From positions 7,374,501 to 7,438,500 of the forward strand of contig NZ_CP018632.1 of the NCBI RefSeq assembly GCF_002215215.1: a stretch of 64,000 nt of DNA, read 5' to 3'. Below the pieces are notes generated by a model. That model was not told the DNA's origin and searched no databases. It saw only the letters and a program-made list of their open reading frames with translations. The position numbers and the translations under genes were made by a program. Below, one piece after another: positions 1 through 64,000 of the stretch. Within the stretch, counting starts at the first letter, position 1. Each line of letters begins with the position of its first letter. Source of the DNA: Granulosicoccus antarcticus IMCC3135 (GTDB lineage: Bacteria > Pseudomonadota > Gammaproteobacteria > Granulosicoccales > Granulosicoccaceae).

Positions 1-825
1 ACGATTTTCCGCGAAATTCATTTTGGTCGAATCCGAATGTTCGAGCTCATCCGGATCAAGCCCTGCCGCTCTGATTGATGACTTTAAATAATTGCCATGC
101 ACACCAGAGAAGAGGTTGGTGTATACGATGTCATCCGCGCCACTGTCAGCGATCATGCGTTTATAGCTTGCCTCAGCGTTGGCCTCTTCGGTGGCAATAA
201 AAGCGGACCCTGCATACCCACCGTCAGCGCCCATGGCCATCGCTGCAAGAATAGAATCTCCGCGTGCAATGGCACCCGACAGGAACAGCGGTCCATCAAA
301 CCAGCTTCTGATTTCCTGAACAAGCGCCAGCGGCGACAAAGTTCCTGCATGGCCACCGGCACCTGCGGCAACAGCCACTAATCCATCAGCACCTTTTTCA
401 ATAGCCTTGTGCGCAAAGCGATTGTTGATGACATCGTGCAAAACCACACCATTGCTAGCATGTGCAGCCTCGTAGACCTCTTCGCGCGCACCCAGGGAGG
501 TGATCCAGATCGGAACCTCATGACGTGCGCAAATCTCTACATCACGCTCAAGCCGTGTATTGGAACGATGCACAATCTGATTCACCGCATAAGGTGCAGC
601 TGGTTTGTCCGGATTCGATTGGTTGTATCGATCGAGTTCCTCTTTGATTTGCGTGAGCCATGCGTCAAGGCTCTCTCCATCCTTCTCCCGGGCATTGAGT
701 GCCGGAAAGGAACCAACAATCCCCGCCTTGCATTGTGCGATCACCAGTTCAGGACGCGATATGATAAACATGGGGCTGCCTATCAATGGCAGGCGCAAGC
801 CCTGAAGTATTGCAGGTAGTGTCAT
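1..825 (-). CDS. Nitronate monooxygenase (2-nitropropane dioxygenase family), C-terminus cut by window edge
   Basis: An open frame runs on the minus strand from an ATG at 825 to the left edge without a stop, giving 275 codons. It opens with a TIM-barrel start (LPLIGSPMFIISRPELV), has the family's VNQIVHRSN segment, whose His matches the catalytic base of class I nitronate monooxygenases, and the flavin phosphate-binding stretch AAGAGGHAGTLSPL followed by LSGAIARGDS. These FMN enzymes oxidise alkyl nitronates such as propionate-3-nitronate to the carbonyl plus nitrite; the role is detoxification in the cytoplasm. A Shine-Dalgarno-like GGAGAAAG lies a few bases before the ATG. The family assignment is clear; the exact substrate is not. 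Plus-strand open frames in this stretch are shadows of this gene. Confidence 0.9.
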   Translation of the reverse strand, partial: MTLPAILQGLRLPLIGSPMFIISRPELVIAQCKAGIVGSFPALNAREKDGESLDAWLTQIKEELDRYNQSNPDKPAAPYAVNQIVHRSNTRLERDVEICARHEVPIWITSLGAREEVYEAAHASNGVVLHDVINNRFAHKAIEKGADGLVAVAAGAGGHAGTLSPLALVQEIRSWFDGPLFLSGAIARGDSILAAMAMGADGGYAGSAFIATEEANAEASYKRMIADSGADDIVYTNLFSGVHGNYLKSSIRAAGLDPDELEHSDSTKMNFAENR

Positions 826-1143
826 CGTGCTTTCTCCGATTCTTTTCTCATGTCGCCAACTACGGCCTCTGCTCAAACAAGCCTTGAACCCAGCAGCGCA
901 CACACCAAGGCACACTGCCGTCCAGCTTGCTCGTGCCGCACGCACTTTACCACTACCCAGCCGCCCACAAGCCATCGGTGAACGTCATTGACATAGCGAT
1001 GCCCTCACAAGCGATGCTTGATATGTAATTGTGTGGCTCACTGGCTTAACCAGCGCTGAACATACGCTGCAACCTTACACGACAAAGTGCCGAGCACAGG
1101 CCGGAGCTTTACCCCTCACTAACCAGATAGGGCAATCGGATCA
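826..1143. other. Intergenic region, no gene seen
   Basis: About 320 bases between the start of the nitronate monooxygenase and the stop of the small lipoprotein gene. It must hold the promoter of the monooxygenase gene (reading left), but I see no convincing -35/-10 pair, repeat or RNA-like hairpin. No open frame here has coding-like composition. Confidence 0.4.
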
Positions 1144-1563
1144 CTAGATACCAACACCTTTGAACAGGCACCTTTGATCGAGTTCCTGATGCTTGTTTGG
1201 CTGATCGTAAAATCCATCTACCGCAGAGTGGAAGTCACCACTAATCGACCTTTTGCGGATCTTCCTGGACTCAATCAATTCGTTACCGGCATCATTGGAA
1301 AACTTGTTGCCGTAGATGACCGGACCACCACGGGTCATCGATACCTTGAGCTCGTAAATTTTTCTCTTCTTCTGAGTGAATACAATCAGGTCCTGCTGAT
1401 CTCGAAGCTCAGCCCTCTTGGTCCGAACTTCTGAAGAAAACGCTCCACATTCATTTCGAATGAGACTCCCCTCATTCTCATACGTTTTACTGTCAGGCGC
1501 CACGCAGGAACTGATCAGCAGAACAGTTGTCAACATTGCGACAGCTAACGTAAATTTATTCAT
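1144..1563 (-). CDS. Small lipoprotein of unknown function
   Basis: 139 residues. The N-terminus is a lipoprotein signal: MNKFTLAVAML, a hydrophobic stretch, then the lipobox LISSC with Cys at about residue 20, followed by Val-Ala (no Asp at +2), which suggests sorting to the outer membrane. The mature part is charged, has one further Cys near residue 39 and one near the C-terminus, and shows no motif I recognise; a KRKIYELKVSMTRGG segment suggests a beta-strand-rich fold. It is followed upstream (to its right) by a short Cys-rich frame on the same strand with an 18-base gap, so the two may form a transcript. Function unknown. Confidence 0.7.
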   Translation of the reverse strand: MNKFTLAVAMLTTVLLISSCVAPDSKTYENEGSLIRNECGAFSSEVRTKRAELRDQQDLIVFTQKKRKIYELKVSMTRGGPVIYGNKFSNDAGNELIESRKIRKRSISGDFHSAVDGFYDQPNKHQELDQRCLFKGVGI

Positions 1564-1581
1564 TGAGGTGTCCTGACTTTT

Positions 1582-1773
1582 CTATCTCGGTAATTCGCAC
1601 TGCTTCCGGCAATACTTCACGACTCGGCATTTGTTGCCATTCTCAGCTTCCATACACATCTTTTGATTGGTTTCGTCAAGCTCGGCTATCGCCAGTTCGG
1701 ATTTAGTATCAAGGCCATGCACGGCAGCCGGATTGCCAGTAGCCAATGTAAATGTAACGCGGCTACGCCTCAA
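1582..1773 (-). CDS. Possible small Cys-rich protein (doubtful)
   Basis: A 63-codon frame with a TTG start, just upstream of the lipoprotein gene on the same strand. The C-terminal third holds four Cys in a CMEAENGNKC...YCRKQC pattern, which could be a small disulfide or metal-binding unit. No good ribosome binding site is visible before the TTG, and no signal peptide is clear, so the real start could lie elsewhere or the frame may be a remnant or non-coding. I list it because the Cys spacing is unusual and the stretch otherwise holds nothing. Confidence 0.3.
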   Translation of the reverse strand: MRRSRVTFTLATGNPAAVHGLDTKSELAIAELDETNQKMCMEAENGNKCRVVKYCRKQCELPR

Positions 1774-1961
1774 AAGTAAGGGATTTTTCCACTAAACAGA
1801 TTTTTGCAGTGCCAGTGCCAACACCAAAACCCGCCCCGTATTTCAGGCAGCCTGGTAATTCAAAAGCGTATATTGGGCTGGCAGATATCCGCATGAAAGC
1901 AAGACCAGTCACAAGTAAAGCTTGATGAATGACTGAACACACCAAGTGTCTATAAAAACCC

Positions 1962-1986
1962 ATCTGAAAATATAAACGTTTCAGAT
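1962..1986. repeat. Inverted repeat, 8-base arms
   Basis: ATCTGAAA and TTTCAGAT are exact inverted copies separated by nine AT-rich bases. It could be an operator or weak hairpin; no run of T follows on either strand, so it is not a classical terminator. Confidence 0.45.
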
Positions 1987-2025
1987 TGAGAGGCCAACTA
2001 TTATTGCGTTGACCTACGCATCAGC

Positions 2026-2044
2026 TCTCAAAAAGGCTTTGAGA
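2026..2044. repeat. Hairpin, 7-base stem
   Basis: TCTCAAA, loop AAGGC, TTTGAGA. Perfect stem about 110 bases beyond the MipA-like stop codon. It might help end that transcript (minus strand), but it lacks a U-tract. Confidence 0.4.
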
Positions 2045-2151
2045 ACTGGCTCATGCCGAAGCGCGGTTACCGCCAATACTTTCAACAAGAATGAATAACT
2101 TCATTGAATTTAATATCAGAAGATGAATGTGATCTGTCGATCAACGCTCAC

Positions 2152-3234
2152 CTATTGTTCACTTCCCATATCGACGATCTCAACCAAACGACTGCTCTTC
2201 TTGATCGTCCAGACGACTCCCAGGGCAAAGCCAGTAGATGAAGTGGTTTCAAACAAGGGGCTTTTTTCATTACGGGCGCCCTCGTACAGTCCTGTGAAGA
2301 CCCCCATGAAGGCTCTGACTTTCTTGTGCAAACGGAAACCCAGGCCACCGAAAATACGGGTAGACAGATAGCCACCTTGTGCATCGTAAACAGGACGGTT
2401 TTCAGTGGCAAATTCCGTATCCACCTCGTAGAAGAAATCCTGCAATCGTTCATTGCCGTAGCTGCTGCTGATGGCGCTCAGCAAATCCACGCCAGAGCTC
2501 CTGAAATTTCGATAGCTGATACCCAGCCCCAGCTCGGCTATCAGGCCACGACTGTTGATCTTGCGAAAATCGGATTCCATTACCGCCCGTAATTCGGCAT
2601 TCAAACGCACCTGCACCCGCCCACCACTCTGCATTTTTCGATCAAGAATATTCAGTTCCAGCTTGGGACCAAGTTCGAACAGAAAGTCCAGATCTTCCAT
2701 ACCTTCGCGCACACTGTTACCTTCTGAACGTGCGTTCAATGAGCCTGCTACCGCCAGGTCCAACTTCAACCTGGGGCGTTCAATAGCAACCGCTCGTAAA
2801 CCTCCATCACCGATTCGAAATAGCGGCGAGCGATAAATGAAGTACGGCAAAGTCAATAAACGTTGATTGGCATCCTTCGAGGCTGGATAGTCGAAACCTG
2901 AAAAATAACCGAGACCGAGTCCAATCTCCCAAACAGGCTTGCGCTGCACCAGAGCAGCCGTCGGCTCTGCTGCGGATGCAGTTTCGAGCGAGGTTTCAGA
3001 TGTGATTTCAGATGTGGATACAGATTCGATGGCAGGCACAAACGTCGGCTGCTCGGATGCGGCAGTCGCCGCGGTATCAGTCGCAGCAACAACCAGCTCT
3101 GTCGACTGCACCTCACTATCTGACCAGGCCGAACCGGAAATCTGCAGACAAACGAGCATGATCAGGCATTGAAACTGCCTCAGTAAACGCGGCTCCACAA
3201 GATTGGGGTCCATCAATTTCATCATCATGCTCAT
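2152..3234 (-). CDS. MipA/OmpV family outer-membrane protein
   Basis: About 360 residues from the chosen start. A signal sequence (hydrophobic CLIMLVCLQISGSAWS) is followed by a low-complexity Ser/Thr/Glu/Ala linker of about 70 residues, then the MipA/OmpV core beginning WEIGLGLGYFSGFDYPAS with the typical YFIYRSPLFRIGDGGLRAV. The barrel continues as alternating strands to the end. Family members are outer-membrane scaffolding proteins, MipA bridging a lytic transglycosylase and a synthase. The unusual part is the long acidic linker after the signal peptide. The frame is open upstream to 3297, but that extension overlaps the divergent nudC, so I chose an ATG in the cluster at 3213-3234. The start is uncertain by a few codons. 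Confidence 0.82.
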   Translation of the reverse strand: MSMMMKLMDPNLVEPRLLRQFQCLIMLVCLQISGSAWSDSEVQSTELVVAATDTAATAASEQPTFVPAIESVSTSEITSETSLETASAAEPTAALVQRKPVWEIGLGLGYFSGFDYPASKDANQRLLTLPYFIYRSPLFRIGDGGLRAVAIERPRLKLDLAVAGSLNARSEGNSVREGMEDLDFLFELGPKLELNILDRKMQSGGRVQVRLNAELRAVMESDFRKINSRGLIAELGLGISYRNFRSSGVDLLSAISSSYGNERLQDFFYEVDTEFATENRPVYDAQGGYLSTRIFGGLGFRLHKKVRAFMGVFTGLYEGARNEKSPLFETTSSTGFALGVVWTIKKSSRLVEIVDMGSEQ

Positions 3235-3334
3235 CAGAAAAGTACCTGTTGAAACGAGCCGAAACCGACGAATCCGCTCACAAGCCCGCATGGGCACGTA
3301 TACTGCCCGGCAACAGTACGAGACCCCCCCTTAC

Positions 3335-4297
3335 ATGTTCTATACCCATAGCACTCTGGATCGTGCTGACCATCTACGCAAAGACGATGCGCAGATAGAA
3401 TCCTTGCGAGCGCATCGTGATGCACGTCTGGTGCCTGTTTGGCATCTGCAGACGATGGTGGCCAAAGTATCGGACACGATACTGCCCCAGGCGCTGCTGC
3501 TATCTGCCGACTGCCCCCTGCCTGAAGGCCAGACGGTATTTTTAGGCCTGCAGGGCACCTCACCCATCTTTGCCGTTGATGTTTCCACTCTGGACGAGAA
3601 CCAACGGGATGCTTTGGCTGACAAATCGATCACCCGCAGCGGGCAAGCCCTGCCTGGCGTATTTGCCGACCTGCGACTCGCCGGACCCAGCTTGCCAGAG
3701 GATGACGGCTCACTATTAGCTTATGCCCGTGGACTGATGTACTGGAACAGCACCGCACGGTTTTGCGAAAGCTGTGGTAACGCACTGGTATCCAGCAATG
3801 CCGGACATACCCGAACATGCAGCAACCATGACTGCACCTTTATTGCCTTTCCCCGGACTGACCCTGCCGTCATCATGCTGGTCAGCCATACGCCGGACGG
3901 CGACGGCGAACCGGTGTGCCTGCTGGGTAGAAGCCCGGCTTGGCCTGAAGGTGTTTTCTCGACGTTGGCAGGCTTTGTCGAAGCCGGTGAAAGCCTGGAG
4001 AATGCCGTGCGCCGGGAAGTCATGGAAGAGGCATCGATCAAGGTCGGCGAAGTGCGATACATCGCCTCCCAGCCCTGGCCCTTTCCGCGCTCCATCATGC
4101 TCGGCTTTGAAGCTGTTGCCACCAGCACAGAAATCAATTGCGACACGCTGGAGCTCGCCGACGCTCAATGGTTTACACGCAAGCAACTAGCTGGTTTTGA
4201 TAATTGGGGCGATGAGAGCGACAACTTCAAACTGCCTCGCAAGGATTCCATCGCCCGGTTTCTGATTGATCGCTGGATGAAGGATGCGAATCACTAA
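3335..4297 (+). CDS. nudC: NADH pyrophosphatase NudC (NAD-capped RNA decapping Nudix enzyme)
   Basis: 320 residues. The order is an N-terminal domain (STLDRADHLRKD), a zinc ribbon with CESCG and a second Cys pair in CSNHDC, then the Nudix box GFVEAGESLENAVRREVMEE and the NudC signature SQPWPFPRSIMLGF, whose Gln/Pro pattern separates NudC from other Nudix proteins. It hydrolyses NAD(H) to NMN(H) and AMP and removes NAD caps from RNA. It is longer than E. coli NudC (257), with the N-terminal length seen in alphaproteobacterial forms. I chose the ATG at 3335; another ATG at 3290 and one at 3203 are in frame, but they run into the divergent MipA-like gene and no start has a clear ribosome site. 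Confidence 0.92.
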   Translation: MFYTHSTLDRADHLRKDDAQIESLRAHRDARLVPVWHLQTMVAKVSDTILPQALLLSADCPLPEGQTVFLGLQGTSPIFAVDVSTLDENQRDALADKSITRSGQALPGVFADLRLAGPSLPEDDGSLLAYARGLMYWNSTARFCESCGNALVSSNAGHTRTCSNHDCTFIAFPRTDPAVIMLVSHTPDGDGEPVCLLGRSPAWPEGVFSTLAGFVEAGESLENAVRREVMEEASIKVGEVRYIASQPWPFPRSIMLGFEAVATSTEINCDTLELADAQWFTRKQLAGFDNWGDESDNFKLPRKDSIARFLIDRWMKDANH

Positions 4298-4316
4298 GGC
4301 AGAGCCAAGCTTCGGT

Positions 4317-5189
4317 TTACAAACCTCCAGAGTGTAACCAGAGTTTGAAATCAGCAGGCAAGGGGGTCACCTCGCCTGTTGTCTGCCAACCATTCTCTGC
4401 AGCTATTCTAGCGATACTGCCGGTTCGATCCTCATCGCGAGGGTGCGTACTGAAGAAGCGTTCCACCCAGGCAGGGCTGGCTTTGCTGGCACTCTCGCCG
4501 CGAGCCTCGCTGAACAGTTCGAACAAGGTAGACGCACCATTGAGGTGGCCGTAGAGAGCGTTGACACCCGCCAGAGCTTGCTTGTCGGCAGCCACTTCCA
4601 TCTTGCGGGTGAACTGCACACTCGTCAGCATGCCCGCATTACTCAGAACCTGCCCGGCCATGCCTGTTCCGGCATTGCCGGTCAGGCCCAGTAGCGCAAT
4701 AGCACTGACGACACCGCCGCCAAGAGAGGCGACCGGATCACGATGCAGCACATGTGAAATCTCATGTGCCATGACCATCGCCAGAGTATTCTCGTCAGGC
4801 ATGCGCTCCAGCAGCCCACGATAGAACAACAGATTGCCACCGACCGTTGCGAAGGCATTGAAGACCTCTTCACTGTCGTAATGGACCGTCACGCTCATGT
4901 CTTCCGGCATAGGCAGCTGAGCACTGACACGCGCTGCCAGAGAATTCAGATAGGCGGTCATTTGCGGGGATTTTTGCGGCTCCCCCATCGGTATGTCCAG
5001 CTGTGCCATGACCGCCCGCTCGAACGAAAAGGGGATACGACGGGCCAGAAAGGAGCCACTGAACTGCAAAAACATGACCAGTATCACCACCAGCACTATC
5101 GAGCCGATGGCCAGCTGTCCAAACTGTTTTAGCGGATGTACCTGAGTGGTATTGATACCCTCCGGTGGCAACCGGTTCTCATACCTCAT
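4317..5189 (-). CDS. M48 family metallopeptidase, membrane anchored
   Basis: 290 residues. One transmembrane segment at about 26-44 is followed by a periplasmic-type M48 domain: zinc motif HEISH (His142, Glu143, His146) and the third ligand Glu198 in MEVAADKQA. A conserved AFATVGGNLLFYRGLL precedes the active site, as in M48C/BepA-like proteases. It is the last gene of a three-gene minus-strand unit: its ATG overlaps the stop of the preceding YbjQ-like gene by 11 bases. Likely role: turnover of envelope or outer-membrane proteins; the two YbjQ-like partners suggest a small complex, but that is inference from gene order. Confidence 0.88.
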   Translation of the reverse strand: MRYENRLPPEGINTTQVHPLKQFGQLAIGSIVLVVILVMFLQFSGSFLARRIPFSFERAVMAQLDIPMGEPQKSPQMTAYLNSLAARVSAQLPMPEDMSVTVHYDSEEVFNAFATVGGNLLFYRGLLERMPDENTLAMVMAHEISHVLHRDPVASLGGGVVSAIALLGLTGNAGTGMAGQVLSNAGMLTSVQFTRKMEVAADKQALAGVNALYGHLNGASTLFELFSEARGESASKASPAWVERFFSTHPRDEDRTGSIARIAAENGWQTTGEVTPLPADFKLWLHSGGL

Positions 5190-5652
5190 GAGCGATCTCG
5201 GGTCTGACGGCCTCCTCGCTTGTGGGAATCATGGCGGTGCCGTAAGCCAGCACTTCCATGGCTGCAACCTTACCAGTGGCAATTCTTGACGTTTCGAATT
5301 TGATATTGAATACATAGGTGGCACCCAGCGCAATGGCCGCATCTTTCATCCGTAAAACGGATTCCCGACGAGCACGATCCAGCATTGATTCAAAGGGGGT
5401 GACACGGCCGCCGAAGATGTTGATCAGGCCAGCCAGAAACGCCTTGAAGTAGTCCGAGGCAATAACCACATTGCCGCTGACCAGCTGCTGATCGTAGGCG
5501 CGGTCCTCGGGAGGATAGCGTGTTGCAACAACCGGCACATGCTGTGTCGCAGCCTCGCGCTCAATCAGCTTCTTGAAGTGTCGCTTTTCAGCCAGGCGAC
5601 CGAATAGATACCCCAGCACTAGCAGAACAACCGCAACCCCCGCCTGAATCAT
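5179..5652 (-). CDS. YbjQ/UPF0145 family protein with N-terminal membrane anchor
   Basis: 157 residues. It starts MIQAGVAVVLLVLGYLFG, a single transmembrane segment, then a short charged linker and a UPF0145 (YbjQ, pentameric 'heavy-metal-binding') domain ending MEVLAYGTAMIP. The ATG at 5652 lies four bases after the stop of the soluble paralogue, and the stop overlaps the M48 gene. The frame is open upstream to 5760 but that would overlap the neighbour by over 100 bases. The metal-binding label of the family is an inference from structure; function is unknown. Confidence 0.8.
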   Translation of the reverse strand: MIQAGVAVVLLVLGYLFGRLAEKRHFKKLIEREAATQHVPVVATRYPPEDRAYDQQLVSGNVVIASDYFKAFLAGLINIFGGRVTPFESMLDRARRESVLRMKDAAIALGATYVFNIKFETSRIATGKVAAMEVLAYGTAMIPTSEEAVRPEIAHEV

Positions 5653-5656
5653 CAGA

Positions 5657-5977
5657 CTATTCAACCTGCAACTCCACAGCGGTACCGTAAACAAAGATCT
5701 CGGCAGCGCCTGCGGCAATGCTGGAGGTGCTATAACGCACATTGAGTACCGCATTGGCACCCATCGACTCGGCCTGCTTCAGCATGCGCTCCGTTGCCTC
5801 TTCGCGGGAATCACTCAGCAATTCCGTATAGCCACGAAGCTCTCCACCAAAAAAGTTCTTCAACGAGGCGGCGATATCGCGGCCCACGTGCTTGGAACGT
5901 ACCGAACTGCCCTGCACCAGGCCCAAGTGCCTTTCGACGGTGCGACCGGGCAGGAATTCAAGATTGGATACGAGCAT
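5657..5977 (-). CDS. YbjQ/UPF0145 family protein
   Basis: 106 residues, the normal length for YbjQ. Recognisable stretches are TVERHLGLVQGSSVRSKHVGRD, FFGGELRGYTELL, AESMGANAVLNVRY and the C-terminal FVYGTAVEL. Members form pentamers related to dodecin-like barrels. It is the first gene of the operon with the anchored paralogue and the M48 peptidase. The two YbjQ domains are diverged paralogues rather than a recent duplication (FFGGELRGYTELL versus IFGGRVTPFESML). Biochemical role not known. Confidence 0.85.
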   Translation of the reverse strand: MLVSNLEFLPGRTVERHLGLVQGSSVRSKHVGRDIAASLKNFFGGELRGYTELLSDSREEATERMLKQAESMGANAVLNVRYSTSSIAAGAAEIFVYGTAVELQVE

Positions 5978-6099
5978 GGTCCTTCCATTGTTTTTTCTGT
6001 GTCACCAGTCTACTCCAGCAAACTGCGAACCAGACCTTTGTATTACTTCAGACATCACTCGCTCAACTTGTTCCGTGCACGTTTCGATACACTAACGCC

Positions 6100-6918
6100 A
6101 TGAGCCTTGTCTGCATTATCACAGCCCTTCCCGCCGAATCCCGAATCTTCATCGATGCACTGAAACTTCGACATGTGCAGATGCGAGGACTCAGGCTTTA
6201 TGCCAGTGAACAATACTTGTTATTGCAGACCGGTCTGGGGAAGCTGAGAGCCGCGACCGCCACAGGCGCCCTGCTTCATGCACGCCCTGACATCACTGCC
6301 GTGATCAACACCGGTATTGCAGGAGCTGCCGCAGATCTGGGCTCGGTATTCCTGGCACACCAGGTTGTAGACGCTGCCACCGGCGTGCAGTGGTTCCCTC
6401 ATCTGCCCCCGCAGCGCCAGGTTGGCAGAGTACCGACAGCCCGACTACTGACCGTCGATCAACCGGCCAGTGAATACCGTGAGGGGACTTTGTTCGATAT
6501 GGAGGCATCCGGGATCTTCATGGCTGCCAGCAATTGGCTTTCCAACGATTCCATGCACAGCGTCAAGGTGGTATCAGACAATGCCAAGCAACCGCTCACC
6601 GCTTTTGAACCAGCTCAGGCTAACGCCTTGATGCAGGCTTGCCTGCCGGTTGTCATGCAACTGGCCGACTGGCATCACCAATCCGAAAAAGGTGAGGCGA
6701 ACACGCAAAGCCGGGATGCATGCTGCGATGCCATTCATGCAAAGGTCCGCCATACGGTCAGCGATCGCCATCAGCTGGATCGACTGGTGCAGCAATATAC
6801 GACCCTGCTCGGACAAGTGCCGGATCTGGCAACTCTACAGCAGCTGTCCAGTGCCAGTGATGTGCGCAAGCATCTGCAAAACGCGTTGCAAAAAGCGCCC
6901 CTGACCTACGGTAGCTAA
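6100..6918 (+). CDS. Nucleoside phosphorylase/MTA-SAH nucleosidase-like protein
   Basis: 272 residues. The PNP/UDP family fold is indicated by MSLVCIITALPAESRIF at the start (Glu13 matches the catalytic Glu of MTA/SAH nucleosidase), NTGIAGAA for the phosphate/ribose site, FDMEASGIF (ribose-binding Met-Glu) and VVSDNA (the catalytic Asp). MTA/SAH nucleosidases cleave the N-glycosidic bond of 5'-methylthioadenosine, SAH and 5'-deoxyadenosine. A C-terminal tail of about 80 residues beyond the core has no motif I know. The gene sits six bases before a radical SAM gene whose by-product would be 5'-deoxyadenosine. The open frame extends upstream to 5794 but that part overlaps the YbjQ gene antisense and is not protein-like. 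Confidence 0.82.
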   Translation: MSLVCIITALPAESRIFIDALKLRHVQMRGLRLYASEQYLLLQTGLGKLRAATATGALLHARPDITAVINTGIAGAAADLGSVFLAHQVVDAATGVQWFPHLPPQRQVGRVPTARLLTVDQPASEYREGTLFDMEASGIFMAASNWLSNDSMHSVKVVSDNAKQPLTAFEPAQANALMQACLPVVMQLADWHHQSEKGEANTQSRDACCDAIHAKVRHTVSDRHQLDRLVQQYTTLLGQVPDLATLQQLSSASDVRKHLQNALQKAPLTYGS

Positions 6919-6924
6919 CGTTCA

Positions 6925-7908
6925 ATGGATACGCTTTACATCGAAAGAGAAGTACGGGAGCACCCGCGCACACAAAGAATCTGCGCAAGGTACCCCAACG
7001 CTCGACATATCGTCATTGAACGGCATTCAGATCTGTTTAATGCACGTTCGCAGGATTTCAGGCAACAGAAACAGAACCCTGCCTTGATCCTTGCGCACAA
7101 GGCCGGCAAACGTGTACATGCCACACCACCGGGCTATCACGTCGGTGGAGCGCACAACTACTACTTCTCGCATATGCTCAACTGCATATACGATTGCCGC
7201 TACTGCTTTCTGCAGGGCATGTACCAGTCCGCCAACCATGTCGTCTATGTCAACAGCGAAGACTTCATGAGCGACATCACCGACACAGCACAACAGCATG
7301 AGGCCGATAGCTGGTTTTTCTCTGGCTACGATTGCGATTCTCTGGCGCTGGACCCGGTGACGCATTTTGTCGACGACTGCCTGGACCATTTCAGCACACT
7401 GCCCAATGCCTGGCTGGAGCTTCGTACCAAGAGCACTCAGATACGCCCCTTGCTCGCCCGCGAGGCGCTGCCCAATGTGGTTATTGCCTACAGCCTGTCA
7501 CCACAGGCAATTGTTGCAGCCGAAGAACATGGCACCCCCTCACTGAGCAAGCGGCTGGATGCCTTACGCAGCCTGCAGTCAAAGGGCTGGAAGGTCGGTC
7601 TGCGGTTTGACCCTTTACTGTATGCCGACAATTTCGAAAGCCTGTACGGCGAAATGTTTGATCAGGTATTCGACACTCTGGACCTGCCGGCAATCCATTC
7701 TGTCAGCCTGGGCGTGTTCCGGCTTCCCAAGGGGTTTCACAAGAAGCTGGTTCGCCTGTATCCCGACGCCAGGTTGCTGGCAGCGCCCATTGAACAACGC
7801 GGTGGCATGATGAGTTATCCGCCTGAAACTGAAAACGCCATGCGTAGCTTCTGCCAGAGGCGACTGGAAACAGCCATTCAACCTGAACAATTCTTCCCAT
7901 GCAGCTGA
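6925..7908 (+). CDS. Spore photoproduct lyase-like radical SAM protein
   Basis: 327 residues. The 4Fe-4S cluster motif is Cys87-x3-Cys91-x2-Cys94 (NCIYDCRYCF), nearly the position found in Bacillus SPL. The SPL-like N-terminus (HPRTQRICARYPNARHIVIE) and HYTPPGYH-type segment (here HATPPGYHVGGAHNYYFS) are present, with RTKSTQIRPLL and GLRFDPLLY further on. SPL repairs a thymine dimer of spores; this organism shows no sign of sporulation, so the substrate is likely different. A Cys at 137 lies near where SPL carries its hydrogen-donor Cys, but not exactly there by my alignment. It is sandwiched between the nucleosidase and an SDR gene, all on one strand with short gaps. Confidence 0.85.
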   Translation: MDTLYIEREVREHPRTQRICARYPNARHIVIERHSDLFNARSQDFRQQKQNPALILAHKAGKRVHATPPGYHVGGAHNYYFSHMLNCIYDCRYCFLQGMYQSANHVVYVNSEDFMSDITDTAQQHEADSWFFSGYDCDSLALDPVTHFVDDCLDHFSTLPNAWLELRTKSTQIRPLLAREALPNVVIAYSLSPQAIVAAEEHGTPSLSKRLDALRSLQSKGWKVGLRFDPLLYADNFESLYGEMFDQVFDTLDLPAIHSVSLGVFRLPKGFHKKLVRLYPDARLLAAPIEQRGGMMSYPPETENAMRSFCQRRLETAIQPEQFFPCS

Positions 7909-7942
7909 CAACCTACTCACAAGACAGCACCTGGGAGAATTT

Positions 7943-8647
7943 ATGAGCAGCAAAGGTTGTGTACTGATAACCGGCGGTAGTCGTGGCATTGGGCGCGCCT
8001 GTTGTCGAGCGCTGGGAGAGGCAGACTATGAGACGGTCTCACTTTCACGCCAGGCACCTGCCACGCCATTGCCTACGGATACGCACTACTGTGTGGACCT
8101 TGCAGAGCTTGATGAGACCACACGTCTCATCAAGACAGTATTGTCGAATCATGCAATCACAGGGCTGGTCTGTAATGCCGGACGTGGTGATATCGGCTCG
8201 CTGGAAAATTTCTCTCCCCTGCAGATTCAGCAAAGTATTACATTGAACCTGATCAGTCCATTGAGTATTGCGCGACTTTGCCTGCCAAGTCTTCGCAGCC
8301 GGCCTCGCAGTGATCTGGTATTCATCGGCTCCACCAGTGCCTTGCAAGGCGCCCGCTATGGCAGCTTGTACAGTGCCGCCAAGTTCGCTCTGCGTGGAGT
8401 TGCTCAGGCACTGTCGCACGAAGTAGCCGGTGCCAACTGTCATGTAGGCATTGTGCAGCCGGGCATGGTTCGCACTGATTTTTTCGATCAGCTGGATTTC
8501 GAACCCGGACCTGACGATGCTCATGCCTTGCAGGACACCGATGTGGCCAACGCGGTTCTGAGCATGGTGAATTCTCCTGACAACGCTGTCATCAATGAGC
8601 TGGTGGTGCAACCTCGACAACACGTTGTGCAGAAACGCAAACGCTGA
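7943..8647 (+). CDS. Short-chain dehydrogenase/reductase
   Basis: 234 residues, classical SDR: TGGSRGIG for NAD(P) binding at residues 10-17, CNAG after beta-4, a Ser in FIGSTSAL and the catalytic Tyr-x3-Lys in YSAAK, then PGMVRTDF. The C-terminus is basic (QKRKR). The start ATG has GGGAGA a few bases before it. The substrate cannot be told. Its place 34 bases after the radical SAM gene suggests co-transcription and perhaps a shared pathway. Confidence 0.88.
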   Translation: MSSKGCVLITGGSRGIGRACCRALGEADYETVSLSRQAPATPLPTDTHYCVDLAELDETTRLIKTVLSNHAITGLVCNAGRGDIGSLENFSPLQIQQSITLNLISPLSIARLCLPSLRSRPRSDLVFIGSTSALQGARYGSLYSAAKFALRGVAQALSHEVAGANCHVGIVQPGMVRTDFFDQLDFEPGPDDAHALQDTDVANAVLSMVNSPDNAVINELVVQPRQHVVQKRKR

Positions 8648-8753
8648 TTTGGTCATGATTCAAAGGAATTCACACAAAATTGCGCTTCCTGGCACAACGA
8701 TCAGGGCCGGATAACGTTATAAGATTTACTTCATTTCCTGTTCTGGCAAACCC

Positions 8754-10469
8754 ATGAATCAAACCACCCTCTTGCTGGCTGTCGCCTGTCTGGTAACCGG
8801 ACTGGCAACCGGCTATGCAAGCGCTCGGGTACTGGGACAGCCTGAGCAAAGTCGCCCGCCAGCAGGATCATCACCCACGCAGGACAGACTTGCGCAAACA
8901 GAACAAAGCAAGGCAGCGGCAAGGAATTCGCCCTTTGCCGTTATTGGCAGCACAGACTCCGACACCCCATTCAGCCATCTTGCACATCCGCAGAAGAAAA
9001 CAGATTCATCTTCGAGCGGCATGCCATTGGGTGATGCAACGCTTTCTGATTACCGAGTCATGCTCGCCGTTCTGCAGGACATCGATAGTGCAGATAGCGA
9101 GCAGATTCGAAACTGGATTTCCACAACAAGCACTCTGTCAGGCGATGACCCGGATCGCCGAATCGTCGAACGTGCCCTTTTTCAACGCTGGTCACAACTG
9201 GCTCCCGATGCGGTGGTGCAGTGGTTGAAACAACAGAGCGACTATGTTTCCGCCTATTCTCAGCATAACTTGCTGCGCAGTGCTGTAGCCGGCTATGCGC
9301 TGCAATGGCCCGAGGCAGCTGGCAAGTGGCTACTCGATCTGGATTCAAGCGATCCTGACACGGCGTTGCTACTGCAATTCATGGCTGAAAGCATCGGACG
9401 CATCGATCCGGCAGATATCCTCGATAAACTGAAAGATGTGGATGAGAACGGCTACATCCACACAGTCATGTACGAATGGGCACAACAAGATCCAGAAGCC
9501 GCACTGGAGTGGACCGAGAACAATGGCAGCACCGAACAGCAATCCATGTTTAAGGACATGATCCTGACTACTCTGCTGGATCGTGACCCCGAGGCGGCAC
9601 TGGCTCACATCAATGCCCTGCCCGAAACATCTCAGCACCGGTGGATATTGTCGCAGTACGCCAGTCGAGTCGCGCAAACAGATCCGGACAAGGCCATCCA
9701 GTGGGTCATGTCACAGAACGACCTTGACGTCCAGGAACAGGCACTGATGGAGATCTCATGGATGTGGCCGCAAGACGACATGGCCGGCTTGCAGTTCTAC
9801 CTCGATAGTGTGCAAGATTCTGAACAACGAGACAGGCTCTACAGTGCCGTGGCCGAACAGATGGTCAGCGCCATGGCCAACGATGATCCTGCAGCGGCCA
9901 TGATATGGCTCGATGAACTTGCCCCGGAGGTCCAGCGGCGCGCGCGGCCTGTTGCTTTTGATCGATGGCTCGCCAGTGACTCAACCAGCGCCCTCGCCTG
10001 GCTCAAACAGCAACCAGAGTCGGACGAAAAGCGCGCGATACTGGATATGTCGATCTGGTCTTTGCCTGAGCAAGACCTGGATTTTACTCTCGACAACTTC
10101 TCACAACTGTCCCGCAACGTGAAGGTGTCGGTAGCGGCTCAGATAATCAATGCACTGGATAATCAGCGCCCGGCATATCTTGAACAATGGGTTGCACAGA
10201 TCGATGACACTGAGGTGCAACAAGCGGCACAGGCAGCACTGCAAGATCGAATCGCAGTTCGTGACGTAGATGGCTTTCTTGCAACACTGGAGACGGCCAG
10301 TGGCGATGATCGCGCCGAGCGTCTTGCTGTGCTTTTCCGCTCATTGAATACCTCGAACTCTGAGCGCCTGCAGACATGGCTGATTGAAAATCCCTTGAGC
10401 ATGCAGGACGAGCGTGCCCTGCAGCGGCAGCAAGAAAAAGTGATGTCAGCGATGAGTAGCCACTGTTAA
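8754..10469 (+). CDS. Exported or membrane-anchored helical-repeat protein, function unknown
   Basis: 571 residues. An N-terminal hydrophobic stretch (LLLAVACLVTGLATGYASA) may be a signal or anchor, followed by a Ser/Gln-rich linker to about residue 95. From about residue 150 to 560 I count roughly twelve tandem units of 28-36 residues with the loose consensus D-P-x-A-A-x-x-W-(I/L), for example DPEAALEWTENN, DPEAALAHINALPE, DPDKAIQWVMSQND and DPAAAMIWLDELAP. This is a repeated alpha-hairpin pattern like TPR/Sel1-type solenoids but with a Trp-centred consensus I do not recognise. It stands alone between an SDR gene and a 540-base gap. A scaffold or binding role in the periplasm is a guess. Confidence 0.75.
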   Translation: MNQTTLLLAVACLVTGLATGYASARVLGQPEQSRPPAGSSPTQDRLAQTEQSKAAARNSPFAVIGSTDSDTPFSHLAHPQKKTDSSSSGMPLGDATLSDYRVMLAVLQDIDSADSEQIRNWISTTSTLSGDDPDRRIVERALFQRWSQLAPDAVVQWLKQQSDYVSAYSQHNLLRSAVAGYALQWPEAAGKWLLDLDSSDPDTALLLQFMAESIGRIDPADILDKLKDVDENGYIHTVMYEWAQQDPEAALEWTENNGSTEQQSMFKDMILTTLLDRDPEAALAHINALPETSQHRWILSQYASRVAQTDPDKAIQWVMSQNDLDVQEQALMEISWMWPQDDMAGLQFYLDSVQDSEQRDRLYSAVAEQMVSAMANDDPAAAMIWLDELAPEVQRRARPVAFDRWLASDSTSALAWLKQQPESDEKRAILDMSIWSLPEQDLDFTLDNFSQLSRNVKVSVAAQIINALDNQRPAYLEQWVAQIDDTEVQQAAQAALQDRIAVRDVDGFLATLETASGDDRAERLAVLFRSLNTSNSERLQTWLIENPLSMQDERALQRQQEKVMSAMSSHC

Positions 10470-10572
10470 CAGTTCGTCCGGCAAGCAGGCTGCATCCAGT
10501 GCGATCGCTATCTTCGAATAGCCCTTCAGGCACAATGTTTCACGCACTCATTTTTCAACTCGTGATGGAATA

Positions 10573-10608
10573 CCGGCATTGTCAGTCAGCTTGGCGGCAT
10601 AATGCCGG
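10573..10608. repeat. Nested inverted repeats (competing hairpins)
   Basis: CCGGCATT at 10573-10580 is an exact inverted match to AATGCCGG at 10601-10608. In addition CGGCAT at 10595-10600 can pair with ATGCCG at 10602-10607 only as a near-continuous palindrome, so the right arm can fold two ways. It lies 104 bases after the stop of the helical-repeat gene and may be part of its 3' end. Confidence 0.4.
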
Positions 10609-10949
10609 AATATTGATAACAACTGCTGCTGCATGAAAATACAGACGCCGCTGTTCCTCCTGACCCGCTTCCTTTTGTTTGTTGCAATATCGTGACGTTC
10701 TTCAGGAGGCTACGTAGTTGTAATTTAAGCTCTTTGAGGTGCTGATCTCCATAAAAATCAATATCCTATGAAAAATTCGGAACAAAAAAAATTTTCCGGA
10801 TCAACAATATTTCCATGGAGTCATTGAAAGAGTTCTACTTATACGTCAGCTTATTATGCCCCAGCTCAAAATTATTGAAGAGCATGGCAAAAGCAAGAAC
10901 ACCAGAAAGTACGACATGAGTATATTTTGCGCTCGTGTCCCGAGCAATC

Positions 10950-10967
10950 CCAGAACTGCGATTCTGG
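10950..10967 (+). repeat. Short hairpin in the leader of the glucan synthase gene
   Basis: CCAGAA, six-base loop, TTCTGG; about 40 bases before the GTG start. Weak stem, so only tentative as a structured leader. Confidence 0.3.
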
Positions 10968-11008
10968 ACGAGGCCGGATTCCGAATAATTACAGAGACCT
11001 AGACATCA

Positions 11009-13651
11009 GTGTTCAAGATCGACCGCGCATCATGGATTATCATCAGCCTTGTCGGCGCACTGTTGCTGTCGATGTGGGCGATATTCAACCGGCCCGACGA
11101 AGCACCCTCTTGGCCTGACACTATAGAAGGAGTGTCCTTCTCGCCTTTTCGTGCTGGTCAGTCACCCCAGAAGACCGACTACCCCAGTGAAGAACAGATC
11201 TCGCGCGATTTGCTGCTGCTCTCCGATCGTGTCAAGGGCGTACGTACTTATTCAATGGAGGAGACACTCAGCGCCATACCCAGACTGGCCGCGCCACTGG
11301 GTATGAAAGTCACGGTCGGCGTCTGGATTTCGGCGGACATTGATCGCAACTGGAAAGAGATCGGCACACTGCGCCGGGTATTGGCCGAAGACACCAACAA
11401 TATCACCGGCATTGTGGTTGGCAACGAGGTTCTGCTGCGTAACGAGATTACCGCCAGACAGCTGAGCAACTATGTAGACATCGTTCGCAGCATGGCCAAT
11501 GGCATACCGGTAACAGTGGCCGAGACCTGGGATGTCTGGCTCAAGAATCCGGAACTTGCAGATCACGTCGACTATGTCACAGCTCACGTGCTGCCGTACT
11601 GGGAAGGTATTCCTGTCGGCATTGCGCACGACTATGTGTTTGAGCGCTACGACAATCTACGCAAGACTTTCCCCTACAAGCCACTGGTTTTGGGTGAAGT
11701 TGGCTGGCCCTCCGAAGGTCGGCAACGAGGTGGCGCCATACCCTCCATGCAGAATCAGGCCAAATTTCTACGCAAATTCCTGCAAGGTGCAGAATCTCGT
11801 GGCGCCAACTACTTTGTGCTGGAAGCGTTTGACCAGATATGGAAAACCGACGAAGGTGCCGTTGGTCGCTACTGGGGTATTTTCAACGCTGAACGTGAAC
11901 CGAAGTTTCCTTTTGCAGACCCTGTACGCCCTGTTCCCGAATGGCGTGCCATTGCAGGCTTTTCGCTGGCTTTCACCGTCCTGATACTGGCTCTACTGCT
12001 ACGCGATAGCCGGGGTCTTGTACACGGCGGACGCGGCTTTCTTGTCATTGTTTCCTATGCCATTTCCATGGCTGTTGTCTGGATGGTGTACGACTACTCT
12101 CAGAAGTACATGACCTGGGAGCAGGTTCTGGTGGGCGCAGGTCTACTACTAGCCGCATTCTGCATCACCATCGTGCTGCTGGCCGAAGCCCATGAATGGG
12201 CAGAAACCATCTGGAGCCGCAGTCACAGAAGGGTCGAAGGTCATCCGGAAGGTGTAGAGGGTTCATCCCCCAAGGTCTCCATCCATGTGCCTATTCATAA
12301 TGAGCCACCTGATATGGTCATCGAGACCCTGGCAGCTTTGCGTGACCTGAACTACAGCAACTATGAAGTCATTGTCGTTGACAACAACACCAACGATGAT
12401 GACTGCTGGCAACCCGTACAACAGTGGTGCGAACAGCAGGAAGGCTCGTTCTTCTTCCATCATGTCAATCCGCTTTCAGGCTTCAAGGCAGGTGCACTCA
12501 ATTATGCAATGCGCCACACCGCCACTGATGCAGAACTGATCGCTGTTATCGACAGTGATTACATCGTTGATCCGGACTGGTTGAAAGACTGCACCATTGC
12601 ATTTGAAGATAATGAAATCGCCATCGTGCAAGCCCCTCAGGATTATCGGGATGCGGGTGATAGCCTGTTCAAGTCCATGATCTATGCTGAATATGCGGGA
12701 TTTTTCGGCATCGGCATGGTCAATCGTGATGCTCGTAACGCCATCATTCAGCACGGTACCATGACGATAGTGCGCCGCTCCGTACTGGAGAACGTAGACG
12801 GCTGGTCAGAGTGGTGCATTACCGAAGATGCAGAGCTGGGACTACGCATACTGGAGCAAGGCCACCGCACCGCCTATCTTCCTCACTCCTACGGGCGTGG
12901 TGTCATGCCTGACAACTTTCTGGACTACAAGAAGCAGCGTTTTCGCTGGGCCTATGGTTCCGTGCTGATCCTGCGTCATCACATGCGCTACTTTCTGTCT
13001 CTGTCTCGCTCCAAGCTGACGTCAGGACAACGCTATCACTTTGTTGCGGGCTGGTTACCGTGGATGGCAGATGGCCTGTGCCTGATGTTCAACATCGTGG
13101 CACTTGCCTACTCGGTGCTGATGGTCATGTTTCCCTATGTGTTCAATCCGCCTGAAGTCATCATGACGTTGCTGCCTATCGGCTTTTTCGTCTTCAAACT
13201 GTCCAAGATGATGGTTCTGTACCGATGGCGTCTACGTGCCAATATCATGCAAAGCCTGGGCGCCGGTCTGGCCGGACTTTCAGTGTCGCATACCATTGCG
13301 CGTGCCATGCTGGCAGGACTGCACACGACCAGTATCGGTTTTTTCAGAACACCAAAAATGGCCGATGGACACTCGTTGTGGCAAGCCATACTCGATGTAC
13401 GTGAAGAGGCGCTGATAGGCCTTGCATTGATTCTGGCAGCAATCACTATCGGTGCACGTGATGATGCCTATCTGACAGATACCAAATTATGGATAGCACT
13501 GCTTCTGATTCAGAGCATCCCTTATGTCTCTGCCGTTGCAATTTCCATGATCAGCACCTTCGAGAAACTACCGACTCGTCTGTTCAACGACAAGCCGGAA
13601 GACTCCCTGTTGGGCCGTCTGTCTGAAACAGTCGCTCGAGCTGACCGTTAA
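11009..13651 (+). CDS. ndvB: Beta-glucan synthase: GH17 domain fused to GT2 glycosyltransferase (NdvB type)
   Basis: 880 residues from a GTG start. One transmembrane segment (10-27) leads into a periplasmic GH17-like domain: acid/base Glu140 in VVGNEV and nucleophile Glu230 in GEVGWPSEG. Three or so membrane spans follow (about 310-400), then a cytoplasmic GT2 domain with VVDNNTND, the IDSDYIVD DxD-type motif, ITEDAELG and KQRFRW (QxxRW), and more membrane spans at the end. This order matches proteobacterial NdvB proteins that polymerise UDP-glucose to beta-1,3-glucan and branch or cyclise it with the GH17 transglycosylase. Such glucans serve osmoadaptation, biofilm and antibiotic tolerance. 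A phosphoglycerol-transferase-like gene follows after 13 bases, supporting a glucan role. Confidence 0.88.
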   Translation: MFKIDRASWIIISLVGALLLSMWAIFNRPDEAPSWPDTIEGVSFSPFRAGQSPQKTDYPSEEQISRDLLLLSDRVKGVRTYSMEETLSAIPRLAAPLGMKVTVGVWISADIDRNWKEIGTLRRVLAEDTNNITGIVVGNEVLLRNEITARQLSNYVDIVRSMANGIPVTVAETWDVWLKNPELADHVDYVTAHVLPYWEGIPVGIAHDYVFERYDNLRKTFPYKPLVLGEVGWPSEGRQRGGAIPSMQNQAKFLRKFLQGAESRGANYFVLEAFDQIWKTDEGAVGRYWGIFNAEREPKFPFADPVRPVPEWRAIAGFSLAFTVLILALLLRDSRGLVHGGRGFLVIVSYAISMAVVWMVYDYSQKYMTWEQVLVGAGLLLAAFCITIVLLAEAHEWAETIWSRSHRRVEGHPEGVEGSSPKVSIHVPIHNEPPDMVIETLAALRDLNYSNYEVIVVDNNTNDDDCWQPVQQWCEQQEGSFFFHHVNPLSGFKAGALNYAMRHTATDAELIAVIDSDYIVDPDWLKDCTIAFEDNEIAIVQAPQDYRDAGDSLFKSMIYAEYAGFFGIGMVNRDARNAIIQHGTMTIVRRSVLENVDGWSEWCITEDAELGLRILEQGHRTAYLPHSYGRGVMPDNFLDYKKQRFRWAYGSVLILRHHMRYFLSLSRSKLTSGQRYHFVAGWLPWMADGLCLMFNIVALAYSVLMVMFPYVFNPPEVIMTLLPIGFFVFKLSKMMVLYRWRLRANIMQSLGAGLAGLSVSHTIARAMLAGLHTTSIGFFRTPKMADGHSLWQAILDVREEALIGLALILAAITIGARDDAYLTDTKLWIALLLIQSIPYVSAVAISMISTFEKLPTRLFNDKPEDSLLGRLSETVARADR

Positions 13652-13664
13652 GTTAAAATCCAGC

Positions 13665-15641
13665 ATGCAACGAGTGAACACTGATTTGGCCCCAACCGGT
13701 ACAGATGATGAACCGGTTGGCCCTTTCGCGCAGCAGAACAAAACCTTTCTGCAAAAGAGCTTGCGAATGCTGGCTCGAGTGCTTTCAGTAGCCCTGTTTA
13801 CGCTGCTCATAACCATGGCCTGTCGCTATGCGCTTGAGAGTGTTTTCGGATTGAAGCTGTACTCTGCTTTCTGGTTGCGCGACTACCTGGGTAATCTGGG
13901 CATTGCACTACTGGCATTTATTCTAGTGCAATCGCGCGACAAAGCCATGATCCTGACCAGTGTCGTGGTGATTGCTTTCCAGATGGCCAATGGCGCCAAG
14001 CTCTCGGTGCTGGGCACGCCACTCAGCCCTGATGATCTGATCAATATCAAGAATCTGTTCTACCTGACCGATGGCTGGAAACGATACGCGCTGATGCTGG
14101 TGGCGGCGACCCCATTGCTCGCAACCCTGTTGCTGATTCCGCTCAAACGACGTTCCGCCTGGGTTGTTCTGGCAACGCTGGCAGGCATATCGTTTCTGAT
14201 CACTCAGTACAGTGAGCCTCTACGAGTCCGTCTGGATGAGCGCTTTGGCAACTCTGTCTGGAATCAACCCGATAATTTCAAACGACGCGGCCTGGCACTT
14301 CACATTGCCCAGGAATCAATCCGGACCCTGGCCAAAGTGGGCAAGAACCCTGATCAGGCAACCATCATGGCGATTACCAGCTCTCTGCCCGTGTCTCCAT
14401 TGATACTGCAGGCGAGCAGCACAAATACCGAACTTGGTCCTGATACCGGAAACACATCAAACCCGGCTTCGACTGTGATCGAACCAGCGGGTGAGACTGA
14501 GCCGCGCAACGTACATCTCATTGTGCTCGAATCCTTCTTCGATCCCATGTCGCTTGGCCCTGAATGGGTTTCGGAAGATCCGTTTCCAGCCTCTTTTCGC
14601 GAACTCTGGGCCCAGACCGGCAATACCCACGCCCTGTCACCTGTATTTGGTGGCTATACGGCCAATGCCGAGTTCGAGACGCTCTGTGGTTTTCCGGTTA
14701 CTGAAAACGCTGTGTTCTTCGAAGGCTGGTTACGTCGTCAAGTACCCTGCCTGCCTGCAGTACTGGCAAAAGCCGGCTACCAGAGTGTCGCCTCACATCC
14801 CAACGTCCCGGGTTTCTGGAACCGTACACTTGCCTACAAGCTGGTCGGTTTTGAAAACTACCTTAGCAAGAGTAATTTCGATCTGAAAGATTCGGTGGAA
14901 GGGTTGTTGCTGGATCACAGTTTCTATACACAAGTGGATGAGCAGCTCGCCAAGATCGATACCGACCGGCCGTTTCTGAACTATATGCTCACCTACCATG
15001 GGCACCTGCCTTACCCAAGCAATGAAAACTATCCGGATCAGATCAAGCCTGGCCCCGCTGGCAAGGATGCTATTTTGCTCAATGGCTATCTGAATCAGAT
15101 CTGGTACAAATCTCGCGACCTGATGGCTCGTCTGGAAAAACTCAGAGCCGATGATCCAAACGCACTGATTGTGATGTTCGGCGACCATCTTCCGTTCCTG
15201 GGACCCAATTATGGTGTCTACACGGAGGCCATGAATCTACCCGCCGACCGGGCACAATTTACGGGTGATATGCTCGAATACCTGGTCAGCACTCCGCTTA
15301 TCGTCATAGACGGCGAGAAAGGCCCGCTGCAGCTGGGCAAATTGCCGCTGTATCGTCTGCCTTCCCTGATACTCGAACTGCTGGGTAAAAAGGCCGATGC
15401 AGGCATGCTCGACTGGGCTCAAAATCCTGAAGGCCAACTGATTCGTCCGGTTTATGGCATGCACATCGATTTACAGGACGGAACTGCCACGGCATGCCCG
15501 GACGACGCCACAGCCCCCGCCAGCTGTGAAACATCTGCCAACTGGCTGGCCCGTACACGTCTGCTGATCAAGGATCTGTTCTCGGGCAAGCAGTTCAGTT
15601 TGAGCCATTCCCCATCAGCTTCACCGCTCAACGAGAGTTGA
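13665..15641 (+). CDS. LTA-synthase/OpgB-like phosphoglycerol transferase, inner membrane
   Basis: 658 residues. Five hydrophobic segments between about residues 35 and 185 anchor a large periplasmic sulfatase-fold domain. Metal and catalytic marks of the LtaS/OpgB group are visible: VLESFFDP, the nucleophile Thr332 in GGYTANAEFE, and FGDHLPF. These enzymes move phosphoglycerol from phosphatidylglycerol onto lipoteichoic acid or onto periplasmic glucans. In a Gram-negative host right after a beta-glucan synthase, decoration of the glucan is the likely job. The C-terminal tail (from about 600) is Ser/Ala-rich. The 3' end overlaps the convergent ada gene by 21 bases. Confidence 0.82.
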   Translation: MQRVNTDLAPTGTDDEPVGPFAQQNKTFLQKSLRMLARVLSVALFTLLITMACRYALESVFGLKLYSAFWLRDYLGNLGIALLAFILVQSRDKAMILTSVVVIAFQMANGAKLSVLGTPLSPDDLINIKNLFYLTDGWKRYALMLVAATPLLATLLLIPLKRRSAWVVLATLAGISFLITQYSEPLRVRLDERFGNSVWNQPDNFKRRGLALHIAQESIRTLAKVGKNPDQATIMAITSSLPVSPLILQASSTNTELGPDTGNTSNPASTVIEPAGETEPRNVHLIVLESFFDPMSLGPEWVSEDPFPASFRELWAQTGNTHALSPVFGGYTANAEFETLCGFPVTENAVFFEGWLRRQVPCLPAVLAKAGYQSVASHPNVPGFWNRTLAYKLVGFENYLSKSNFDLKDSVEGLLLDHSFYTQVDEQLAKIDTDRPFLNYMLTYHGHLPYPSNENYPDQIKPGPAGKDAILLNGYLNQIWYKSRDLMARLEKLRADDPNALIVMFGDHLPFLGPNYGVYTEAMNLPADRAQFTGDMLEYLVSTPLIVIDGEKGPLQLGKLPLYRLPSLILELLGKKADAGMLDWAQNPEGQLIRPVYGMHIDLQDGTATACPDDATAPASCETSANWLARTRLLIKDLFSGKQFSLSHSPSASPLNES

Positions 15642-16712
15642 GGCTTTCTCCTCGGCTCGCTGTTCCTGTTCACTTTCAAGCAGCCGCTGCTTGCGATCAA
15701 CGCCCCAGCGGTAGCCGGTCAGTTTTCCACTGCTACCCACCACCCGGTGACAAGGCACAATGACAGCGACCGGGTTGGCACCACAGGCTCGTGCAACCGC
15801 TCGGGCAGCCGTTGGTTGCCCAATGGCGGCAGCAACTTGTGAGTAGCTGGCAGTCTCTCCGGGAGCAATCTGGCGCAGTGCCGTCCAGACTTTTTCCTGA
15901 AAGGCCGTGCCCTGCACATCCAGCGGCAGCTTTTCTGCCAGCAACGGATTCTCGATACCTTCTATGGCATCGGCGACCAGCTGCTGCATGGTCTCATTGT
16001 CCCTGATCAGGGTCGCTTTCCGGAACCGGGCAGTCAGCTCTTCACTCAATTCCTTCTGTGAATCCCCGAACAGGATGCAACACACACCTTTGGAACTGGC
16101 CGCCACCACTATCTTGCCAAACTGACTCTTGCCGAAAGCATATCGAATGCTCAGACCTTCGCCCAGTCGCCGATAAGTATGCGCCGACATGCCGATACGC
16201 ACGGCGCCATCGGCATAATACGCCGAGGAGCTATCGTATCCGGCAGACAAAAGGGCATCGGTGACGGTTGATGAACTGGCTAATGCCTGATCAACATTCC
16301 GGGCGCGTACCGCCTTGATGTATGACTTGGGGCTCATGCCCAGAAACTGCTGAAAGAGTTTCTGTAGATGAAAACGACTCATACCCAACTGCTCTGCCAG
16401 AGCCTCTACTTTGATCCCTTCAGAGGCAGCCTGGATAAGCTTGCAGGCCTGCTCGACCAGTAGGCGCTGACGCACTTTTAGCGGCGGCTCATCAGAACGG
16501 CAGCGTTTACAGGGCCGTAAGCCCGCTGTCTGGGCCTGCTCACGCGTCGAGTAGAAACAGGTGTTCTTTCTCAACGCAGCTCTGGACGGACAGGAGGGGT
16601 AACAGAAGACGCCCGTGGTGGTGACACCATACAAAAAGCTTTCGTCGGCGGCAGCATCCCTTGCCTGAACCGCTTGCCAGCGCAATTCATCGGTTTCGTA
16701 GATGGATGTCAT
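15621..16712 (-). CDS. ada: Bifunctional Ada: methylphosphotriester sensor/activator and O6-methylguanine-DNA methyltransferase
   Basis: 363 residues. The N-terminal zinc domain has Cys37, Cys41, Cys68 and Cys71 (FCYPSC, CKRC), the first matching the methyl acceptor of E. coli Ada. An AraC-type helix-turn-helix follows (LAEQLGMSRFHLQKLFQQFLGMSP). The C-terminal methyltransferase domain holds the suicidal Cys321 in VPCHRV. Methylation of the N-terminal Cys turns the protein into an activator of the adaptive response. AGGAAGAG before the ATG is a good ribosome site. No other adaptive-response gene (alkB, aidB, alkA) is next to it. Confidence 0.95.
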   Translation of the reverse strand: MTSIYETDELRWQAVQARDAAADESFLYGVTTTGVFCYPSCPSRAALRKNTCFYSTREQAQTAGLRPCKRCRSDEPPLKVRQRLLVEQACKLIQAASEGIKVEALAEQLGMSRFHLQKLFQQFLGMSPKSYIKAVRARNVDQALASSSTVTDALLSAGYDSSSAYYADGAVRIGMSAHTYRRLGEGLSIRYAFGKSQFGKIVVAASSKGVCCILFGDSQKELSEELTARFRKATLIRDNETMQQLVADAIEGIENPLLAEKLPLDVQGTAFQEKVWTALRQIAPGETASYSQVAAAIGQPTAARAVARACGANPVAVIVPCHRVVGSSGKLTGYRWGVDRKQRLLESEQEQRAEEKASTLVER

Positions 16713-16798
16713 GGTGGGCTCTTCCTGTAACTGCTAGCAGCAAAGATAACAGCCTAAAACGTCAGGCCTGGCCTGTCGTCTGGAAATGTGTTTTCGAA

Positions 16799-19057
16799 TC
16801 AGCTTGCCCGACTATGCAACAAGGTTATGTTTGGTGGTGCTGAGGGAAGCGGAAAACAGGCCACTGAATTTTTGCCATGTGTCTTTGCATAGTACATGGC
16901 GACATCAGCATTCTTGATCAGTTGTCGCGAACTATCAGCATGTCCGGGAAAAAGTGCGCAACCAATGCTGACCGATATCTGATGTGTCAATGAATCGATG
17001 AGGTAAGGTCGTGCCAGCTCGAGCAGTAACTGCTCCGCCATTTCGATGACCCTGTCAATATTTTCATGACCTATCAGGATCAGGGTAAATTCGTCGCCGC
17101 CAAGGCGCGCCAGTCGACCCTGCCCATCCGACATTTTTGCAACGCTGTCACGCAGCCTCTGAGCCACTTGTTGCAACAGTTGATCACCGGCATCATGCCC
17201 CGCCGAATCATTCACAAATTTGAAGCCATCCAGGTCCATGAACATCAGGGCCAGTGGTGTGTTTTTCATGCACAACTTGTCGAGCTCAGACTGAAAATGG
17301 CCGCGATTGGGCAAGTTGGTCAGCGAGTCGAAATGAGCCAGCTTCTGCAGCCGTTGGTTGGCAGCCGTCAGACGCTCAGTTTGATATTCGAGTTTGCCTA
17401 TATTGAAATGATTGCGCATCGCATTACCGATACTGTTCGCTGCACTGTTCAGATCAAGATGTTCGATTCCAGTCGGATCTATCAGCAAATACCCGAACTG
17501 CTGATTACCAGCATAGATAGGGTTCAGGACGAAGGTTCTTCTAGCCAGTTCTGACAAATGCTCATCCGGCAGCAACTGACTGATCGGGAACTCTGCTGAT
17601 TCAGAGCTTGATACCAGACCTCCCAGGTAGCTGTGCACGAGTGTGGCCCGCGTATCAGGCTGCGTACCAGCATTGCAGTATCGCACCAGAAAGAGACGTG
17701 CAGGCTCCAGAGCCTGCATCCACCACGACATGGTTTCAAGCAAGCCGGCCTGATCCGAGCAGGAACTCATGCGTAGCTGCATGGCTGCCCGCAAACCTTG
17801 CTGCCGCCGCACCTGGTATTCCCGTTCCACGCTCAGCGCCCATATTCGTTCACGCGCTTTTGCCAGAGCAAACAGTATTCTCATACTCGCCTGGGCAGAG
17901 CTTTCTTGTGCAGACAAGGCGATTGTCAGCGTCTCGATACGATCGCAGACATTGTTCCACCAGTGGTTATTATGATAACCAGAACCTCGCTCCAGCATGC
18001 CTTCGATGCACTCAGAGACAGCCAGCGAACCGGTGTCCATGGTCTCCCAGAGTGCCGTACACAGCTTCTCCAGATCCAGTGTTTCAGGTGTTGGCAAACC
18101 CGTCATTGCCGAATGTAACCAAGCTGATATCGAGGCTTGATCCGACAGTTGCAGCCGCACCGCTCTGATGACTTTCGATTGGGTAGAGGCCCGTGGAATG
18201 AATTCGCTGTCCACCCACTGGTGACTAACACCCTTCACGCTCTGTGTCGGCACATCCTGGTCCGAATCGGCGATCCGATCCAGTAGCTGACTCACGGATA
18301 CTCTGACCAGTTCGTCAAATGGCTGCCTGACCGTACTGATGGCAGGTGAATTTCTGGTTGCATCCTGTGTATCGTCAAATCCTGTTATGGCGATATCCTC
18401 TGGAATGACAAAGCCTGCCACCATGACGGCTCTGGCGGCGCTCAATGCCATGATGTCATTGGCAGCCACAAAGGTATCAACATCAGGGCGTAGCCGTAGC
18501 AATGCCGAGACAGCCCGATAAGTATCGAATGCATCAAAGTTACCTTCGATCATCAATTCTTCGTCCACAACATGACCATGCTGCTTCAACATCGTACGAA
18601 AGATATTTTCACGATGCAGCGAATACGGATCGCCTGCAAATCCTCTTATGAATGCAAGGCGACGGCAATCTCGATGGCTTAGCAGATGCTGCATGAGCTT
18701 GGTCATACCCGTTGCATCATTGACCATTACGCTGTCAAAACCTTCAACCTGCAGACCAAGACTGACCATTGGTACAGGGAAACTTGCCAGGAATTCTCTC
18801 AGTTCATCATCCTTCAACCGCTGTCCGAGGGTACCGGAAAGACAGATGACGCCTTTGATTTCCAGACGATTAGCCAGCGAATAGATGGAGTTGCAGACCG
18901 ACGCTATACCCAGCTGCTGTCCGGCAATGCACAGCGTGCCATAGCCATACTCGACCAACCGCTCTGCAACCGAGTCAACCAGACCTTTGCGATAATCCAC
19001 GTATTCGTCCGTCAACAGGACAATTGTCCCACAGGCCGGATGGATTGAAGATTTCAT
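16799..19057 (-). CDS. LacI-type sugar-binding domain fused to a GGDEF diguanylate cyclase
   Basis: 752 residues. Residues 1-280 resemble the effector domain of LacI/XylR regulators: GTIVLLTDEYVDY, GVICLSG, RRLAFIRG, DTFVAANDIMALSAARA and ITGFDDTQDA, but no DNA-binding helix-turn-helix precedes it. A middle part of about 300 residues has no motif I recognise, with a helical charged stretch near 565. The C-terminal GGDEF domain (about 580-735) has DSLTNLPNRGHF, MDLDGFKFVND and an intact RLGGDEF, so cyclase activity is likely. The inhibitory RxxD site five residues before GGDEF is absent. There is no signal peptide, so the sugar-type ligand would be sensed in the cytoplasm. ATG at 19057 is preferred to a TTG six bases upstream. 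Confidence 0.85.
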   Translation of the reverse strand: MKSSIHPACGTIVLLTDEYVDYRKGLVDSVAERLVEYGYGTLCIAGQQLGIASVCNSIYSLANRLEIKGVICLSGTLGQRLKDDELREFLASFPVPMVSLGLQVEGFDSVMVNDATGMTKLMQHLLSHRDCRRLAFIRGFAGDPYSLHRENIFRTMLKQHGHVVDEELMIEGNFDAFDTYRAVSALLRLRPDVDTFVAANDIMALSAARAVMVAGFVIPEDIAITGFDDTQDATRNSPAISTVRQPFDELVRVSVSQLLDRIADSDQDVPTQSVKGVSHQWVDSEFIPRASTQSKVIRAVRLQLSDQASISAWLHSAMTGLPTPETLDLEKLCTALWETMDTGSLAVSECIEGMLERGSGYHNNHWWNNVCDRIETLTIALSAQESSAQASMRILFALAKARERIWALSVEREYQVRRQQGLRAAMQLRMSSCSDQAGLLETMSWWMQALEPARLFLVRYCNAGTQPDTRATLVHSYLGGLVSSSESAEFPISQLLPDEHLSELARRTFVLNPIYAGNQQFGYLLIDPTGIEHLDLNSAANSIGNAMRNHFNIGKLEYQTERLTAANQRLQKLAHFDSLTNLPNRGHFQSELDKLCMKNTPLALMFMDLDGFKFVNDSAGHDAGDQLLQQVAQRLRDSVAKMSDGQGRLARLGGDEFTLILIGHENIDRVIEMAEQLLLELARPYLIDSLTHQISVSIGCALFPGHADSSRQLIKNADVAMYYAKTHGKNSVACFPLPSAPPNITLLHSRAS

Positions 19058-19200
19058 GGGCAACTAATCGACCCGGGGTTTCTGTCTGTTCATCGTTTAT
19101 AGCTAGCGGCACATTCGTGAAAGGGTTGAGAAACAAGGCCCGTCTGCCATACCAATCGACATGTAATTTCTACAAGCTGACGACTCATTACGAAGCTGCC

Positions 19201-20037
19201 TTAGAAAACTTCGACTTCCAGGTTGATACTGAAGGCTGCCTCCACCCCATCATCAAACGAATTCCAGGGATTGACGACTTTACTGTTAACGCTGGCCTCG
19301 TATTTGAACTTGAGGGCGACAGGTCCCCGCACTCGCCAGGACAGGGATGTCTCGGCCTCGGAAAACCGATTCTCACCACCAAAGTCTGAATCCAGTGCAA
19401 GCGCCACAGACACCGTCTCACTCAGTGTGCGCTTCAAACGTAAACCGAAATAACCGATCGCGCCCTCCTCCGAAGCTGCAGCTACCTGATCAAGTTTTTT
19501 ACGTCCTATGCCAAATGCTGCGCTGAGATAGTGAGTCCGTGTCTTCCACAACTTATAACCCAATCCCGCCACCTGACGGCTTGCCAACTTGATGCCGGCC
19601 GGCTCGTTGATATCCGCATCCACAAGGGCGAACGCATAATATATTGGAGAAAAGAACCAGCGAGGTTGCGCACTGATGAATCGTCGATTGTTGGTCGTCG
19701 TCCTGACCTCATCAGTGACCGGAACACCCTGGCTATTAAGAACCTCCTTGCCCTCGGCATCGCGTCGTGACACCCGCGCCGTGTTGGCGCTGTGATGCAA
19801 TCGTGCGCTCACTTCATGCTCTGCGTGCTTGCCTCGATAGGTAAAATCGGTACGCACCGATACGGCACTCGAATCGGTTGCCCCGAAAGAGGCTTCCGCA
19901 CCCAGTTGTACCTGGCCATCCCAACCTTGTTCAAGGTCCTTGGGAATGTAATACGATTGCGCTGCCGCACCGTGCATGAGGACACAGAACAACACTCCGG
20001 CCAGACTGGCGGCAAGACGGCTACAGGGTCGAGACAT
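19201..20037 (-). CDS. DUF481 family outer-membrane beta-barrel
   Basis: 278 residues. A cleavable signal peptide (LAASLAGVLFCVLMHGAAA) is followed by a barrel of alternating strands with YdiY/DUF481 features: WDGQVQLGAEASFG, RTDFTYRGKHAEHEV, GLGYKLWKT and a C-terminal strand ending in Phe, the BAM recognition residue. The insert RDAEGKEVLNSQGVPV is a likely loop. AGGGGG stands before the ATG. Function unknown; salt-induced in some relatives. It is separated from the GGDEF gene by about 140 bases on the same strand. Confidence 0.82.
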   Translation of the reverse strand: MSRPCSRLAASLAGVLFCVLMHGAAAQSYYIPKDLEQGWDGQVQLGAEASFGATDSSAVSVRTDFTYRGKHAEHEVSARLHHSANTARVSRRDAEGKEVLNSQGVPVTDEVRTTTNNRRFISAQPRWFFSPIYYAFALVDADINEPAGIKLASRQVAGLGYKLWKTRTHYLSAAFGIGRKKLDQVAAASEEGAIGYFGLRLKRTLSETVSVALALDSDFGGENRFSEAETSLSWRVRGPVALKFKYEASVNSKVVNPWNSFDDGVEAAFSINLEVEVF

Positions 20038-20211
20038 TGAGCCCCCTGGATTGTGGGTATCGAGCAGGCGACTTCATGTGTTGGCAAAATCACCGACAAT
20101 TGCTATTGCCGAATAAGTAACAATTTCCACGCCATGCCCGTGCGAGCAAGTGACCGATATCGGCCAAATTACCTGCTCTCAGATCACATTTTCGATACCT
20201 GGCTGACGTTC

Positions 20212-20625
20212 TCAGCCATTCGAGCCCAGCAGGCGCGCATGATCGATTTTGGTACAACGATCCATAACCACTTGCAAGCCTGCAGCCTCTGCCATGTCTC
20301 GGGCTTTCTCATTGACTACACCCAGCTGCATCCACAGAACGCGGGCCCGGATTGCGATAGCTTCGACCGCCAACGCTTCCATCTCCTCAGAGCGGCGGAA
20401 ACAGTCGACCATATCGACCGTCACGGGGATATCGCTGAGTGTGGGATAGCTTTGTTGCCCCAGCACTTCATCAATGGTCGGGTTAACGGGGATGATGGTG
20501 TAACCGTGATGCAGCAGATAACTGGCAACACCATAACTGGCACGATGCGGCTTGTTCGACAAACCGACGACAGCAATGGTTCTGCAGCTTTCAAGAATTT
20601 CCTGCAGCCTGTTCGTATCGTTCAT
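20212..20625 (-). CDS. CoA-binding (YccU-like) protein
   Basis: 137 residues, the usual length. The Rossmann-like CoA-binding domain shows TIAVVGLSNKPHRASYGVA, YTIIPVNPTIDEVLGQQSYPTL and VDMVDCFRRSEEM, then LWMQLGVVNE and a C-terminal VMDRCTKIDHARL. Small proteins of this family bind CoA or acyl-CoA; no catalytic role is fixed. Its ATG overlaps the stop of the VTT membrane protein (ATGA), so the two are translationally coupled. Confidence 0.9.
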   Translation of the reverse strand: MNDTNRLQEILESCRTIAVVGLSNKPHRASYGVASYLLHHGYTIIPVNPTIDEVLGQQSYPTLSDIPVTVDMVDCFRRSEEMEALAVEAIAIRARVLWMQLGVVNEKARDMAEAAGLQVVMDRCTKIDHARLLGSNG

Positions 20626-21350
20626 CCCTCTTTTCTCCTGCCTGCACTTTCAGGCATCAAATCAATCGTGGCCACGGAGGATTCCTCAACTTGCTGTGCC
20701 AGCACCACCTGCGCCTGCCTGCCGACGAACCAGGCCACGGCAATGGTTGCCAGTAAACCACCCAATACCAACACCCACTGCAGGCCTCCGGTGCCGCTGG
20801 TACCAACCGCCTGCCCCAGGGATCCGATATAGACGTATAACGCCGTTGCCGGCATGATGCCGATCATGGTGGCCAGAGTGAAGGGCACAAAACGGATACT
20901 GGTAACTGAAAACAGGTAATTCTGTACGCCATAGGGAAGTATGGGACTCAATCGCAACAACCCGACCACACGCCAGCCCTGCAGACTGATGACTGTATTC
21001 AGAGCGCTCAGACGAGCATCTCTGGCAATCCATTGATTGACTCGCTCATGGGCCACATAGCGGCCTAGCAAAAAGGCGACACAGGCCGCCAGAGTGGCTG
21101 AAATAATCACCAGCGGGAAGCCCCAGGCGCCATACGCCAGGCCCGCGCTCAGGGTCAATGCGGAGGCCGGCCCCAGCAGAGCAGTTACCAAAACGTACAG
21201 CAAGACAAAAGCGACGATCCCGAGCATCCCCAGGCCTAATATCCAGAGGCGAAACTGCGCTATCCATTCTGCCATGGGCAGTTGCAGCCATAAAAACAGA
21301 ACCAGGCCCAGCAGTACAAGTGCGAAAACAATCTTCCAGCCGATTTTCAC
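20622..21350 (-). CDS. TVP38/TMEM64 (VTT domain, DedA-related) membrane protein
   Basis: 242 residues from a GTG. Membrane spans are near 5-25, 38-60, 75-97, 140-165 and 190-210. The VTT signature is clear: GPASALTLSAGLAYG, FLLGRYVAHE, LRLSPILPYGVQNYLFSVT. VTT/DedA proteins flip lipids such as undecaprenyl phosphate or phospholipids, or support membrane potential; which one applies here cannot be seen. No ATG is available upstream in frame before codon 26. It is first in a two-gene unit with the CoA-binding protein, and its upstream region is shared with the divergent CoA pyrophosphatase. Confidence 0.85.
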   Translation of the reverse strand: MKIGWKIVFALVLLGLVLFLWLQLPMAEWIAQFRLWILGLGMLGIVAFVLLYVLVTALLGPASALTLSAGLAYGAWGFPLVIISATLAACVAFLLGRYVAHERVNQWIARDARLSALNTVISLQGWRVVGLLRLSPILPYGVQNYLFSVTSIRFVPFTLATMIGIMPATALYVYIGSLGQAVGTSGTGGLQWVLVLGGLLATIAVAWFVGRQAQVVLAQQVEESSVATIDLMPESAGRRKEG

Positions 21351-21481
21351 GATGCAAAGGCAATCAGTGTTAATACCCGTAACCGGTCAGGCTGCGTTAT
21401 GGTTAGACAAGCCTCCAGAGAGTTGCGCGCGGACATGTCGATGTGCATGATCAGGAATAAACTCTGTTGTAAACAGTGTGA

Positions 21482-21528
21482 AGAATCATTGATTCTGCGT
21501 AAAACCGAATACGATACCTGCATTCGGT
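21482..21528. promoter_or_regulatory. Two palindromes in the divergent VTT / CoA-pyrophosphatase intergenic region
   Basis: AGAATC-ATT-GATTCT (21482-21496) is a perfect 15-base palindrome, followed eight bases later by ACCGAAT, 11 bases, ATTCGGT (21504-21528). Both lie 45-90 bases before the Nudix start and about 130-180 before the VTT start. Position and symmetry suit operator sites, but no regulator can be named. Confidence 0.4.
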
Positions 21529-21573
21529 ATTTCCAGGGAACGAACTGTCATTTGCGCACACTATACTCACGCT

Positions 21574-22203
21574 ATGCATGACAAATTGACACAGCTTATT
21601 CCACACAACGATGCTGCACTGCATCATGATTCCGACCTGCCTGTAATAAACCCCGGCACCAATCTGCGGCAGGCAGCGGTTTTGATCCCACTCGTTCATT
21701 ACAATCACCACTGGCAGGTTCTGTTCATTCGTCGTGCGCACAATGAGCGTGATCGTCACAGCGGTCAGGTAGCCTTCCCCGGCGGCCGACTGGAAACCTT
21801 CGATGCCTCCCATGAAGCCGCAGCCCTGCGTGAAACTCATGAGGAGATCGGAGTGGCTGCCAACCATATCAAGCTAGTCGGCCGCATTGGTCCTTATATG
21901 ACTATCAGCCACTATCAGGTAACCCCTGTGATCGGCATCATGTCATGGCCAACACCCTTGAAACTGCAATCCTCTGAAGTCGCCCGGGCTTTTCTGATTC
22001 CGCTGAGCTGGTTACGCGACCAACAGAACTTCACCATGCGGGCACGTTCCGAACTGGATGCCAAAAGTGCGCAACGACACCCGATTATCGTCTACAACGA
22101 ATTCGATGGCGAAACGCTCTGGGGAGCGTCCGCACGCATGACCCTTAATTTTCTCAAAGCTCTCGACGATGGCAACATAGCGTTGCCACTGCACGAAAGT
22201 TAA
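21574..22203 (+). CDS. CoA pyrophosphatase (NudL-like Nudix hydrolase)
   Basis: 209 residues. The UPF0035 signature RDRHSGQVAFPGGR precedes the Nudix box GGRLETFD...REThEEIGV (ends RETHEEIGV), which marks CoA diphosphatases that split CoA to 4'-phosphopantetheine and ADP. Downstream YMTISHYQVTPVIG is typical of the same group. Its likely role is housekeeping turnover of oxidised or excess CoA. It diverges from the VTT/CoA-binding pair, so two CoA-related genes stand back to back, which may be chance. Confidence 0.9.
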   Translation: MHDKLTQLIPHNDAALHHDSDLPVINPGTNLRQAAVLIPLVHYNHHWQVLFIRRAHNERDRHSGQVAFPGGRLETFDASHEAAALRETHEEIGVAANHIKLVGRIGPYMTISHYQVTPVIGIMSWPTPLKLQSSEVARAFLIPLSWLRDQQNFTMRARSELDAKSAQRHPIIVYNEFDGETLWGASARMTLNFLKALDDGNIALPLHES

Positions 22204-22205
22204 AG

Positions 22206-22239
22206 GTCCGTGAAATAATCACCTAATCATTTCACGGAC
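22206..22239. terminator. Perfect hairpin between convergent genes, likely bidirectional terminator
   Basis: GTCCGTGAAAT pairs exactly with ATTTCACGGAC across a 12-base loop, starting three bases after the Nudix stop codon and 16 bases before the stop of the malY-like gene on the other strand. No long T run follows, so termination may be weak or the hairpin may protect 3' ends. Confidence 0.65.
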
Positions 22240-22255
22240 TCTGCAGAATCGTGAT

Positions 22256-23413
22256 TCAGTCAGTTTTGAGACTGGCCACAGCCGCCTTCATACGCCTGAG
22301 ACCCTCTTCCAGCGTCGCCCTGGGGCAGGCAAAGTTCAGCCGAATGTATTGTGACTGACCGAACTGCTCGCCGGGGGACAAGCCGACTCCGTGCTCTTCG
22401 AAAAAACCAGCCGTGTCGTTCAATCTCAGACCGGTGGCATCGATCCATGCCAGATAGGTTGCCTGAATGGGCTCCACCACCAGACCCTCTATCGCATTCA
22501 GCTCCTCGCACACATAGGCATAGTTAGCCGCCAGATAATCCAGCAACTCGGCACGCCAGGGCCCGCCATCGCGATAAGCGGCCAGCGTTGCACAATACGC
22601 CAATGGTGGCACCCCGGTAACCATCGATTGTGAACTCGTTACAAAACGCTTGCGCAGCTCAGGGTTACTGATGATGGCGAAGGAACAGTTGAGCCCGGCA
22701 ATATTCCAGGTTTTGCTGCCGCTCATGAGCGTGACAATGTTATCGGCCATGGCAGGACAGGCGAGCGCCGTCGGATAGTGCTTCGAGTTCTTGTCGATAA
22801 CCAGATCGCAGTGGATTTCGTCAGAGACCATGATGACATCGTGACGCGCACACAGTTCGGCTACCTGGTTCAACTCTTCGGGTGTAAAGACAACGCCTAC
22901 AGGGTTATGCGGTGAGCACATCATCAGCAAACGAGTCTTGTCGTTGAAGGCCGCCTCCATGGCCTGCATGTCAAAGGTCCAGCGCCCTTCGTGCTTATGC
23001 AAAGGTACCCGCACCAGCTCCTGTCGATCAGCATCATGCGAGTCAAAGAAGTGATGATAGATAGGCGGATTAACAACGACCTCATCGCCATCGGCACAGA
23101 ATGCCCGGCAACTGATGGCAAGTCCGGTGACCACTCCTGGCAACCAGACGATCCATTCCGGATCAACATGCCAGTTATATTCATTCTCCAGATGAGCAAT
23201 CACGACATCTGGCAGCTCCTTCGGCGTGAGGGTATAGCCATAGAGTGGATGCTTGATTCGCTCTTCCAGAGCTTGCTGGATTGGCGGTGCCACCATGAAA
23301 TCCATATCAGCCACCCAGAATGGCAAAACATCCCGACCATTGTAGATATCCCACTTCAGGCTGTCCGTTCCTTGACGGGGAGTTACCGTATCAAAATCAT
23401 TCATAGTGCTCAT
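22256..23413 (-). CDS. MalY/PatB family PLP-dependent C-S lyase
   Basis: 385 residues, fold-type I aminotransferase. Marks are WDIYNGRDVLPFWVADMDF at the start, NPPIYHHFFD, SPHNPVGVVFTPEEL, VSDEIHCDLV (PLP-pyridine Asp) and the Schiff-base Lys in SGSKTWNIAGL. MalY/PatB enzymes have cystathionine beta-lyase or cysteine desulfhydrase activity, turning cystathionine or cystine into pyruvate, ammonia and a thiol. The next gene upstream is an EamA exporter on the same strand, with about 75 bases between them; a joint transcript under the divergent MocR regulator is possible. Confidence 0.9.
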   Translation of the reverse strand: MSTMNDFDTVTPRQGTDSLKWDIYNGRDVLPFWVADMDFMVAPPIQQALEERIKHPLYGYTLTPKELPDVVIAHLENEYNWHVDPEWIVWLPGVVTGLAISCRAFCADGDEVVVNPPIYHHFFDSHDADRQELVRVPLHKHEGRWTFDMQAMEAAFNDKTRLLMMCSPHNPVGVVFTPEELNQVAELCARHDVIMVSDEIHCDLVIDKNSKHYPTALACPAMADNIVTLMSGSKTWNIAGLNCSFAIISNPELRKRFVTSSQSMVTGVPPLAYCATLAAYRDGGPWRAELLDYLAANYAYVCEELNAIEGLVVEPIQATYLAWIDATGLRLNDTAGFFEEHGVGLSPGEQFGQSQYIRLNFACPRATLEEGLRRMKAAVASLKTD

Positions 23414-23488
23414 TGTCTGATTAGCTCAACTTTATATAATGGGTAAATCATTCAAGCTTTGGAAAAATCTGCAGCACAGGATAGCAGT

Positions 23489-24409
23489 TCAGGCCACGGC
23501 CACACGTCGGCGCCAACGCGCACCCAGGCCACGACCAACCACCATGAGATTACCCAGCAGCACCAACGCGATGCCAGCCAGCGCCATGGATGTCCACTGA
23601 AAGTCTTCGAACACACTGCTGATAGCCAGTGCCACGAGCGGGAATAAAACGGTTGCATAAGCAGCACGATCGGCGCCGATGCGGCCGACCAGGGTCAGAT
23701 AGGCACCGAAGGCGATAATGGAACCAAAGATGCTCAGGTACAGAAGCGAACCAATATAGTTGGCAGTCCACTCGATATCGAAAGGCACTCCGGAAAACAG
23801 GGCAAAAAGCGCCATCAGCAGCGTACCGTAAGCCATCCCAAAGGCGTTGGTCTGGAGTATTGGCAACCCCTTGGACTGATTTCTGGCCGACAGGATATTG
23901 CCCAGAGAAGCCATGAAGGTGGCCACCAGGCCAATTCCCAAACCCTTCAATACATTACCAGAGGCCGCGGCGGACTCTGCCTGGGAGGCGATGATTTCAT
24001 GCCAGAAAACCAGCGTGATACCGCACAGACCCACCAGAGCACCCAGCAGCACGATGCCTTCCACACGACGTTTAAGGAAGATGGCACCGTTGATGATATT
24101 CATGACGATGACCGAGGAGAAAATGATGGCAACCAGCCCGGAGGTGATCAGGCCTGTACACCAGTAAAACAACAGGTAGTTGGTGCTGAACAGACAGGCT
24201 CCCTGAGCGGCCATAGCCAGGTGCTCCGAGGATGTGAACGACAGGCGGACGCGACGCAATAGACACCAGGCCAGCAATAACAGGGCGGCCAGACCAAAGC
24301 GGTAGACCAGCGACACCGAAGGATCGACAACCCCTAACTGGAATTTGATGGCAAACCAGGTAGACCCCCAGATGAGGACAGTCAACAGATAGAAAGTAGC
24401 GCCTTGCAT
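23489..24409 (-). CDS. EamA/DMT family transporter
   Basis: 306 residues with ten predicted membrane spans in two EamA repeats. Typical phrases are LLTVLIWGSTWFAIKFQLG at the start and FGSIIAFGAYLTLVGRIG near the end of the second repeat. These export amino acids or metabolites. I chose the ATG at 24409, which places the first span at the N-terminus; the frame is open to 24526 but would enter the neighbouring gene. It is divergent from a MocR regulator with about 110 bases between, the common layout for a MocR target. Confidence 0.85.
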   Translation of the reverse strand: MQGATFYLLTVLIWGSTWFAIKFQLGVVDPSVSLVYRFGLAALLLLAWCLLRRVRLSFTSSEHLAMAAQGACLFSTNYLLFYWCTGLITSGLVAIIFSSVIVMNIINGAIFLKRRVEGIVLLGALVGLCGITLVFWHEIIASQAESAAASGNVLKGLGIGLVATFMASLGNILSARNQSKGLPILQTNAFGMAYGTLLMALFALFSGVPFDIEWTANYIGSLLYLSIFGSIIAFGAYLTLVGRIGADRAAYATVLFPLVALAISSVFEDFQWTSMALAGIALVLLGNLMVVGRGLGARWRRRVAVA

Positions 24410-24518
24410 GAGTGTGACCTGCATTTCGGTATGGACAACGAGGGGGCCATCATGGATGATGCAAACCGACAATAACAGATACACATTTTTGAAAATACAA
24501 CCATAACAGTTGAGTGAA

Positions 24519-25967
24519 ATGGCCAATAATCGACAGTTTCTCTACGAAGACGTCGCTCAGTCCGTCACCTGCATGATTAACGATGGCACTCTGAGCCCCG
24601 GCGACAAGGCCCCTTCTCTGCGCATGCTGGGCAAACAGCTGAACGTCAGTGTCGCCACCATCATGCAAGCCTACGAGGAGCTGGAGAAAAACGGCCTGCT
24701 CAAGGCTCGCCCGCAATCGGGCTTCTATGTACAGGCAAGCGCCCCCTTGCCCGACAGCGCGCCGCGCTGGCGCAGTACACAGGCGGCTGCACGCAAAGTC
24801 CAGATCGGTGCACACATGAATGAGGTACTGGCCAGTGCCCGAGTACCGGGCGTCCTGAATCTGGCTATCGCGAACCCTGCCACCGAGTTGCTACCGGTCA
24901 AGGCCTTGAATCGTTCTCTCAAACGAGTCTGTTCTGCACGCGCCACCGAAGCGTTGAGCTATGCCCCTATAGAAGGTATGCCAGAGTTGCGCAGCAGCAT
25001 CGCCCGACGCTCGATTCATCTGGAACATCCGGTTAATCCCGACTCGGTATTGATTACCACCGGTGCAACCGAAGCGTTATCGCTGTGTCTGCGGGCCGTG
25101 GCCAAGGCCGGGGATATTATCGCGGTCGAATCACCTGCCTATTTCGGGGTACTGCAAATGATCGAAAGCCTGGGGATGCTGGCACTGGAGATCGATACGG
25201 ACCCGGTCGATGGGCTGCGACCCGATGCGTTGGAAACGGTGGTGGAACGAGAACAGATTGCAGCGGTGGTCTCAGTTGGTACATTCAACAATCCGACCGG
25301 TAGCGTGGTGCCACGGGCGGCACGCGAACAGATAGTCACGCTACTTGCCGAACACAACATTCCACTGATTGAAGATGATATCTATGGCGAACTGTATCTG
25401 GGACAACAGAAACCGCTACCGTACAAGGCATTTGACAAGACTGGCCAGGTCATGACCTGCAGCGGGTTTTCCAAAACCATCGCCCCTGGCTATCGGGTTG
25501 GCTGGATTGTCGCTGATCGTTATCTACCCGAATTGAAAGATCTGAAGCTGATCAGCTCGTCGTCAACACCCACACTGACCCAGATGACGATGGCCGATTT
25601 TCTGGCCGATGGACGCTACGATCGTCATCTGACCCGCCTGCGACGCGCCTGCCGGGAACAGTTGCAGGTTACCCGGCGTGCGGTGCAGACACACTTCCCT
25701 GTGGGCACGCGTATCAGTGAACCTACCGGTGGCTACGTTCTGTGGATACAGCTGCCACGCGGCATGGACGCCAATCAACTTTATCGCGATGCCATTGCCG
25801 AGAACATCAGTATCACGCCCGGCGCTCTGTTCTCCAGCACTGGCAAGTTTCGCAATTTTCTGCGACTCTGCGCAGGCCAGCCCTTCAGCGATGAAATCGC
25901 CCGTGGCATACAACGTCTGGGCCAACTTGCCGAGCGGCAACGAACCCTGAAAAACCCGATACAATAA
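24519..25967 (+). CDS. MocR/PdxR-type GntR regulator with aminotransferase-like domain
   Basis: 482 residues. The N-terminal winged helix (LYEDVAQSVTCMINDGTLSPGDKAPSLRMLG, read as residues 8-70) is of GntR type; the rest is a fold-type I PLP domain with PAYFGVLQMIESLG, FNNPTGSVV, IEDDIYGELY and the PLP Lys in SGFSKTIAPGYRVGWI. MocR proteins sense PLP or PLP-amino acid adducts and usually control a neighbouring transporter or PLP-related gene. An ATG at 24519 with GAGTG before it is preferred over a TTG at 24510. The divergent EamA gene, perhaps with the malY-like gene, is the likely target. Confidence 0.9.
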   Translation: MANNRQFLYEDVAQSVTCMINDGTLSPGDKAPSLRMLGKQLNVSVATIMQAYEELEKNGLLKARPQSGFYVQASAPLPDSAPRWRSTQAAARKVQIGAHMNEVLASARVPGVLNLAIANPATELLPVKALNRSLKRVCSARATEALSYAPIEGMPELRSSIARRSIHLEHPVNPDSVLITTGATEALSLCLRAVAKAGDIIAVESPAYFGVLQMIESLGMLALEIDTDPVDGLRPDALETVVEREQIAAVVSVGTFNNPTGSVVPRAAREQIVTLLAEHNIPLIEDDIYGELYLGQQKPLPYKAFDKTGQVMTCSGFSKTIAPGYRVGWIVADRYLPELKDLKLISSSSTPTLTQMTMADFLADGRYDRHLTRLRRACREQLQVTRRAVQTHFPVGTRISEPTGGYVLWIQLPRGMDANQLYRDAIAENISITPGALFSSTGKFRNFLRLCAGQPFSDEIARGIQRLGQLAERQRTLKNPIQ

Positions 25968-25997
25968 ACCGCTTGTACTGACCCTGGGGAAAAGCCT

Positions 25998-27593
25998 GTG
26001 ATCTCGACCGCAAACCTCACCATCCAGTTTGGCGCAAAGCCGCTGTTTGACAATGTCTCGATCAAATTCGGCGAAGGAAATCGCTACGGTTTGATCGGCG
26101 CCAATGGTAGTGGCAAGTCCACGTTAATGAAGATTCTCGGTGGCGACCTTGAACCCACCTCCGGCAATGTCACCCTGCTACCGGGCGTGCGCATGGCCAC
26201 GCTGCAACAAAATCAATTCGGTTTCGAGCAATTCACGGTTATCGACACCGTGATCATGGGTCATCAGGAGCTGTGGACCATCAAGGAGGAGCGTGACAAG
26301 ATCTACGCCATGCCTGATATGAGTGAAGATGACGGCATGCGGGTGGCAGAGCTGGAGGTGCAATTTGCCGAGCTGGACGGTTATACAGCCGAATCACGAG
26401 CGGGCGAGTTGCTGCTCGGTGCAGCCATTCCACTGGAACAGCACACGGCACTGATGAGTAAGGTCGCTCCCGGCGACAAACTGCGTGTCTTGCTGGCGCA
26501 GGCTCTGTTTGCCGACCCGGATCTGCTGTTGCTTGATGAGCCGACCAACAACCTGGATATCGACACTATTCGCTGGCTGGAGGGTGTGCTGGACGGGCGC
26601 AACAGCACCATGATCATCATCTCGCACGATCGTCATTTTCTGAACAGTATCTGCACTCATATGGCCGACCTTGATTATGGCGAAATCAAGATCTATCCCG
26701 GCAATTACGACGACTTCATGTTTGCCTCAACCCAGGCGCGCGAACGCCAGTATGCAAACAATGCCAAGAAGAAGGCACAGATTGCTGACTTGCAAGCCTT
26801 TGTTCAACGCTTCAAGGCCAACAAGTCCAAGGCGCGTCAGGCGACCTCTCGACAAAAGCAGATCGACAAACTGGCTATCGAGAAAATGAAGCCATCGAGT
26901 CGCGTGAATCCCTATATCCGTTTCGAACTGGAGAAGAAGCTGTTCCGCAATGCCGCTGAACTGGAAAGTATTACTGCCGGTTATCAGGACAACAAGGTTC
27001 TCGACAATCTCAGCCTCATGATCGAGGCCGGCGAAAAGGTTGCCATCATCGGTCCCAACGGGATCGGCAAAACAACCTTCGTAAAAATGCTGGCAGGCGA
27101 ACTCGCCCCTATGAAAGGCAACCTCAAGTGGGCCGAAAACGCCACACTAGGCTACTTTGCACAGGATCACGAAGAGGACTTCGAGAGCACCACCACTGTT
27201 CTTGAATGGATGAGCCAGTGGGCCCATGGTGAGACTCTCGATGAACAGGAAATTCGCGGCATTCTGGGCCGTCTGCTATTTGGCAAGGATGACATCAACA
27301 AGCCTGTCAACGTGCTATCGGGAGGCGAGAAGGGTCGCCTGCTGTTTGGCAAACTGATGATGCTGTCACCCAATGTGATGATCATGGATGAACCGACCAA
27401 CCATCTGGATATGGAATCGATCGAATCGCTGAACCTGGCGATGGACCTGTATCCGGGTACCGTGATCTTTGTCAGTCATGACCGCGAATTTGTCAGCTCT
27501 CTGGCAACCCGTATCATCGAACTGAAGGGCAAGTCATTCACCGACTATCAGGGCAACTACGAGGATTATCTGGAAAGTCAGGGTATCAGCTAG
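25998..27593 (+). CDS. ybiT: ABC-F ATPase YbiT
   Basis: 531 residues from a GTG with GGGGA before it. Two ATP-binding halves: Walker [10 protein letters not shown] and GPNGIGKTT, Walker [13 protein letters not shown] and [12 protein letters not shown], with the ABC-F linker between ([20 protein letters not shown]). The first signature is replaced by VAPGDKLR, as in E. coli YbiT, while the second keeps [12 protein letters not shown] proteins act at the ribosome E site and have no membrane domain. YbiT is linked to translation restart or stress, not fully settled. It stands 30 bases after the MocR gene, perhaps by read-through only. Confidence 0.93.
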
Positions 27594-27631
27594 GAAGACG
27601 TCAGTTTGTTGCTTTATCAGTCCTGACTATC

Positions 27632-27660
27632 GCTGGCGGGTTTTAACAAAGCCTGCCAGC
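27632..27660. terminator. Hairpin between convergent ybiT and pilE
   Basis: GCTGGCGGG pairs with CCTGCCAGC (one G-T wobble) across a 12-base loop, about 40 bases past the ybiT stop and just before the pilE stop on the other strand. TTTG follows on the plus strand, only a short U-tract. Likely a bidirectional transcript end. Confidence 0.55.
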
Positions 27661-27668
27661 TTTGCCCT

Positions 27669-28094
27669 CTACCAGCAGTCCGTATCAGTCCCACCGACAT
27701 TCTTTCTGACACCCTTGTCATTGATGGTAAAGGCTTCGCATTCGGCATCACCCGCCTGTTTTCCGCCAGCCACAGGCGTGGCGGTCAACACAAAGGTACT
27801 CATGTCAGCAGGAGTGGTGACACCCACGCGGTAATAGCCTTCGGGAGTATCAAAAGTGGCTGCGTCGCCATATCCCAGCTCTTCCATATCATCGGCATAC
27901 TGATTGTTATCCGAAAAATACCGTATTTGCTCGCCAGCAGCCTCGGACAGAAAAGTGATGGCATCAGTACGCCGTCCATCTATCATAAAGCTTGAATAGT
28001 TGGGCACTGCAATAGCTGCAAGGATGCCAACAATAGCAACCACAATGAGCATTTCGATTAACGTGAAGCCAGTTTGCGGCTCTTGTCGGGACAT
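27669..28094 (-). CDS. pilE: Type IV pilus minor pilin PilE
   Basis: 141 residues from the ATG at 28094. A short basic leader ends in Gly before the prepilin cleavage point, TG/FTLIEML, with Glu5 of the mature pilin present, then a hydrophobic helix (LIVVAIVGILAAIAVPNYSSFM). Two Cys near the C-terminus (ECEAFTINDKG...DCW) make the usual disulfide loop. It is the last gene of the fimU-pilV-pilW-pilX-pilE unit, starting 14 bases after pilX. An ATG ten codons earlier is in frame but would overlap pilX. Confidence 0.9.
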   Translation of the reverse strand: MSRQEPQTGFTLIEMLIVVAIVGILAAIAVPNYSSFMIDGRRTDAITFLSEAAGEQIRYFSDNNQYADDMEELGYGDAATFDTPEGYYRVGVTTPADMSTFVLTATPVAGGKQAGDAECEAFTINDKGVRKNVGGTDTDCW

Positions 28095-28108
28095 GATTCT
28101 TTGCTCTT

Positions 28109-28669
28109 TCATGGGGCAGGGCAATTGCCGGTTCGACTAGTCTTGACCGAGGTAACGGCACCACGTTGCACATGGTCCGCTCGCGTACTGGAATTGGCCA
28201 CCCGGGCGACACTGTTGACATCGATCAACATGAATATCAACTGCACATCGGACTCATCCGCACTCAGATCGCTACCCACATTGGTGGTTTCACCACAGTA
28301 CTGAACACTCACAGTACCTTCGATATTGACGCCCTTGCCATCGCTCAGCTGATCAAAATCACCGATCAAGCCCGTGTCCGCATCGTCACTGAAGATGGCT
28401 GCCGGGTCATCACCTTTGTCTGCGGCATCAGATGTCACCGCACCAGTCAGGTAGGCCTTGCTCCACACCGAGGAGATCCCCGATTCTGCCACTTCAAAGG
28501 CGATCGACTTCTGCTGCGCGTTAGCGGTGCGTTTCTCATTGAGCCGGGTACCAGACAATGTCGCCACACCCAGAATTGTCATGGTCACCAGCAACACCAG
28601 GCTGATGACCAGTGCCACCCCCTGTTGCCGACCTGGTGTCTGGCAGCGTGCTCTGCTTGCATTGATCAT
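28109..28669 (-). CDS. pilX: Type IV pilus minor pilin PilX
   Basis: 186 residues. The prepilin leader is RQQG/VALVISLVLLVTMTILG; as usual in PilX, Glu5 is absent. The PilX N-terminal block (TRLNEKRTANAQQKSIAFEVAESG) follows. It is part of the tip complex with PilV, PilW and FimU. Its ATG overlaps the stop of pilW by four bases. Directly after it comes pilE; the large tip adhesin gene pilY1 that usually follows pilX is missing here. Confidence 0.88.
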   Translation of the reverse strand: MINASRARCQTPGRQQGVALVISLVLLVTMTILGVATLSGTRLNEKRTANAQQKSIAFEVAESGISSVWSKAYLTGAVTSDAADKGDDPAAIFSDDADTGLIGDFDQLSDGKGVNIEGTVSVQYCGETTNVGSDLSADESDVQLIFMLIDVNSVARVANSSTRADHVQRGAVTSVKTSRTGNCPAP

Positions 28670-29424
28670 CGACGATTTCTCAGTTTGACCGTGCTACTGA
28701 AAACCTCACGTGCCTTGCGATCTTCGAGTGCATACGTTGTATCAAGCACCGTAAAGCTGCTACTGACATTGCGTGTACGTATGGCCTCGCCCGAATTGAC
28801 CAGTAAGGCAAAACGCAAGGCCACCACCTCTTCCGGATTGATATCTGCTGCGTAGGGAATGTATTGCTGAGGCTGGTCGGAAGTAGAATCACCATCCGCA
28901 TCGATCCCGTACAAAACACGAAAGGCTTCCACACCTTCAACGATGGCCATGGCATCACCGCCTTGATTCCCCTGACACGTCAGCTGCTCGGCCACAGCGT
29001 CAAGTCGATAAACATTCACCGCTACACCCGATGTTGCCGAAGTCTCCAGACCATTACAGTCATAGGCTTGCTCGGATCTGATCGCGATGCTGGAGTGACC
29101 ACTGTCGGATATACCACTGCTGGCAATATCAATACCTTCAAAACTGGACACCGGCAACGGATTACTGGTGAACCCTGCCAGACGTAATCCACGCTGCAGG
29201 ACTGACACGCCGTAGCGACCATTTTCCTGCATGGCCTGCAAGCCCTCAGTGAACTTTGCCGAGCGGCTACTGCCTGCATACATGTTGAATACTGCGGCGA
29301 TGACAATCAACCCCAGCACCATGCTGATCATCAATTCGATCAGAGACAGGCCGCGCTGGTTACGCTCAAGGCAGCAACGTCCCATGCGGCGACGCCCGCC
29401 AAGGGGCTGCTGACGACTATTCAT
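28666..29424 (-). CDS. pilW: Type IV pilus minor pilin PilW
   Basis: 252 residues. The leader is long (about 25 residues, RNQRG/LSLIELMISM), with Glu5 in place and a hydrophobic helix up to about residue 48. SAKFTEGLQAMQENGRYGVSVLQRGLRLAGF is the recognisable PilW block. The C-terminal part is a beta-rich head with a Cys pair (YDCNG, LTCQG). Overlaps of four bases on both sides with pilV and pilX show tight coupling. Confidence 0.88.
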   Translation of the reverse strand: MNSRQQPLGGRRRMGRCCLERNQRGLSLIELMISMVLGLIVIAAVFNMYAGSSRSAKFTEGLQAMQENGRYGVSVLQRGLRLAGFTSNPLPVSSFEGIDIASSGISDSGHSSIAIRSEQAYDCNGLETSATSGVAVNVYRLDAVAEQLTCQGNQGGDAMAIVEGVEAFRVLYGIDADGDSTSDQPQQYIPYAADINPEEVVALRFALLVNSGEAIRTRNVSSSFTVLDTTYALEDRKAREVFSSTVKLRNRR

Positions 29425-29981
29425 GGCCGTAACCTCATCTGAACCCGCTTGAGCACCGCCTCTTTCTCTGACGAGGCTGTCTGCCCCTCAGGCCAGCTGA
29501 CACTCAGCGTATAGGTCGATTCAACGGCACAGGGTGAGTCATCACAGACAACCTCCAGCTTTGCGCCACTGGGGAGCATACCTTGCACACCGGCCGTAGC
29601 ACCATCGGGGCCCCAGTCGCCACAGGCCACAGAAAACAGATCGAATTCAGCCAGTTCATCGACGCTACAACTCTGCGCGGCAATACCTTTGGAAGCCTGG
29701 CAGTAAGGCACGGGCTTGACCTTGCACAAATTGGCGTCCTTACTGGAATCAAAGCCGGCATAGTCACCATCAAGCACACCCGCGGAATTGATACGCATCC
29801 GGGTCGCAATATTCTCGGTCAGAATCAGCGCCTTGGAACGGTTGAAACCGTTGGTGCTGTGCTTCATGCCGGTCAGTTGCAGACCCGCCATGCCCAGAAC
29901 ACCAAAGGAGACAACGACCAGCGCTACCAGGACCTCGATGAGACCGACGCCCTGTTGCTTGTGTGCAGTCGATGACATCAC
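29421..29981 (-). CDS. pilV: Type IV pilus minor pilin PilV
   Basis: 186 residues. Cleavage site KQQG/VGLIEVLVALVVVSFGVLGMAGLQ and the following KHSTNGFNRSKALILTENIATRMRIN match PilV. Six Cys in the head (for example LCKVKPVPYCQ, QSCSV, VCDDSPC) suggest disulfides. It helps initiate pilus assembly as part of the tip complex. Four-base overlaps join it to fimU and pilW. Confidence 0.87.
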   Translation of the reverse strand: MMSSTAHKQQGVGLIEVLVALVVVSFGVLGMAGLQLTGMKHSTNGFNRSKALILTENIATRMRINSAGVLDGDYAGFDSSKDANLCKVKPVPYCQASKGIAAQSCSVDELAEFDLFSVACGDWGPDGATAGVQGMLPSGAKLEVVCDDSPCAVESTYTLSVSWPEGQTASSEKEAVLKRVQMRLRP

Positions 29982-30532
29982 TTGACCAGCACCGCTTCTG
30001 GAGTCACGGTTGTTATCCGGCCATTGGCCGCCACTCTGACCGTGCGCTGTTCAGCACCGTCGGCATAGTCGATACCGATGACTCCGGACAGTGGTACACC
30101 CGCCGGATTGGTACTGGTACCCGATGCACCGAAGTAGACTCTTTCCTCAAATGCCTTGTCGGCGGTAAAGCTGAACGTGGATACACGCTCGGCGACCTGC
30201 AGAATGACCTCTTCATCATTCTGACGCGAACCATTGCCATTGGCATCAAAGAAAACGATCCAGCCGCTGCCGTAGTCATCACCACCGCAGACAGGCGCAT
30301 CGGCCTGAGAGTCTGCACTGGGACACAGGGCAACCGGCCCGGCGCGCTTGATGGCTTCGGAGCGGGCGGTTTGCAGGCTATAGACAAACTCGTTGCTGGT
30401 CGCCGCCATTTCCGAATCGCCCATGATGGACTGCATGGAGGGCACGGCGAACCCGAGCAGTATGGCGGCAATCGCCAACGTTATGAGCAGCTCCAACAAT
30501 GTGAAGCCTGATTGTGCTTGGCGCTTAAACAT
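29978..30532 (-). CDS. fimU: FimT/FimU (GspH-type) minor pseudopilin, first gene of the operon
   Basis: 184 residues. Leader RQAQSG/FTLLELLITLAIAAILLGFAVPSMQS with Glu5, then the GspH-like head: EFVYSLQTARSEAIKRAG, VALCPSADS, GWIVFFDANGNG, VRVAANGRITT. FimU connects the minor pilin tip to the major pilin. The ATG at 30532 gives the usual short leader; the open frame continues 20 codons further without need. The promoter of the operon should lie in the 120 bases between this gene and gor. Confidence 0.87.
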   Translation of the reverse strand: MFKRQAQSGFTLLELLITLAIAAILLGFAVPSMQSIMGDSEMAATSNEFVYSLQTARSEAIKRAGPVALCPSADSQADAPVCGGDDYGSGWIVFFDANGNGSRQNDEEVILQVAERVSTFSFTADKAFEERVYFGASGTSTNPAGVPLSGVIGIDYADGAEQRTVRVAANGRITTVTPEAVLVK

Positions 30533-30622
30533 GCGTGCGTGGTCACCTTCAGCGTTGTGCAAGATCGGCAGTTCCAATCTCACAGCTATCAACGCCTGTT
30601 AGCGACCACGCAACTCAGTGGT

Positions 30623-30646
30623 TGACCTGCAGGTGATATCAGGTCA
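30623..30646. repeat. Inverted repeat downstream of gor, upstream of fimU
   Basis: TGACCTG and CAGGTCA are exact inverted copies with a ten-base spacer, just after the gor stop on the minus strand and about 90 bases before the fimU start. It could end the gor transcript or serve the pilin promoter. No U-tract is seen. Confidence 0.35.
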
Positions 30647-30655
30647 TGTACAAAC

Positions 30656-32011
30656 CTACCGGAGTGTGACTAACTCCTCACTACTGGTGGGATGAATGGC
30701 AATAGTGTCATCAAAATCGCGCTTGGTTGCACCCATGCGCATGGCCACAGCAAAACCCTGCAACATCTCGTCAGAGGCCAGTCCGATCATGTGAATACCG
30801 ATCACCTTTTCTTCGGTTCCGGTAACAATCAACTTCATGCCAGTCTTTGTCTTGTGCGGTGTGAATGAGTTGTACATGGCGGTGAAATTGCTCTGGTACA
30901 CCTTTACCGCATCACCATACTGCTCGCGTGCCTGTGCTTCTGTCAGACCTACTGTCGCCATGGGTGGGTGACTGAACACCGCGGTGGGAATCAGGCTGTA
31001 ATCCAGATGTCGACCTTCCTGGTTGTCATAAATGCGATCCGCCAGGCGTCGCCCAGCCGCAATGGCAACCGGCGTCAGCTCGGCTTGTCCGGTAACATCT
31101 CCGATGGCAAAGATGCTGGGTACATTGGTCTGTTGATATTTATCCACAGGAATGTAGCCACGCTTGTCTACCTCGACACCAGCGGCCTCAAGACCCAGGT
31201 CGGAAGTTGAAGGCGAACGACCCACGGCAAAGATCACCGCATCATAATCCTCCAGTCTTTCACCATCCTCACCCACAGCCGTGATCAGATCGCCTTTGCG
31301 CTCCAGACTTGCGGCTGTGAAATGAGTCTTGATTTCAACACCGTCACTGAGCATTTCTTCGGTGAGACGCTCCTGCAGCATCAGGTCGAATTCACGCAGG
31401 AAAGAACCGTGACGAATTCCCAGAGTCACCTTCGTACCCATGGCATTGAGCATGCCGGCCAACTCAACGGCAATATAGCCTGCACCCAGAACCAGCACGC
31501 GAGAAGGTTGTGTCTTGAATTCGAAGAAGCCATCGGAGGTGACACCAAGCTCGCTGCCAGGAATCTCTGGCACCCGCGCATAACCACCGGGAGCCAGCAC
31601 AATACGTTCGGCACTGTATTTCTTGCCTTTGACTTCCACGGTATGCGCATCCACCAGTTTGGCGCGACCGGAGAGAATCTCAACATTGTTCTTGCCCAGG
31701 TAATTGGCATAGGCATTGTTGATATTGGAAATATACTGCTCGCGTTTTTCAACCAGAGCACTCCAGTCAAAGCCGTTGACAGTGACATCGAAGCCGTAAC
31801 CAACCGCATCTCGTAACGAATGCGCCATGGCTCCGCCATACCACATGACTTTCTTGGGCACACAACCACGGTTGACACAGGTCCCTCCCAGCACTTCGTC
31901 ACTTTCGATCACCAGAGCGCGCGCGCCATAGCTGCCAGCGCGATTGGCTGTGGCGATACCGCCGCTACCGCCACCAATGGCGATCAGGTCAAAATCGTAG
32001 TTGTGGGACAT
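30656..32011 (-). CDS. gor: Glutathione-disulfide reductase
   Basis: 451 residues, usual for the family. FAD site [20 protein letters not shown], redox disulfide Cys45/Cys50 in [17 protein letters not shown]-binding [15 protein letters not shown] followed by a basic [11 protein letters not shown] that suits NADPH, and the C-terminal IHPTSSEE whose His is the catalytic base of the partner subunit. It keeps glutathione reduced in the cytoplasm. It is transcribed toward the pilin operon, divergent from ubiA. Confidence 0.95.
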
Positions 32012-32129
32012 ATCGGATTCCTAGACTATGGATGGGTAAATGATTGCATTCATCGGACCAGAGCGAGAGTCCGGCCACACAGGCTGTAATCAAGCTACTA
32101 TACCGAGGCTCAAACTTGACCGGAGCTGC

Positions 32130-33011
32130 GTGGCCGTGAATATCACCGAGGTCGGACAAAAATTACCGCATTTCGTTGCATTGACGCGATTGAATCGCCC
32201 TATCGGCATTTATTTGCTGATGTGGCCGATGCTATGGGCTTTGTGGTTCGCTGCCAAGGGAGTACCGCGCCTGGATGTGCTGTTTATCTTCATTGTTGGC
32301 ACTGTGCTGACGCGCTCAGCGGGCTGCGCCATCAACGACTATGCCGATAGAGACATAGACGGGCATGTGGCCAGAACTCATCAACGACCTCTCGCCACCG
32401 GCGCTCTGACAGCAAAAGAGGCCCTGTTGGCAACAGGTGTTCTGCTGCTCACAGCCTTTATACTGGTGCTGTTCACCAATGCCCTGACCATCAAATTGTC
32501 CCTGATTGCCGCCGCCTTGGCCATCGCCTACCCTTTTGCCAAACGCCATACGCATTGGCCACAAGTCGTATTGGGAGCCGCTTTCGGCTTTGCCATCCCC
32601 ATGGCCTATGCAGCACAGACCAACCAGGTGCCGCCACAGGCCTGGTGGCTGTTCATCAGCGCTGTCCTCTGGGCGGTAGCCTATGACACCCTCTACGCCA
32701 TGGCTGATCGTGAAGATGACCTGAAGATCGGGGTCAAATCGACCGCTATTCTGTTTGGCCGCTTCGATTTGATCATTGTTGTGGCTCTACAGCTCATCGT
32801 GCTGTGTATCCTTGCCCTCATTGGCTTGCAGGCGGGCCGTGGAATGTTCTATTTTATCGCTCTGGCACTCTCGTGTGGTTTCATTGTCTATCAACAATCT
32901 CTGGTCCGTGAACGCGACCCCGCTCGCTGTGTACAGGCCTTTCTCAACAACAACTGGCTTGGCATGACCGTCTTCATCGGCCTGGCCCTGGACTACGCCC
33001 TGCACCCCTGA
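32130..33011 (+). CDS. ubiA: 4-hydroxybenzoate polyprenyltransferase UbiA
   Basis: 293 residues from a GTG with GGAG five bases before it. Membrane-bound aromatic prenyltransferase: the first Asp-rich motif NDYADRDIDGHV, the second DTLYAMADREDD, and LNRPIGIYLLMWPMLWALW near the start. It attaches the polyprenyl tail to 4-hydroxybenzoate in ubiquinone synthesis. The frame stays open upstream to 32040, but that part is not UbiA-like. No ubiC or other ubi gene is adjacent. Its TGA shares a base with the ATG of the next gene. Confidence 0.93.
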   Translation: MAVNITEVGQKLPHFVALTRLNRPIGIYLLMWPMLWALWFAAKGVPRLDVLFIFIVGTVLTRSAGCAINDYADRDIDGHVARTHQRPLATGALTAKEALLATGVLLLTAFILVLFTNALTIKLSLIAAALAIAYPFAKRHTHWPQVVLGAAFGFAIPMAYAAQTNQVPPQAWWLFISAVLWAVAYDTLYAMADREDDLKIGVKSTAILFGRFDLIIVVALQLIVLCILALIGLQAGRGMFYFIALALSCGFIVYQQSLVRERDPARCVQAFLNNNWLGMTVFIGLALDYALHP

Positions 33012-34789
33012 TGAGTGAGACAACCCAGTGGGTAACCCAGCTACTAGAGCGCCACGCCAGAGTAGCCACCGGACAAACCGCCCCAGCACCCGATGCTCTC
33101 AAGGCGCTCAACAGCCTGCAACTGGCTGACGCCATCGTCGACAAAGGCCAGCTGAACAGCGCCTACCCCGACCATGCCTTGCAAGTGGCCATCATCGGCC
33201 CGACCCAGTCGGGCAAGAGCACGCTGGTCAATCTGCTGCTGGATAGTCAGGCCGCCACCATCAGCGCTCTGGCAGGTTTCACCGTGCATGCCCAGGGCTA
33301 TGCCAGTGGCTACGAAGAGGATCAGCTTCAGCTACTGACCACCATGATGGAACCTCTGCAAAGGGTTCCGGCGGCCGAGCTGAACGCCGCCGATCTGGAA
33401 ACCTACGTGCTGGAACCGGCTGTGCCAGGCCCGCAAGCGTTGCTGAACCCGGCCGTCGTCTGGGATACCCCCGATTTCGACTCCATTGATGCAGGCACCT
33501 ATAAACGGGCGGTCATGAATACCGTTGCCATTGCCGACATCGTCGTACTGATGGTCAGCAAGGATAAATACGGCGACAAGAGCGTATGGGACATATTGCA
33601 ACTGATTCATCCGCTGCAACAGCCCTTGCTGGTATGCATCAACAAGCTTGATCCACAGGACGAACAGGCCGTACTACAGGCTTTCAGCTCGCGCTATCAG
33701 CAACAGTTCGAAACGCCGGTACCACCTGTCATTCTGCTGCCGTTTGTTCGCAGAAACAGCCCCGGGCAACGAGTGAGCATGCCGCATGAGACGCGGCAAG
33801 CCTTGGGCGCGGCACTTGCCGCTGCACGAGCACAGGTGAATAGAGGCGCGGCCATCCAGACCGGGCAAGCTTTCATCACCCAGCACCGTGATCAATGGCT
33901 CGCCCCTCTGGTACAAGAGCAGAGCGCCGCTTCCAGCTGGTCAGATCTTGTCACCTCGGCCATGTCGCGGGCAGAGGATCAATACGCGCGTGACTACCTG
34001 AACAATCCGGACAAGTACGAAACATTCAACCGCGCACTGGCCGAGTTGCTCACACTGCTCGAAGTACCAGGACTGGCTGCGGTCTTTACGCGTACCCGAC
34101 AACTGGTGACCTGGCCTGCCCGCAAATTGCTGGGTGTTGGCAGAGACGCACTGGGCAGCCGATTTGAAGGTGCCAGATCGAAAACGCCTGTCGATCAGGA
34201 TGCCGAGACGCTGGAACGGGTGCTTGACAGCACACTGGTTTCGTTGCAAGGCTCACTGCTCGATCAGCCACAACAGCAGGCTTTCTGGGCAGCCATGACT
34301 CAGGCCTTCAGAAAGCGTGAACCTGACATCCGCCAGAGCTTTCTGACACAAAGTGAACGGGTCCGCAAGGAATTCGAACCCCAGATAGACGAGGCGGCCC
34401 GCCGACTTTATGAACAACTACAGGCACAACCGGCGCTACTCAACACTTTGCGTGCCGCACGCGTCACGGCAGATGCTGCCGGTATTGCCCTGGCACTGAA
34501 ATCCGGCGGCATTGCACCAGCGGATCTGGTACTGGCACCGGCCATGCTTTCAGTCACCACCTTGCTGACCGAAAGCGCACTGGGCAAATATCTGGATACC
34601 ATCAAGGCCGAACTCAAGGAACGTCAGCGACAACACATCAATGATCGCCTGCTGCAAGGCTTGCTGGCAACCGAGCTACGGCAGTTGAGTGCGACACTGC
34701 CAGAGGATGCACTGTTTGCACAGGGGCTTGAGCCGGAGCTGCACAGTGAGCTACTCAAGCAGCTCACTGGGAAAGGGTCACGAAGGTAG
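33011..34789 (+). CDS. Large GTPase-domain protein of unknown role
   Basis: 592 residues. A GTP-binding domain shows G1 GPTQSGKST (about residue 63), G3 DTPDFDS and G4 NKLD (CINKLDPQD). After it comes a helical region of about 330 residues with a hydrophobic stretch near 500-525 (LVLAPAMLSVTTLL) flanked by charged helices, as in dynamin-like or membrane-associated GTPases. It is translationally coupled to ubiA (ATG and TGA share one base). A second protein at 62-63.8 kb has the same DxPDFDS motif. I cannot assign a cellular role; membrane remodelling or stress are guesses. Confidence 0.8.
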   Translation: MSETTQWVTQLLERHARVATGQTAPAPDALKALNSLQLADAIVDKGQLNSAYPDHALQVAIIGPTQSGKSTLVNLLLDSQAATISALAGFTVHAQGYASGYEEDQLQLLTTMMEPLQRVPAAELNAADLETYVLEPAVPGPQALLNPAVVWDTPDFDSIDAGTYKRAVMNTVAIADIVVLMVSKDKYGDKSVWDILQLIHPLQQPLLVCINKLDPQDEQAVLQAFSSRYQQQFETPVPPVILLPFVRRNSPGQRVSMPHETRQALGAALAAARAQVNRGAAIQTGQAFITQHRDQWLAPLVQEQSAASSWSDLVTSAMSRAEDQYARDYLNNPDKYETFNRALAELLTLLEVPGLAAVFTRTRQLVTWPARKLLGVGRDALGSRFEGARSKTPVDQDAETLERVLDSTLVSLQGSLLDQPQQQAFWAAMTQAFRKREPDIRQSFLTQSERVRKEFEPQIDEAARRLYEQLQAQPALLNTLRAARVTADAAGIALALKSGGIAPADLVLAPAMLSVTTLLTESALGKYLDTIKAELKERQRQHINDRLLQGLLATELRQLSATLPEDALFAQGLEPELHSELLKQLTGKGSRR

Positions 34790-34853
34790 CAGACAATGCT
34801 GAGGCTCATCGTTCATCAGCAGGCTTGAGGCCAGGTTGTTTGTTGTAGATTAA

Positions 34854-35756
34854 TCAAGACGTTGCAAATGCGCTCTTGGCCCCGCCACTACTTTGCGTCT
34901 GAAATATCGAAGACGCATCCTTTGGTGGCGGCAGTGGCATCAGCACCGGGACATCCCTCAATCGAGGCGTAACACTCTGCACGCCACAGACCATGTTGTC
35001 ATTGAAGTAATCCCACAGCTCCTGCTGGCTCATACCGACGAATACACTCAAGGCACCACCAATAGGCCATGCATCAGCCGCTGCAAGTTCGTATAACAAC
35101 AACAAACGCGGATTATTGCCCAGATTAGGCGCACTGCCATGAGTGGTTCGAACATGATGAATGCTTAGTGAACCGGCTTTGCCCGTTATGCTCACGGCAT
35201 CTTTTAGACGAGCAGCCGGATCGTTCGGATTGATAGCACCGCAAAACACGCCATCGTTGAAATGCGACAAGATCGGTTCTTTGTGGCTACCTGGAATCAT
35301 TTGCAGGGGACCATCCTCTTCACCGATATCGCTAAGCATGATGCCGATAGCCAACAAGTCATCATTGGTATGCGGATAGAACGACCAATCCTGATGCCAC
35401 TCTACTGGCGCGCCACCCTGGGCCGCTTTCGTGTTCAGCTTGGAGTTGTTCATCCGAATATGTTCGCCAAGCAGCGGCTGAACGAGCTCCAGTAAAGCAT
35501 CGCTGCGCAAATACTCTTTGTAAGCAGCATGCACATTGTGCGGTGTTTTGATTCGGTTGATCCTGGGGTTGTCTTTACTGTGGCCTTTGTCCAGATCGTA
35601 CACATCATTATTTTGCGTCACTGAACGAGACTGTTCAACAAGATCTCTTGTGACAGACTGCAAGTGGCTTAGCACATTCGGAGGGACTGCATCCTCGACA
35701 AGGATAAAGCCGTCTCGCTCATAGTCAGACTTCTGCTGACTGGTTAATGTCGACAT
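34854..35756 (-). CDS. Phytanoyl-CoA dioxygenase family (Fe(II)/2-oxoglutarate) enzyme
   Basis: 300 residues. The iron facial triad is readable: His121 and Asp123 in EWHQDW and the distal His in the HHVRTTHGSAPN stretch, followed by an Arg for 2-oxoglutarate in NPRLLLLYEL. DGFILVEDAVPP is the typical N-terminal phrase. Substrates of this family vary (fatty acyl-CoA, ectoine, secondary metabolites), so the reaction is unknown. The ATG at 35756 is chosen over one seven codons earlier because the family's usual start fits. It stands alone, convergent with the GTPase gene. Confidence 0.85.
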   Translation of the reverse strand: MSTLTSQQKSDYERDGFILVEDAVPPNVLSHLQSVTRDLVEQSRSVTQNNDVYDLDKGHSKDNPRINRIKTPHNVHAAYKEYLRSDALLELVQPLLGEHIRMNNSKLNTKAAQGGAPVEWHQDWSFYPHTNDDLLAIGIMLSDIGEEDGPLQMIPGSHKEPILSHFNDGVFCGAINPNDPAARLKDAVSITGKAGSLSIHHVRTTHGSAPNLGNNPRLLLLYELAAADAWPIGGALSVFVGMSQQELWDYFNDNMVCGVQSVTPRLRDVPVLMPLPPPKDASSIFQTQSSGGAKSAFATS

Positions 35757-35901
35757 AGTGGTGCCCCAGGTGATCAAGAGTCAATATGCCACCTGAGGCC
35801 TGTTTTGACAACTCAATTCAAGCTGTACTCCAGCGTCATGGGCAGAGCAAGCCAGATACACTGATTCCAAGTAGAAATACTCGCTATAGCCCACTATAAA
35901 A

Positions 35902-37050
35902 CTAACCAAACTGGCGTCGAAACCGCCATAACCCCAGTGAGAAGTTAAGTCCGCCCAGCACAGACATACCCAGAATCTGCGGCGCCAGGCTGGTGAACGT
36001 AGCGCCCTTGAGCAGCACGGCATAGCCTGCATCAATAAAATAATGCAATGGCGACACCAGCATCAACCAACGCATCACCGTCGGCATGGCTTCAGGTGGC
36101 GTCCAGGCCCCGGACAGGAAAATCATGGGCGCAATCAGCAGGATGATCAGCATGCCTGCCTGCGCCATGTTGCGGGAGAAGGTTGCAATCACCAAGCCCA
36201 GTCCTGAGGTGGTAAACACATACAAGGTGGCCAATCCCAGAAACAACCAGGGGCTTCCCTTGAACGGTACGCCGAAGACACCACCGATGACAAGAAACAG
36301 ACTGATGGCTGTCAACAAGACAATAACCAGGGTCATTGCCAACACCTTTGAGAACATGACCTGAAAAGCACTCAAGGGCGACACCAGCAACTGTTCGATG
36401 GTGCCACGCTCTTTTTCACGAACCATGGCAGCAGCAGGCAGCATCATGGAAAACACGGTAATGATCGTCAGCAATTCTGCGATTGACATGAACCAGCTGT
36501 CTTTCTGATTGGGGTTGAACCAGATCCGATGCCGATCATCCAGCACCGGACCTGAAATGCCCCCGTCGGGAGACAGGCCCTGCTGCTTCATGGCCACTTC
36601 CATCCCATAACGTCCGGCAATCTGCTGCCCATAGGAACTGGCCAGCAAGCCGAGCACCGTATTGGTGGTGTCCACTTGCATCTGCACCGTACTCTGCTCG
36701 CCGCGTAACAGAGATTGCTCAAACCCCTCCGGAATATCCAGCGTCACCATGGCCTTGCCACTGTCCAGATTCTCAATGGTTTCTGAAGAGCGATTCAATG
36801 TGCCGACGTTCTGGAAATAGGGCTCGCGAAAACGGCTTGTCAATTCCCGCGAGGCGTAGCTTGAGTCGCCATCGAAAACCATCAACGAGGCATTGTTCAA
36901 AGACAGGCTGACGCCTGAGCCTGCCCAATAGATGTCGAAGGTAAAGGCATAGATGGTGAAGATAATGAGAATCGTGTCTCTGAGAAGCTGCATCAGCTCC
37001 TTGGAGGTCATGACTCGCATGCGAGTAAACCAGACGCGAGTCGTATTCAT
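35902..37050 (-). CDS. ABC-2 transporter permease (YbhR-like)
   Basis: 382 residues. One N-terminal span, a large extracytoplasmic domain (about 50-185) and five C-terminal spans, with REKERGTIEQLLVSPLSAFQVMFSK as the ABC-2 signature. It belongs to the YbhS/YbhR pair of an exporter with HlyD-type adaptor. Its ATG overlaps the other permease by four bases. Last gene of the five-gene minus-strand unit. Confidence 0.9.
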   Translation of the reverse strand: MNTTRVWFTRMRVMTSKELMQLLRDTILIIFTIYAFTFDIYWAGSGVSLSLNNASLMVFDGDSSYASRELTSRFREPYFQNVGTLNRSSETIENLDSGKAMVTLDIPEGFEQSLLRGEQSTVQMQVDTTNTVLGLLASSYGQQIAGRYGMEVAMKQQGLSPDGGISGPVLDDRHRIWFNPNQKDSWFMSIAELLTIITVFSMMLPAAAMVREKERGTIEQLLVSPLSAFQVMFSKVLAMTLVIVLLTAISLFLVIGGVFGVPFKGSPWLFLGLATLYVFTTSGLGLVIATFSRNMAQAGMLIILLIAPMIFLSGAWTPPEAMPTVMRWLMLVSPLHYFIDAGYAVLLKGATFTSLAPQILGMSVLGGLNFSLGLWRFRRQFG

Positions 37051-38201
37051 GATTTTGGCCGCTTGCTGAAAAGACTATAACCCAGCGCAAACAGCGCCGC
37101 CGCATAAAGCGTCAGAATGAGCAGGTCCTGCCACAAGTCAATCATGCCTGTGCCCTTCAGAAAGGTGCCTGTCACAATATCGGCGTAGTACATGGCAGGT
37201 AGAGCATGTGCGATCACCTGAGCCTGCCCGGACAGTGAAGGTATGGGCACCAGCACACCTGAATACAAAGCAGCGGGCACCACAGTGGCAATCGCGGTGA
37301 CAACCATCGCCGCCACCTGTGTCTCAACCAGTACGGATATCACAAGTCCGATACCGGTAGTGCACATAACATAGATGCTCGTGGCCAGCAGAAAGAAGAC
37401 AAAATCGCCCTTGAAGGGTGCTTCAAACAGGAAGGTTGCCAGCAACCACAGAATAATGGAATTCACCACAGACATGAGCACATAGGGTGTGACCTTGCCA
37501 ATCAGGAACTCTGCCCGCGATACGGTGGATGCATAGATGTTGTAGATCGAGCCACGCTCTTTTTCGCGCACCACGCCCAGGGCGGTCAGAAAGGGTGGGG
37601 ACACCATCAGGATCACCATGATCAGTTTGGGCGCAATGGACCAGGTGCTCAACAAACTCTGGTTGTACAGATAGCGCACGCTGACAACCACCGGAGCCAG
37701 GGCTTTTGCCGCAAATTCTGCACTGACCCCTTTGGCATTACTCAGATAGTTGGCGAGCAACTCCGAAGAATAAGCCGAGTTGATGGCACTGATATAACCC
37801 TTGGTCGTCGATGCCCTGGAGGGAAAGGTACCATCCAGCATGCTCTGTACCGGCGCCGATTTTCCGGCCAGCAGATTCTCTTCGAAGTGTTCGGGAATGA
37901 CAATGAAGGCTCGCAGTTCATTGGTGGACAACTTCTCTGCCAGCAATGCTTCATCGCGGGAGTAGCCTTTGAAATCGAAATACCGCGAGCTGGTGTAACG
38001 AGAAGCGTAGTCGCGGCTGAGCTGGGAATTGTCATAGTCGACGATAGCAAACGGGATGTCCTCGACGTCCAGCGAAAGCCCGTAGCCAAACAACAGCATC
38101 AGCATGGCGGGCACCACGAAGGCGAGCACCAGAAACAGACGATCGCGCACAATCTCGCGCCACTCCTTGGAGATGACAGCCTGGATTCGATAGATATTCA
38201 T
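37047..38201 (-). CDS. ABC-2 transporter permease (YbhS-like)
   Basis: 384 residues with the same layout as its partner: N-terminal span (LVLAFVVPAMLMLLFGYGLS), extracytoplasmic domain and five C-terminal spans; signature REKERGSIYNIYASTVSRAEFLIGK. The two permeases would form the heterodimeric channel. Four-base overlaps on both sides (ATGA) show coupled translation with the ATPase and the second permease. Confidence 0.9.
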   Translation of the reverse strand: MNIYRIQAVISKEWREIVRDRLFLVLAFVVPAMLMLLFGYGLSLDVEDIPFAIVDYDNSQLSRDYASRYTSSRYFDFKGYSRDEALLAEKLSTNELRAFIVIPEHFEENLLAGKSAPVQSMLDGTFPSRASTTKGYISAINSAYSSELLANYLSNAKGVSAEFAAKALAPVVVSVRYLYNQSLLSTWSIAPKLIMVILMVSPPFLTALGVVREKERGSIYNIYASTVSRAEFLIGKVTPYVLMSVVNSIILWLLATFLFEAPFKGDFVFFLLATSIYVMCTTGIGLVISVLVETQVAAMVVTAIATVVPAALYSGVLVPIPSLSGQAQVIAHALPAMYYADIVTGTFLKGTGMIDLWQDLLILTLYAAALFALGYSLFSKRPKS

Positions 38202-40177
38202 GCCGCATTCTGCTCGGTGGCTTTCTCTTCCTGTAATACCCGGTAGACGAATACATCCTCCATCGACAGAGCGCGTGCCTGCATGCCCAGCACCTGTATA
38301 CCGGCATTGCCCAACAACGATTCAATTCTTGCCCGGCTCTGCTGAGAGTCAGCGGACCACAAATGAATCTTTCGACCGAACAGGGCTGCCCCTTTGTACT
38401 CGGCTTCTTCGAGTACACCCAGAGCGACAATGGGATTGTCCACAGACACTTCCAGCAAACCGCCCGCCTCTGCTGTTACCGCACTTTTCATGTTGTCGGG
38501 CGTGTCATCAGCCACGACACGTCCGGCATACATCAGCGCCAGGTGGTCACAATGTTCTGCTTCACTCATGTAGTGCGTGGTCACCAGAATGGTGACGTTC
38601 TGAACACGCGAAAGATTGAAGAGAATTTCCCAGAAACGCCTACGGCCCAGTGGATCCACACCGGATGTAGGCTCATCCAGAAACAGGATTTGTGGCTTGT
38701 GTACCAAAGCACAACCCAGCGCCAGGCGCTGACGCAAGCCCATCGGCAAGCTACCTGCCAATTCCTTTTCATGACCTTGCAAACCTGCCAGCTCAATGAT
38801 CCAGGCTCCTCGCTCGCGTCGTGTTTTCGGATCCAGGCCATAGACACCGGCAAACAGGTTGATGTTTTCACTCACGGATAAATCCAGATACAAGGAAAAC
38901 GCCTGCGACATATAGCCGATGCGCTGTTTGATCAATTGCGCTGCAGTAGCCATGCTGGCCCCGGCAACCGTGCCTTCACCACTGCTGGGCAATTGAATAC
39001 CTGTCAGCATCTTGATGGCCGTCGTCTTGCCGGCACCATTGGCTCCCAGCAATCCGAATATTTCGCCTTTGGGCACCGTGAAGGAAATCTTGTCGACCGC
39101 TGTAAAATCGTTGAAACGCTTGCTCAATTCATGCGCTTCGATGGCCACACCGTCGCTGTTATCGGTGGTTGGTTCGAAAACGGGTAGTGCGGCAACCACA
39201 TCACCTTCCTGGCGCAACTTGGCAACAAAGACATCCTCCAGTCCTGGCGACTCACATTCCAGATGACGGATGGTGAAGTCCGACAGAAAGTCACGCAGAC
39301 GCTTTTCCGCTTTCGGCGCGTCGGCCTCATCCACCCAGATTCGAATACGAGTACCTACCGCTTCTATCTGTTCGAACTGTTTCCCCAGCGCAAGTAGCGC
39401 CCGGGCTTGTGATTCCACCTCAATGGTAATCATCGTGCCTTGTGCCAGATTGCCAATGACATCCGGTTCGCCTTCCGCCAGAACCTTGCCTTGATACATC
39501 AAGGCGGCACGCTGAAAACGGGTAGCCTCATCCATATAGGCGGTCGAGACCAGAGCTGTAATACCTTGCTCGCGTAGCAGCTTGGCCAGAATACTCCAGA
39601 AATCGCGGCGTGAAACCGGATCGACACCGGTAGTCGGCTCATCCAGGATGATCAGCTCCGGTTCATGAATCAGCGTACACACCAGACCCAGTTTCTGTTT
39701 CATGCCGCCCGACAGATTCTTCATGGGCCTGTCACGAAATTTCTCCAGTCGTGTCATGCCCAGCAAACGATTCTTGCGGCGGGTCAGTTCATCTTCTGGA
39801 ACCAGCCTCAAGCGTGCGAAAAAATCAATATTTTCCTCAACCGACAAGTCTGGATACATATTCAGGCCCAGGCCCTGCGGCATGAAACCAATGCGCTGCT
39901 TGACCTTCTCCGCGCTGGCTTCCGAGTCAACCATCGTGTCAAATACCTGCAGTGTTCCTGCCTCGAAAGACAACACACCGGCCACAGCCTTCATGAAACT
40001 GCTCTTGCCGGCGCCATCAGGGCCGATCAGACCGTAGATCTCACCCTTGCGAATGTTGATATCGATAGAGTTGACCGCCACGGTTTTGCCATAGCGCTTG
40101 CAGAAACCCTTGGCGCTGACAGCGATAGCTGCAGACTCGCCAAGCTCGCTGTTGTGGACCTGTTCAGTCATTGCCAT
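38198..40177 (-). CDS. Tandem ABC ATPase (YbhF-like) of an ABC-2 exporter
   Basis: 659 residues with two nucleotide-binding domains. The first has GPDGAGKSS, LSGGMKQKL and LIILDEPTTGVD; the second has GANGAGKTT, LPMGLRQRLAL in place of LSGGQ, and ILFLDEPTSGVD. E. coli YbhF has the same replaced second signature, so this is normal for the family. I start it at an ATG at 40177 that lies just beyond the HlyD stop at 40203; the open frame upstream overlaps that gene. With the adaptor, two permeases and TolC-type channel it forms a tripartite drug or cation exporter. Confidence 0.9.
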   Translation of the reverse strand: MAMTEQVHNSELGESAAIAVSAKGFCKRYGKTVAVNSIDINIRKGEIYGLIGPDGAGKSSFMKAVAGVLSFEAGTLQVFDTMVDSEASAEKVKQRIGFMPQGLGLNMYPDLSVEENIDFFARLRLVPEDELTRRKNRLLGMTRLEKFRDRPMKNLSGGMKQKLGLVCTLIHEPELIILDEPTTGVDPVSRRDFWSILAKLLREQGITALVSTAYMDEATRFQRAALMYQGKVLAEGEPDVIGNLAQGTMITIEVESQARALLALGKQFEQIEAVGTRIRIWVDEADAPKAEKRLRDFLSDFTIRHLECESPGLEDVFVAKLRQEGDVVAALPVFEPTTDNSDGVAIEAHELSKRFNDFTAVDKISFTVPKGEIFGLLGANGAGKTTAIKMLTGIQLPSSGEGTVAGASMATAAQLIKQRIGYMSQAFSLYLDLSVSENINLFAGVYGLDPKTRRERGAWIIELAGLQGHEKELAGSLPMGLRQRLALGCALVHKPQILFLDEPTSGVDPLGRRRFWEILFNLSRVQNVTILVTTHYMSEAEHCDHLALMYAGRVVADDTPDNMKSAVTAEAGGLLEVSVDNPIVALGVLEEAEYKGAALFGRKIHLWSADSQQSRARIESLLGNAGIQVLGMQARALSMEDVFVYRVLQEEKATEQNAA

Positions 40178-40202
40178 TTCTCTGCTGTCCGTTTCAACCG
40201 GC

Positions 40203-41114
40203 CTACCAGCGTGGCTTTGCCCATTCGACAGACTCATCCCATCGTATGACCGCATCAGCAGGGATACCCGGGCTCAGGCGATGTTCGGCATTGTCAGTGA
40301 CTGCCAGCTTCACCGCATAGACCAGCTTGACGCGTTCATCAGGTGTCTGAACTTCCTTGGGGGTGAACTCCGCCCGGCTGGAGATATAGCTGACAGTTGC
40401 GTCATAAGGTTGATCAGGAAAGGCATCCGAGTAGATCTTTGCCGGCAGACCCAGGCGCAGTTGACCAATCCGATTCTCTGGCACATAGACCTTCAGGTGC
40501 AACTTGTCCATATTGACCAGTGTCAGTACCGGAGAGCCCGCTGCGATAATCACACCCGGTTCATGCAGGCGATTGGTAACAATGCCATCAGAAGGTGCTG
40601 TCAAAGTCATTTCATCCTGCGCCACACAGGCCTCGTCATAGGCCGCCTCTGCCTGATTCAACTGAGCCTCGGCTGCTGTTCGCTTTTCCTGCGCCACCGT
40701 GTCAGCCAATTGAGCCTGTTCCGCTTCACGTTTTGTGGCCGTACCTTCAGCGTACAGTTCCTCGTAACGTTTGGCATCACGTTCTGTCTGCTCGCACTGA
40801 CTACTGACGGCTTCCACTTCATGCCTTACAGCTTCGGCAGCCTGTTCAGCCTGGCGCACCTTGGCCTCTATCTCGCCCGCTTCCAGCTCTACCAGTACAT
40901 CACCGGTACTCACCGAATCACCTTCTTCAACAGTGATTCTGGCAATGCGTCCCGGATACTTGCTGGACACAGACACCATGTCACCTTCGATTCGGCCATT
41001 GGCCTGCACCAGCCCATCGGGCAAGGGGTCGACTTCCACAAATTGGGTGTAAGCCCACCAGGAACCGATGGCGATTACAATCAGGGCGAACAGAGGGATA
41101 AGCTTTTTCATCAT
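40203..41114 (-). CDS. HlyD/membrane fusion adaptor (YbhG-like)
   Basis: 303 residues. One N-terminal span (LIPLFALIVIAIGSWWAY), then a lipoyl half motif (ISVEEGDSVSTGDVLVELE read as RITVEEGDSVSTGDVL), a coiled-coil hairpin rich in Glu/Ala/Gln (about 90-180) and the second half with TAPSDGIVTNRLHEPG. It bridges the inner-membrane ABC-2 pump and the outer-membrane channel. GGAAA lies before the ATG. Second gene of the unit, 29 bases after the TolC-like gene. Confidence 0.92.
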   Translation of the reverse strand: MMKKLIPLFALIVIAIGSWWAYTQFVEVDPLPDGLVQANGRIEGDMVSVSSKYPGRIARITVEEGDSVSTGDVLVELEAGEIEAKVRQAEQAAEAVRHEVEAVSSQCEQTERDAKRYEELYAEGTATKREAEQAQLADTVAQEKRTAAEAQLNQAEAAYDEACVAQDEMTLTAPSDGIVTNRLHEPGVIIAAGSPVLTLVNMDKLHLKVYVPENRIGQLRLGLPAKIYSDAFPDQPYDATVSYISSRAEFTPKEVQTPDERVKLVYAVKLAVTDNAEHRLSPGIPADAVIRWDESVEWAKPRW

Positions 41115-41143
41115 GATTTCCAGATTTGATATCAGGGCCGGAG

Positions 41144-42454
41144 CTACAGCACACCCAGTGATCGCGCCAGCTTGAGCCGAGCCAATGCCGCGTCATAGCG
41201 GGCATCGTTGTTATTGAGTTGACTGACTGAACGCAATGCTTCTGCATCGAGCACTTCGGTATTGGTGCCGATTCCGTTCTGGTAGCGATCTTTGGCTACT
41301 TTCAGATTCTGCTCGGCCTGCGCAACGGCCTTCTGTGCCACATCCATACGGCGTCGAGCCTCGTTGATGGACAGCCATGCACTACGCACTTGCAATCGAA
41401 TGCCGGAGTCCAGATCGGCATTCAGATCGCGCGCAGATTGCGCCTGTTGCTCAAGCGCACTGGCACGATGCTTCGCCAGACCACCATCGTAGAGCGCCCA
41501 GGAAACACCCAGCGCCACCGATGCAAGATTCTGATCATCGAGCGTCTCGTTTTCCAGATAACGATAGGTCGCGTTCAAGCCCACGGTTGGCAGCGTGCTT
41601 CCCCGCTCAGCTTTTCCTTGCAGGGACAAAGCGGATGACTTGTTGAGCAGCGCTGACAACTCACTGCGATTATCCAGTGCAGTCGTCGTCAATTGATCCA
41701 GCTCGTCTACGCGCGCCAGTGGATCTACCTGCGGCATGACTTCATCCAGAGACACCTCGGCCTCCAGGGCACGTCCCAATTGCCGGTTATAAGCGGCTTT
41801 GGCGATATCCAGACCGTTTGCTGTCTGCAGGGCCTTTTGCTGTGCGTTGGCCAGTGATACCTGGACGGCGAGCAAATCGTTCTGGGGCACTAGACCCTTG
41901 TTGAAGAAATTTTCGACATCCGTTGCGTGGCCCTGAAGAGAGTCAACGTTCGCGTTCGCCACCTCAACCGCATGTGTAGCCCGCAGTACCAGCACGAAGG
42001 CATCAGCAACAGCCAGTTTCAGATTCTGTACGGCGGCTACCTCCTGATCGCGATTAGCCTCCAGAGCTGCATTGGCAGCACTGATACCGTTGCTGATCTG
42101 GCCGCCAGTGTACAAAGGCAGGTTGAGCTGCGCGCTGGCGGCAAGAAAGTTGTCATGACTGACAGCATCAGGCAGTGTCAGACCCAGTGCGCTCAGATCC
42201 AGACCCGGCGTATCGTCCAGCTGCGTGAACGCTGCATCCACATTCACCGTGGGCAATCGGCGCGCCTTGGCAGCCGAGACGCTCGCTGCAGCCGCCTGTG
42301 TCTGGGATTTCATAGCCTGTAGTGACTGGTCCGAGGACAATGCCACGCCCCATGCCTCTTCCAGAGTCTCAGCGTGGCTGACAGACAGCGGCAGTGCCAA
42401 ACAGGACAGCACAATGATGATTTGATAAGGGTTCACAAGAATCCATCCAGCCAA
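41144..42454 (-). CDS. TolC family outer-membrane channel
   Basis: 436 residues. A signal sequence (IIIVLSCLALPLSVSHA) precedes a typical TolC repeat: ETLEEAWGVALSSDQSLQAM near the start, two helical barrels with Ala/Gln-rich coils (SQTQAAAASVSAAKARRLP) and beta strands such as TVNVDAAFTQL and VGLNATYRYLEN. It ends VLDAEALRSVSQ...ARSLGVL, a common TolC tail. The start is a TTG at 42454 or a GTG at 42436, neither with a strong ribosome site. It is the first gene of the exporter unit, so the pump carries a dedicated outer channel. Confidence 0.9.
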   Translation of the reverse strand: MAGWILVNPYQIIIVLSCLALPLSVSHAETLEEAWGVALSSDQSLQAMKSQTQAAAASVSAAKARRLPTVNVDAAFTQLDDTPGLDLSALGLTLPDAVSHDNFLAASAQLNLPLYTGGQISNGISAANAALEANRDQEVAAVQNLKLAVADAFVLVLRATHAVEVANANVDSLQGHATDVENFFNKGLVPQNDLLAVQVSLANAQQKALQTANGLDIAKAAYNRQLGRALEAEVSLDEVMPQVDPLARVDELDQLTTTALDNRSELSALLNKSSALSLQGKAERGSTLPTVGLNATYRYLENETLDDQNLASVALGVSWALYDGGLAKHRASALEQQAQSARDLNADLDSGIRLQVRSAWLSINEARRRMDVAQKAVAQAEQNLKVAKDRYQNGIGTNTEVLDAEALRSVSQLNNNDARYDAALARLKLARSLGVL

Positions 42455-42680
42455 GGTTCATGACGAAAAAACACATTCGACACATATGCTCACCCAACTC
42501 CCTCGCGCGCACCACCCGCAATATCCGACACCACCCTGTGGAAACTACCTACTTTTTCACCTTATTCGCTCTTGCTCCTAATGCCGATGAACCAGAATCA
42601 CATTTCGGAATGCAGCATTTCAGTTAACATTCAAAGAATCACGAAGCAATTCGTCTACCCCGCAATGAAGCCAAACTGAC

Positions 42681-45038
42681 GTGCCAGGCACCTCCCACAC
42701 TCTGACACCACGCTGGCGCCGCTGGACGCCGTTGCTGACGGGGATTTGTCTGGTAGGACTGACACTCATCGGCTGGCAAGCTCTGGAACGACATAGGCAA
42801 AACGAACTCAGCAATGCTGCATCCGTAGCCGGCGGATGGATGGCAGTTGCCGTCACCAGAGACCTGCAAGCACGCATTGCCACCCTGGAAAAGCTGGCTG
42901 AGCGATGGCCAGCTGGCTATACACCGGACAAAAATCGCCCGGGGATCGATTCCTTGATAGCACTACCCGGCTTTCAAACCCTTGGATGGGTCGATGAATC
43001 CCATACCGTCCTGCAACTGAACCCGGTGACGAGCGATGGGGCCACGCCACCTCGCGCTCTGGCCACCCCTTCTGCAATCATAGAAGCGGCCATGTCTGCA
43101 ATCGGCGAACAACAACATCTGACGGTGTCCGAGCCCTTCCTGCTCGACAACGGAAAGCCCGCACTCGCCTTCTTTGCACGAGTAGAACAAGGCGCTGGAC
43201 TACTGATGGCCGAACTCGAGCTGGCAGACTGGCTTGACAGTTTGTTGCTTGGAGACACCCGTGGGCTCACCTATAGTCGGGTATTACTCCAGGATCAACA
43301 GGTTTACGAACACACCAGCGACGATGAAGACACGGTGTACGGTCCGCCCGTTACCAATCTGTTTTCTACCTACGCGCTGAGCTGGTCCATTCAAGTCAGG
43401 TCGAGTAACTGGCCACTGGCACGAATGAATTCGATTTTCTCAACAGCCTTCCTGGTCTTGAGTCTGCTTTTATCCGGAATAACAGCCTGGTTCGTCAGAG
43501 TAAAACTAAAGTCGGCTGAGCAAGCAGGAGAGTTGTTCCTCAACACCCAGCAATTGAAATCCTTATGGAAGAGCCTGCCTGGCATGGTCTTTCGAAAGAT
43601 ACTGCGTGACAAAGGTAATCAAAGCCATATGGGCGAAGGATGCCTGACATTGAGCGGGTACGAAAAGGCTGAGTTCGAGCGCGGTAGCATCCTTTGGGAA
43701 GACATTATCAATCCGAACGATCGAGCTCTCAGGCAAGAGCAGATCGCCATGGCAAATGCCAGCAGTCCGAACTATTTTGCCGAATACAGAATTTCCTGCA
43801 AAGACAAGCGCTTGAAATGGGTATTGGAGAGAGGTCGAATGACTTTCGACAAACTCGGCAACAAGACAATCATTGATGGCCTGGTTATTGATGCCACACC
43901 GCGTAAACAGACAGAAACCGCACTGATCGAGGCTGAGGGCTATGCACAGGCAATCGTCGATACAGCCGCTGAAGCAGTCATCACCATCGACGAACTGGGA
44001 GTCATCGAGTCGTTCAACCGGGCCGCGGAAACGATGTTTGGCTATTGTCAGCAAGCCGCTATCGGCATGGAAGTCACGCAATTGATGCCCGAGCATTACC
44101 GCCGGGATCACCAGGGTCATGTCGATCAGCATGTTGCCGAAGCCGGCACCGTCAAGCACATCAGCGGCAGAGAGCTCACCGGCAAACGCAAGGACGGCAC
44201 CATATTCCCGATTCAACTATCCATCAGCGCCTTTCAGGGTCAGCAGGGACGACGGTTCGTTGGGCTATTACGCGATCTGTCAGTACAGCGTGCAGCGGAA
44301 CAGGAAGCCCGGGTGCATCGCGGGCGACTTGCTCATATCGACCGGGTCAACATTCTGGGAGAGATGGCAACCGGCATCGCGCATGAAATCAATCAGCCAC
44401 TGAGCGCCATTTCCATGTACGCACAGTCCTGCCTGCGCTACCTGGATGCGGGTAATCCCAAACCTGACAGACTGCACGAAGCGCTGGAAAAACTCAGCCA
44501 GCAGGCACACCGGGCAGGTGCTGTCATAGAGCATATGCAACAGTTTGCGCGCCAGAGAGACAGCGATCGTGAACAGTTCGATTGCAATAACCTTATCCGC
44601 CAGGTCGTGACTCTGGCAGATTCGGAAGCCGTCATGAGGAATATCGACATGGTGCTTGATCTAGACGCACACCCCTGCTGCGCACTCGGTGACGTTGTTC
44701 AGATCGAACAAGTCATACTGAACCTGCTTCGCAATGGTATGGAGTCGATGGAAAGTGTGAACTGCCAGCATGGAAGACAGATCAGCCTGTCTACCCGGTG
44801 TGATGGCGACACACTCACCGTTGCGGTTTCTGACAGTGGCACAGGAGTATCCGCAGAATCTGCCGACATTTTGTTTCAACCCTTCAAATCCACCAAAAAG
44901 ATGGGCATGGGCGTTGGCCTGACCATTTGCCAATCCATTGTTCAGGCACACGGTGGCGAACTGGGTTTTAGTAATAACAAGGATCACGGTGCAACCTTCC
45001 AGTTCACCTTGCCGAATTTTTCAACGGAAAAAACATGA
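42681..45038 (+). CDS. FixL/TodS-like sensor histidine kinase with periplasmic domain and PAS domains
   Basis: 785 residues from a GTG. Spans near 17-36 and 252-274 enclose a periplasmic domain of about 210 residues (weakly CHASE-like). A first PAS (about 290-405) and a second PAS (about 420-535) follow, then HisKA with His568 (GIAHEINQPLSAI) and an HATPase domain (NLLRNGMESM, DSGTGVS, GMGVGLTIC). The second PAS aligns without gaps to FixL of Bradyrhizobium over MPEHYRRDHQG...ISGRELTGKRKDG: His477 falls on the haem ligand and Arg497 on the distal Arg. This is suggestive of oxygen sensing, not proof, because haem-free relatives share parts of the motif. Its stop overlaps the FixJ-like gene by four bases. 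Confidence 0.88.
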   Translation: MPGTSHTLTPRWRRWTPLLTGICLVGLTLIGWQALERHRQNELSNAASVAGGWMAVAVTRDLQARIATLEKLAERWPAGYTPDKNRPGIDSLIALPGFQTLGWVDESHTVLQLNPVTSDGATPPRALATPSAIIEAAMSAIGEQQHLTVSEPFLLDNGKPALAFFARVEQGAGLLMAELELADWLDSLLLGDTRGLTYSRVLLQDQQVYEHTSDDEDTVYGPPVTNLFSTYALSWSIQVRSSNWPLARMNSIFSTAFLVLSLLLSGITAWFVRVKLKSAEQAGELFLNTQQLKSLWKSLPGMVFRKILRDKGNQSHMGEGCLTLSGYEKAEFERGSILWEDIINPNDRALRQEQIAMANASSPNYFAEYRISCKDKRLKWVLERGRMTFDKLGNKTIIDGLVIDATPRKQTETALIEAEGYAQAIVDTAAEAVITIDELGVIESFNRAAETMFGYCQQAAIGMEVTQLMPEHYRRDHQGHVDQHVAEAGTVKHISGRELTGKRKDGTIFPIQLSISAFQGQQGRRFVGLLRDLSVQRAAEQEARVHRGRLAHIDRVNILGEMATGIAHEINQPLSAISMYAQSCLRYLDAGNPKPDRLHEALEKLSQQAHRAGAVIEHMQQFARQRDSDREQFDCNNLIRQVVTLADSEAVMRNIDMVLDLDAHPCCALGDVVQIEQVILNLLRNGMESMESVNCQHGRQISLSTRCDGDTLTVAVSDSGTGVSAESADILFQPFKSTKKMGMGVGLTICQSIVQAHGGELGFSNNKDHGATFQFTLPNFSTEKT

Positions 45039-45658
45039 ACACAAGCACTCAACTCGTCTTCATTGTGGACGACGATGAAGCGGTTCGCGACTCGATGAGC
45101 ATGTTGCTGGACACCATCGATATTGCCCATCAATGCTTCGGCTCAGCGGCAGAGTTTCTGGACTTCTACGATGGCAGTCAACGAGGTTGTCTGGTATTGG
45201 ACATTCGCATGCCGGGCATGAACGGCCTGGAGCTACAGAAAGAATTGAATCGACGCGAGGCATTACTGCCCATCATCTTCATCACGGGTCACGGCGATAT
45301 TCCCATGGCGGTCGATGCCATGCGTAACGGTGCTCTGGATTTCATGCGCAAACCCATTCGCGAACAGGACCTGCTGGACAGAATTCAGCAAGCTCTCAGC
45401 TATGAAGCTGGCGAGCGTAGCAATCGGGCGACGAGTGAAAATTTGAAAAACCTGATTGCAACCTTGACACTAAAAGAGCATGAAGTTTTCAAGCGTGTCG
45501 CCGATGGCCAGGCAAACAAGGTCATCGCTCTGGAACTGGGTGTCAGTGAACGAACCGTTGAGGTGCATCGGGCGCATGTCATGCAAAAACTGTGTGTCCG
45601 CTCTCTGGCTGATCTTGTCAGAATCAATCTACTAAGCAGTGGTCAGCTTGCGGGCTGA
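45035..45658 (+). CDS. FixJ-family response regulator
   Basis: 207 residues. Receiver with the acidic pocket VDDDEA, phosphoacceptor Asp56 in LVLDIRMPGMNG, Thr in FITGHGDIPMAV and Lys in MRKPI; then a LuxR/FixJ helix-turn-helix (LTLKEHEVFKRVADGQANKVIALELGVSERTVEVHR). The spelling IPMAVDAMRNGALDF is the FixJ/TodT group signature. It is coupled to the kinase by an ATGA overlap. Targets cannot be seen; the zinc alcohol dehydrogenase 0.6 kb downstream is a candidate. Confidence 0.93.
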   Translation: MNTSTQLVFIVDDDEAVRDSMSMLLDTIDIAHQCFGSAAEFLDFYDGSQRGCLVLDIRMPGMNGLELQKELNRREALLPIIFITGHGDIPMAVDAMRNGALDFMRKPIREQDLLDRIQQALSYEAGERSNRATSENLKNLIATLTLKEHEVFKRVADGQANKVIALELGVSERTVEVHRAHVMQKLCVRSLADLVRINLLSSGQLAG

Positions 45659-45724
45659 GAACACCGGGTCCGAATCACTTCTACGTAAAATCCCTTATAT
45701 TCATGAAGCGATGCTCTGGTGACA

Positions 45725-46153
45725 ATGAGCAGACAGCCGGGGGAGCCGGTGGCCAGGCACGTCTCCATGCGAGAATCAGAACACTTTACGGTCTATGTCA
45801 TAGACCCCGACCCTGCCATACGTGACAGCGTAGAGCTATTGCTCGAAAGCGGTACAGTTGACGTACTGGGTTTTGAAAACGCGAAGGCTTTTCTCTCACA
45901 ATACACAGATAAATCAGCGTGCTGCCTTCTGGTAGAAAACGCTCTACCGGATATCAATGGCATGAAACTGATATCGGACATCCGCAAATCCGGAAGCGCA
46001 ATACCCATTGCGCTCATGACCAATTCCACTGATCAGGGCCTTGCCCCTCTGGCTGCACAACTGGGTATCAACTGCATCATGCGCAAACCCTTGCGCAGTC
46101 AACCTCTGCTGGATCAGGTAGAAATCATGCGTCTCTCGGCAAAGAGCGACTGA
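45725..46153 (+). CDS. Stand-alone receiver-like protein lacking the phosphoacceptor Asp (Asp to Glu)
   Basis: 142 residues, a single receiver domain (about 22-135) with a short tail and no output domain. Compared with the adjacent FixJ-like receiver it keeps the acidic Asp pair only in part (VIDPDPAIRDS), the Thr (LMTNSTD) and the Lys (MRKPL), but the phosphoacceptor position reads LLVENALPDINGMKL: Glu71 instead of Asp. Glu at this place often mimics the phosphorylated form. The start may be the ATG at 45725, the GTG six bases before, or an ATG at 45767. It follows the FixJ-like gene after about 65 bases on the same strand, so it may modulate this two-component system. Confidence 0.85.
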   Translation: MSRQPGEPVARHVSMRESEHFTVYVIDPDPAIRDSVELLLESGTVDVLGFENAKAFLSQYTDKSACCLLVENALPDINGMKLISDIRKSGSAIPIALMTNSTDQGLAPLAAQLGINCIMRKPLRSQPLLDQVEIMRLSAKSD

Positions 46154-46273
46154 ACAAGCCATTAAGTACTGAGGTAACACTGCCCGCTCTACGTGTTTTC
46201 CACAATTTTCAAAAGAATTCTTCGGCCCCATAATCACCCATCATTCAACCTGCTTGCAAAAGGTATTTGCGCC

Positions 46274-47290
46274 ATGAAAATGAAGGCCGCTGTTGTCCGT
46301 GAGTTTGGTGCTCCACTGAGTATCGAAGAAGTTGATCGTCCGCAAGCTACCGACGGTCTGGTCGTGGTCAAGGTTGAGGCATGCGGCGTTTGCCACACCG
46401 ACTTGCATGCCGTCGAAGGTGACTGGCCGGTCAAACCACAACTTCCCTTTATTCCCGGACATGAAGGCGTCGGTGTCGTCGTCGAGTGCGGCAAGGGCGT
46501 CACCTCTGTCAAGGAAGGTGACCGTGTCGGCGTACCCTGGCTCTACAGCGCCTGTGGGCATTGCAAATATTGCCTCAGCGGATGGGAGACGTTATGCCAA
46601 CAGCAGGTCAACGCCGGCTACTCAGTCAATGGCAGTTTCGCTGAATACGTACTGGCCGATCCCAACTACGTCGGCCATATACCCGACGGTCTGGATTCAG
46701 CAGCCGTCGCACCCATTCTCTGCGCGGGTGTAACGGTTTACAAAGGCTTGAAAGAAACCGACACCAAACCTGGCGATACCGTTGTCATATCGGGCATCGG
46801 TGGCCTGGGTCATCTGGCAGTTCAGTATGCCAAGGCGATGGGCTTGACCGTTATTGCCGTGGATATTGCTGAAAGCAAGTTGAAGCTTGCCACCGCGATG
46901 GGTGCAGACTGGACCATTGATGCGAGCAAGAAAGACCCGGCTGAAGAAATTCAGAAAGCCATTGGCGGCGCCGATGGGGTTCTGGTCACAGCCGTATCCC
47001 CAGTCGCCTTCAGTCAGGCCGTGGCAATGCTCTCCAGACGTGGCACTCTGGCGCTGGTTGGATTGCCGCCAGGTACATTCGATCTGAGTATCTTCGATAC
47101 GGTGCTGAATCGCAAAACCATTCGCGGCTCCATTGTCGGTACCCGCATTGATCTTGCCGAGAGCCTGCAGTTTGTTGCCCGAGGACAAGTCAAAACCCAC
47201 TATACCGTTGACTCTCTCGACAATATTAACGCCATTTTCGACAAGATGCGAGCCGGAAACATAGACGGTCGAGTTGTATTGACTATCTAA
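46274..47290 (+). CDS. adhP: Zinc-dependent alcohol dehydrogenase (AdhP/AdhA type)
   Basis: 338 residues, the usual length. Catalytic zinc ligands in ACGVCHTD and PGHEGVG, structural zinc Cys-x2-Cys-x2-Cys-x7-Cys in [15 protein letters not shown], and the NAD site [15 protein letters not shown] followed by an Asp (AVDIAESK), favouring NAD over NADP. AdhA-type enzymes interconvert ethanol and acetaldehyde and are often induced at low oxygen in pseudomonads. The open frame extends upstream, but the ATG at 46274 gives the typical [12 protein letters not shown] start. I see no FNR/Anr-like TTGAT-N4-ATCAA site before it. Confidence 0.95.
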
Positions 47291-47406
47291 CAGCCCTCAA
47301 GAGGGAGGACTACCGAACGCCTGTTCAACATTCATCTGGCGTTGCCGATAGTAGACATACCGGCCCTGTTCACCGGTACAAATGGCTATTGGGGAGTTGG
47401 TTTGAC

Positions 47407-49341
47407 GTGTCACTGAATCAGAAAGTTGCCATGATCGTGGTGCTCGTCTTTGCGCTCTCCGGTGCCGCTAGCCTGGTCGTCCAACAGAGAATGATCATGC
47501 CCAGCTTTGTCTCGCTTGAGCGAGACACCGCCGAGAAAGACATTCAACGGGTTCTCGAAGGCATCGGACGTGAGCTCAATCAGATAGGGCCCTCGGTATC
47601 GGATTGGGCCTCATGGACCGATACCTATCAGTACGCAAACGGCGAATACCCAGAATACGTAGCCGACAATCTCGATCTGGACAGTACCATGTCCGCTCTT
47701 GAGATCAATTTCATGGGCCTGTTCAAAATGGACGGCTCCGTTCTGTGGAATCGAGGCTGGAACCTGGACACAAACTCGCTTCTCGACCTGGGAGCACTGA
47801 CGGAAGGCTCCCTGTCACCGGAGCATCCCTTGATGCAAATCGCCAGCATTGAGAGTGATGTGTCTGGCATCATCAATACCGCTGTTGCGCCATTGCTGGT
47901 GGTGGCAAAGCCCATCTTGACCAGCGACGGTAAGGGGCCACCTGCTGGTGTGTTCATCATGGGACGCTTCTTCAACGATGCGGCGATAACACGCCTCTCA
48001 GAACAAACTAGACTCGATGTCACACTCGGTACACTTTCTCAGGCAGTCAAGGACTCCACGGCAATCAACACGACGGGCCTGGTACACAATATGCCATTAC
48101 TGGAAGAGCGAGCCGATGAGTGGCTGGGCAGTGCACAGCTGCGCGATTTGTATGGCAAGCCTATCCTTGCCGTTCAGGTAAGTACACCGCGCCATATTTC
48201 TTCACAGGGCCGTTCGGCGGTCAATATGGCACTACTCTCACTGCTTGTCACCGGCGTGTTCACCATGATCGTATTGTGGCTGGCGCTGCAGCGCGTACTG
48301 CTCAAACCACTGAAAGTACTGGCGGATCATGCACAGCAAGTGGGAGCCAGTGACGATCTTCACACCCAGTTGAAACTCAACCGCCATGACGAGATTGGCG
48401 CCTTGGCTGATAACTTCGATCAGATGGTGGAAAACCTTGCGCTGGCTCGTCGAAAGATCGTCGATCAATCATACCGTTCCGGCGTTGCCGAAATGGCCAG
48501 CGGCGTTTTGCACAATATCGGCAACGCCATTACACCGTTGATGGTAAAGCTTGAAAACCTTGCAGGCGAAATCAGGAAATCGCCCAAAGCTGAAATCAGA
48601 CAGGCAGTAACAGAACTGGAGAATACGACTACGCCGCAAGATCGCCGAGTCGATTTATCACGCTTTGTAGAGCTTGCCGGTGTGGAACTGGCTGAGCTGT
48701 GCGAACGCGGTCTCAACGATGTAAACCGTGCCGTTAGCCAGGTAGGCAATATACGCGATATCCTGAGTGATCAAGAGCGAGTGAGTCGATCGGCACGAGT
48801 ACTTGAGCCGGTCGATGTCGGCAGTCTGATCAGTGATGCTGCATCCACGCTGATCGAAAGTGGCCATGACACACTGCAGGTTATTATCGATGCCAGTGTC
48901 AGCGATTGCGGATACTGCTCAGGTGCCAGAGCTGCATTACAACAAGTGATCAACAACATCCTGATCAATGCTGCAGAGGCGATGGAAGCTCCCGACCAAC
49001 AGGATGGAAACTTGCGAATCAGTGCTATGGCAAAAGAGTGTGATGGCAAACGCTGCATCAGCTATCGCTTTGATGACGATGGCGTCGGCATTGAGGCGGC
49101 ACACTGGAACGACATTTTTCAACGCGGCTTCAGCACAAAGAACCGTGATGGTTCCGGATATGGACTGCACTGGAGTGCTAATACGCTACAAGCTTTGGGC
49201 GGCTCATTGCACCTGTTACAAGACGATGATCATTGCGGAGCTAGTTTCGAGATGACACTGCCTGTCGCAACTCCGGCTGGTAACAGTGCGAACGATGCAG
49301 AAACTGGTGCCGTTTTCCCGGCTACCGGCACGGGAAACTAG
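47407..49341 (+). CDS. CHASE4 sensor histidine kinase
   Basis: About 644 residues. A transmembrane start (MIVVLVFALSGAASLVVQ), a periplasmic CHASE4 domain with SDWASWTDTYQYANGEYPEYV, a second span near 285-305, a HAMP region (LKPLKVLADHAQQV), then a kinase core whose H-box is GVLHNIGNAITP (His about 369), a less common spelling in place of HExRNPL, and an HATPase domain (NILINAAEAM, DDDGVGI, GYGLHWSANTL). A GTG at 47407 has GGGGAG ten bases before it; a TTG at 47389 is the alternative. The stop is four bases before the next gene's ATG, so it pairs with that receiver-GGDEF-EAL protein. Confidence 0.9.
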   Translation: MSLNQKVAMIVVLVFALSGAASLVVQQRMIMPSFVSLERDTAEKDIQRVLEGIGRELNQIGPSVSDWASWTDTYQYANGEYPEYVADNLDLDSTMSALEINFMGLFKMDGSVLWNRGWNLDTNSLLDLGALTEGSLSPEHPLMQIASIESDVSGIINTAVAPLLVVAKPILTSDGKGPPAGVFIMGRFFNDAAITRLSEQTRLDVTLGTLSQAVKDSTAINTTGLVHNMPLLEERADEWLGSAQLRDLYGKPILAVQVSTPRHISSQGRSAVNMALLSLLVTGVFTMIVLWLALQRVLLKPLKVLADHAQQVGASDDLHTQLKLNRHDEIGALADNFDQMVENLALARRKIVDQSYRSGVAEMASGVLHNIGNAITPLMVKLENLAGEIRKSPKAEIRQAVTELENTTTPQDRRVDLSRFVELAGVELAELCERGLNDVNRAVSQVGNIRDILSDQERVSRSARVLEPVDVGSLISDAASTLIESGHDTLQVIIDASVSDCGYCSGARAALQQVINNILINAAEAMEAPDQQDGNLRISAMAKECDGKRCISYRFDDDGVGIEAAHWNDIFQRGFSTKNRDGSGYGLHWSANTLQALGGSLHLLQDDDHCGASFEMTLPVATPAGNSANDAETGAVFPATGTGN

Positions 49342-49345
49342 AGCT

Positions 49346-51223
49346 ATGTCAGAGAGTGAGCCTGCTGTGATTCGCGTGTTGATCGCCGATGATGAACCGG
49401 CGGTGCTGGAAGCCTACCGGGATATTCTGTGCTCACCTACGGCACCGTGCAATGCCGAGATCGGAGATCTGCGTTCACGCCTGTTCAGTGCCTCCGCCGA
49501 AAGCATCGGCACGGTAGCTCCTGCAATAGCCAGCCATCAATTCGAACTCACCTGCGTTGCTGATGCGGTTTCGGCGGTGCAGGCCGTTGCTGACAGTATC
49601 GTCTCTGGTCTACCGTTTTCACTCGTGTATCTCGACATGCGAATGCCACCGGGCAAGGATGGCGCCTGGGCCGCCGTGGAGATCCGCAAACTCGATGAGC
49701 GCATTGATATAGTCATCTCGACCGCCTATTCGGATGTGGACCCGATGGCATTGTCACAAAAAGTTCTGCCGGCAGCGAAAATGTTCTATGTGCAGAAACC
49801 CTTTCATCCACACGAGATTCGCCAGCTGGCTCTGGCGATCGGCGAAAAACGTCAGGCCGAAGATCGGATCTGGCGACTAGCCTACTACGACGGGCTGACC
49901 GGATTGCCCAATCGTGAACTTTTTCTGAAACAACTCCATGATGCTATTCAGCAGTCCACTCTAAAAGAACAATCGCTGGCCGTACTCTTCCTTGATCTCA
50001 ACGGATTCAAGCGAATCAACGACACGCTGGGCCACGATGCCGGCGATGATGTCCTGCGAGAAACCGCAAAACGCTTGAACGCCGTGTTGCGCGCAGGTGA
50101 ACACCCCACTGACAGCATTGACTCCAATAGAGTAACAGGCACGGTGGCGCGCTTGGGGGGTGATGAATTCACAGTGCTGATTGAATACCTTGCAGGACCT
50201 GAAGAAGCCATTGGTGTTGCACAGCGGGTACTCGAGACACTGTCCCAGCCCATGATCATTGGTGAGCATAAACTGTTCTCCATTCCCAGTATCGGCATCG
50301 CCAGTTTCCCCGGAGATGCAAGTGATTCTGCCGGTTTGCTCAAATGTGCTGATATGGCGATGTACTTTTCCAAACGATCACTTTCTCAGGAACCACAGCA
50401 CTTCAACGAGACGATGAGCAAGGCAGCTGTCAGCCGGTTGAAAAGGGAAAATGCCTTGCGCGAGGCATTGAACAACGATGAGCTGAGCTTGCATTATCAA
50501 CCCCAGTTACATCTGATTTCAAATGAGCTCATCGGATTTGAGGTCTTGCTACGCTGGCATAATCCGTATCTGGGCGAGGTAGCACCCGATGACTTTATCC
50601 CGATCGCGGAGGAAAACGGCCTGATCATACCTATCGGTGAGTGGGTCTTGCGTACCGCATGCCTACAGGCAAAACAGTGGATTGACAATGGCTTGCATCT
50701 CGACCGCATCGCTGTGAATGTATCGATAGTGCAGTTCGCATTGCCTGATTTTCCAAAAATGGTGCAAGCCATTCTTACTGAAACTGGCTTGGAGCCAGAG
50801 GTGCTGGAGCTGGAGCTCACAGAATCGGTATTGATGCATCAGGTCGACACCGCCGTGCACACATTCAAGCAATTGAAAATCATTGGAGTGCAACTGGCCA
50901 TTGACGACTTTGGTACAGGTTATTCAAGCCTGAACTATTTGAAGCAGTTTCCGATCGATCGACTCAAAATTGACCGATCGTTCACCAGTGCCATTCTGTC
51001 AGATACCAATGATCAAGCAATCGCCGATGCCGTGATTGCCATGGCAGGTCGAATGAACGTTCAAGTGACTGCCGAAGGCGTTGAATCGATTGAGCAGTTG
51101 CAGTTTCTACGCGAAGCTCAGTGTGATGCGGTCCAGGGTTTCCATATTTGCCACCCCATGAAAGTGGTGGATGCCGAACAATATCTGAAAGCGCTGCCCA
51201 ACCGACGACAAGACGCGGCCTGA
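49346..51223 (+). CDS. Response regulator with GGDEF and EAL domains (c-di-GMP turnover)
   Basis: 625 residues. The receiver has VLIADDEPAV, phosphoacceptor Asp97 in LVYLDMRMPPGKDG, and Lys in FYVQKPF; the Asp lies about 40 residues later than usual because of an insert between the first helix and second strand. The GGDEF domain has an intact RLGGDEF, with the inhibitory RxxD read as RVTG, so lost. The EAL domain keeps Glu in GFEVLLRW, NVS, ELTES, IDDFGTGYSSL, KIDRSF and AEGVES, so phosphodiesterase activity is likely. The ATG at 49346 is four bases after the CHASE4 kinase stop. Together they form a complete two-component c-di-GMP switch. Confidence 0.92.
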   Translation: MSESEPAVIRVLIADDEPAVLEAYRDILCSPTAPCNAEIGDLRSRLFSASAESIGTVAPAIASHQFELTCVADAVSAVQAVADSIVSGLPFSLVYLDMRMPPGKDGAWAAVEIRKLDERIDIVISTAYSDVDPMALSQKVLPAAKMFYVQKPFHPHEIRQLALAIGEKRQAEDRIWRLAYYDGLTGLPNRELFLKQLHDAIQQSTLKEQSLAVLFLDLNGFKRINDTLGHDAGDDVLRETAKRLNAVLRAGEHPTDSIDSNRVTGTVARLGGDEFTVLIEYLAGPEEAIGVAQRVLETLSQPMIIGEHKLFSIPSIGIASFPGDASDSAGLLKCADMAMYFSKRSLSQEPQHFNETMSKAAVSRLKRENALREALNNDELSLHYQPQLHLISNELIGFEVLLRWHNPYLGEVAPDDFIPIAEENGLIIPIGEWVLRTACLQAKQWIDNGLHLDRIAVNVSIVQFALPDFPKMVQAILTETGLEPEVLELELTESVLMHQVDTAVHTFKQLKIIGVQLAIDDFGTGYSSLNYLKQFPIDRLKIDRSFTSAILSDTNDQAIADAVIAMAGRMNVQVTAEGVESIEQLQFLREAQCDAVQGFHICHPMKVVDAEQYLKALPNRRQDAA

Positions 51224-51259
51224 TCGTGTAATAACCGACAACGAGCCGCCCCTCAAGAC

Positions 51260-52312
51260 TTATGCTTCAGAAGCGAGGGACTTGCGCAGCCAGCGCAAAC
51301 CGATTGGTCCAACTCCGATGATATAGATGAACCGGCAACTGTGTACCAACGCAACCATGCCGGCATCCAGACCCAGTGCCAGCGCCACCAGGCTGACCTC
51401 CGCGATACCACCGGGAGCCAATGCCAGAAATAGCACCAGAAAATGCTGATCGATCAATGGCACCAGCATCAGGGCAAACACCGCCGCCAGACACATGATG
51501 GCAATCGTGAACAAGGACGATGCCACAAAAAATCGGGCATAGCGATCGCGCGGGCCGTGAGCCACCTCACTGCCAATGACCATCCCGAACACCAGTAACG
51601 CCAAGGTCTTTACCAACGTCGGTGGCGCCATATTGATATCGGTAAAGGCGGCAAGCATGGCGGAGAGCACCATTGGCACGATGACGTGACCACCGGCAAT
51701 ATTCAATTTCTCGGCCAGAATAAAACAGGCGACGATGAGTCCAGCCAGTACAAAGGGCGAGGTATCGTTATGCCATTCCAGACTCGCCAGCAATGGATCA
51801 GGCACAGGTGGCACACCCAGAAAGCGGGCAAGAAGCGAGATGGAGACCACCACAATCACGATGCGTACCGCATGCACCATCAAGACTTCGGCACGATTGC
51901 CTGAATCCCCCGCCAGTGCCAACAGCATCGACAAGCCTCCCGGTAGCGCACAAAGAAAAGCCGCCGGACGTGGCAGCCCGGCCTGTCTTGCAAACCAGGG
52001 CATTCCTATAAAGACAGTCAAGGTCGTGATACTCAAAGCCGCCGCGATGGCAAACGGCAAGTCATCGCCAGAAAGCTGGATACTGGATGCAACCGATGGC
52101 CCTAACGACACACCGATGGCAATCCGCATCCAGCGCTCCAGCGCAATGGGCAAGGTTTGAACTGGCAGACCGGCAAATATTGCCAGTGCACAGGCAATCA
52201 GGCTGCCCAGCATCCAGGGAATCGGAAAATGCAGAAGCAGTGCCAGCACCCCACCGCCAACACCCAGCGACAAAGTCAGCCCCCAGCAGCCCATCTGTCT
52301 GAATGACATCAC
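51260..52312 (-). CDS. AbrB family (PF05145) membrane protein
   Basis: 350 residues, about ten spans in two repeats. Signature pieces are HFPIPWMLGSLIA at the start and, in the second half, NIAGGHVIVPMVLSAML and LALAPGGIAEVSLVALAL, with CALPGGLSMLLALAG in the first repeat: the paired PGG-x5-L motifs are typical. The family is tentatively linked to ammonia monooxygenase-like or organic-acid transport; a real substrate is not known. It is convergent with the GGDEF/EAL gene, 36 bases apart, and divergent from rimK. Confidence 0.85.
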   Translation of the reverse strand: MMSFRQMGCWGLTLSLGVGGGVLALLLHFPIPWMLGSLIACALAIFAGLPVQTLPIALERWMRIAIGVSLGPSVASSIQLSGDDLPFAIAAALSITTLTVFIGMPWFARQAGLPRPAAFLCALPGGLSMLLALAGDSGNRAEVLMVHAVRIVIVVVSISLLARFLGVPPVPDPLLASLEWHNDTSPFVLAGLIVACFILAEKLNIAGGHVIVPMVLSAMLAAFTDINMAPPTLVKTLALLVFGMVIGSEVAHGPRDRYARFFVASSLFTIAIMCLAAVFALMLVPLIDQHFLVLFLALAPGGIAEVSLVALALGLDAGMVALVHSCRFIYIIGVGPIGLRWLRKSLASEA

Positions 52313-52545
52313 GTAAATTGTACCTGCAGGAACTCTGTCATGAAAATACCCGACGCGTAACCGCTCACTGATCTACACGTTCGGTCTAACCCGAGCAATC
52401 GGAAAACCTTACTTTCTGCCCCACCACCTTGACATTCAGTCCTATCATGGAGCCGGTACATATTGTAATCTATGCCGTCACTGGCTGTTAAGCGAATCGA
52501 GAGTCGCTACGCCAGAAATTCATCTAATATCAATTGGAAATGCGT

Positions 52546-53754
52546 ATGAAACTCGGCATTTTGTCTTGTGGTCCGAACTCCTACAGCACCCGACGACTCG
52601 TGGAAGCGGCACAGCAGCGCAACCACACCGTCAGAGTGCTCAACACCCTGAAATTCGCTATCGACCTGCAACAAGGCGTTCCGGACCTGTATTACCGGCA
52701 AAAAGCCCTGAGCAGCTACGATGCGATACTTCCCCGAATTGGAGCTTCCATCACCTACTACGGAACTGCCGTGGTGCGCCAATGCCAGGAAATGGATATT
52801 TTCTGCGCCAACACCGCCGCTGGTATAACCAACTCGCGTGACAAATTACGCAGTCTGCAGATACTAAGTCGTCATCACGTCGGCATTCCCAGAACAACGT
52901 TTGTTCGAGACAAGAAGGATGTTCTGCCAGCCATCGAACGCGTCGGCGGCGCCCCGGTCGTCATCAAGCTCATTGAAGGTACCCAGGGCATCGGTGTCCT
53001 TCTGGCAGAATCCACCAAAGCGGCCGAAGGTATCATCGAGTTGCTGCAAAGCCAGAAACAGAATGTTCTGATCCAGAAATTTGTCGCTGAGAGCAAAGGC
53101 AAGGATATACGAGCCTTCGTAGTCGGCGATCGCGTCGTCGCCGCCATGCGCCGGGTTGCCCAGGGCCAGGAATTTCGCAGCAATGTACACCGTGGTGGCG
53201 TCGCCGAAGCCGTCGAACTGTCTGAAGAATATACAGAGACAGCGGTACGTGCGGCACAGATACTGGGTCTGCGTGTCGCCGGTGTTGATATGCTCGAAGG
53301 CAAAAATGGTCCGCAAATCATGGAAGTCAATTCATCCCCGGGGCTGGAGGGCATAGAGACCTGCACAGGTCTGGATGTTGCCGGCAGTGTCATTGACTAC
53401 ATTGCAGCCCAGGTCGATTTTCCGGAAATCGATATCCGCCAGCGTCTGACCATCAGCAAGGGTTACGGTGTGAGTGAAATATACATACCAGAAGGCTCAC
53501 ACTTTGTTGGTGTCTCTATAGCAGCGACCGAACTGGCGGAGCAGGATATCAATGTACTGACACTGTACCGGGGCAGCAAGATCATCCCTAACCCCAAGAA
53601 AGAAAGACTGCTGGAAGCTGATGACAAACTGCTGTGTTACGGCAAGCTGGAATCCATGCGCAGCATGGTGCCAGCCAAGACTCGTCGTCGCCGCCGTCCA
53701 GAGGTTCTTGATCTGGTCACTGACGTGCCTAATGCTGACACTACAGCCGAATAG
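52546..53754 (+). CDS. rimK: RimK-type alpha-L-glutamate ligase with C-terminal TrkA-C-like domain
   Basis: 402 residues versus about 300 for E. coli RimK. Residues 1-300 are RimK: MKLGILSCGPNSYSTRRLVEAA, the ATP-grasp parts PVVIKLIEGTQGIGVLLAE, LIQKFVAESKGKDIRAFVVGD, MRRVAQGQEFRSNVHRGG and MEVNSSPGLEGIE. It adds glutamates to the C-terminus of ribosomal protein S6. The extra part (about 305-375) reads like a TrkA-C/RCK-C domain: VSEIYIPEGSHFVGVSIA, INVLTLYRGSKIIPNP, LEADDKLLCYG. A basic RRRRR and acidic tail close the protein. The ATG at 52546 has GGAAA at proper spacing. Such domains bind nucleotides or ions, so a regulatory input is likely. Confidence 0.88.
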   Translation: MKLGILSCGPNSYSTRRLVEAAQQRNHTVRVLNTLKFAIDLQQGVPDLYYRQKALSSYDAILPRIGASITYYGTAVVRQCQEMDIFCANTAAGITNSRDKLRSLQILSRHHVGIPRTTFVRDKKDVLPAIERVGGAPVVIKLIEGTQGIGVLLAESTKAAEGIIELLQSQKQNVLIQKFVAESKGKDIRAFVVGDRVVAAMRRVAQGQEFRSNVHRGGVAEAVELSEEYTETAVRAAQILGLRVAGVDMLEGKNGPQIMEVNSSPGLEGIETCTGLDVAGSVIDYIAAQVDFPEIDIRQRLTISKGYGVSEIYIPEGSHFVGVSIAATELAEQDINVLTLYRGSKIIPNPKKERLLEADDKLLCYGKLESMRSMVPAKTRRRRRPEVLDLVTDVPNADTTAE

Positions 53755-53791
53755 TCTGTTACACACCAACTGAAACTGTACAACCTGAAGA

Positions 53792-53815
53792 GACTGCAAG
53801 GCTCCGCTTGCAGTC
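53792..53815. terminator. Strong hairpin after rimK
   Basis: GACTGCAAG, loop GCTCCG, CTTGCAGTC: nine perfect pairs, with outer AGA/TCT bases adding more. It sits between convergent rimK and the glycine-heptad lipoprotein gene, about 40 bases past the rimK stop. No long U-tract, so bidirectional termination is likely but not sure. Confidence 0.6.
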
Positions 53816-53873
53816 ATCTCTCAATGCAGACGCCACAAAGCATCTGCATTACCCGCATCGAGCAACCTGCGCG

Positions 53874-54191
53874 CTATTTTGCCGGAAGCACAACTCTGCT
53901 TTGTTCATATTTCTTCTCGGCATCGCGCACCAGCTTCTCACCCGACTTGACCATTGATGTGCCATCGGCAAGGTTCTCCTTGCCTTCAGATATCTGGTCG
54001 TTGCCCTTACTGACTTTCTTGTTGCCTTTGCGAATCAGCGCCTGACCTTCTTCCCATTGCTCGCCGATGTCCGCAACCGCATTACCTTCGGCCATGACCG
54101 TGTCCCCAAACGAGGGACCTGTGCTGGCGCAACCTGAAGCTAACAGGCCAAGCAGAGCCGACAACAGCATTATATTTCTTGATATTTTCAT
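53874..54191 (-). CDS. Small lipoprotein with glycine heptad repeats
   Basis: 105 residues. The lipobox LASGC puts the acylated Cys at about residue 21; the next residue is Ala, so outer-membrane sorting is probable. From about residue 52 to 93 a seven-residue unit repeats five to six times: KGNKKVS, KGNDQIS, EGKENLA, DGTSMVK, SGEKLVR. Gly at position 2 and a hydrophobic at position 6 recur, as in amphipathic repeats that make a long helix or tetrameric coil. The rest is charged. I cannot name a family. It faces rimK tail to tail and is divergent from the ECF sigma gene. Confidence 0.75.
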   Translation of the reverse strand: MKISRNIMLLSALLGLLASGCASTGPSFGDTVMAEGNAVADIGEQWEEGQALIRKGNKKVSKGNDQISEGKENLADGTSMVKSGEKLVRDAEKKYEQSRVVLPAK

Positions 54192-54411
54192 TGGAACACC
54201 ATGTTTTCAGTAAATTATTGAGTTGATCAGTGGCAAAGCGTCGCGCTTGCTTGTCATTAACCACTAGTTTGAACCCACAGACATCGACCAAAATCGAAAA
54301 GTCACAACTTATTCAGGTTACAAACGCTAATTGATAAAAATAATTATTCAATTCGACAATTATTTATAGTTTTACTAATGATCTGAATATGCCGATCATC
54401 CTGTCTTCTAC

Positions 54412-54442
54412 TGTGGCAGAGGCTTGCCACAACACCGGAGGG
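54412..54442 (+). promoter_or_regulatory. Hairpin plus strong Shine-Dalgarno before the sigma factor gene
   Basis: TGTGGCA, loop GAGGCT, TGCCACA (54412-54431), then GGAGGG (54437-54442), five bases before the ATG. The hairpin ends close to the ribosome site, so it could affect translation start. Upstream to 54192 the DNA is AT-rich and must hold promoters for both the sigma factor and the divergent lipoprotein; no clear -35/-10 is identified. Confidence 0.45.
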
Positions 54443-54446
54443 CAAG

Positions 54447-55040
54447 ATGAAAACAGAGATCCAATCCCGTTCAGACATCACTGCAGAAGCAGAGAAACAG
54501 CTTATACAGGCTTGTACGCAAAACCACCCGGCCTGGGAAGACCAGTTGATATCCTGGCTGAGTGGTAATGGCGCCTGGTTGCAGCGTCACTGTGTCGCGC
54601 TGCTTGGCAATAGCACCGATGCCGAGGACGCCGTGCAAGAGATCACTCTCAAGGTCATACGTGCGATAAGCCGCTTTGAAGGGCGTTCATCGCTACGAAC
54701 CTGGGTGAGTCGTATTGCGGACAACCACTGCTTCACGTTGATCAAGAAGAAGTCCTCCCGGACTCTGAACGAACACCTTCGCCATTGCCTGACGCTCGCC
54801 GAAGAAGACAGGCACACAGAAGCAGCTCCCGATGCCAACGAAGACAGCACTGGGCAAGTTCACTCAACCCTGGACCGTCTGACGAGTACCAACCGGGAAA
54901 TTCTGGAGCTTCGTTACTTTGAAGAGCTCTCCATCAAACAGATGGCGACGGCACTCAACCTGACTCAAAGCGCCACCAAGATGCGCCTGTACAGAGCCAT
55001 GGACGTCTTCAAGATCAACTTCCAGAACGTAGCTGCCTGA
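54447..55040 (+). CDS. ECF-type RNA polymerase sigma factor
   Basis: 197 residues. Region 2 reads DAEDAVQEITLKVIRAISRFEGRSSLRTWVSRIADNHCFTLIKKK and region 4 ILELRYFEELSIKQMATALNLTQSATKMRLYRAMD (quoted loosely by motif: DAEDAVQE, SLRTWVSRI, LSIKQMATAL). The spacer is acidic. No anti-sigma gene (zinc-binding or membrane) is adjacent, which is unusual. GGAGGG stands five bases before the ATG and a 7-base hairpin lies just upstream of that. The gene is followed after 78 bases by a beta-barrel gene, which could be its target or co-transcribed. Confidence 0.88.
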   Translation: MKTEIQSRSDITAEAEKQLIQACTQNHPAWEDQLISWLSGNGAWLQRHCVALLGNSTDAEDAVQEITLKVIRAISRFEGRSSLRTWVSRIADNHCFTLIKKKSSRTLNEHLRHCLTLAEEDRHTEAAPDANEDSTGQVHSTLDRLTSTNREILELRYFEELSIKQMATALNLTQSATKMRLYRAMDVFKINFQNVAA

Positions 55041-55118
55041 CAAAAAATGTGACTTCCCAGTCACCGCGCTCGTCAGTACTCCCATCAGGACAAAGTTGAA
55101 CTTCTCACCCCTTACAGT

Positions 55119-56312
55119 ATGAGACTAAAAATCATGTTCATGAAATCAGCCATCAGCGTTGCAATACTCTCGGCAAGCTCTGTTGCCAGTGCAATAGAAC
55201 TAACAGACTTCCGCGATCCGAACACCTCGTTCGATGAGGCCTATGTTGACTTCAATGCCAACGCGAACTCAGGCAATCAGGACCAGACCAGCTATGACGC
55301 TTTCCTCAACGCGTTCTACACGCAACGAACCAGCACCGAGCGAAAAGTGTGGGGCTTCGGTGTTGACGGTAATGCAGATGCATCGCGTGGACCTAACTCG
55401 GAAGATAGCTCGAATTCAGATTTCGGTTTCAGTGCTCAAGTCAATTCGGATGTCTATTTCAGTGATCGCAATGACAAGCTCTTCTATTTTGGTGAAGGTA
55501 GTTATGCCCATCAGGACTCTGCCATTGATGACAACATTGGTGTCACTGTCGGCCTGGGCTATGGACGCGTCTGGAATGCAACACCGCTGGCAAAGGCGCT
55601 GCGTATACAAGAAGCATTAGGTGTTTATGGCTTGCTGTCCAAAGACATGAGCGATGAGGATCTACTGGCGTTGGCAGCCATCATCGGACGCGAAGATGAA
55701 TACCGTTCCAAAGGCGGTGCCGATGAATACAGAGGTGCCTGGTATGCCGATATGGAGCAGGCCATGGCTGCTGCAGGCGTGTTGCCTGAAGGCGAGCTCA
55801 GCGCTCTGGGCACGGTGAAGCTGGACGACATTCTGTTCGATGAACCTATCAGCGCCCGTCGACATGGCTGGCTGGTTCGCGGCGGTGCCGGATTCCAGTC
55901 CAGCGATTTTCTGGGCATCGCGGATAACGATCCCAAACTGCTGTTCCAACTTGAATACGCCAAACCCTACGGTTTGCGCGGACAGTTGCTGGAGACCGCC
56001 ACTTACGAGCCTGTTTTCGGTGACAACGTCGTGCAGAAACTCTCCAACCGGTTGAGCTATAGCTACGAAATTTCCGATCGGGTTGACTGGATCAACAGCT
56101 GGGACTTGTCTTTCCAGCAAGCAGATGACGATGACAAGACACGCTTCATGAGCAATACCCTGGCGAGCACCATGGCTTATCACCTGACCAATCGACTCGA
56201 TCTGGGCCTGACGCTGGCAGCGGTAGATACCGACGACAAACCGAATCTGGATCGGGATAACGACGAGGTGGCAACATCAGCCATTATCAATGTGCGTTAT
56301 CGTGTGAAATAA
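55119..56312 (+). CDS. Outer-membrane beta-barrel-like exported protein, function unknown
   Basis: 397 residues. A signal peptide (KSAISVAILSASSVASA) precedes a strand-rich domain with alternating hydrophobic residues: KVWGFGVDGNADAS, DFGFSAQVNSDVYFS, IGVTVGLGYGRVW and, near the end, DLGLTLAAVDTDDKPN and ATSAIINVRYRVK. A Glu/Ala-rich helical stretch interrupts at about 160-235 (YGLLSKDMSDEDLLALAAI). A barrel with an inserted helical loop is likely. The start may be the first ATG or one of two further ATGs at 55134/55140. It follows the ECF sigma gene and may depend on it; nothing more can be said. Confidence 0.7.
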   Translation: MRLKIMFMKSAISVAILSASSVASAIELTDFRDPNTSFDEAYVDFNANANSGNQDQTSYDAFLNAFYTQRTSTERKVWGFGVDGNADASRGPNSEDSSNSDFGFSAQVNSDVYFSDRNDKLFYFGEGSYAHQDSAIDDNIGVTVGLGYGRVWNATPLAKALRIQEALGVYGLLSKDMSDEDLLALAAIIGREDEYRSKGGADEYRGAWYADMEQAMAAAGVLPEGELSALGTVKLDDILFDEPISARRHGWLVRGGAGFQSSDFLGIADNDPKLLFQLEYAKPYGLRGQLLETATYEPVFGDNVVQKLSNRLSYSYEISDRVDWINSWDLSFQQADDDDKTRFMSNTLASTMAYHLTNRLDLGLTLAAVDTDDKPNLDRDNDEVATSAIINVRYRVK

Positions 56313-56326
56313 CACACCAGGAAGAA

Positions 56327-56355
56327 CAGGTGGTGGTGACGACCACCATCACCTG
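56327..56355. terminator. Hairpin after the beta-barrel gene
   Basis: CAGGTGGTGGT on the left and ACCACCATCACCTG on the right can pair almost completely (with a small bulge) around GACG, 15 bases after the stop codon. No long U-tract follows. Likely the end of the sigma/beta-barrel transcript. Confidence 0.55.
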
Positions 56356-56503
56356 ATTCCAACAGAAGTACAGTGTCTGATTATCGTTCAAATCTGCCGT
56401 GCAACCGTTGCCTGGTATCTTTAATAGGTGATGGCGGTTATCGTGTTTGACAGGGCCATCGCTCTATCCCGTCTGCAACGAAACTTTCCGGCATCCCGAG
56501 TTC

Positions 56504-57388
56504 ATGGACATAGAGTTACTTCGTACCTTTCTGGAAGTGGAACGGCTGCGCCATTTTCGCAAGGCATCAGAAGAACTGTTTGTCACTCAGGCGGCAGTCA
56601 GCTCACGTATCAAACTGTTGGAGCAAACCCTCGGGGTCTCTCTGTTCATTCGCCAGAACAGGCAGATTGATCTGACACCAGAAGGCCATCGCTTCAAACG
56701 TTACGCCGAACGCCTGATTGCTGAATGGCGCAAGGCACGTCATGATGTATCGCTGGGTGAGACCGGCGCCCAACTGGCTGTCGGCGGCACAATCCGTGTC
56801 TGGGATGCCGGTATGCAGGAATGGATTCATGATGTTCATCGCGCGTATCCGGAACTGGCACTGATCCTTGAATCACACACTCCTGAAACTCTGGTACGCC
56901 GTCTGCTTGATGGGCAGCTGGACTTGGGCTTCATCATGGAGCCGCCACAGATCGACACTCTGAACCTGATCGAAGTGGCACAGTTGGAACTGGTCATGGT
57001 GACCACCAATCCGGATGCCAACCTCGAAGAGGCTATGGGCCAGGGTTACATCTGGATTGATTGGGGCCTGAGCGTCGCCTTGCAGTATCAACGCCTCTAC
57101 CCCGATGCTCATGAGCCGACCCTGCGTATTGCCAATGCCAGTGTGGCACTGGAGTTCATGCTGGAGTTCGGAGGTGCAGGCTACCTTGCCAGCCGGGAGA
57201 TCGCAGATGAAATCAAGGATGGCGAACTGTTCCTGGTCAGAGGTGCTGAGCGTATTCAGAGAAGCGTGTACGCTGTTCACCCGGTCAGGACAGACCGGCT
57301 GGATTTGATCACCGAGGTCACAGGCGAATTCAGGTATCGCGTCTCTCTACCCAAACGACCGCGTCGCAAGAAACCCAGCAGTGCATGA
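56504..57388 (+). CDS. LysR-type regulator, HdfR-like
   Basis: 294 residues from the ATG at 56504. The helix-turn-helix region MDIELLRTFLEVERLRHFRKASEELFVTQAAVSSRIK and LEQTLGVSLFIRQNRQIDLTPEGHRF closely follows HdfR of E. coli, which represses the flagellar master operon and controls stress genes. The effector domain (about 90-280) is typical; VALEFMLEFGGAGYLASREIA is its recognisable end. The protein ends in a basic KRPRRKKPSSA. No target gene is visible next to it; it is convergent with a kinase gene. Confidence 0.88.
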   Translation: MDIELLRTFLEVERLRHFRKASEELFVTQAAVSSRIKLLEQTLGVSLFIRQNRQIDLTPEGHRFKRYAERLIAEWRKARHDVSLGETGAQLAVGGTIRVWDAGMQEWIHDVHRAYPELALILESHTPETLVRRLLDGQLDLGFIMEPPQIDTLNLIEVAQLELVMVTTNPDANLEEAMGQGYIWIDWGLSVALQYQRLYPDAHEPTLRIANASVALEFMLEFGGAGYLASREIADEIKDGELFLVRGAERIQRSVYAVHPVRTDRLDLITEVTGEFRYRVSLPKRPRRKKPSSA

Positions 57389-57420
57389 ATGGCAGTCAGC
57401 TGCAATTCAGAATCCGGTAG

Positions 57421-58359
57421 TCAGATCTGAGAATCAGCACCGGTTCGTTGCTTCATAAATGCAAGTACTTCCCCTTCGTCCGGTATTCCATCCAATCCAT
57501 CAGGCGACATGCATTTCAAAGCAGCAGCGGCATTCGCAAACTCGATGGCAACTTGCTCCGGACACCTCTTTGCCAACTGCAAGGTGAAGGCGGCATGCCA
57601 GACATCGCCAGCCCCCAGTGTATCCACCGCTGTTACCGCAAAAGCTGACATATGGGCAAGCTTGCCCTCGTCCAGCCAATACACGCCTTGCTCCCCATCG
57701 GTCACGCAAACCCAGTTGCCGAATTGCATCTGTGCCATACGCAAGCCTTGCTCCACGCTATCCACACTTGCAAAATCTCGCAAGCCCTGACGAGAGAAGG
57801 CAAGATGACTTGCCAATGCCATGGCCGCATGGCTGACAGGGGCCTCCGCATCGATCACCGCTGGAATACCCATCTGCTTCGCGTAGCTCAGCACTTGCAA
57901 GGCCGCGGCCTCCCAGCGAGTATCAACCAGCACCGCCTCCGGTATCTCCAGTGCTTGCAACAATTGGACATCAAGCACAGTACTTGCCTCCCTTGCGATT
58001 GAGGCTTCATCCGCGCCGCGGTAATTCACGATCTGTCGATCGCCACTAGCGTCGACGAATACGCTGGAAATAGGCGACTTGCTGTCCCGTATACAAACCA
58101 CCAGCGAATGTCCGACGGATCGTCCAAGCAACTCTGTACGCAGCACATCGCCGAACAAGTCGTCACCCAGTCTGCCTGCCAGCTGCACCTCGGCCCCCAA
58201 CCTCTGCATGGCAACCGCAGCAATCGCACCACCACCGCCCAGGCTGAAGCGTACATCTTCGGCACGATATTTTTCGGCGCGCCGCGGCATCTCACCCACA
58301 CGAAATGTGATATCCGCCGCAATCAGTCCGCTGGCCATCAATCTAATCGGCCTGTTCAC
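57421..58359 (-). CDS. PfkB/ribokinase-family carbohydrate kinase (YihV-like)
   Basis: 312 residues. Marks are GGGGAIAAVAMQRLGAEVQLAGRLGDD near the start, DTRWEAAALQ in the middle, and the catalytic AVDTLGAGDVWHAA with the Asp base. ALKCMSPDGLDGIPD and VIDAEAP resemble YihV (sulfofructose kinase), but no sulfoquinovose genes are nearby, so the sugar substrate is open. It is convergent with the LysR gene and divergent from the pyrophosphatase with about 195 bases in between. Confidence 0.85.
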   Translation of the reverse strand: MNRPIRLMASGLIAADITFRVGEMPRRAEKYRAEDVRFSLGGGGAIAAVAMQRLGAEVQLAGRLGDDLFGDVLRTELLGRSVGHSLVVCIRDSKSPISSVFVDASGDRQIVNYRGADEASIAREASTVLDVQLLQALEIPEAVLVDTRWEAAALQVLSYAKQMGIPAVIDAEAPVSHAAMALASHLAFSRQGLRDFASVDSVEQGLRMAQMQFGNWVCVTDGEQGVYWLDEGKLAHMSAFAVTAVDTLGAGDVWHAAFTLQLAKRCPEQVAIEFANAAAALKCMSPDGLDGIPDEGEVLAFMKQRTGADSQI

Positions 58360-58554
58360 CGGATGAACTCAACTTGCCAAGCCTGTCTACTTCGCACTTT
58401 ATTCTCCTCGGCTTTCAACCATGCATCGATCTATTCTGCCAACGATCATGCCCACTTACGTCCTGCAGAGTCAAAGAGTTATGGTCAGCAGCGACTCTCG
58501 ATTGGCATTACAATGCTGCAGCACTACCAACACGATCGCAACGGCAACTTTTCC

Positions 58555-59475
58555 ATGACTATCAAAGTATTCGGCCACAAATCTCCCGATACCGACTCCA
58601 CCGGCTCGCCTCTCATCTGGGCCTGGTACCTGACGGAAATCTGCGGCACACCAGCAGAGGCCTGCCTACTGGGTGAACCCAATACCGAAGCGGCATTCAT
58701 GCTGCAGCGCTGGGGCTTCAACACCCCGACGATCATCGATGACGTCAGTGCAGATGACAAAGTCGTGATTGTCGACACCAATAACCCTGCCGAGCTGCCT
58801 GCGAGTATCAATTCGGCCGACATTCTCGAGATCATCGACCATCACATGCTGGCGGGTGGCATCAAGACACTCAAGCCAATCACTATCACCGTGCGTCCAG
58901 TCGCCTGCACCGCCACGATCATGCACGACTTGATGGGTGACAAGGCTGCGAATATGCCAGAACAAATCAAGGGGGCCATGCTTTCGTGCATCTTGTCCGA
59001 TACCCTCGGATTCCGCTCGCCGACCACGACGGATCGCGATCGCGAAGTGGCTGAGAAAATCGCCGCAGAGCTGGAACTATCGATTCCTGATTATGCCGCC
59101 GAGCTTTTCGCTGCAAAATCTGATATATCCAGATTCTCCGATGCCCAGTTATTGCGCATGGATTCCAAGCAGTACGATATCGGTGGCAAGAGTTTTCGTA
59201 TCTCTGTATTGGAAACCACTTCTGCCGACACAGTGCTTGCACGCAAGGAGAGCCTGATGCAAACAATGCCGAGCGTGGCAAGTGAAGATCAGGTTGACCA
59301 GCTACTGTTATTCGTGATTGACATTCTGGCTGAAGAGGCAACATTGCTGGTGCCCAACGATCTGGTCAAACAGATAGCCGAGAAGAGCTTTGATGCAACG
59401 GTCACGGGCGATACCGTCAGATTACCGGGTGTGGTAAGCCGCAAAAAGCAGATCATTCCCAGCCTTAAATTCTAA
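58555..59475 (+). CDS. ppaC: Manganese-dependent inorganic pyrophosphatase (family II)
   Basis: 306 residues, as expected (about 307-311). The DHH-type metal site is complete: GHKSPDTDS (His and two Asp), VDTNNP, IDHHMLAGG, and the C-terminal substrate motif with SRKKQIIP. It hydrolyses pyrophosphate with Mn or Co. The frame stays open upstream to 58108, overlapping the kinase antisense, but the conserved MTIKVFGHKSPDTDS start fixes the ATG at 58555. A good terminator follows. Confidence 0.95.
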   Translation: MTIKVFGHKSPDTDSTGSPLIWAWYLTEICGTPAEACLLGEPNTEAAFMLQRWGFNTPTIIDDVSADDKVVIVDTNNPAELPASINSADILEIIDHHMLAGGIKTLKPITITVRPVACTATIMHDLMGDKAANMPEQIKGAMLSCILSDTLGFRSPTTTDRDREVAEKIAAELELSIPDYAAELFAAKSDISRFSDAQLLRMDSKQYDIGGKSFRISVLETTSADTVLARKESLMQTMPSVASEDQVDQLLLFVIDILAEEATLLVPNDLVKQIAEKSFDATVTGDTVRLPGVVSRKKQIIPSLKF

Positions 59476-59485
59476 GGTATTGGCA

Positions 59486-59515
59486 GCGTGGCCCATACGG
59501 GGCCACGCGCCTTTT
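59486..59515 (+). terminator. Rho-independent terminator of ppaC
   Basis: GCGTGGCCC, loop ATACG, GGGCCACGC, then GCC and TTTT, starting ten bases after the stop. The clearest intrinsic terminator in the window. It lies 14 bases before the stop of the convergent peroxiredoxin gene. Confidence 0.85.
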
Positions 59516-59528
59516 ACAGCTTCAGAAC

Positions 59529-60011
59529 CTACAGCTGTTCCAGCACCGCGTCTGCTGTACTGACGGTAGCAGAACCTGCATCCTCTTCAACAGCCAGATA
59601 CGTGACAACACCATCGTCAAGCACCATGACGTAACGTTGCGAGCGCTCACCCAGACCTACCGCACTCAGATCCAGCGTCATGCCCGCTGCACGTGTGTAT
59701 TCGTGATTGCCATCTGCCAGCATATCAACACTGTCACCCGTTCCCAGTGATTTGCCCCAGGCATTCATCACGAAGAAATCACTGGTGGAAACACAAGCAA
59801 CGGCAGCCACACCTTTGTCACGCAGCGCCTTGGCCTTATCGATGAAGCTAGGCACGTGAGTTTCAGAACAGGTCGGTGTAAAAGCACCCGGCAGAGCAAA
59901 AATCACCACCTTGCGCCCTGCACAATAGTCAGCCAAAGGCACATCAGTAGGACCTGCAGCCGTCATCTGCTTGAGTGAGATCGCAGGAATCTTGTCGCCT
60001 ACTTTAATCAT
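59529..60011 (-). CDS. Peroxiredoxin (Prx5/hybrid type)
   Basis: 160 residues. The peroxidatic Cys48 is in PGAFTPTCSETHVP, with Thr45 and Arg in GERSQRY completing the active site. A second Cys at 30 and one at about 75 (AACVST) could resolve it; in this family reduction by glutathione or glutaredoxin is common, which would fit the gor gene elsewhere in the window. No glutaredoxin domain is fused. AGGAG seven bases before the second ATG fixes the start at 60011 rather than at 60017, where spacing would be one base. Confidence 0.92.
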   Translation of the reverse strand: MIKVGDKIPAISLKQMTAAGPTDVPLADYCAGRKVVIFALPGAFTPTCSETHVPSFIDKAKALRDKGVAAVACVSTSDFFVMNAWGKSLGTGDSVDMLADGNHEYTRAAGMTLDLSAVGLGERSQRYVMVLDDGVVTYLAVEEDAGSATVSTADAVLEQL

Positions 60012-60018
60012 TGTCATT

Positions 60019-60023
60019 CTCCT
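60019..60023 (-). promoter_or_regulatory. Shine-Dalgarno site that decides the peroxiredoxin start
   Basis: AGGAG on the minus strand lies seven bases from the ATG at 60011 but one base from the ATG at 60017, so the downstream ATG is the real start. Confidence 0.6.
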
Positions 60024-60116
60024 TGCCGGTTAGGTGGTGGTTGCACTCGACTTGCGACTATACCGCAGAGCTCAGCTACGGGAGTAACTACGGTGTTTCT
60101 GTGCACAGTTGACACA

Positions 60117-61922
60117 TCAAGCTGCCTGACGAAACAGCGATTCCAGCTCATTGAGCATCACGGGACCCAATTGGCGCGCATCAAAGATGCTCACGGCATG
60201 CTCGTAAAAACGGCTCACATCGTGCCCAATACCGATAGCCAACAGCTCCACGTGCCCAGAGCGCTGGATGTCATCGACAACCTGCTGAAGATGCTGCGCC
60301 AGATAGTCGCCGGGGTTGGCAGCCAGCGTACTGGTATCCACGGGTGCACCATCGGAAATGGTCATGAGAATACGCCGCTCCTCCGGTCGCTTCATCAATC
60401 TCTGATGAGCCCACTGCAGGGACTCACCGTCAATATTCTGCTTCAGTATGTCCCGATCGAGCATCAGACCAAGACTGCGTTTCGCGCTGCGATAGGGAGT
60501 ATCGGCAGATTTGTAGATGATGTGGCGAAGATCATTCAGACGTCCGGGGTTTTCTGGCTCTCCGGCTTCAACCCAGCGTTCGGTTGATTGACCGCCATGC
60601 AGATGAACCGTGGTGAAACCGAGAATCTCGACGCTGACACCACAGCGTTCCAGGGTTCGGGCCAGAATGTCGGCACACACCGCAGCAATCATGATGGGTC
60701 GACCCAGCATCGAGCGGGAATTATCGATCAACAAGGTCATGGTGGTGTTGCGAAAGGGCATCTCGCTCTCCGCTTTGAAACTCAATGGCATCAACGGATC
60801 AGTCAACAGTCGAGCCAGTCGCATCGAATCCAGCAACCCCTCTTCCAGATCAAATTCCCAATGCCGCCGTTGCCGAGCCAGCAAGACACGCTGCAACCGT
60901 GTCGCCAGGCGCCGTACCAGGCGACCATGTACTTCGATATGCTGGTCCAGCTCATCACGCCAGCCTTGCAGCTCTGCCTGGTCAGCCCAGTCTCGCGCAA
61001 GCAGCACTTCATCATAATCGGTGGTAAAAGCGCGATACGGCTGAGTTCCTTCCATAAGCACGATGGTTGGATCCACCCCGGCAGCAGGCGCCTCATCCAG
61101 TGCCTGTTCGGCCAGTTGATCCGTCTGCTGTGATTCGCCCTGCATATCATCCGGAACCTCATCGGACGATTTTTCGGACTGTTCGGCACTTTCAGGCTCA
61201 TCAGATTCTGATGCAGACTCGTCCTCATCTTCATCCGGCACCTCAGAGTCTTCCTCCACCATGTCATCTGGCGATGATGTGTCGCCTGACACCATTGCAT
61301 GACTGTCGCCAGCACTGGCATTTGCCAGACTCACGCAGAGCTGTCGGGTCAGTTGGGCGAACAACGCCTGCTCACCCAGCAGTTCCACCAGCCTCGACAG
61401 ATGCGGTTGCAAATGCGTGTTGATCAGGGCCAGCTCCGTATTCAAGTCTGGCAGCGAATCAGACTGACTACCGATTGTCACCCTCTGGCGGAAGGCCTGA
61501 CGACAGACAAAGCGCAAAGCCAGCTGCAAGCGAAGCAACACTGCCTCCCCTGAACCCGGCTCTATCGTGGCCGGCACCTCGGCGGCCGGCGCTCCGGCGG
61601 CCGGCGCTCCGGCGGTCAGCGCCTCGGAAACAAAATGATTCGTCTCACCTAGCACCTGCGGATGGCGACGAGCATCCAGATTCTTCTGCACCCCCGCATA
61701 TTGATTAGCACCCAGGGCCTCGTAACGTTCGGTTTCCAGAATGTTGAACAATATTGCCGCCACCCCATTTTCGGGGGCATAGCGGCGCTGGAGTTGAACA
61801 TCGTGATAGGCCCGATGCAACGCTTTTGCGTCCAGGGCGCCACGGGACTCGGGCTGCTCGGGGAACTCCAGCGCGGGGTCATCGGCCAGCGAACGCGCAC
61901 AAGCTTCCAGAGATCTGTGCAT
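60117..61922 (-). CDS. cobT: Cobaltochelatase subunit CobT-like VWA protein
   Basis: 601 residues. CobT layout: N-terminal helical part, a very acidic linker (about 220-275, DEDEDESASESDE), then a von Willebrand A domain with the MIDAS motif DNSRSM and ISDGAP (DGAPVD). CobT with CobS and CobN inserts cobalt into hydrogenobyrinic acid diamide in aerobic B12 synthesis. No cobS, cobN or other cobalamin gene is within the window. A 15-base unit repeats three times near residue 105 (coding AGAPAAGAPAAE). The ATG at 61922 is preferred over a GTG 12 codons earlier. Its 5' side is divergent from the second GTPase gene. Confidence 0.85.
   Translation of the reverse strand: MHRSLEACARSLADDPALEFPEQPESRGALDAKALHRAYHDVQLQRRYAPENGVAAILFNILETERYEALGANQYAGVQKNLDARRHPQVLGETNHFVSEALTAGAPAAGAPAAEVPATIEPGSGEAVLLRLQLALRFVCRQAFRQRVTIGSQSDSLPDLNTELALINTHLQPHLSRLVELLGEQALFAQLTRQLCVSLANASAGDSHAMVSGDTSSPDDMVEEDSEVPDEDEDESASESDEPESAEQSEKSSDEVPDDMQGESQQTDQLAEQALDEAPAAGVDPTIVLMEGTQPYRAFTTDYDEVLLARDWADQAELQGWRDELDQHIEVHGRLVRRLATRLQRVLLARQRRHWEFDLEEGLLDSMRLARLLTDPLMPLSFKAESEMPFRNTTMTLLIDNSRSMLGRPIMIAAVCADILARTLERCGVSVEILGFTTVHLHGGQSTERWVEAGEPENPGRLNDLRHIIYKSADTPYRSAKRSLGLMLDRDILKQNIDGESLQWAHQRLMKRPEERRILMTISDGAPVDTSTLAANPGDYLAQHLQQVVDDIQRSGHVELLAIGIGHDVSRFYEHAVSIFDARQLGPVMLNELESLFRQAA
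61578..61622. repeat. 15-base tandem repeat inside cobT
   Basis: Three near-identical units around GGCGGCCGGCGCTCC encode an Ala/Gly/Pro linker in the N-terminal half. The GC-rich units could gain or lose copies by slippage without a frame change. Confidence 0.6.
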
Positions 61923-62063
61923 GGTTCCACTTGTCCTGATTTTGCTACTCTTCTCCACAGATGTATCCGTGTATCCTTAGTGACTGACGTCGGTCTGGTT
62001 CCAGCAATGGTGCTGACCGTGAATTGTTCAAGCCCCGAATTCCTACTTGCAGACACGCCTCCC

Positions 62064-63770
62064 ATGTCCGACCTTCCTGCGGCACAACGACACGCGCTAG
62101 AAGCGTGGGCCAGCCAGGCTATCGATGCCGGCTGGCTTGCCAGCAATGCCACCGATGCATTGAGCACCACTACTACTGCCTCGCCCGGATTACTGTTCGA
62201 CAGCAGCGATCGGCCGTTGGTTGCCGGACTGTTCGGCGGCACCGGCGTTGGCAAGAGTACTCTGATGAATCGGATTGCAGGTGAGGCAATCGCACGGGCC
62301 AGTGTCGAGAGGCCGACATCGCGCGACATTACCGTATACGTGCACCGGTCCCAATCGGTTGACAGACTGCCTAACGCCTTTCCCATGGAGCGCATGCGCA
62401 CAGCGCTGCATAATAATGACCGCTACCGGCATGTACTGTTCATCGACATGCCCGATTTTGATAGCGTCGAATCAGCCAATCGTGACCTGGTCGACCTCTG
62501 GCTACCTCATCTGGATGTTGTCATGTATGTGGTCAGCCCGGATCGCTATCGTGATGATCAAGGCTGGCGCCTGCTGCTGCAGCACGCACAGGAACATGCC
62601 TGGCTGTTTGTCATGAACCACTGGGATCGTGGCGACCCTGTCCAGCTAGAGGATTTCCGGCAACAACTAGCAGCTGCCGGCCTGAGCGAACCGATGATTT
62701 TTCGCAGCGATTCTTCCCGCGTGGCCTCCCCGGAAGCAGACGCCACTGAGGATGATTTTGAAGCCCTGCGCACGACACTGGAACAGCTGGCCGACCAATC
62801 CATTGTCAACTCACTGAATGAGCTCGGCATTCTGGCACGTCTGAAATCCCTCAAATCGGCTAGCGACCCCTGGCTTGAGAGCCTGGGTAATGATGAATCG
62901 ATTAAGGAGTTGCAGACACGCTGGCAATCCCACTGGCAACAATCAACGCGCAATCTGGCGGACACTCTGGCAACCAAAGCCCAACAATTGGCCGAACATT
63001 ACGCCGAACAGGAAGGCTCCTGGTTAAGCCGCTGGCGCAAACAACCAGAATCAAAGACGAGCCTGCCAAACGGTCCTCTAGTCGATGCAGCACTGTTGGC
63101 CAGACTCGACAATGTTCTGGCTGATTTTCTCAATCAACAGTCACAAAATTCAGCACTCCCCCTGTCTGCCCTGAAGCAGTCTGTGGCCGAACCCTATGCA
63201 CGTGCACGACGTGACTTTGCCATGACGGTTGATGATGCCGTCAACCGCTCTCTGGCATTGCCCGGCAGTGCCTGGCAGCGACGACTGCACTCGGGGCTGG
63301 GTGTACTTTGCCTGCTGTTGCCGCTGAGTGCCATGGGTTGGATCGCCTGGCGCGTCGTCAACGGTTTTGCGGCAGGTGGCACTGACCCGACTGCCTACCT
63401 GGGAAGCAACTTTGCCGTCAACGGCTCCTTGCTCCTGGCCCTTGCCTGGGCAATCCCGGCATTCGTACAACGCAAATTGAAGCCTTCACGAGCAAAAGCC
63501 GCCTATCGCGGTGTCGGACTGGGCCTGAATGAAGCACTTCTGCAGACCTCGACGGCCATCAACGCCGGCTTGAACCGACTGGCTGAACAATCACAGCGTT
63601 TACGCCAGCAGTATGAGGAGCTATGGCTATCGCTAAGCCCCACAGAGACTGCCGACATACCCGAGGCCGTGCGCCGCATGCTTGCCAGTGAGATCAGCAG
63701 CCCGGCTCAACGCTCTCTGGATGTCCGCGCCAATACCCATAGCTCAACAGAGAGCGCGCCCCTGTCATAG
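62064..63770 (+). CDS. Membrane GTPase-domain protein
   Basis: 568 residues from the ATG at 62064. GTPase motifs: G1 GGTGVGKSTLMN (about residue 60), G3 DMPDFDS, G4 NHWD (VMNHWDRGD). A helical middle part follows, then two adjacent transmembrane spans (about 415-440 and 455-475) and an amphipathic tail. This layout resembles YcjX/dynamin-like or other bacterial membrane GTPases, but I cannot name a family. It shares DxPDFDS with the GTPase at 33 kb. The start is not certain: an ATG at 62008 is in frame. The 3' end overlaps the convergent comF by 64 bases. Confidence 0.8.
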   Translation: MSDLPAAQRHALEAWASQAIDAGWLASNATDALSTTTTASPGLLFDSSDRPLVAGLFGGTGVGKSTLMNRIAGEAIARASVERPTSRDITVYVHRSQSVDRLPNAFPMERMRTALHNNDRYRHVLFIDMPDFDSVESANRDLVDLWLPHLDVVMYVVSPDRYRDDQGWRLLLQHAQEHAWLFVMNHWDRGDPVQLEDFRQQLAAAGLSEPMIFRSDSSRVASPEADATEDDFEALRTTLEQLADQSIVNSLNELGILARLKSLKSASDPWLESLGNDESIKELQTRWQSHWQQSTRNLADTLATKAQQLAEHYAEQEGSWLSRWRKQPESKTSLPNGPLVDAALLARLDNVLADFLNQQSQNSALPLSALKQSVAEPYARARRDFAMTVDDAVNRSLALPGSAWQRRLHSGLGVLCLLLPLSAMGWIAWRVVNGFAAGGTDPTAYLGSNFAVNGSLLLALAWAIPAFVQRKLKPSRAKAAYRGVGLGLNEALLQTSTAINAGLNRLAEQSQRLRQQYEELWLSLSPTETADIPEAVRRMLASEISSPAQRSLDVRANTHSSTESAPLS

Positions 63771-64000
63771 AGTTCGCGGGCCAGCTCCCGGGCTGTAGAG
63801 CCCGTCGTCAAGACATCATCAACGATAGCCAGATGTTGACCGGCCACCGAATGATGGGCCCGAAATGCACCTAGAATCCGGAGTTGACGCTCAACTCGGT
63901 TGAGACCGGCCAGTGAGCCGGTATCGAATTCGCGTGTAACGACCTGATTGCCGGTGCACAGACCCAGATCACGAGCACACCAACGGGCAATATCAGCCGA
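63707..64000 (-). CDS. comF: ComF family phosphoribosyltransferase-like protein, 5' end cut by window edge
   Basis: The minus-strand frame enters from the right edge and stops at 63707 after 97 residues. The PRPP-binding loop VDDVLTTGST is clear, preceded by NRVERQLRILGAF, and the tail RGALSVELWVLARTSRER fits ComF, which is needed for DNA uptake in competent bacteria. The first part, including the zinc-binding Cys motif, lies outside the window. The last 64 bases overlap the GTPase gene on the other strand, a sizeable tail-to-tail overlap. Confidence 0.9.
   Translation of the reverse strand, partial: SADIARWCARDLGLCTGNQVVTREFDTGSLAGLNRVERQLRILGAFRAHHSVAGQHLAIVDDVLTTGSTARELARELYDRGALSVELWVLARTSRER

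Follow-up and report, generated by a model that had tools for sequence, protein, structure and literature searches.

Organization of the locus

The window analyzed here, a stretch of 64,000 nucleotides from the Granulosicoccus antarcticus genome (7.78 Mb, one contig), carries a gene for a stand-alone receiver between a FixL/FixJ-type pair and an adhP-type alcohol dehydrogenase gene (Table 1). The presence of such a receiver beside the pair had been predicted, and our analysis confirmed it: the ORF is present, its product covers the whole Pfam Response_reg domain (PF00072; E 4.8e-15, 56.1 bits against a cut-off of 30.2), and a Pfam search found no output domain in the protein. The regulator scores 223.2 bits against the FixJ equivalog NF006900 (cut-off 255) and the kinase 331.6 bits against the Rhizobiales FixL equivalog NF041777 (cut-off 850). 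Both scores are below the cut-offs, and the proteins are therefore called FixJ-like and FixL-like only.

The receiver ORF ends with a stop codon at 46153 and has in-frame start codons at 45719 (GTG), 45725 (ATG) and 45767 (ATG). The true start is probably 45767, because both orthologues described below begin there and the spacing of ~85 bp to an upstream box fits this start only; 45725, the start used in the original prediction, would lie 14 codons too early. Directly after adhP, at 47389-51223 of the window, a CHASE4-HAMP histidine kinase without a HisKA match is followed by an overlapping receiver-GGDEF-EAL protein, forming a second signalling pair.

Table 1. Features of the receiver locus, in window positions
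Feature	Position	Strand	Remarks
fixL-like sensor kinase gene	42681..45038	+	periplasmic-type N-terminal sensor region, two PAS, HisKA, HATPase_c; start codon uncertain
fixJ-like response regulator gene	45035..45658	+	DD/D/T/K intact; LuxR-type HTH; 4-base overlap with fixL
Putative FixJ-type box 5' of pseudo-receiver gene, CTACGTAAAATCCCTTA	45681..45697	+	~85 bp before ATG 45767
Pseudo-receiver gene, 128 aa	45767..46153	+	start set by orthologue starts and box spacing
Pro14 codon CCC, in place of second metal-binding Asp (DD2)	45806..45808	+	alignment with FixJ and orthologues
Glu57 codon GAA, at phospho-acceptor site	45935..45937	+	alignment; Glu71 in the numbering of the original prediction
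Putative FixJ-type box 5' of adhP, CTACGTGTTTTCCA	46189..46202	+	85 bp before ATG 46274
adhP-type zinc alcohol dehydrogenase gene	46274..47290	+	NCBIfam AdhP (NF006940) 364.6 bits, cut-off 344

Conservation and linkage in Granulosicoccus

Among 27 Granulosicoccus genomes, the receiver was found in three (the window's, G024 and G012), and a full-length FixL only in the same three. The gene order in each of them is fixL, fixJ, receiver, adhP. A contig search with the receiver returned the two Granulosicoccus relatives and one weak match only. Glu57 and Pro14 are invariant in both orthologues at 50-52% identity, and the residue losses are therefore not due to chance. A sporadic Asp to Glu mutation is ruled out, since the Glu is fixed in all Granulosicoccus orthologues. 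The original prediction also proposed that the receiver is a third FixLJ component. This was borne out: wherever the receiver occurs, it is linked to the pair. Within the genus, we found neither an Asp in the orthologues nor a loss of linkage, the two findings that the prediction had named as speaking against it.

The receivers evolve faster than the regulators: identity among the three Granulosicoccus genomes is 62% for the receivers and 87% for the FixJs. In one of these loci (L032; G012:C3, ~6582-6691, minus strand), adhP is missing ~95 codons at its 5' end, immediately downstream of the FixJ box and the intergenic region, which reflects either a deletion or an assembly fault.

Residues of the receiver active site

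The AlphaFold model of the receiver (pLDDT 83.9) has TM-scores of 0.83-0.87 to StyR and FixJ, the closest solved structures, and by this model the fold is ordinary. Alignment with the adjoining FixJ upheld the prediction that a Glu replaces the phospho-acceptor Asp while the Thr and Lys are retained. Two further changes had been overlooked. The acidic pair DD reads D-P, with Pro at the second metal-binding position, and the aromatic residue of the Y-T switch (K-3) is Ile. A phosphorylatable receiver has the DD pair, Asp, Thr and Lys; the window receiver has D-P, Glu, Thr and Lys. A pseudo-receiver keeps the fold and has lost at least one key catalytic residue, and all three orthologues have DD2 changed to Pro and the Asp to Glu. 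The phosphosite Asp is retained in 194 of the 198 multi-domain receivers at the same loci. According to a 2025 review, ~80% of bacterial pseudo-receivers have a non-acidic residue at DD2, their typical mark; Asp-less and pseudo-receivers described there share with the window receiver the loss of DD2, the Asp to Glu change and a T+1 residue other than Ala or Gly (PMC12632262). Judged by these residues, the window protein is a pseudo-receiver, predicted neither to be phosphorylated nor to bind metal.

Candidate FixJ boxes

Six intergenic regions were compared, fixJ-receiver and receiver-adhP from the window, G024 and G012. All six contain TACGT and share no other 5-mer; any shared 5-mer arose in 2 of 2000 dinucleotide shuffles. 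TACGT belongs to the longer element BTACGTRNNNYYCM, always on the same strand and 84-99 bp before the next start codon (85-87 bp in five of the six). Within the window this element matches only twice, at 45681 and 46189. Across the complete genome, a narrower pattern, TACGTRWWWTCCM, has three matches, two of them at this locus. Its third match (L206; G000:C1:882002-882014, minus strand) is inside a gene for a GntR/MocR-type aminotransferase-like regulator and is probably due to chance.

FixJ sites in the literature include TAAGTAATTTCCCTTA, from fixK of S. meliloti, and two SELEX consensuses, GTAGTTTCCC and GTAMGTAG (PMC4999443). The window box TACGTAAAATCCCTTA shares 13 of 16 bases with the fixK site; an exact GTAGTTTCCC is present in the G024 box. 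A weight matrix built from the six Granulosicoccus boxes and the S. meliloti site detected comparable sites 5' of the receiver at 17 of 27 further gammaproteobacterial loci (shuffle p at most 0.05), among them G173 with TAGGTATATTCCCTTA; six controls, alphaproteobacterial or unrelated, had none. Scores of at least 9 were reached at 17 of the 27 loci and in 8 of 421 stretches drawn at random from these loci; because the loci are related, the trials are not independent. No FixJ-type box was found upstream of fixL. The fixJ-receiver gap showed no structured RNA (z 1.1), and scans for sigma-70 promoters and terminators stayed near chance. The putative boxes suggest that the receiver, like FixT, is likely made when FixJ is active, and adhP is a probable output gene of the FixLJ-like pair.

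Related receivers in other Gammaproteobacteria

The wider survey combined profile searches with fetched genomic regions. Family f18 was sampled at 100 genomes, and the family and order searches around G176 and G173 covered one genome each. The order fixL, fixJ, stand-alone receiver was found in G176 and G173, which belong to two further families, and in ~25 of the 100 sampled f18 genomes; all are Gammaproteobacteria. A FixL-type kinase lies directly upstream of fixJ in nearly all surveyed loci. In the few loci without a kinase call, the fixJ frame is over-extended or the stretch is short, and the larger region of one (G320) shows the kinase. A search with the FixL sensor region returned other kinases with the sensor; outside the genus, only the G176 kinase is a full counterpart by profile score. 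In the plasmid search, the matches listed were FixJ-like receivers only.

The residues at DD1, DD2, D, T and K read DPETK in Granulosicoccus and G176 and DSESK in G173. In f18 they read EADGK, EAEGK, DPDAK, DPDTK, DSDAK, DPEAK, DPESK, DTESK, EPEAK, DGDSK or DADSK, and three further cases are badly degenerate. DD2 is never acidic in the aligned members. The phosphosite is Asp or Glu, with Ser, Thr or Ala in degenerate members, and at least three D/E changes are seen on the tree. Glu as the family-defining feature is ruled out, since many relatives have Asp. What the family has in common is, as far as these residues predict, the inability to be phosphorylated and not a Glu mimic. Extreme degeneration was observed in f18 loci L012/L153 (G064), L193 (G825) and L194 (G857), where the receiver next to fixJ has neither the phosphosite acid nor the Lys and is still in place.

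In the original prediction, the Glu was viewed as phosphomimetic, a residue that often locks receivers in the active state, and a constitutive partner was one of the roles suggested for the protein. Among Asp-less receivers, Glu is the residue seen most often, and it can act as a mimic of phosphorylation (PMC12632262). The invariant Glu in the three orthologues and the retained Thr and Lys are consistent with such mimicry, as is the Leu at K+2; residues of this class shift CheY to more active conformations. However, the metal site is lost with its second ligand replaced by Pro, the Y-T aromatic residue is gone, and the relatives vary at the phosphosite as described above. Overall, we consider this model improbable. 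Since the loss of DD2 is constant while the phosphosite varies, a Glu lock is unlikely to be the essence of the protein.

A functionless, decaying duplicate of fixJ would also account for the missing catalytic residues and for changes faster than in FixJ. Against such decay, the ORF is open with a putative box upstream, the gene is retained in several families, an intact fold is predicted (pLDDT 84) and surface patches are invariant, all of which makes it very improbable. A recent duplication of the adjoining fixJ is not favoured either; the trees place the Granulosicoccus receivers outside every FixJ, although long branches weaken this placement. A single origin of the gammaproteobacterial pseudo-receivers is compatible with the trees (AU p 0.50), which give it no positive support.

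Predicted partner of the receiver

Conservation on the receiver surface points to the kinase. On the Granulosicoccus kinase-facing surface (acidic loop, helix 1 and β5-α5 loop), 20 of 24 positions are invariant, compared with 35 of 91 in the rest of the protein (Fisher p 8e-5); the comparison covers three sequences, and the surface was chosen after seeing the data and includes active-site positions. This surface was defined by reference to HK853-RR468. At the helix-1 positions altered in a rewired RR468 (PDB 4jav), the receivers have A-I-S-L and the FixJ of each locus has A-V/I-S-L. This match of specificity residues favours docking on the same kinase. In the window lineage, the receiver is 52-57% identical to FixJ in helix 1 and the KP loop, compared with 26-27% in α4-β5.

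We therefore lean towards a receiver that is a FixJ-induced negative-feedback regulator docking on FixL, FixT-like in its working but outside the FixT sequence family. In this mechanism, phosphorylated FixJ would activate transcription of the pseudo-receiver gene and adhP through the putative boxes 85 bp 5' of each start. The pseudo-receiver would then dock on the FixL-like kinase with its FixJ-like helix 1 and β5-α5 loop. The docked protein would lower kinase output, closing a negative feedback loop as with FixT. We infer all three steps, the binding of this FixJ to the box, the binding of the receiver to FixL and the inhibitory effect. Titration of the kinase was among the options in the original prediction and is the best supported of them.

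Alternatively, the pseudo-receiver could heterodimerize with FixJ through the α4-β5-α5 face and block or modify DNA binding, without acting on the kinase. The f18 receivers have a helix 1 that differs from that of FixJ, and the surface they share with it is α4-β5, the FixJ dimer face; α4 and β5 are the segments most shared with the adjoining FixJ (56-72% and 40-80%) and are among the most conserved within groups. A precedent is the WhiI/BldM heterodimer (PMC12632262). The window lineage argues the other way, with the low α4-β5 identity given above and an Ile in place of the K-3 aromatic residue of the FixJ face. As a general account of the receiver this is rather unlikely, but the shared face suggests that heterodimers with FixJ are a serious rival, at least in f18. 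Thus, the binding partner may differ in f18.

The receiver could also be a connector that passes FixJ-dependent output away from its own pair, to another kinase or protein elsewhere. Such a role would suit the rapid change seen outside the docking surface (62% identity among the receivers, 87% among the FixJs), whereas the strict co-occurrence with this FixL and the shared helix-1 specificity residues speak against it, and we regard a connector as quite improbable.

Predicted signal of the kinase

The second PAS domain of the kinase (43920-44315 of the window) has the FixL haem PAS structures as its best match (E 2e-20), and the positions of the haem His and its partner Arg are kept. For these reasons, oxygen sensing by the Granulosicoccus kinase, controlling an alcohol dehydrogenase, is plausible. 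The G176 kinase has no second, haem-type PAS, so oxygen is not the common signal of the family.

Discussion

The original prediction regarded such a third FixLJ component as new. However, FixT of Sinorhizobium and Caulobacter is already known as a single-receiver third member; it is receiver-like, induced by FixLJ and not phosphorylated, and it inhibits FixL autophosphorylation (PMC7078487). FixT has been reported to lack the acidic pair (PMC9430884). On S. meliloti pSymA, we found a 115-residue degenerate receiver ORF 99 bp after fixJ, in which VVAADQ replaces the acidic pair. The record is unannotated there, and we take the ORF as FixT by its position and features. Like FixT, the window receiver is single-domain and linked to FixLJ, has lost the acidic pair and is predicted from the boxes to be under FixJ control. 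The S. meliloti ORF likewise lies directly after fixJ. The window receiver differs in its phosphosite, which is Glu here and apparently still Asp in the S. meliloti ORF, in being gammaproteobacterial and in being adjoined by adhP rather than fixK. It also lacks the 4-Cys Fe-S motif of Caulobacter FixT; its only cysteines are Cys66, Cys67 and Cys117, and Cys67 alone is kept in both orthologues. The profile of the window family did not recognize the S. meliloti FixT-like ORF (E 0.037, 7.1 bits). For this reason, the receiver is proposed to work like FixT and is not called FixT.

Two other known proteins are comparable. Osp of Rhodobacter sphaeroides is a pseudo-receiver without the acidic pair that inhibits CckA and is induced by the system it inhibits (PMC9430884). 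It is also a single receiver, but it acts on a hybrid kinase whose gene does not adjoin its own, and it has kept the Asp and lost the Lys. In Bradyrhizobium, a stand-alone receiver gene, bll2758, also directly follows fixJ (PMC9104804, PMC4999443). Four Bradyrhizobium-like genomes (L121, L132, L133 and L134; genus assigned indirectly) have a receiver after fixJ with intact DD, D, T and K. These receivers occupy the same place as the window receiver but form a separate clade.

We found no description of a gammaproteobacterial fixL-fixJ-pseudo-receiver module in the open-access literature. In the sections covered here, the 2025 review takes CmrRST as its main example of a pseudo-receiver sharing an operon with a normal pair, and a FixLJ-linked gammaproteobacterial family does not come up; the review calls the workings of bacterial pseudo-receivers a mystery (PMC12632262). 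Tentatively, the gammaproteobacterial loci may represent an undescribed, widespread module, in which a fast-evolving, FixJ-induced and never-phosphorylated receiver would set the gain of the pair, and in which different lineages would have shifted its contact surface, so that helix 1 meets the kinase in some and α4-β5 the regulator in others.

A partner kinase, a partner regulator and probable regulatory sites lie within ~4 kb, an arrangement that recurs in distant lineages. This clustering makes the binding, the feedback and the role of Glu or Asp at the phosphosite directly testable. Our findings suggest that feedback of the FixT kind extends beyond the Alphaproteobacteria.
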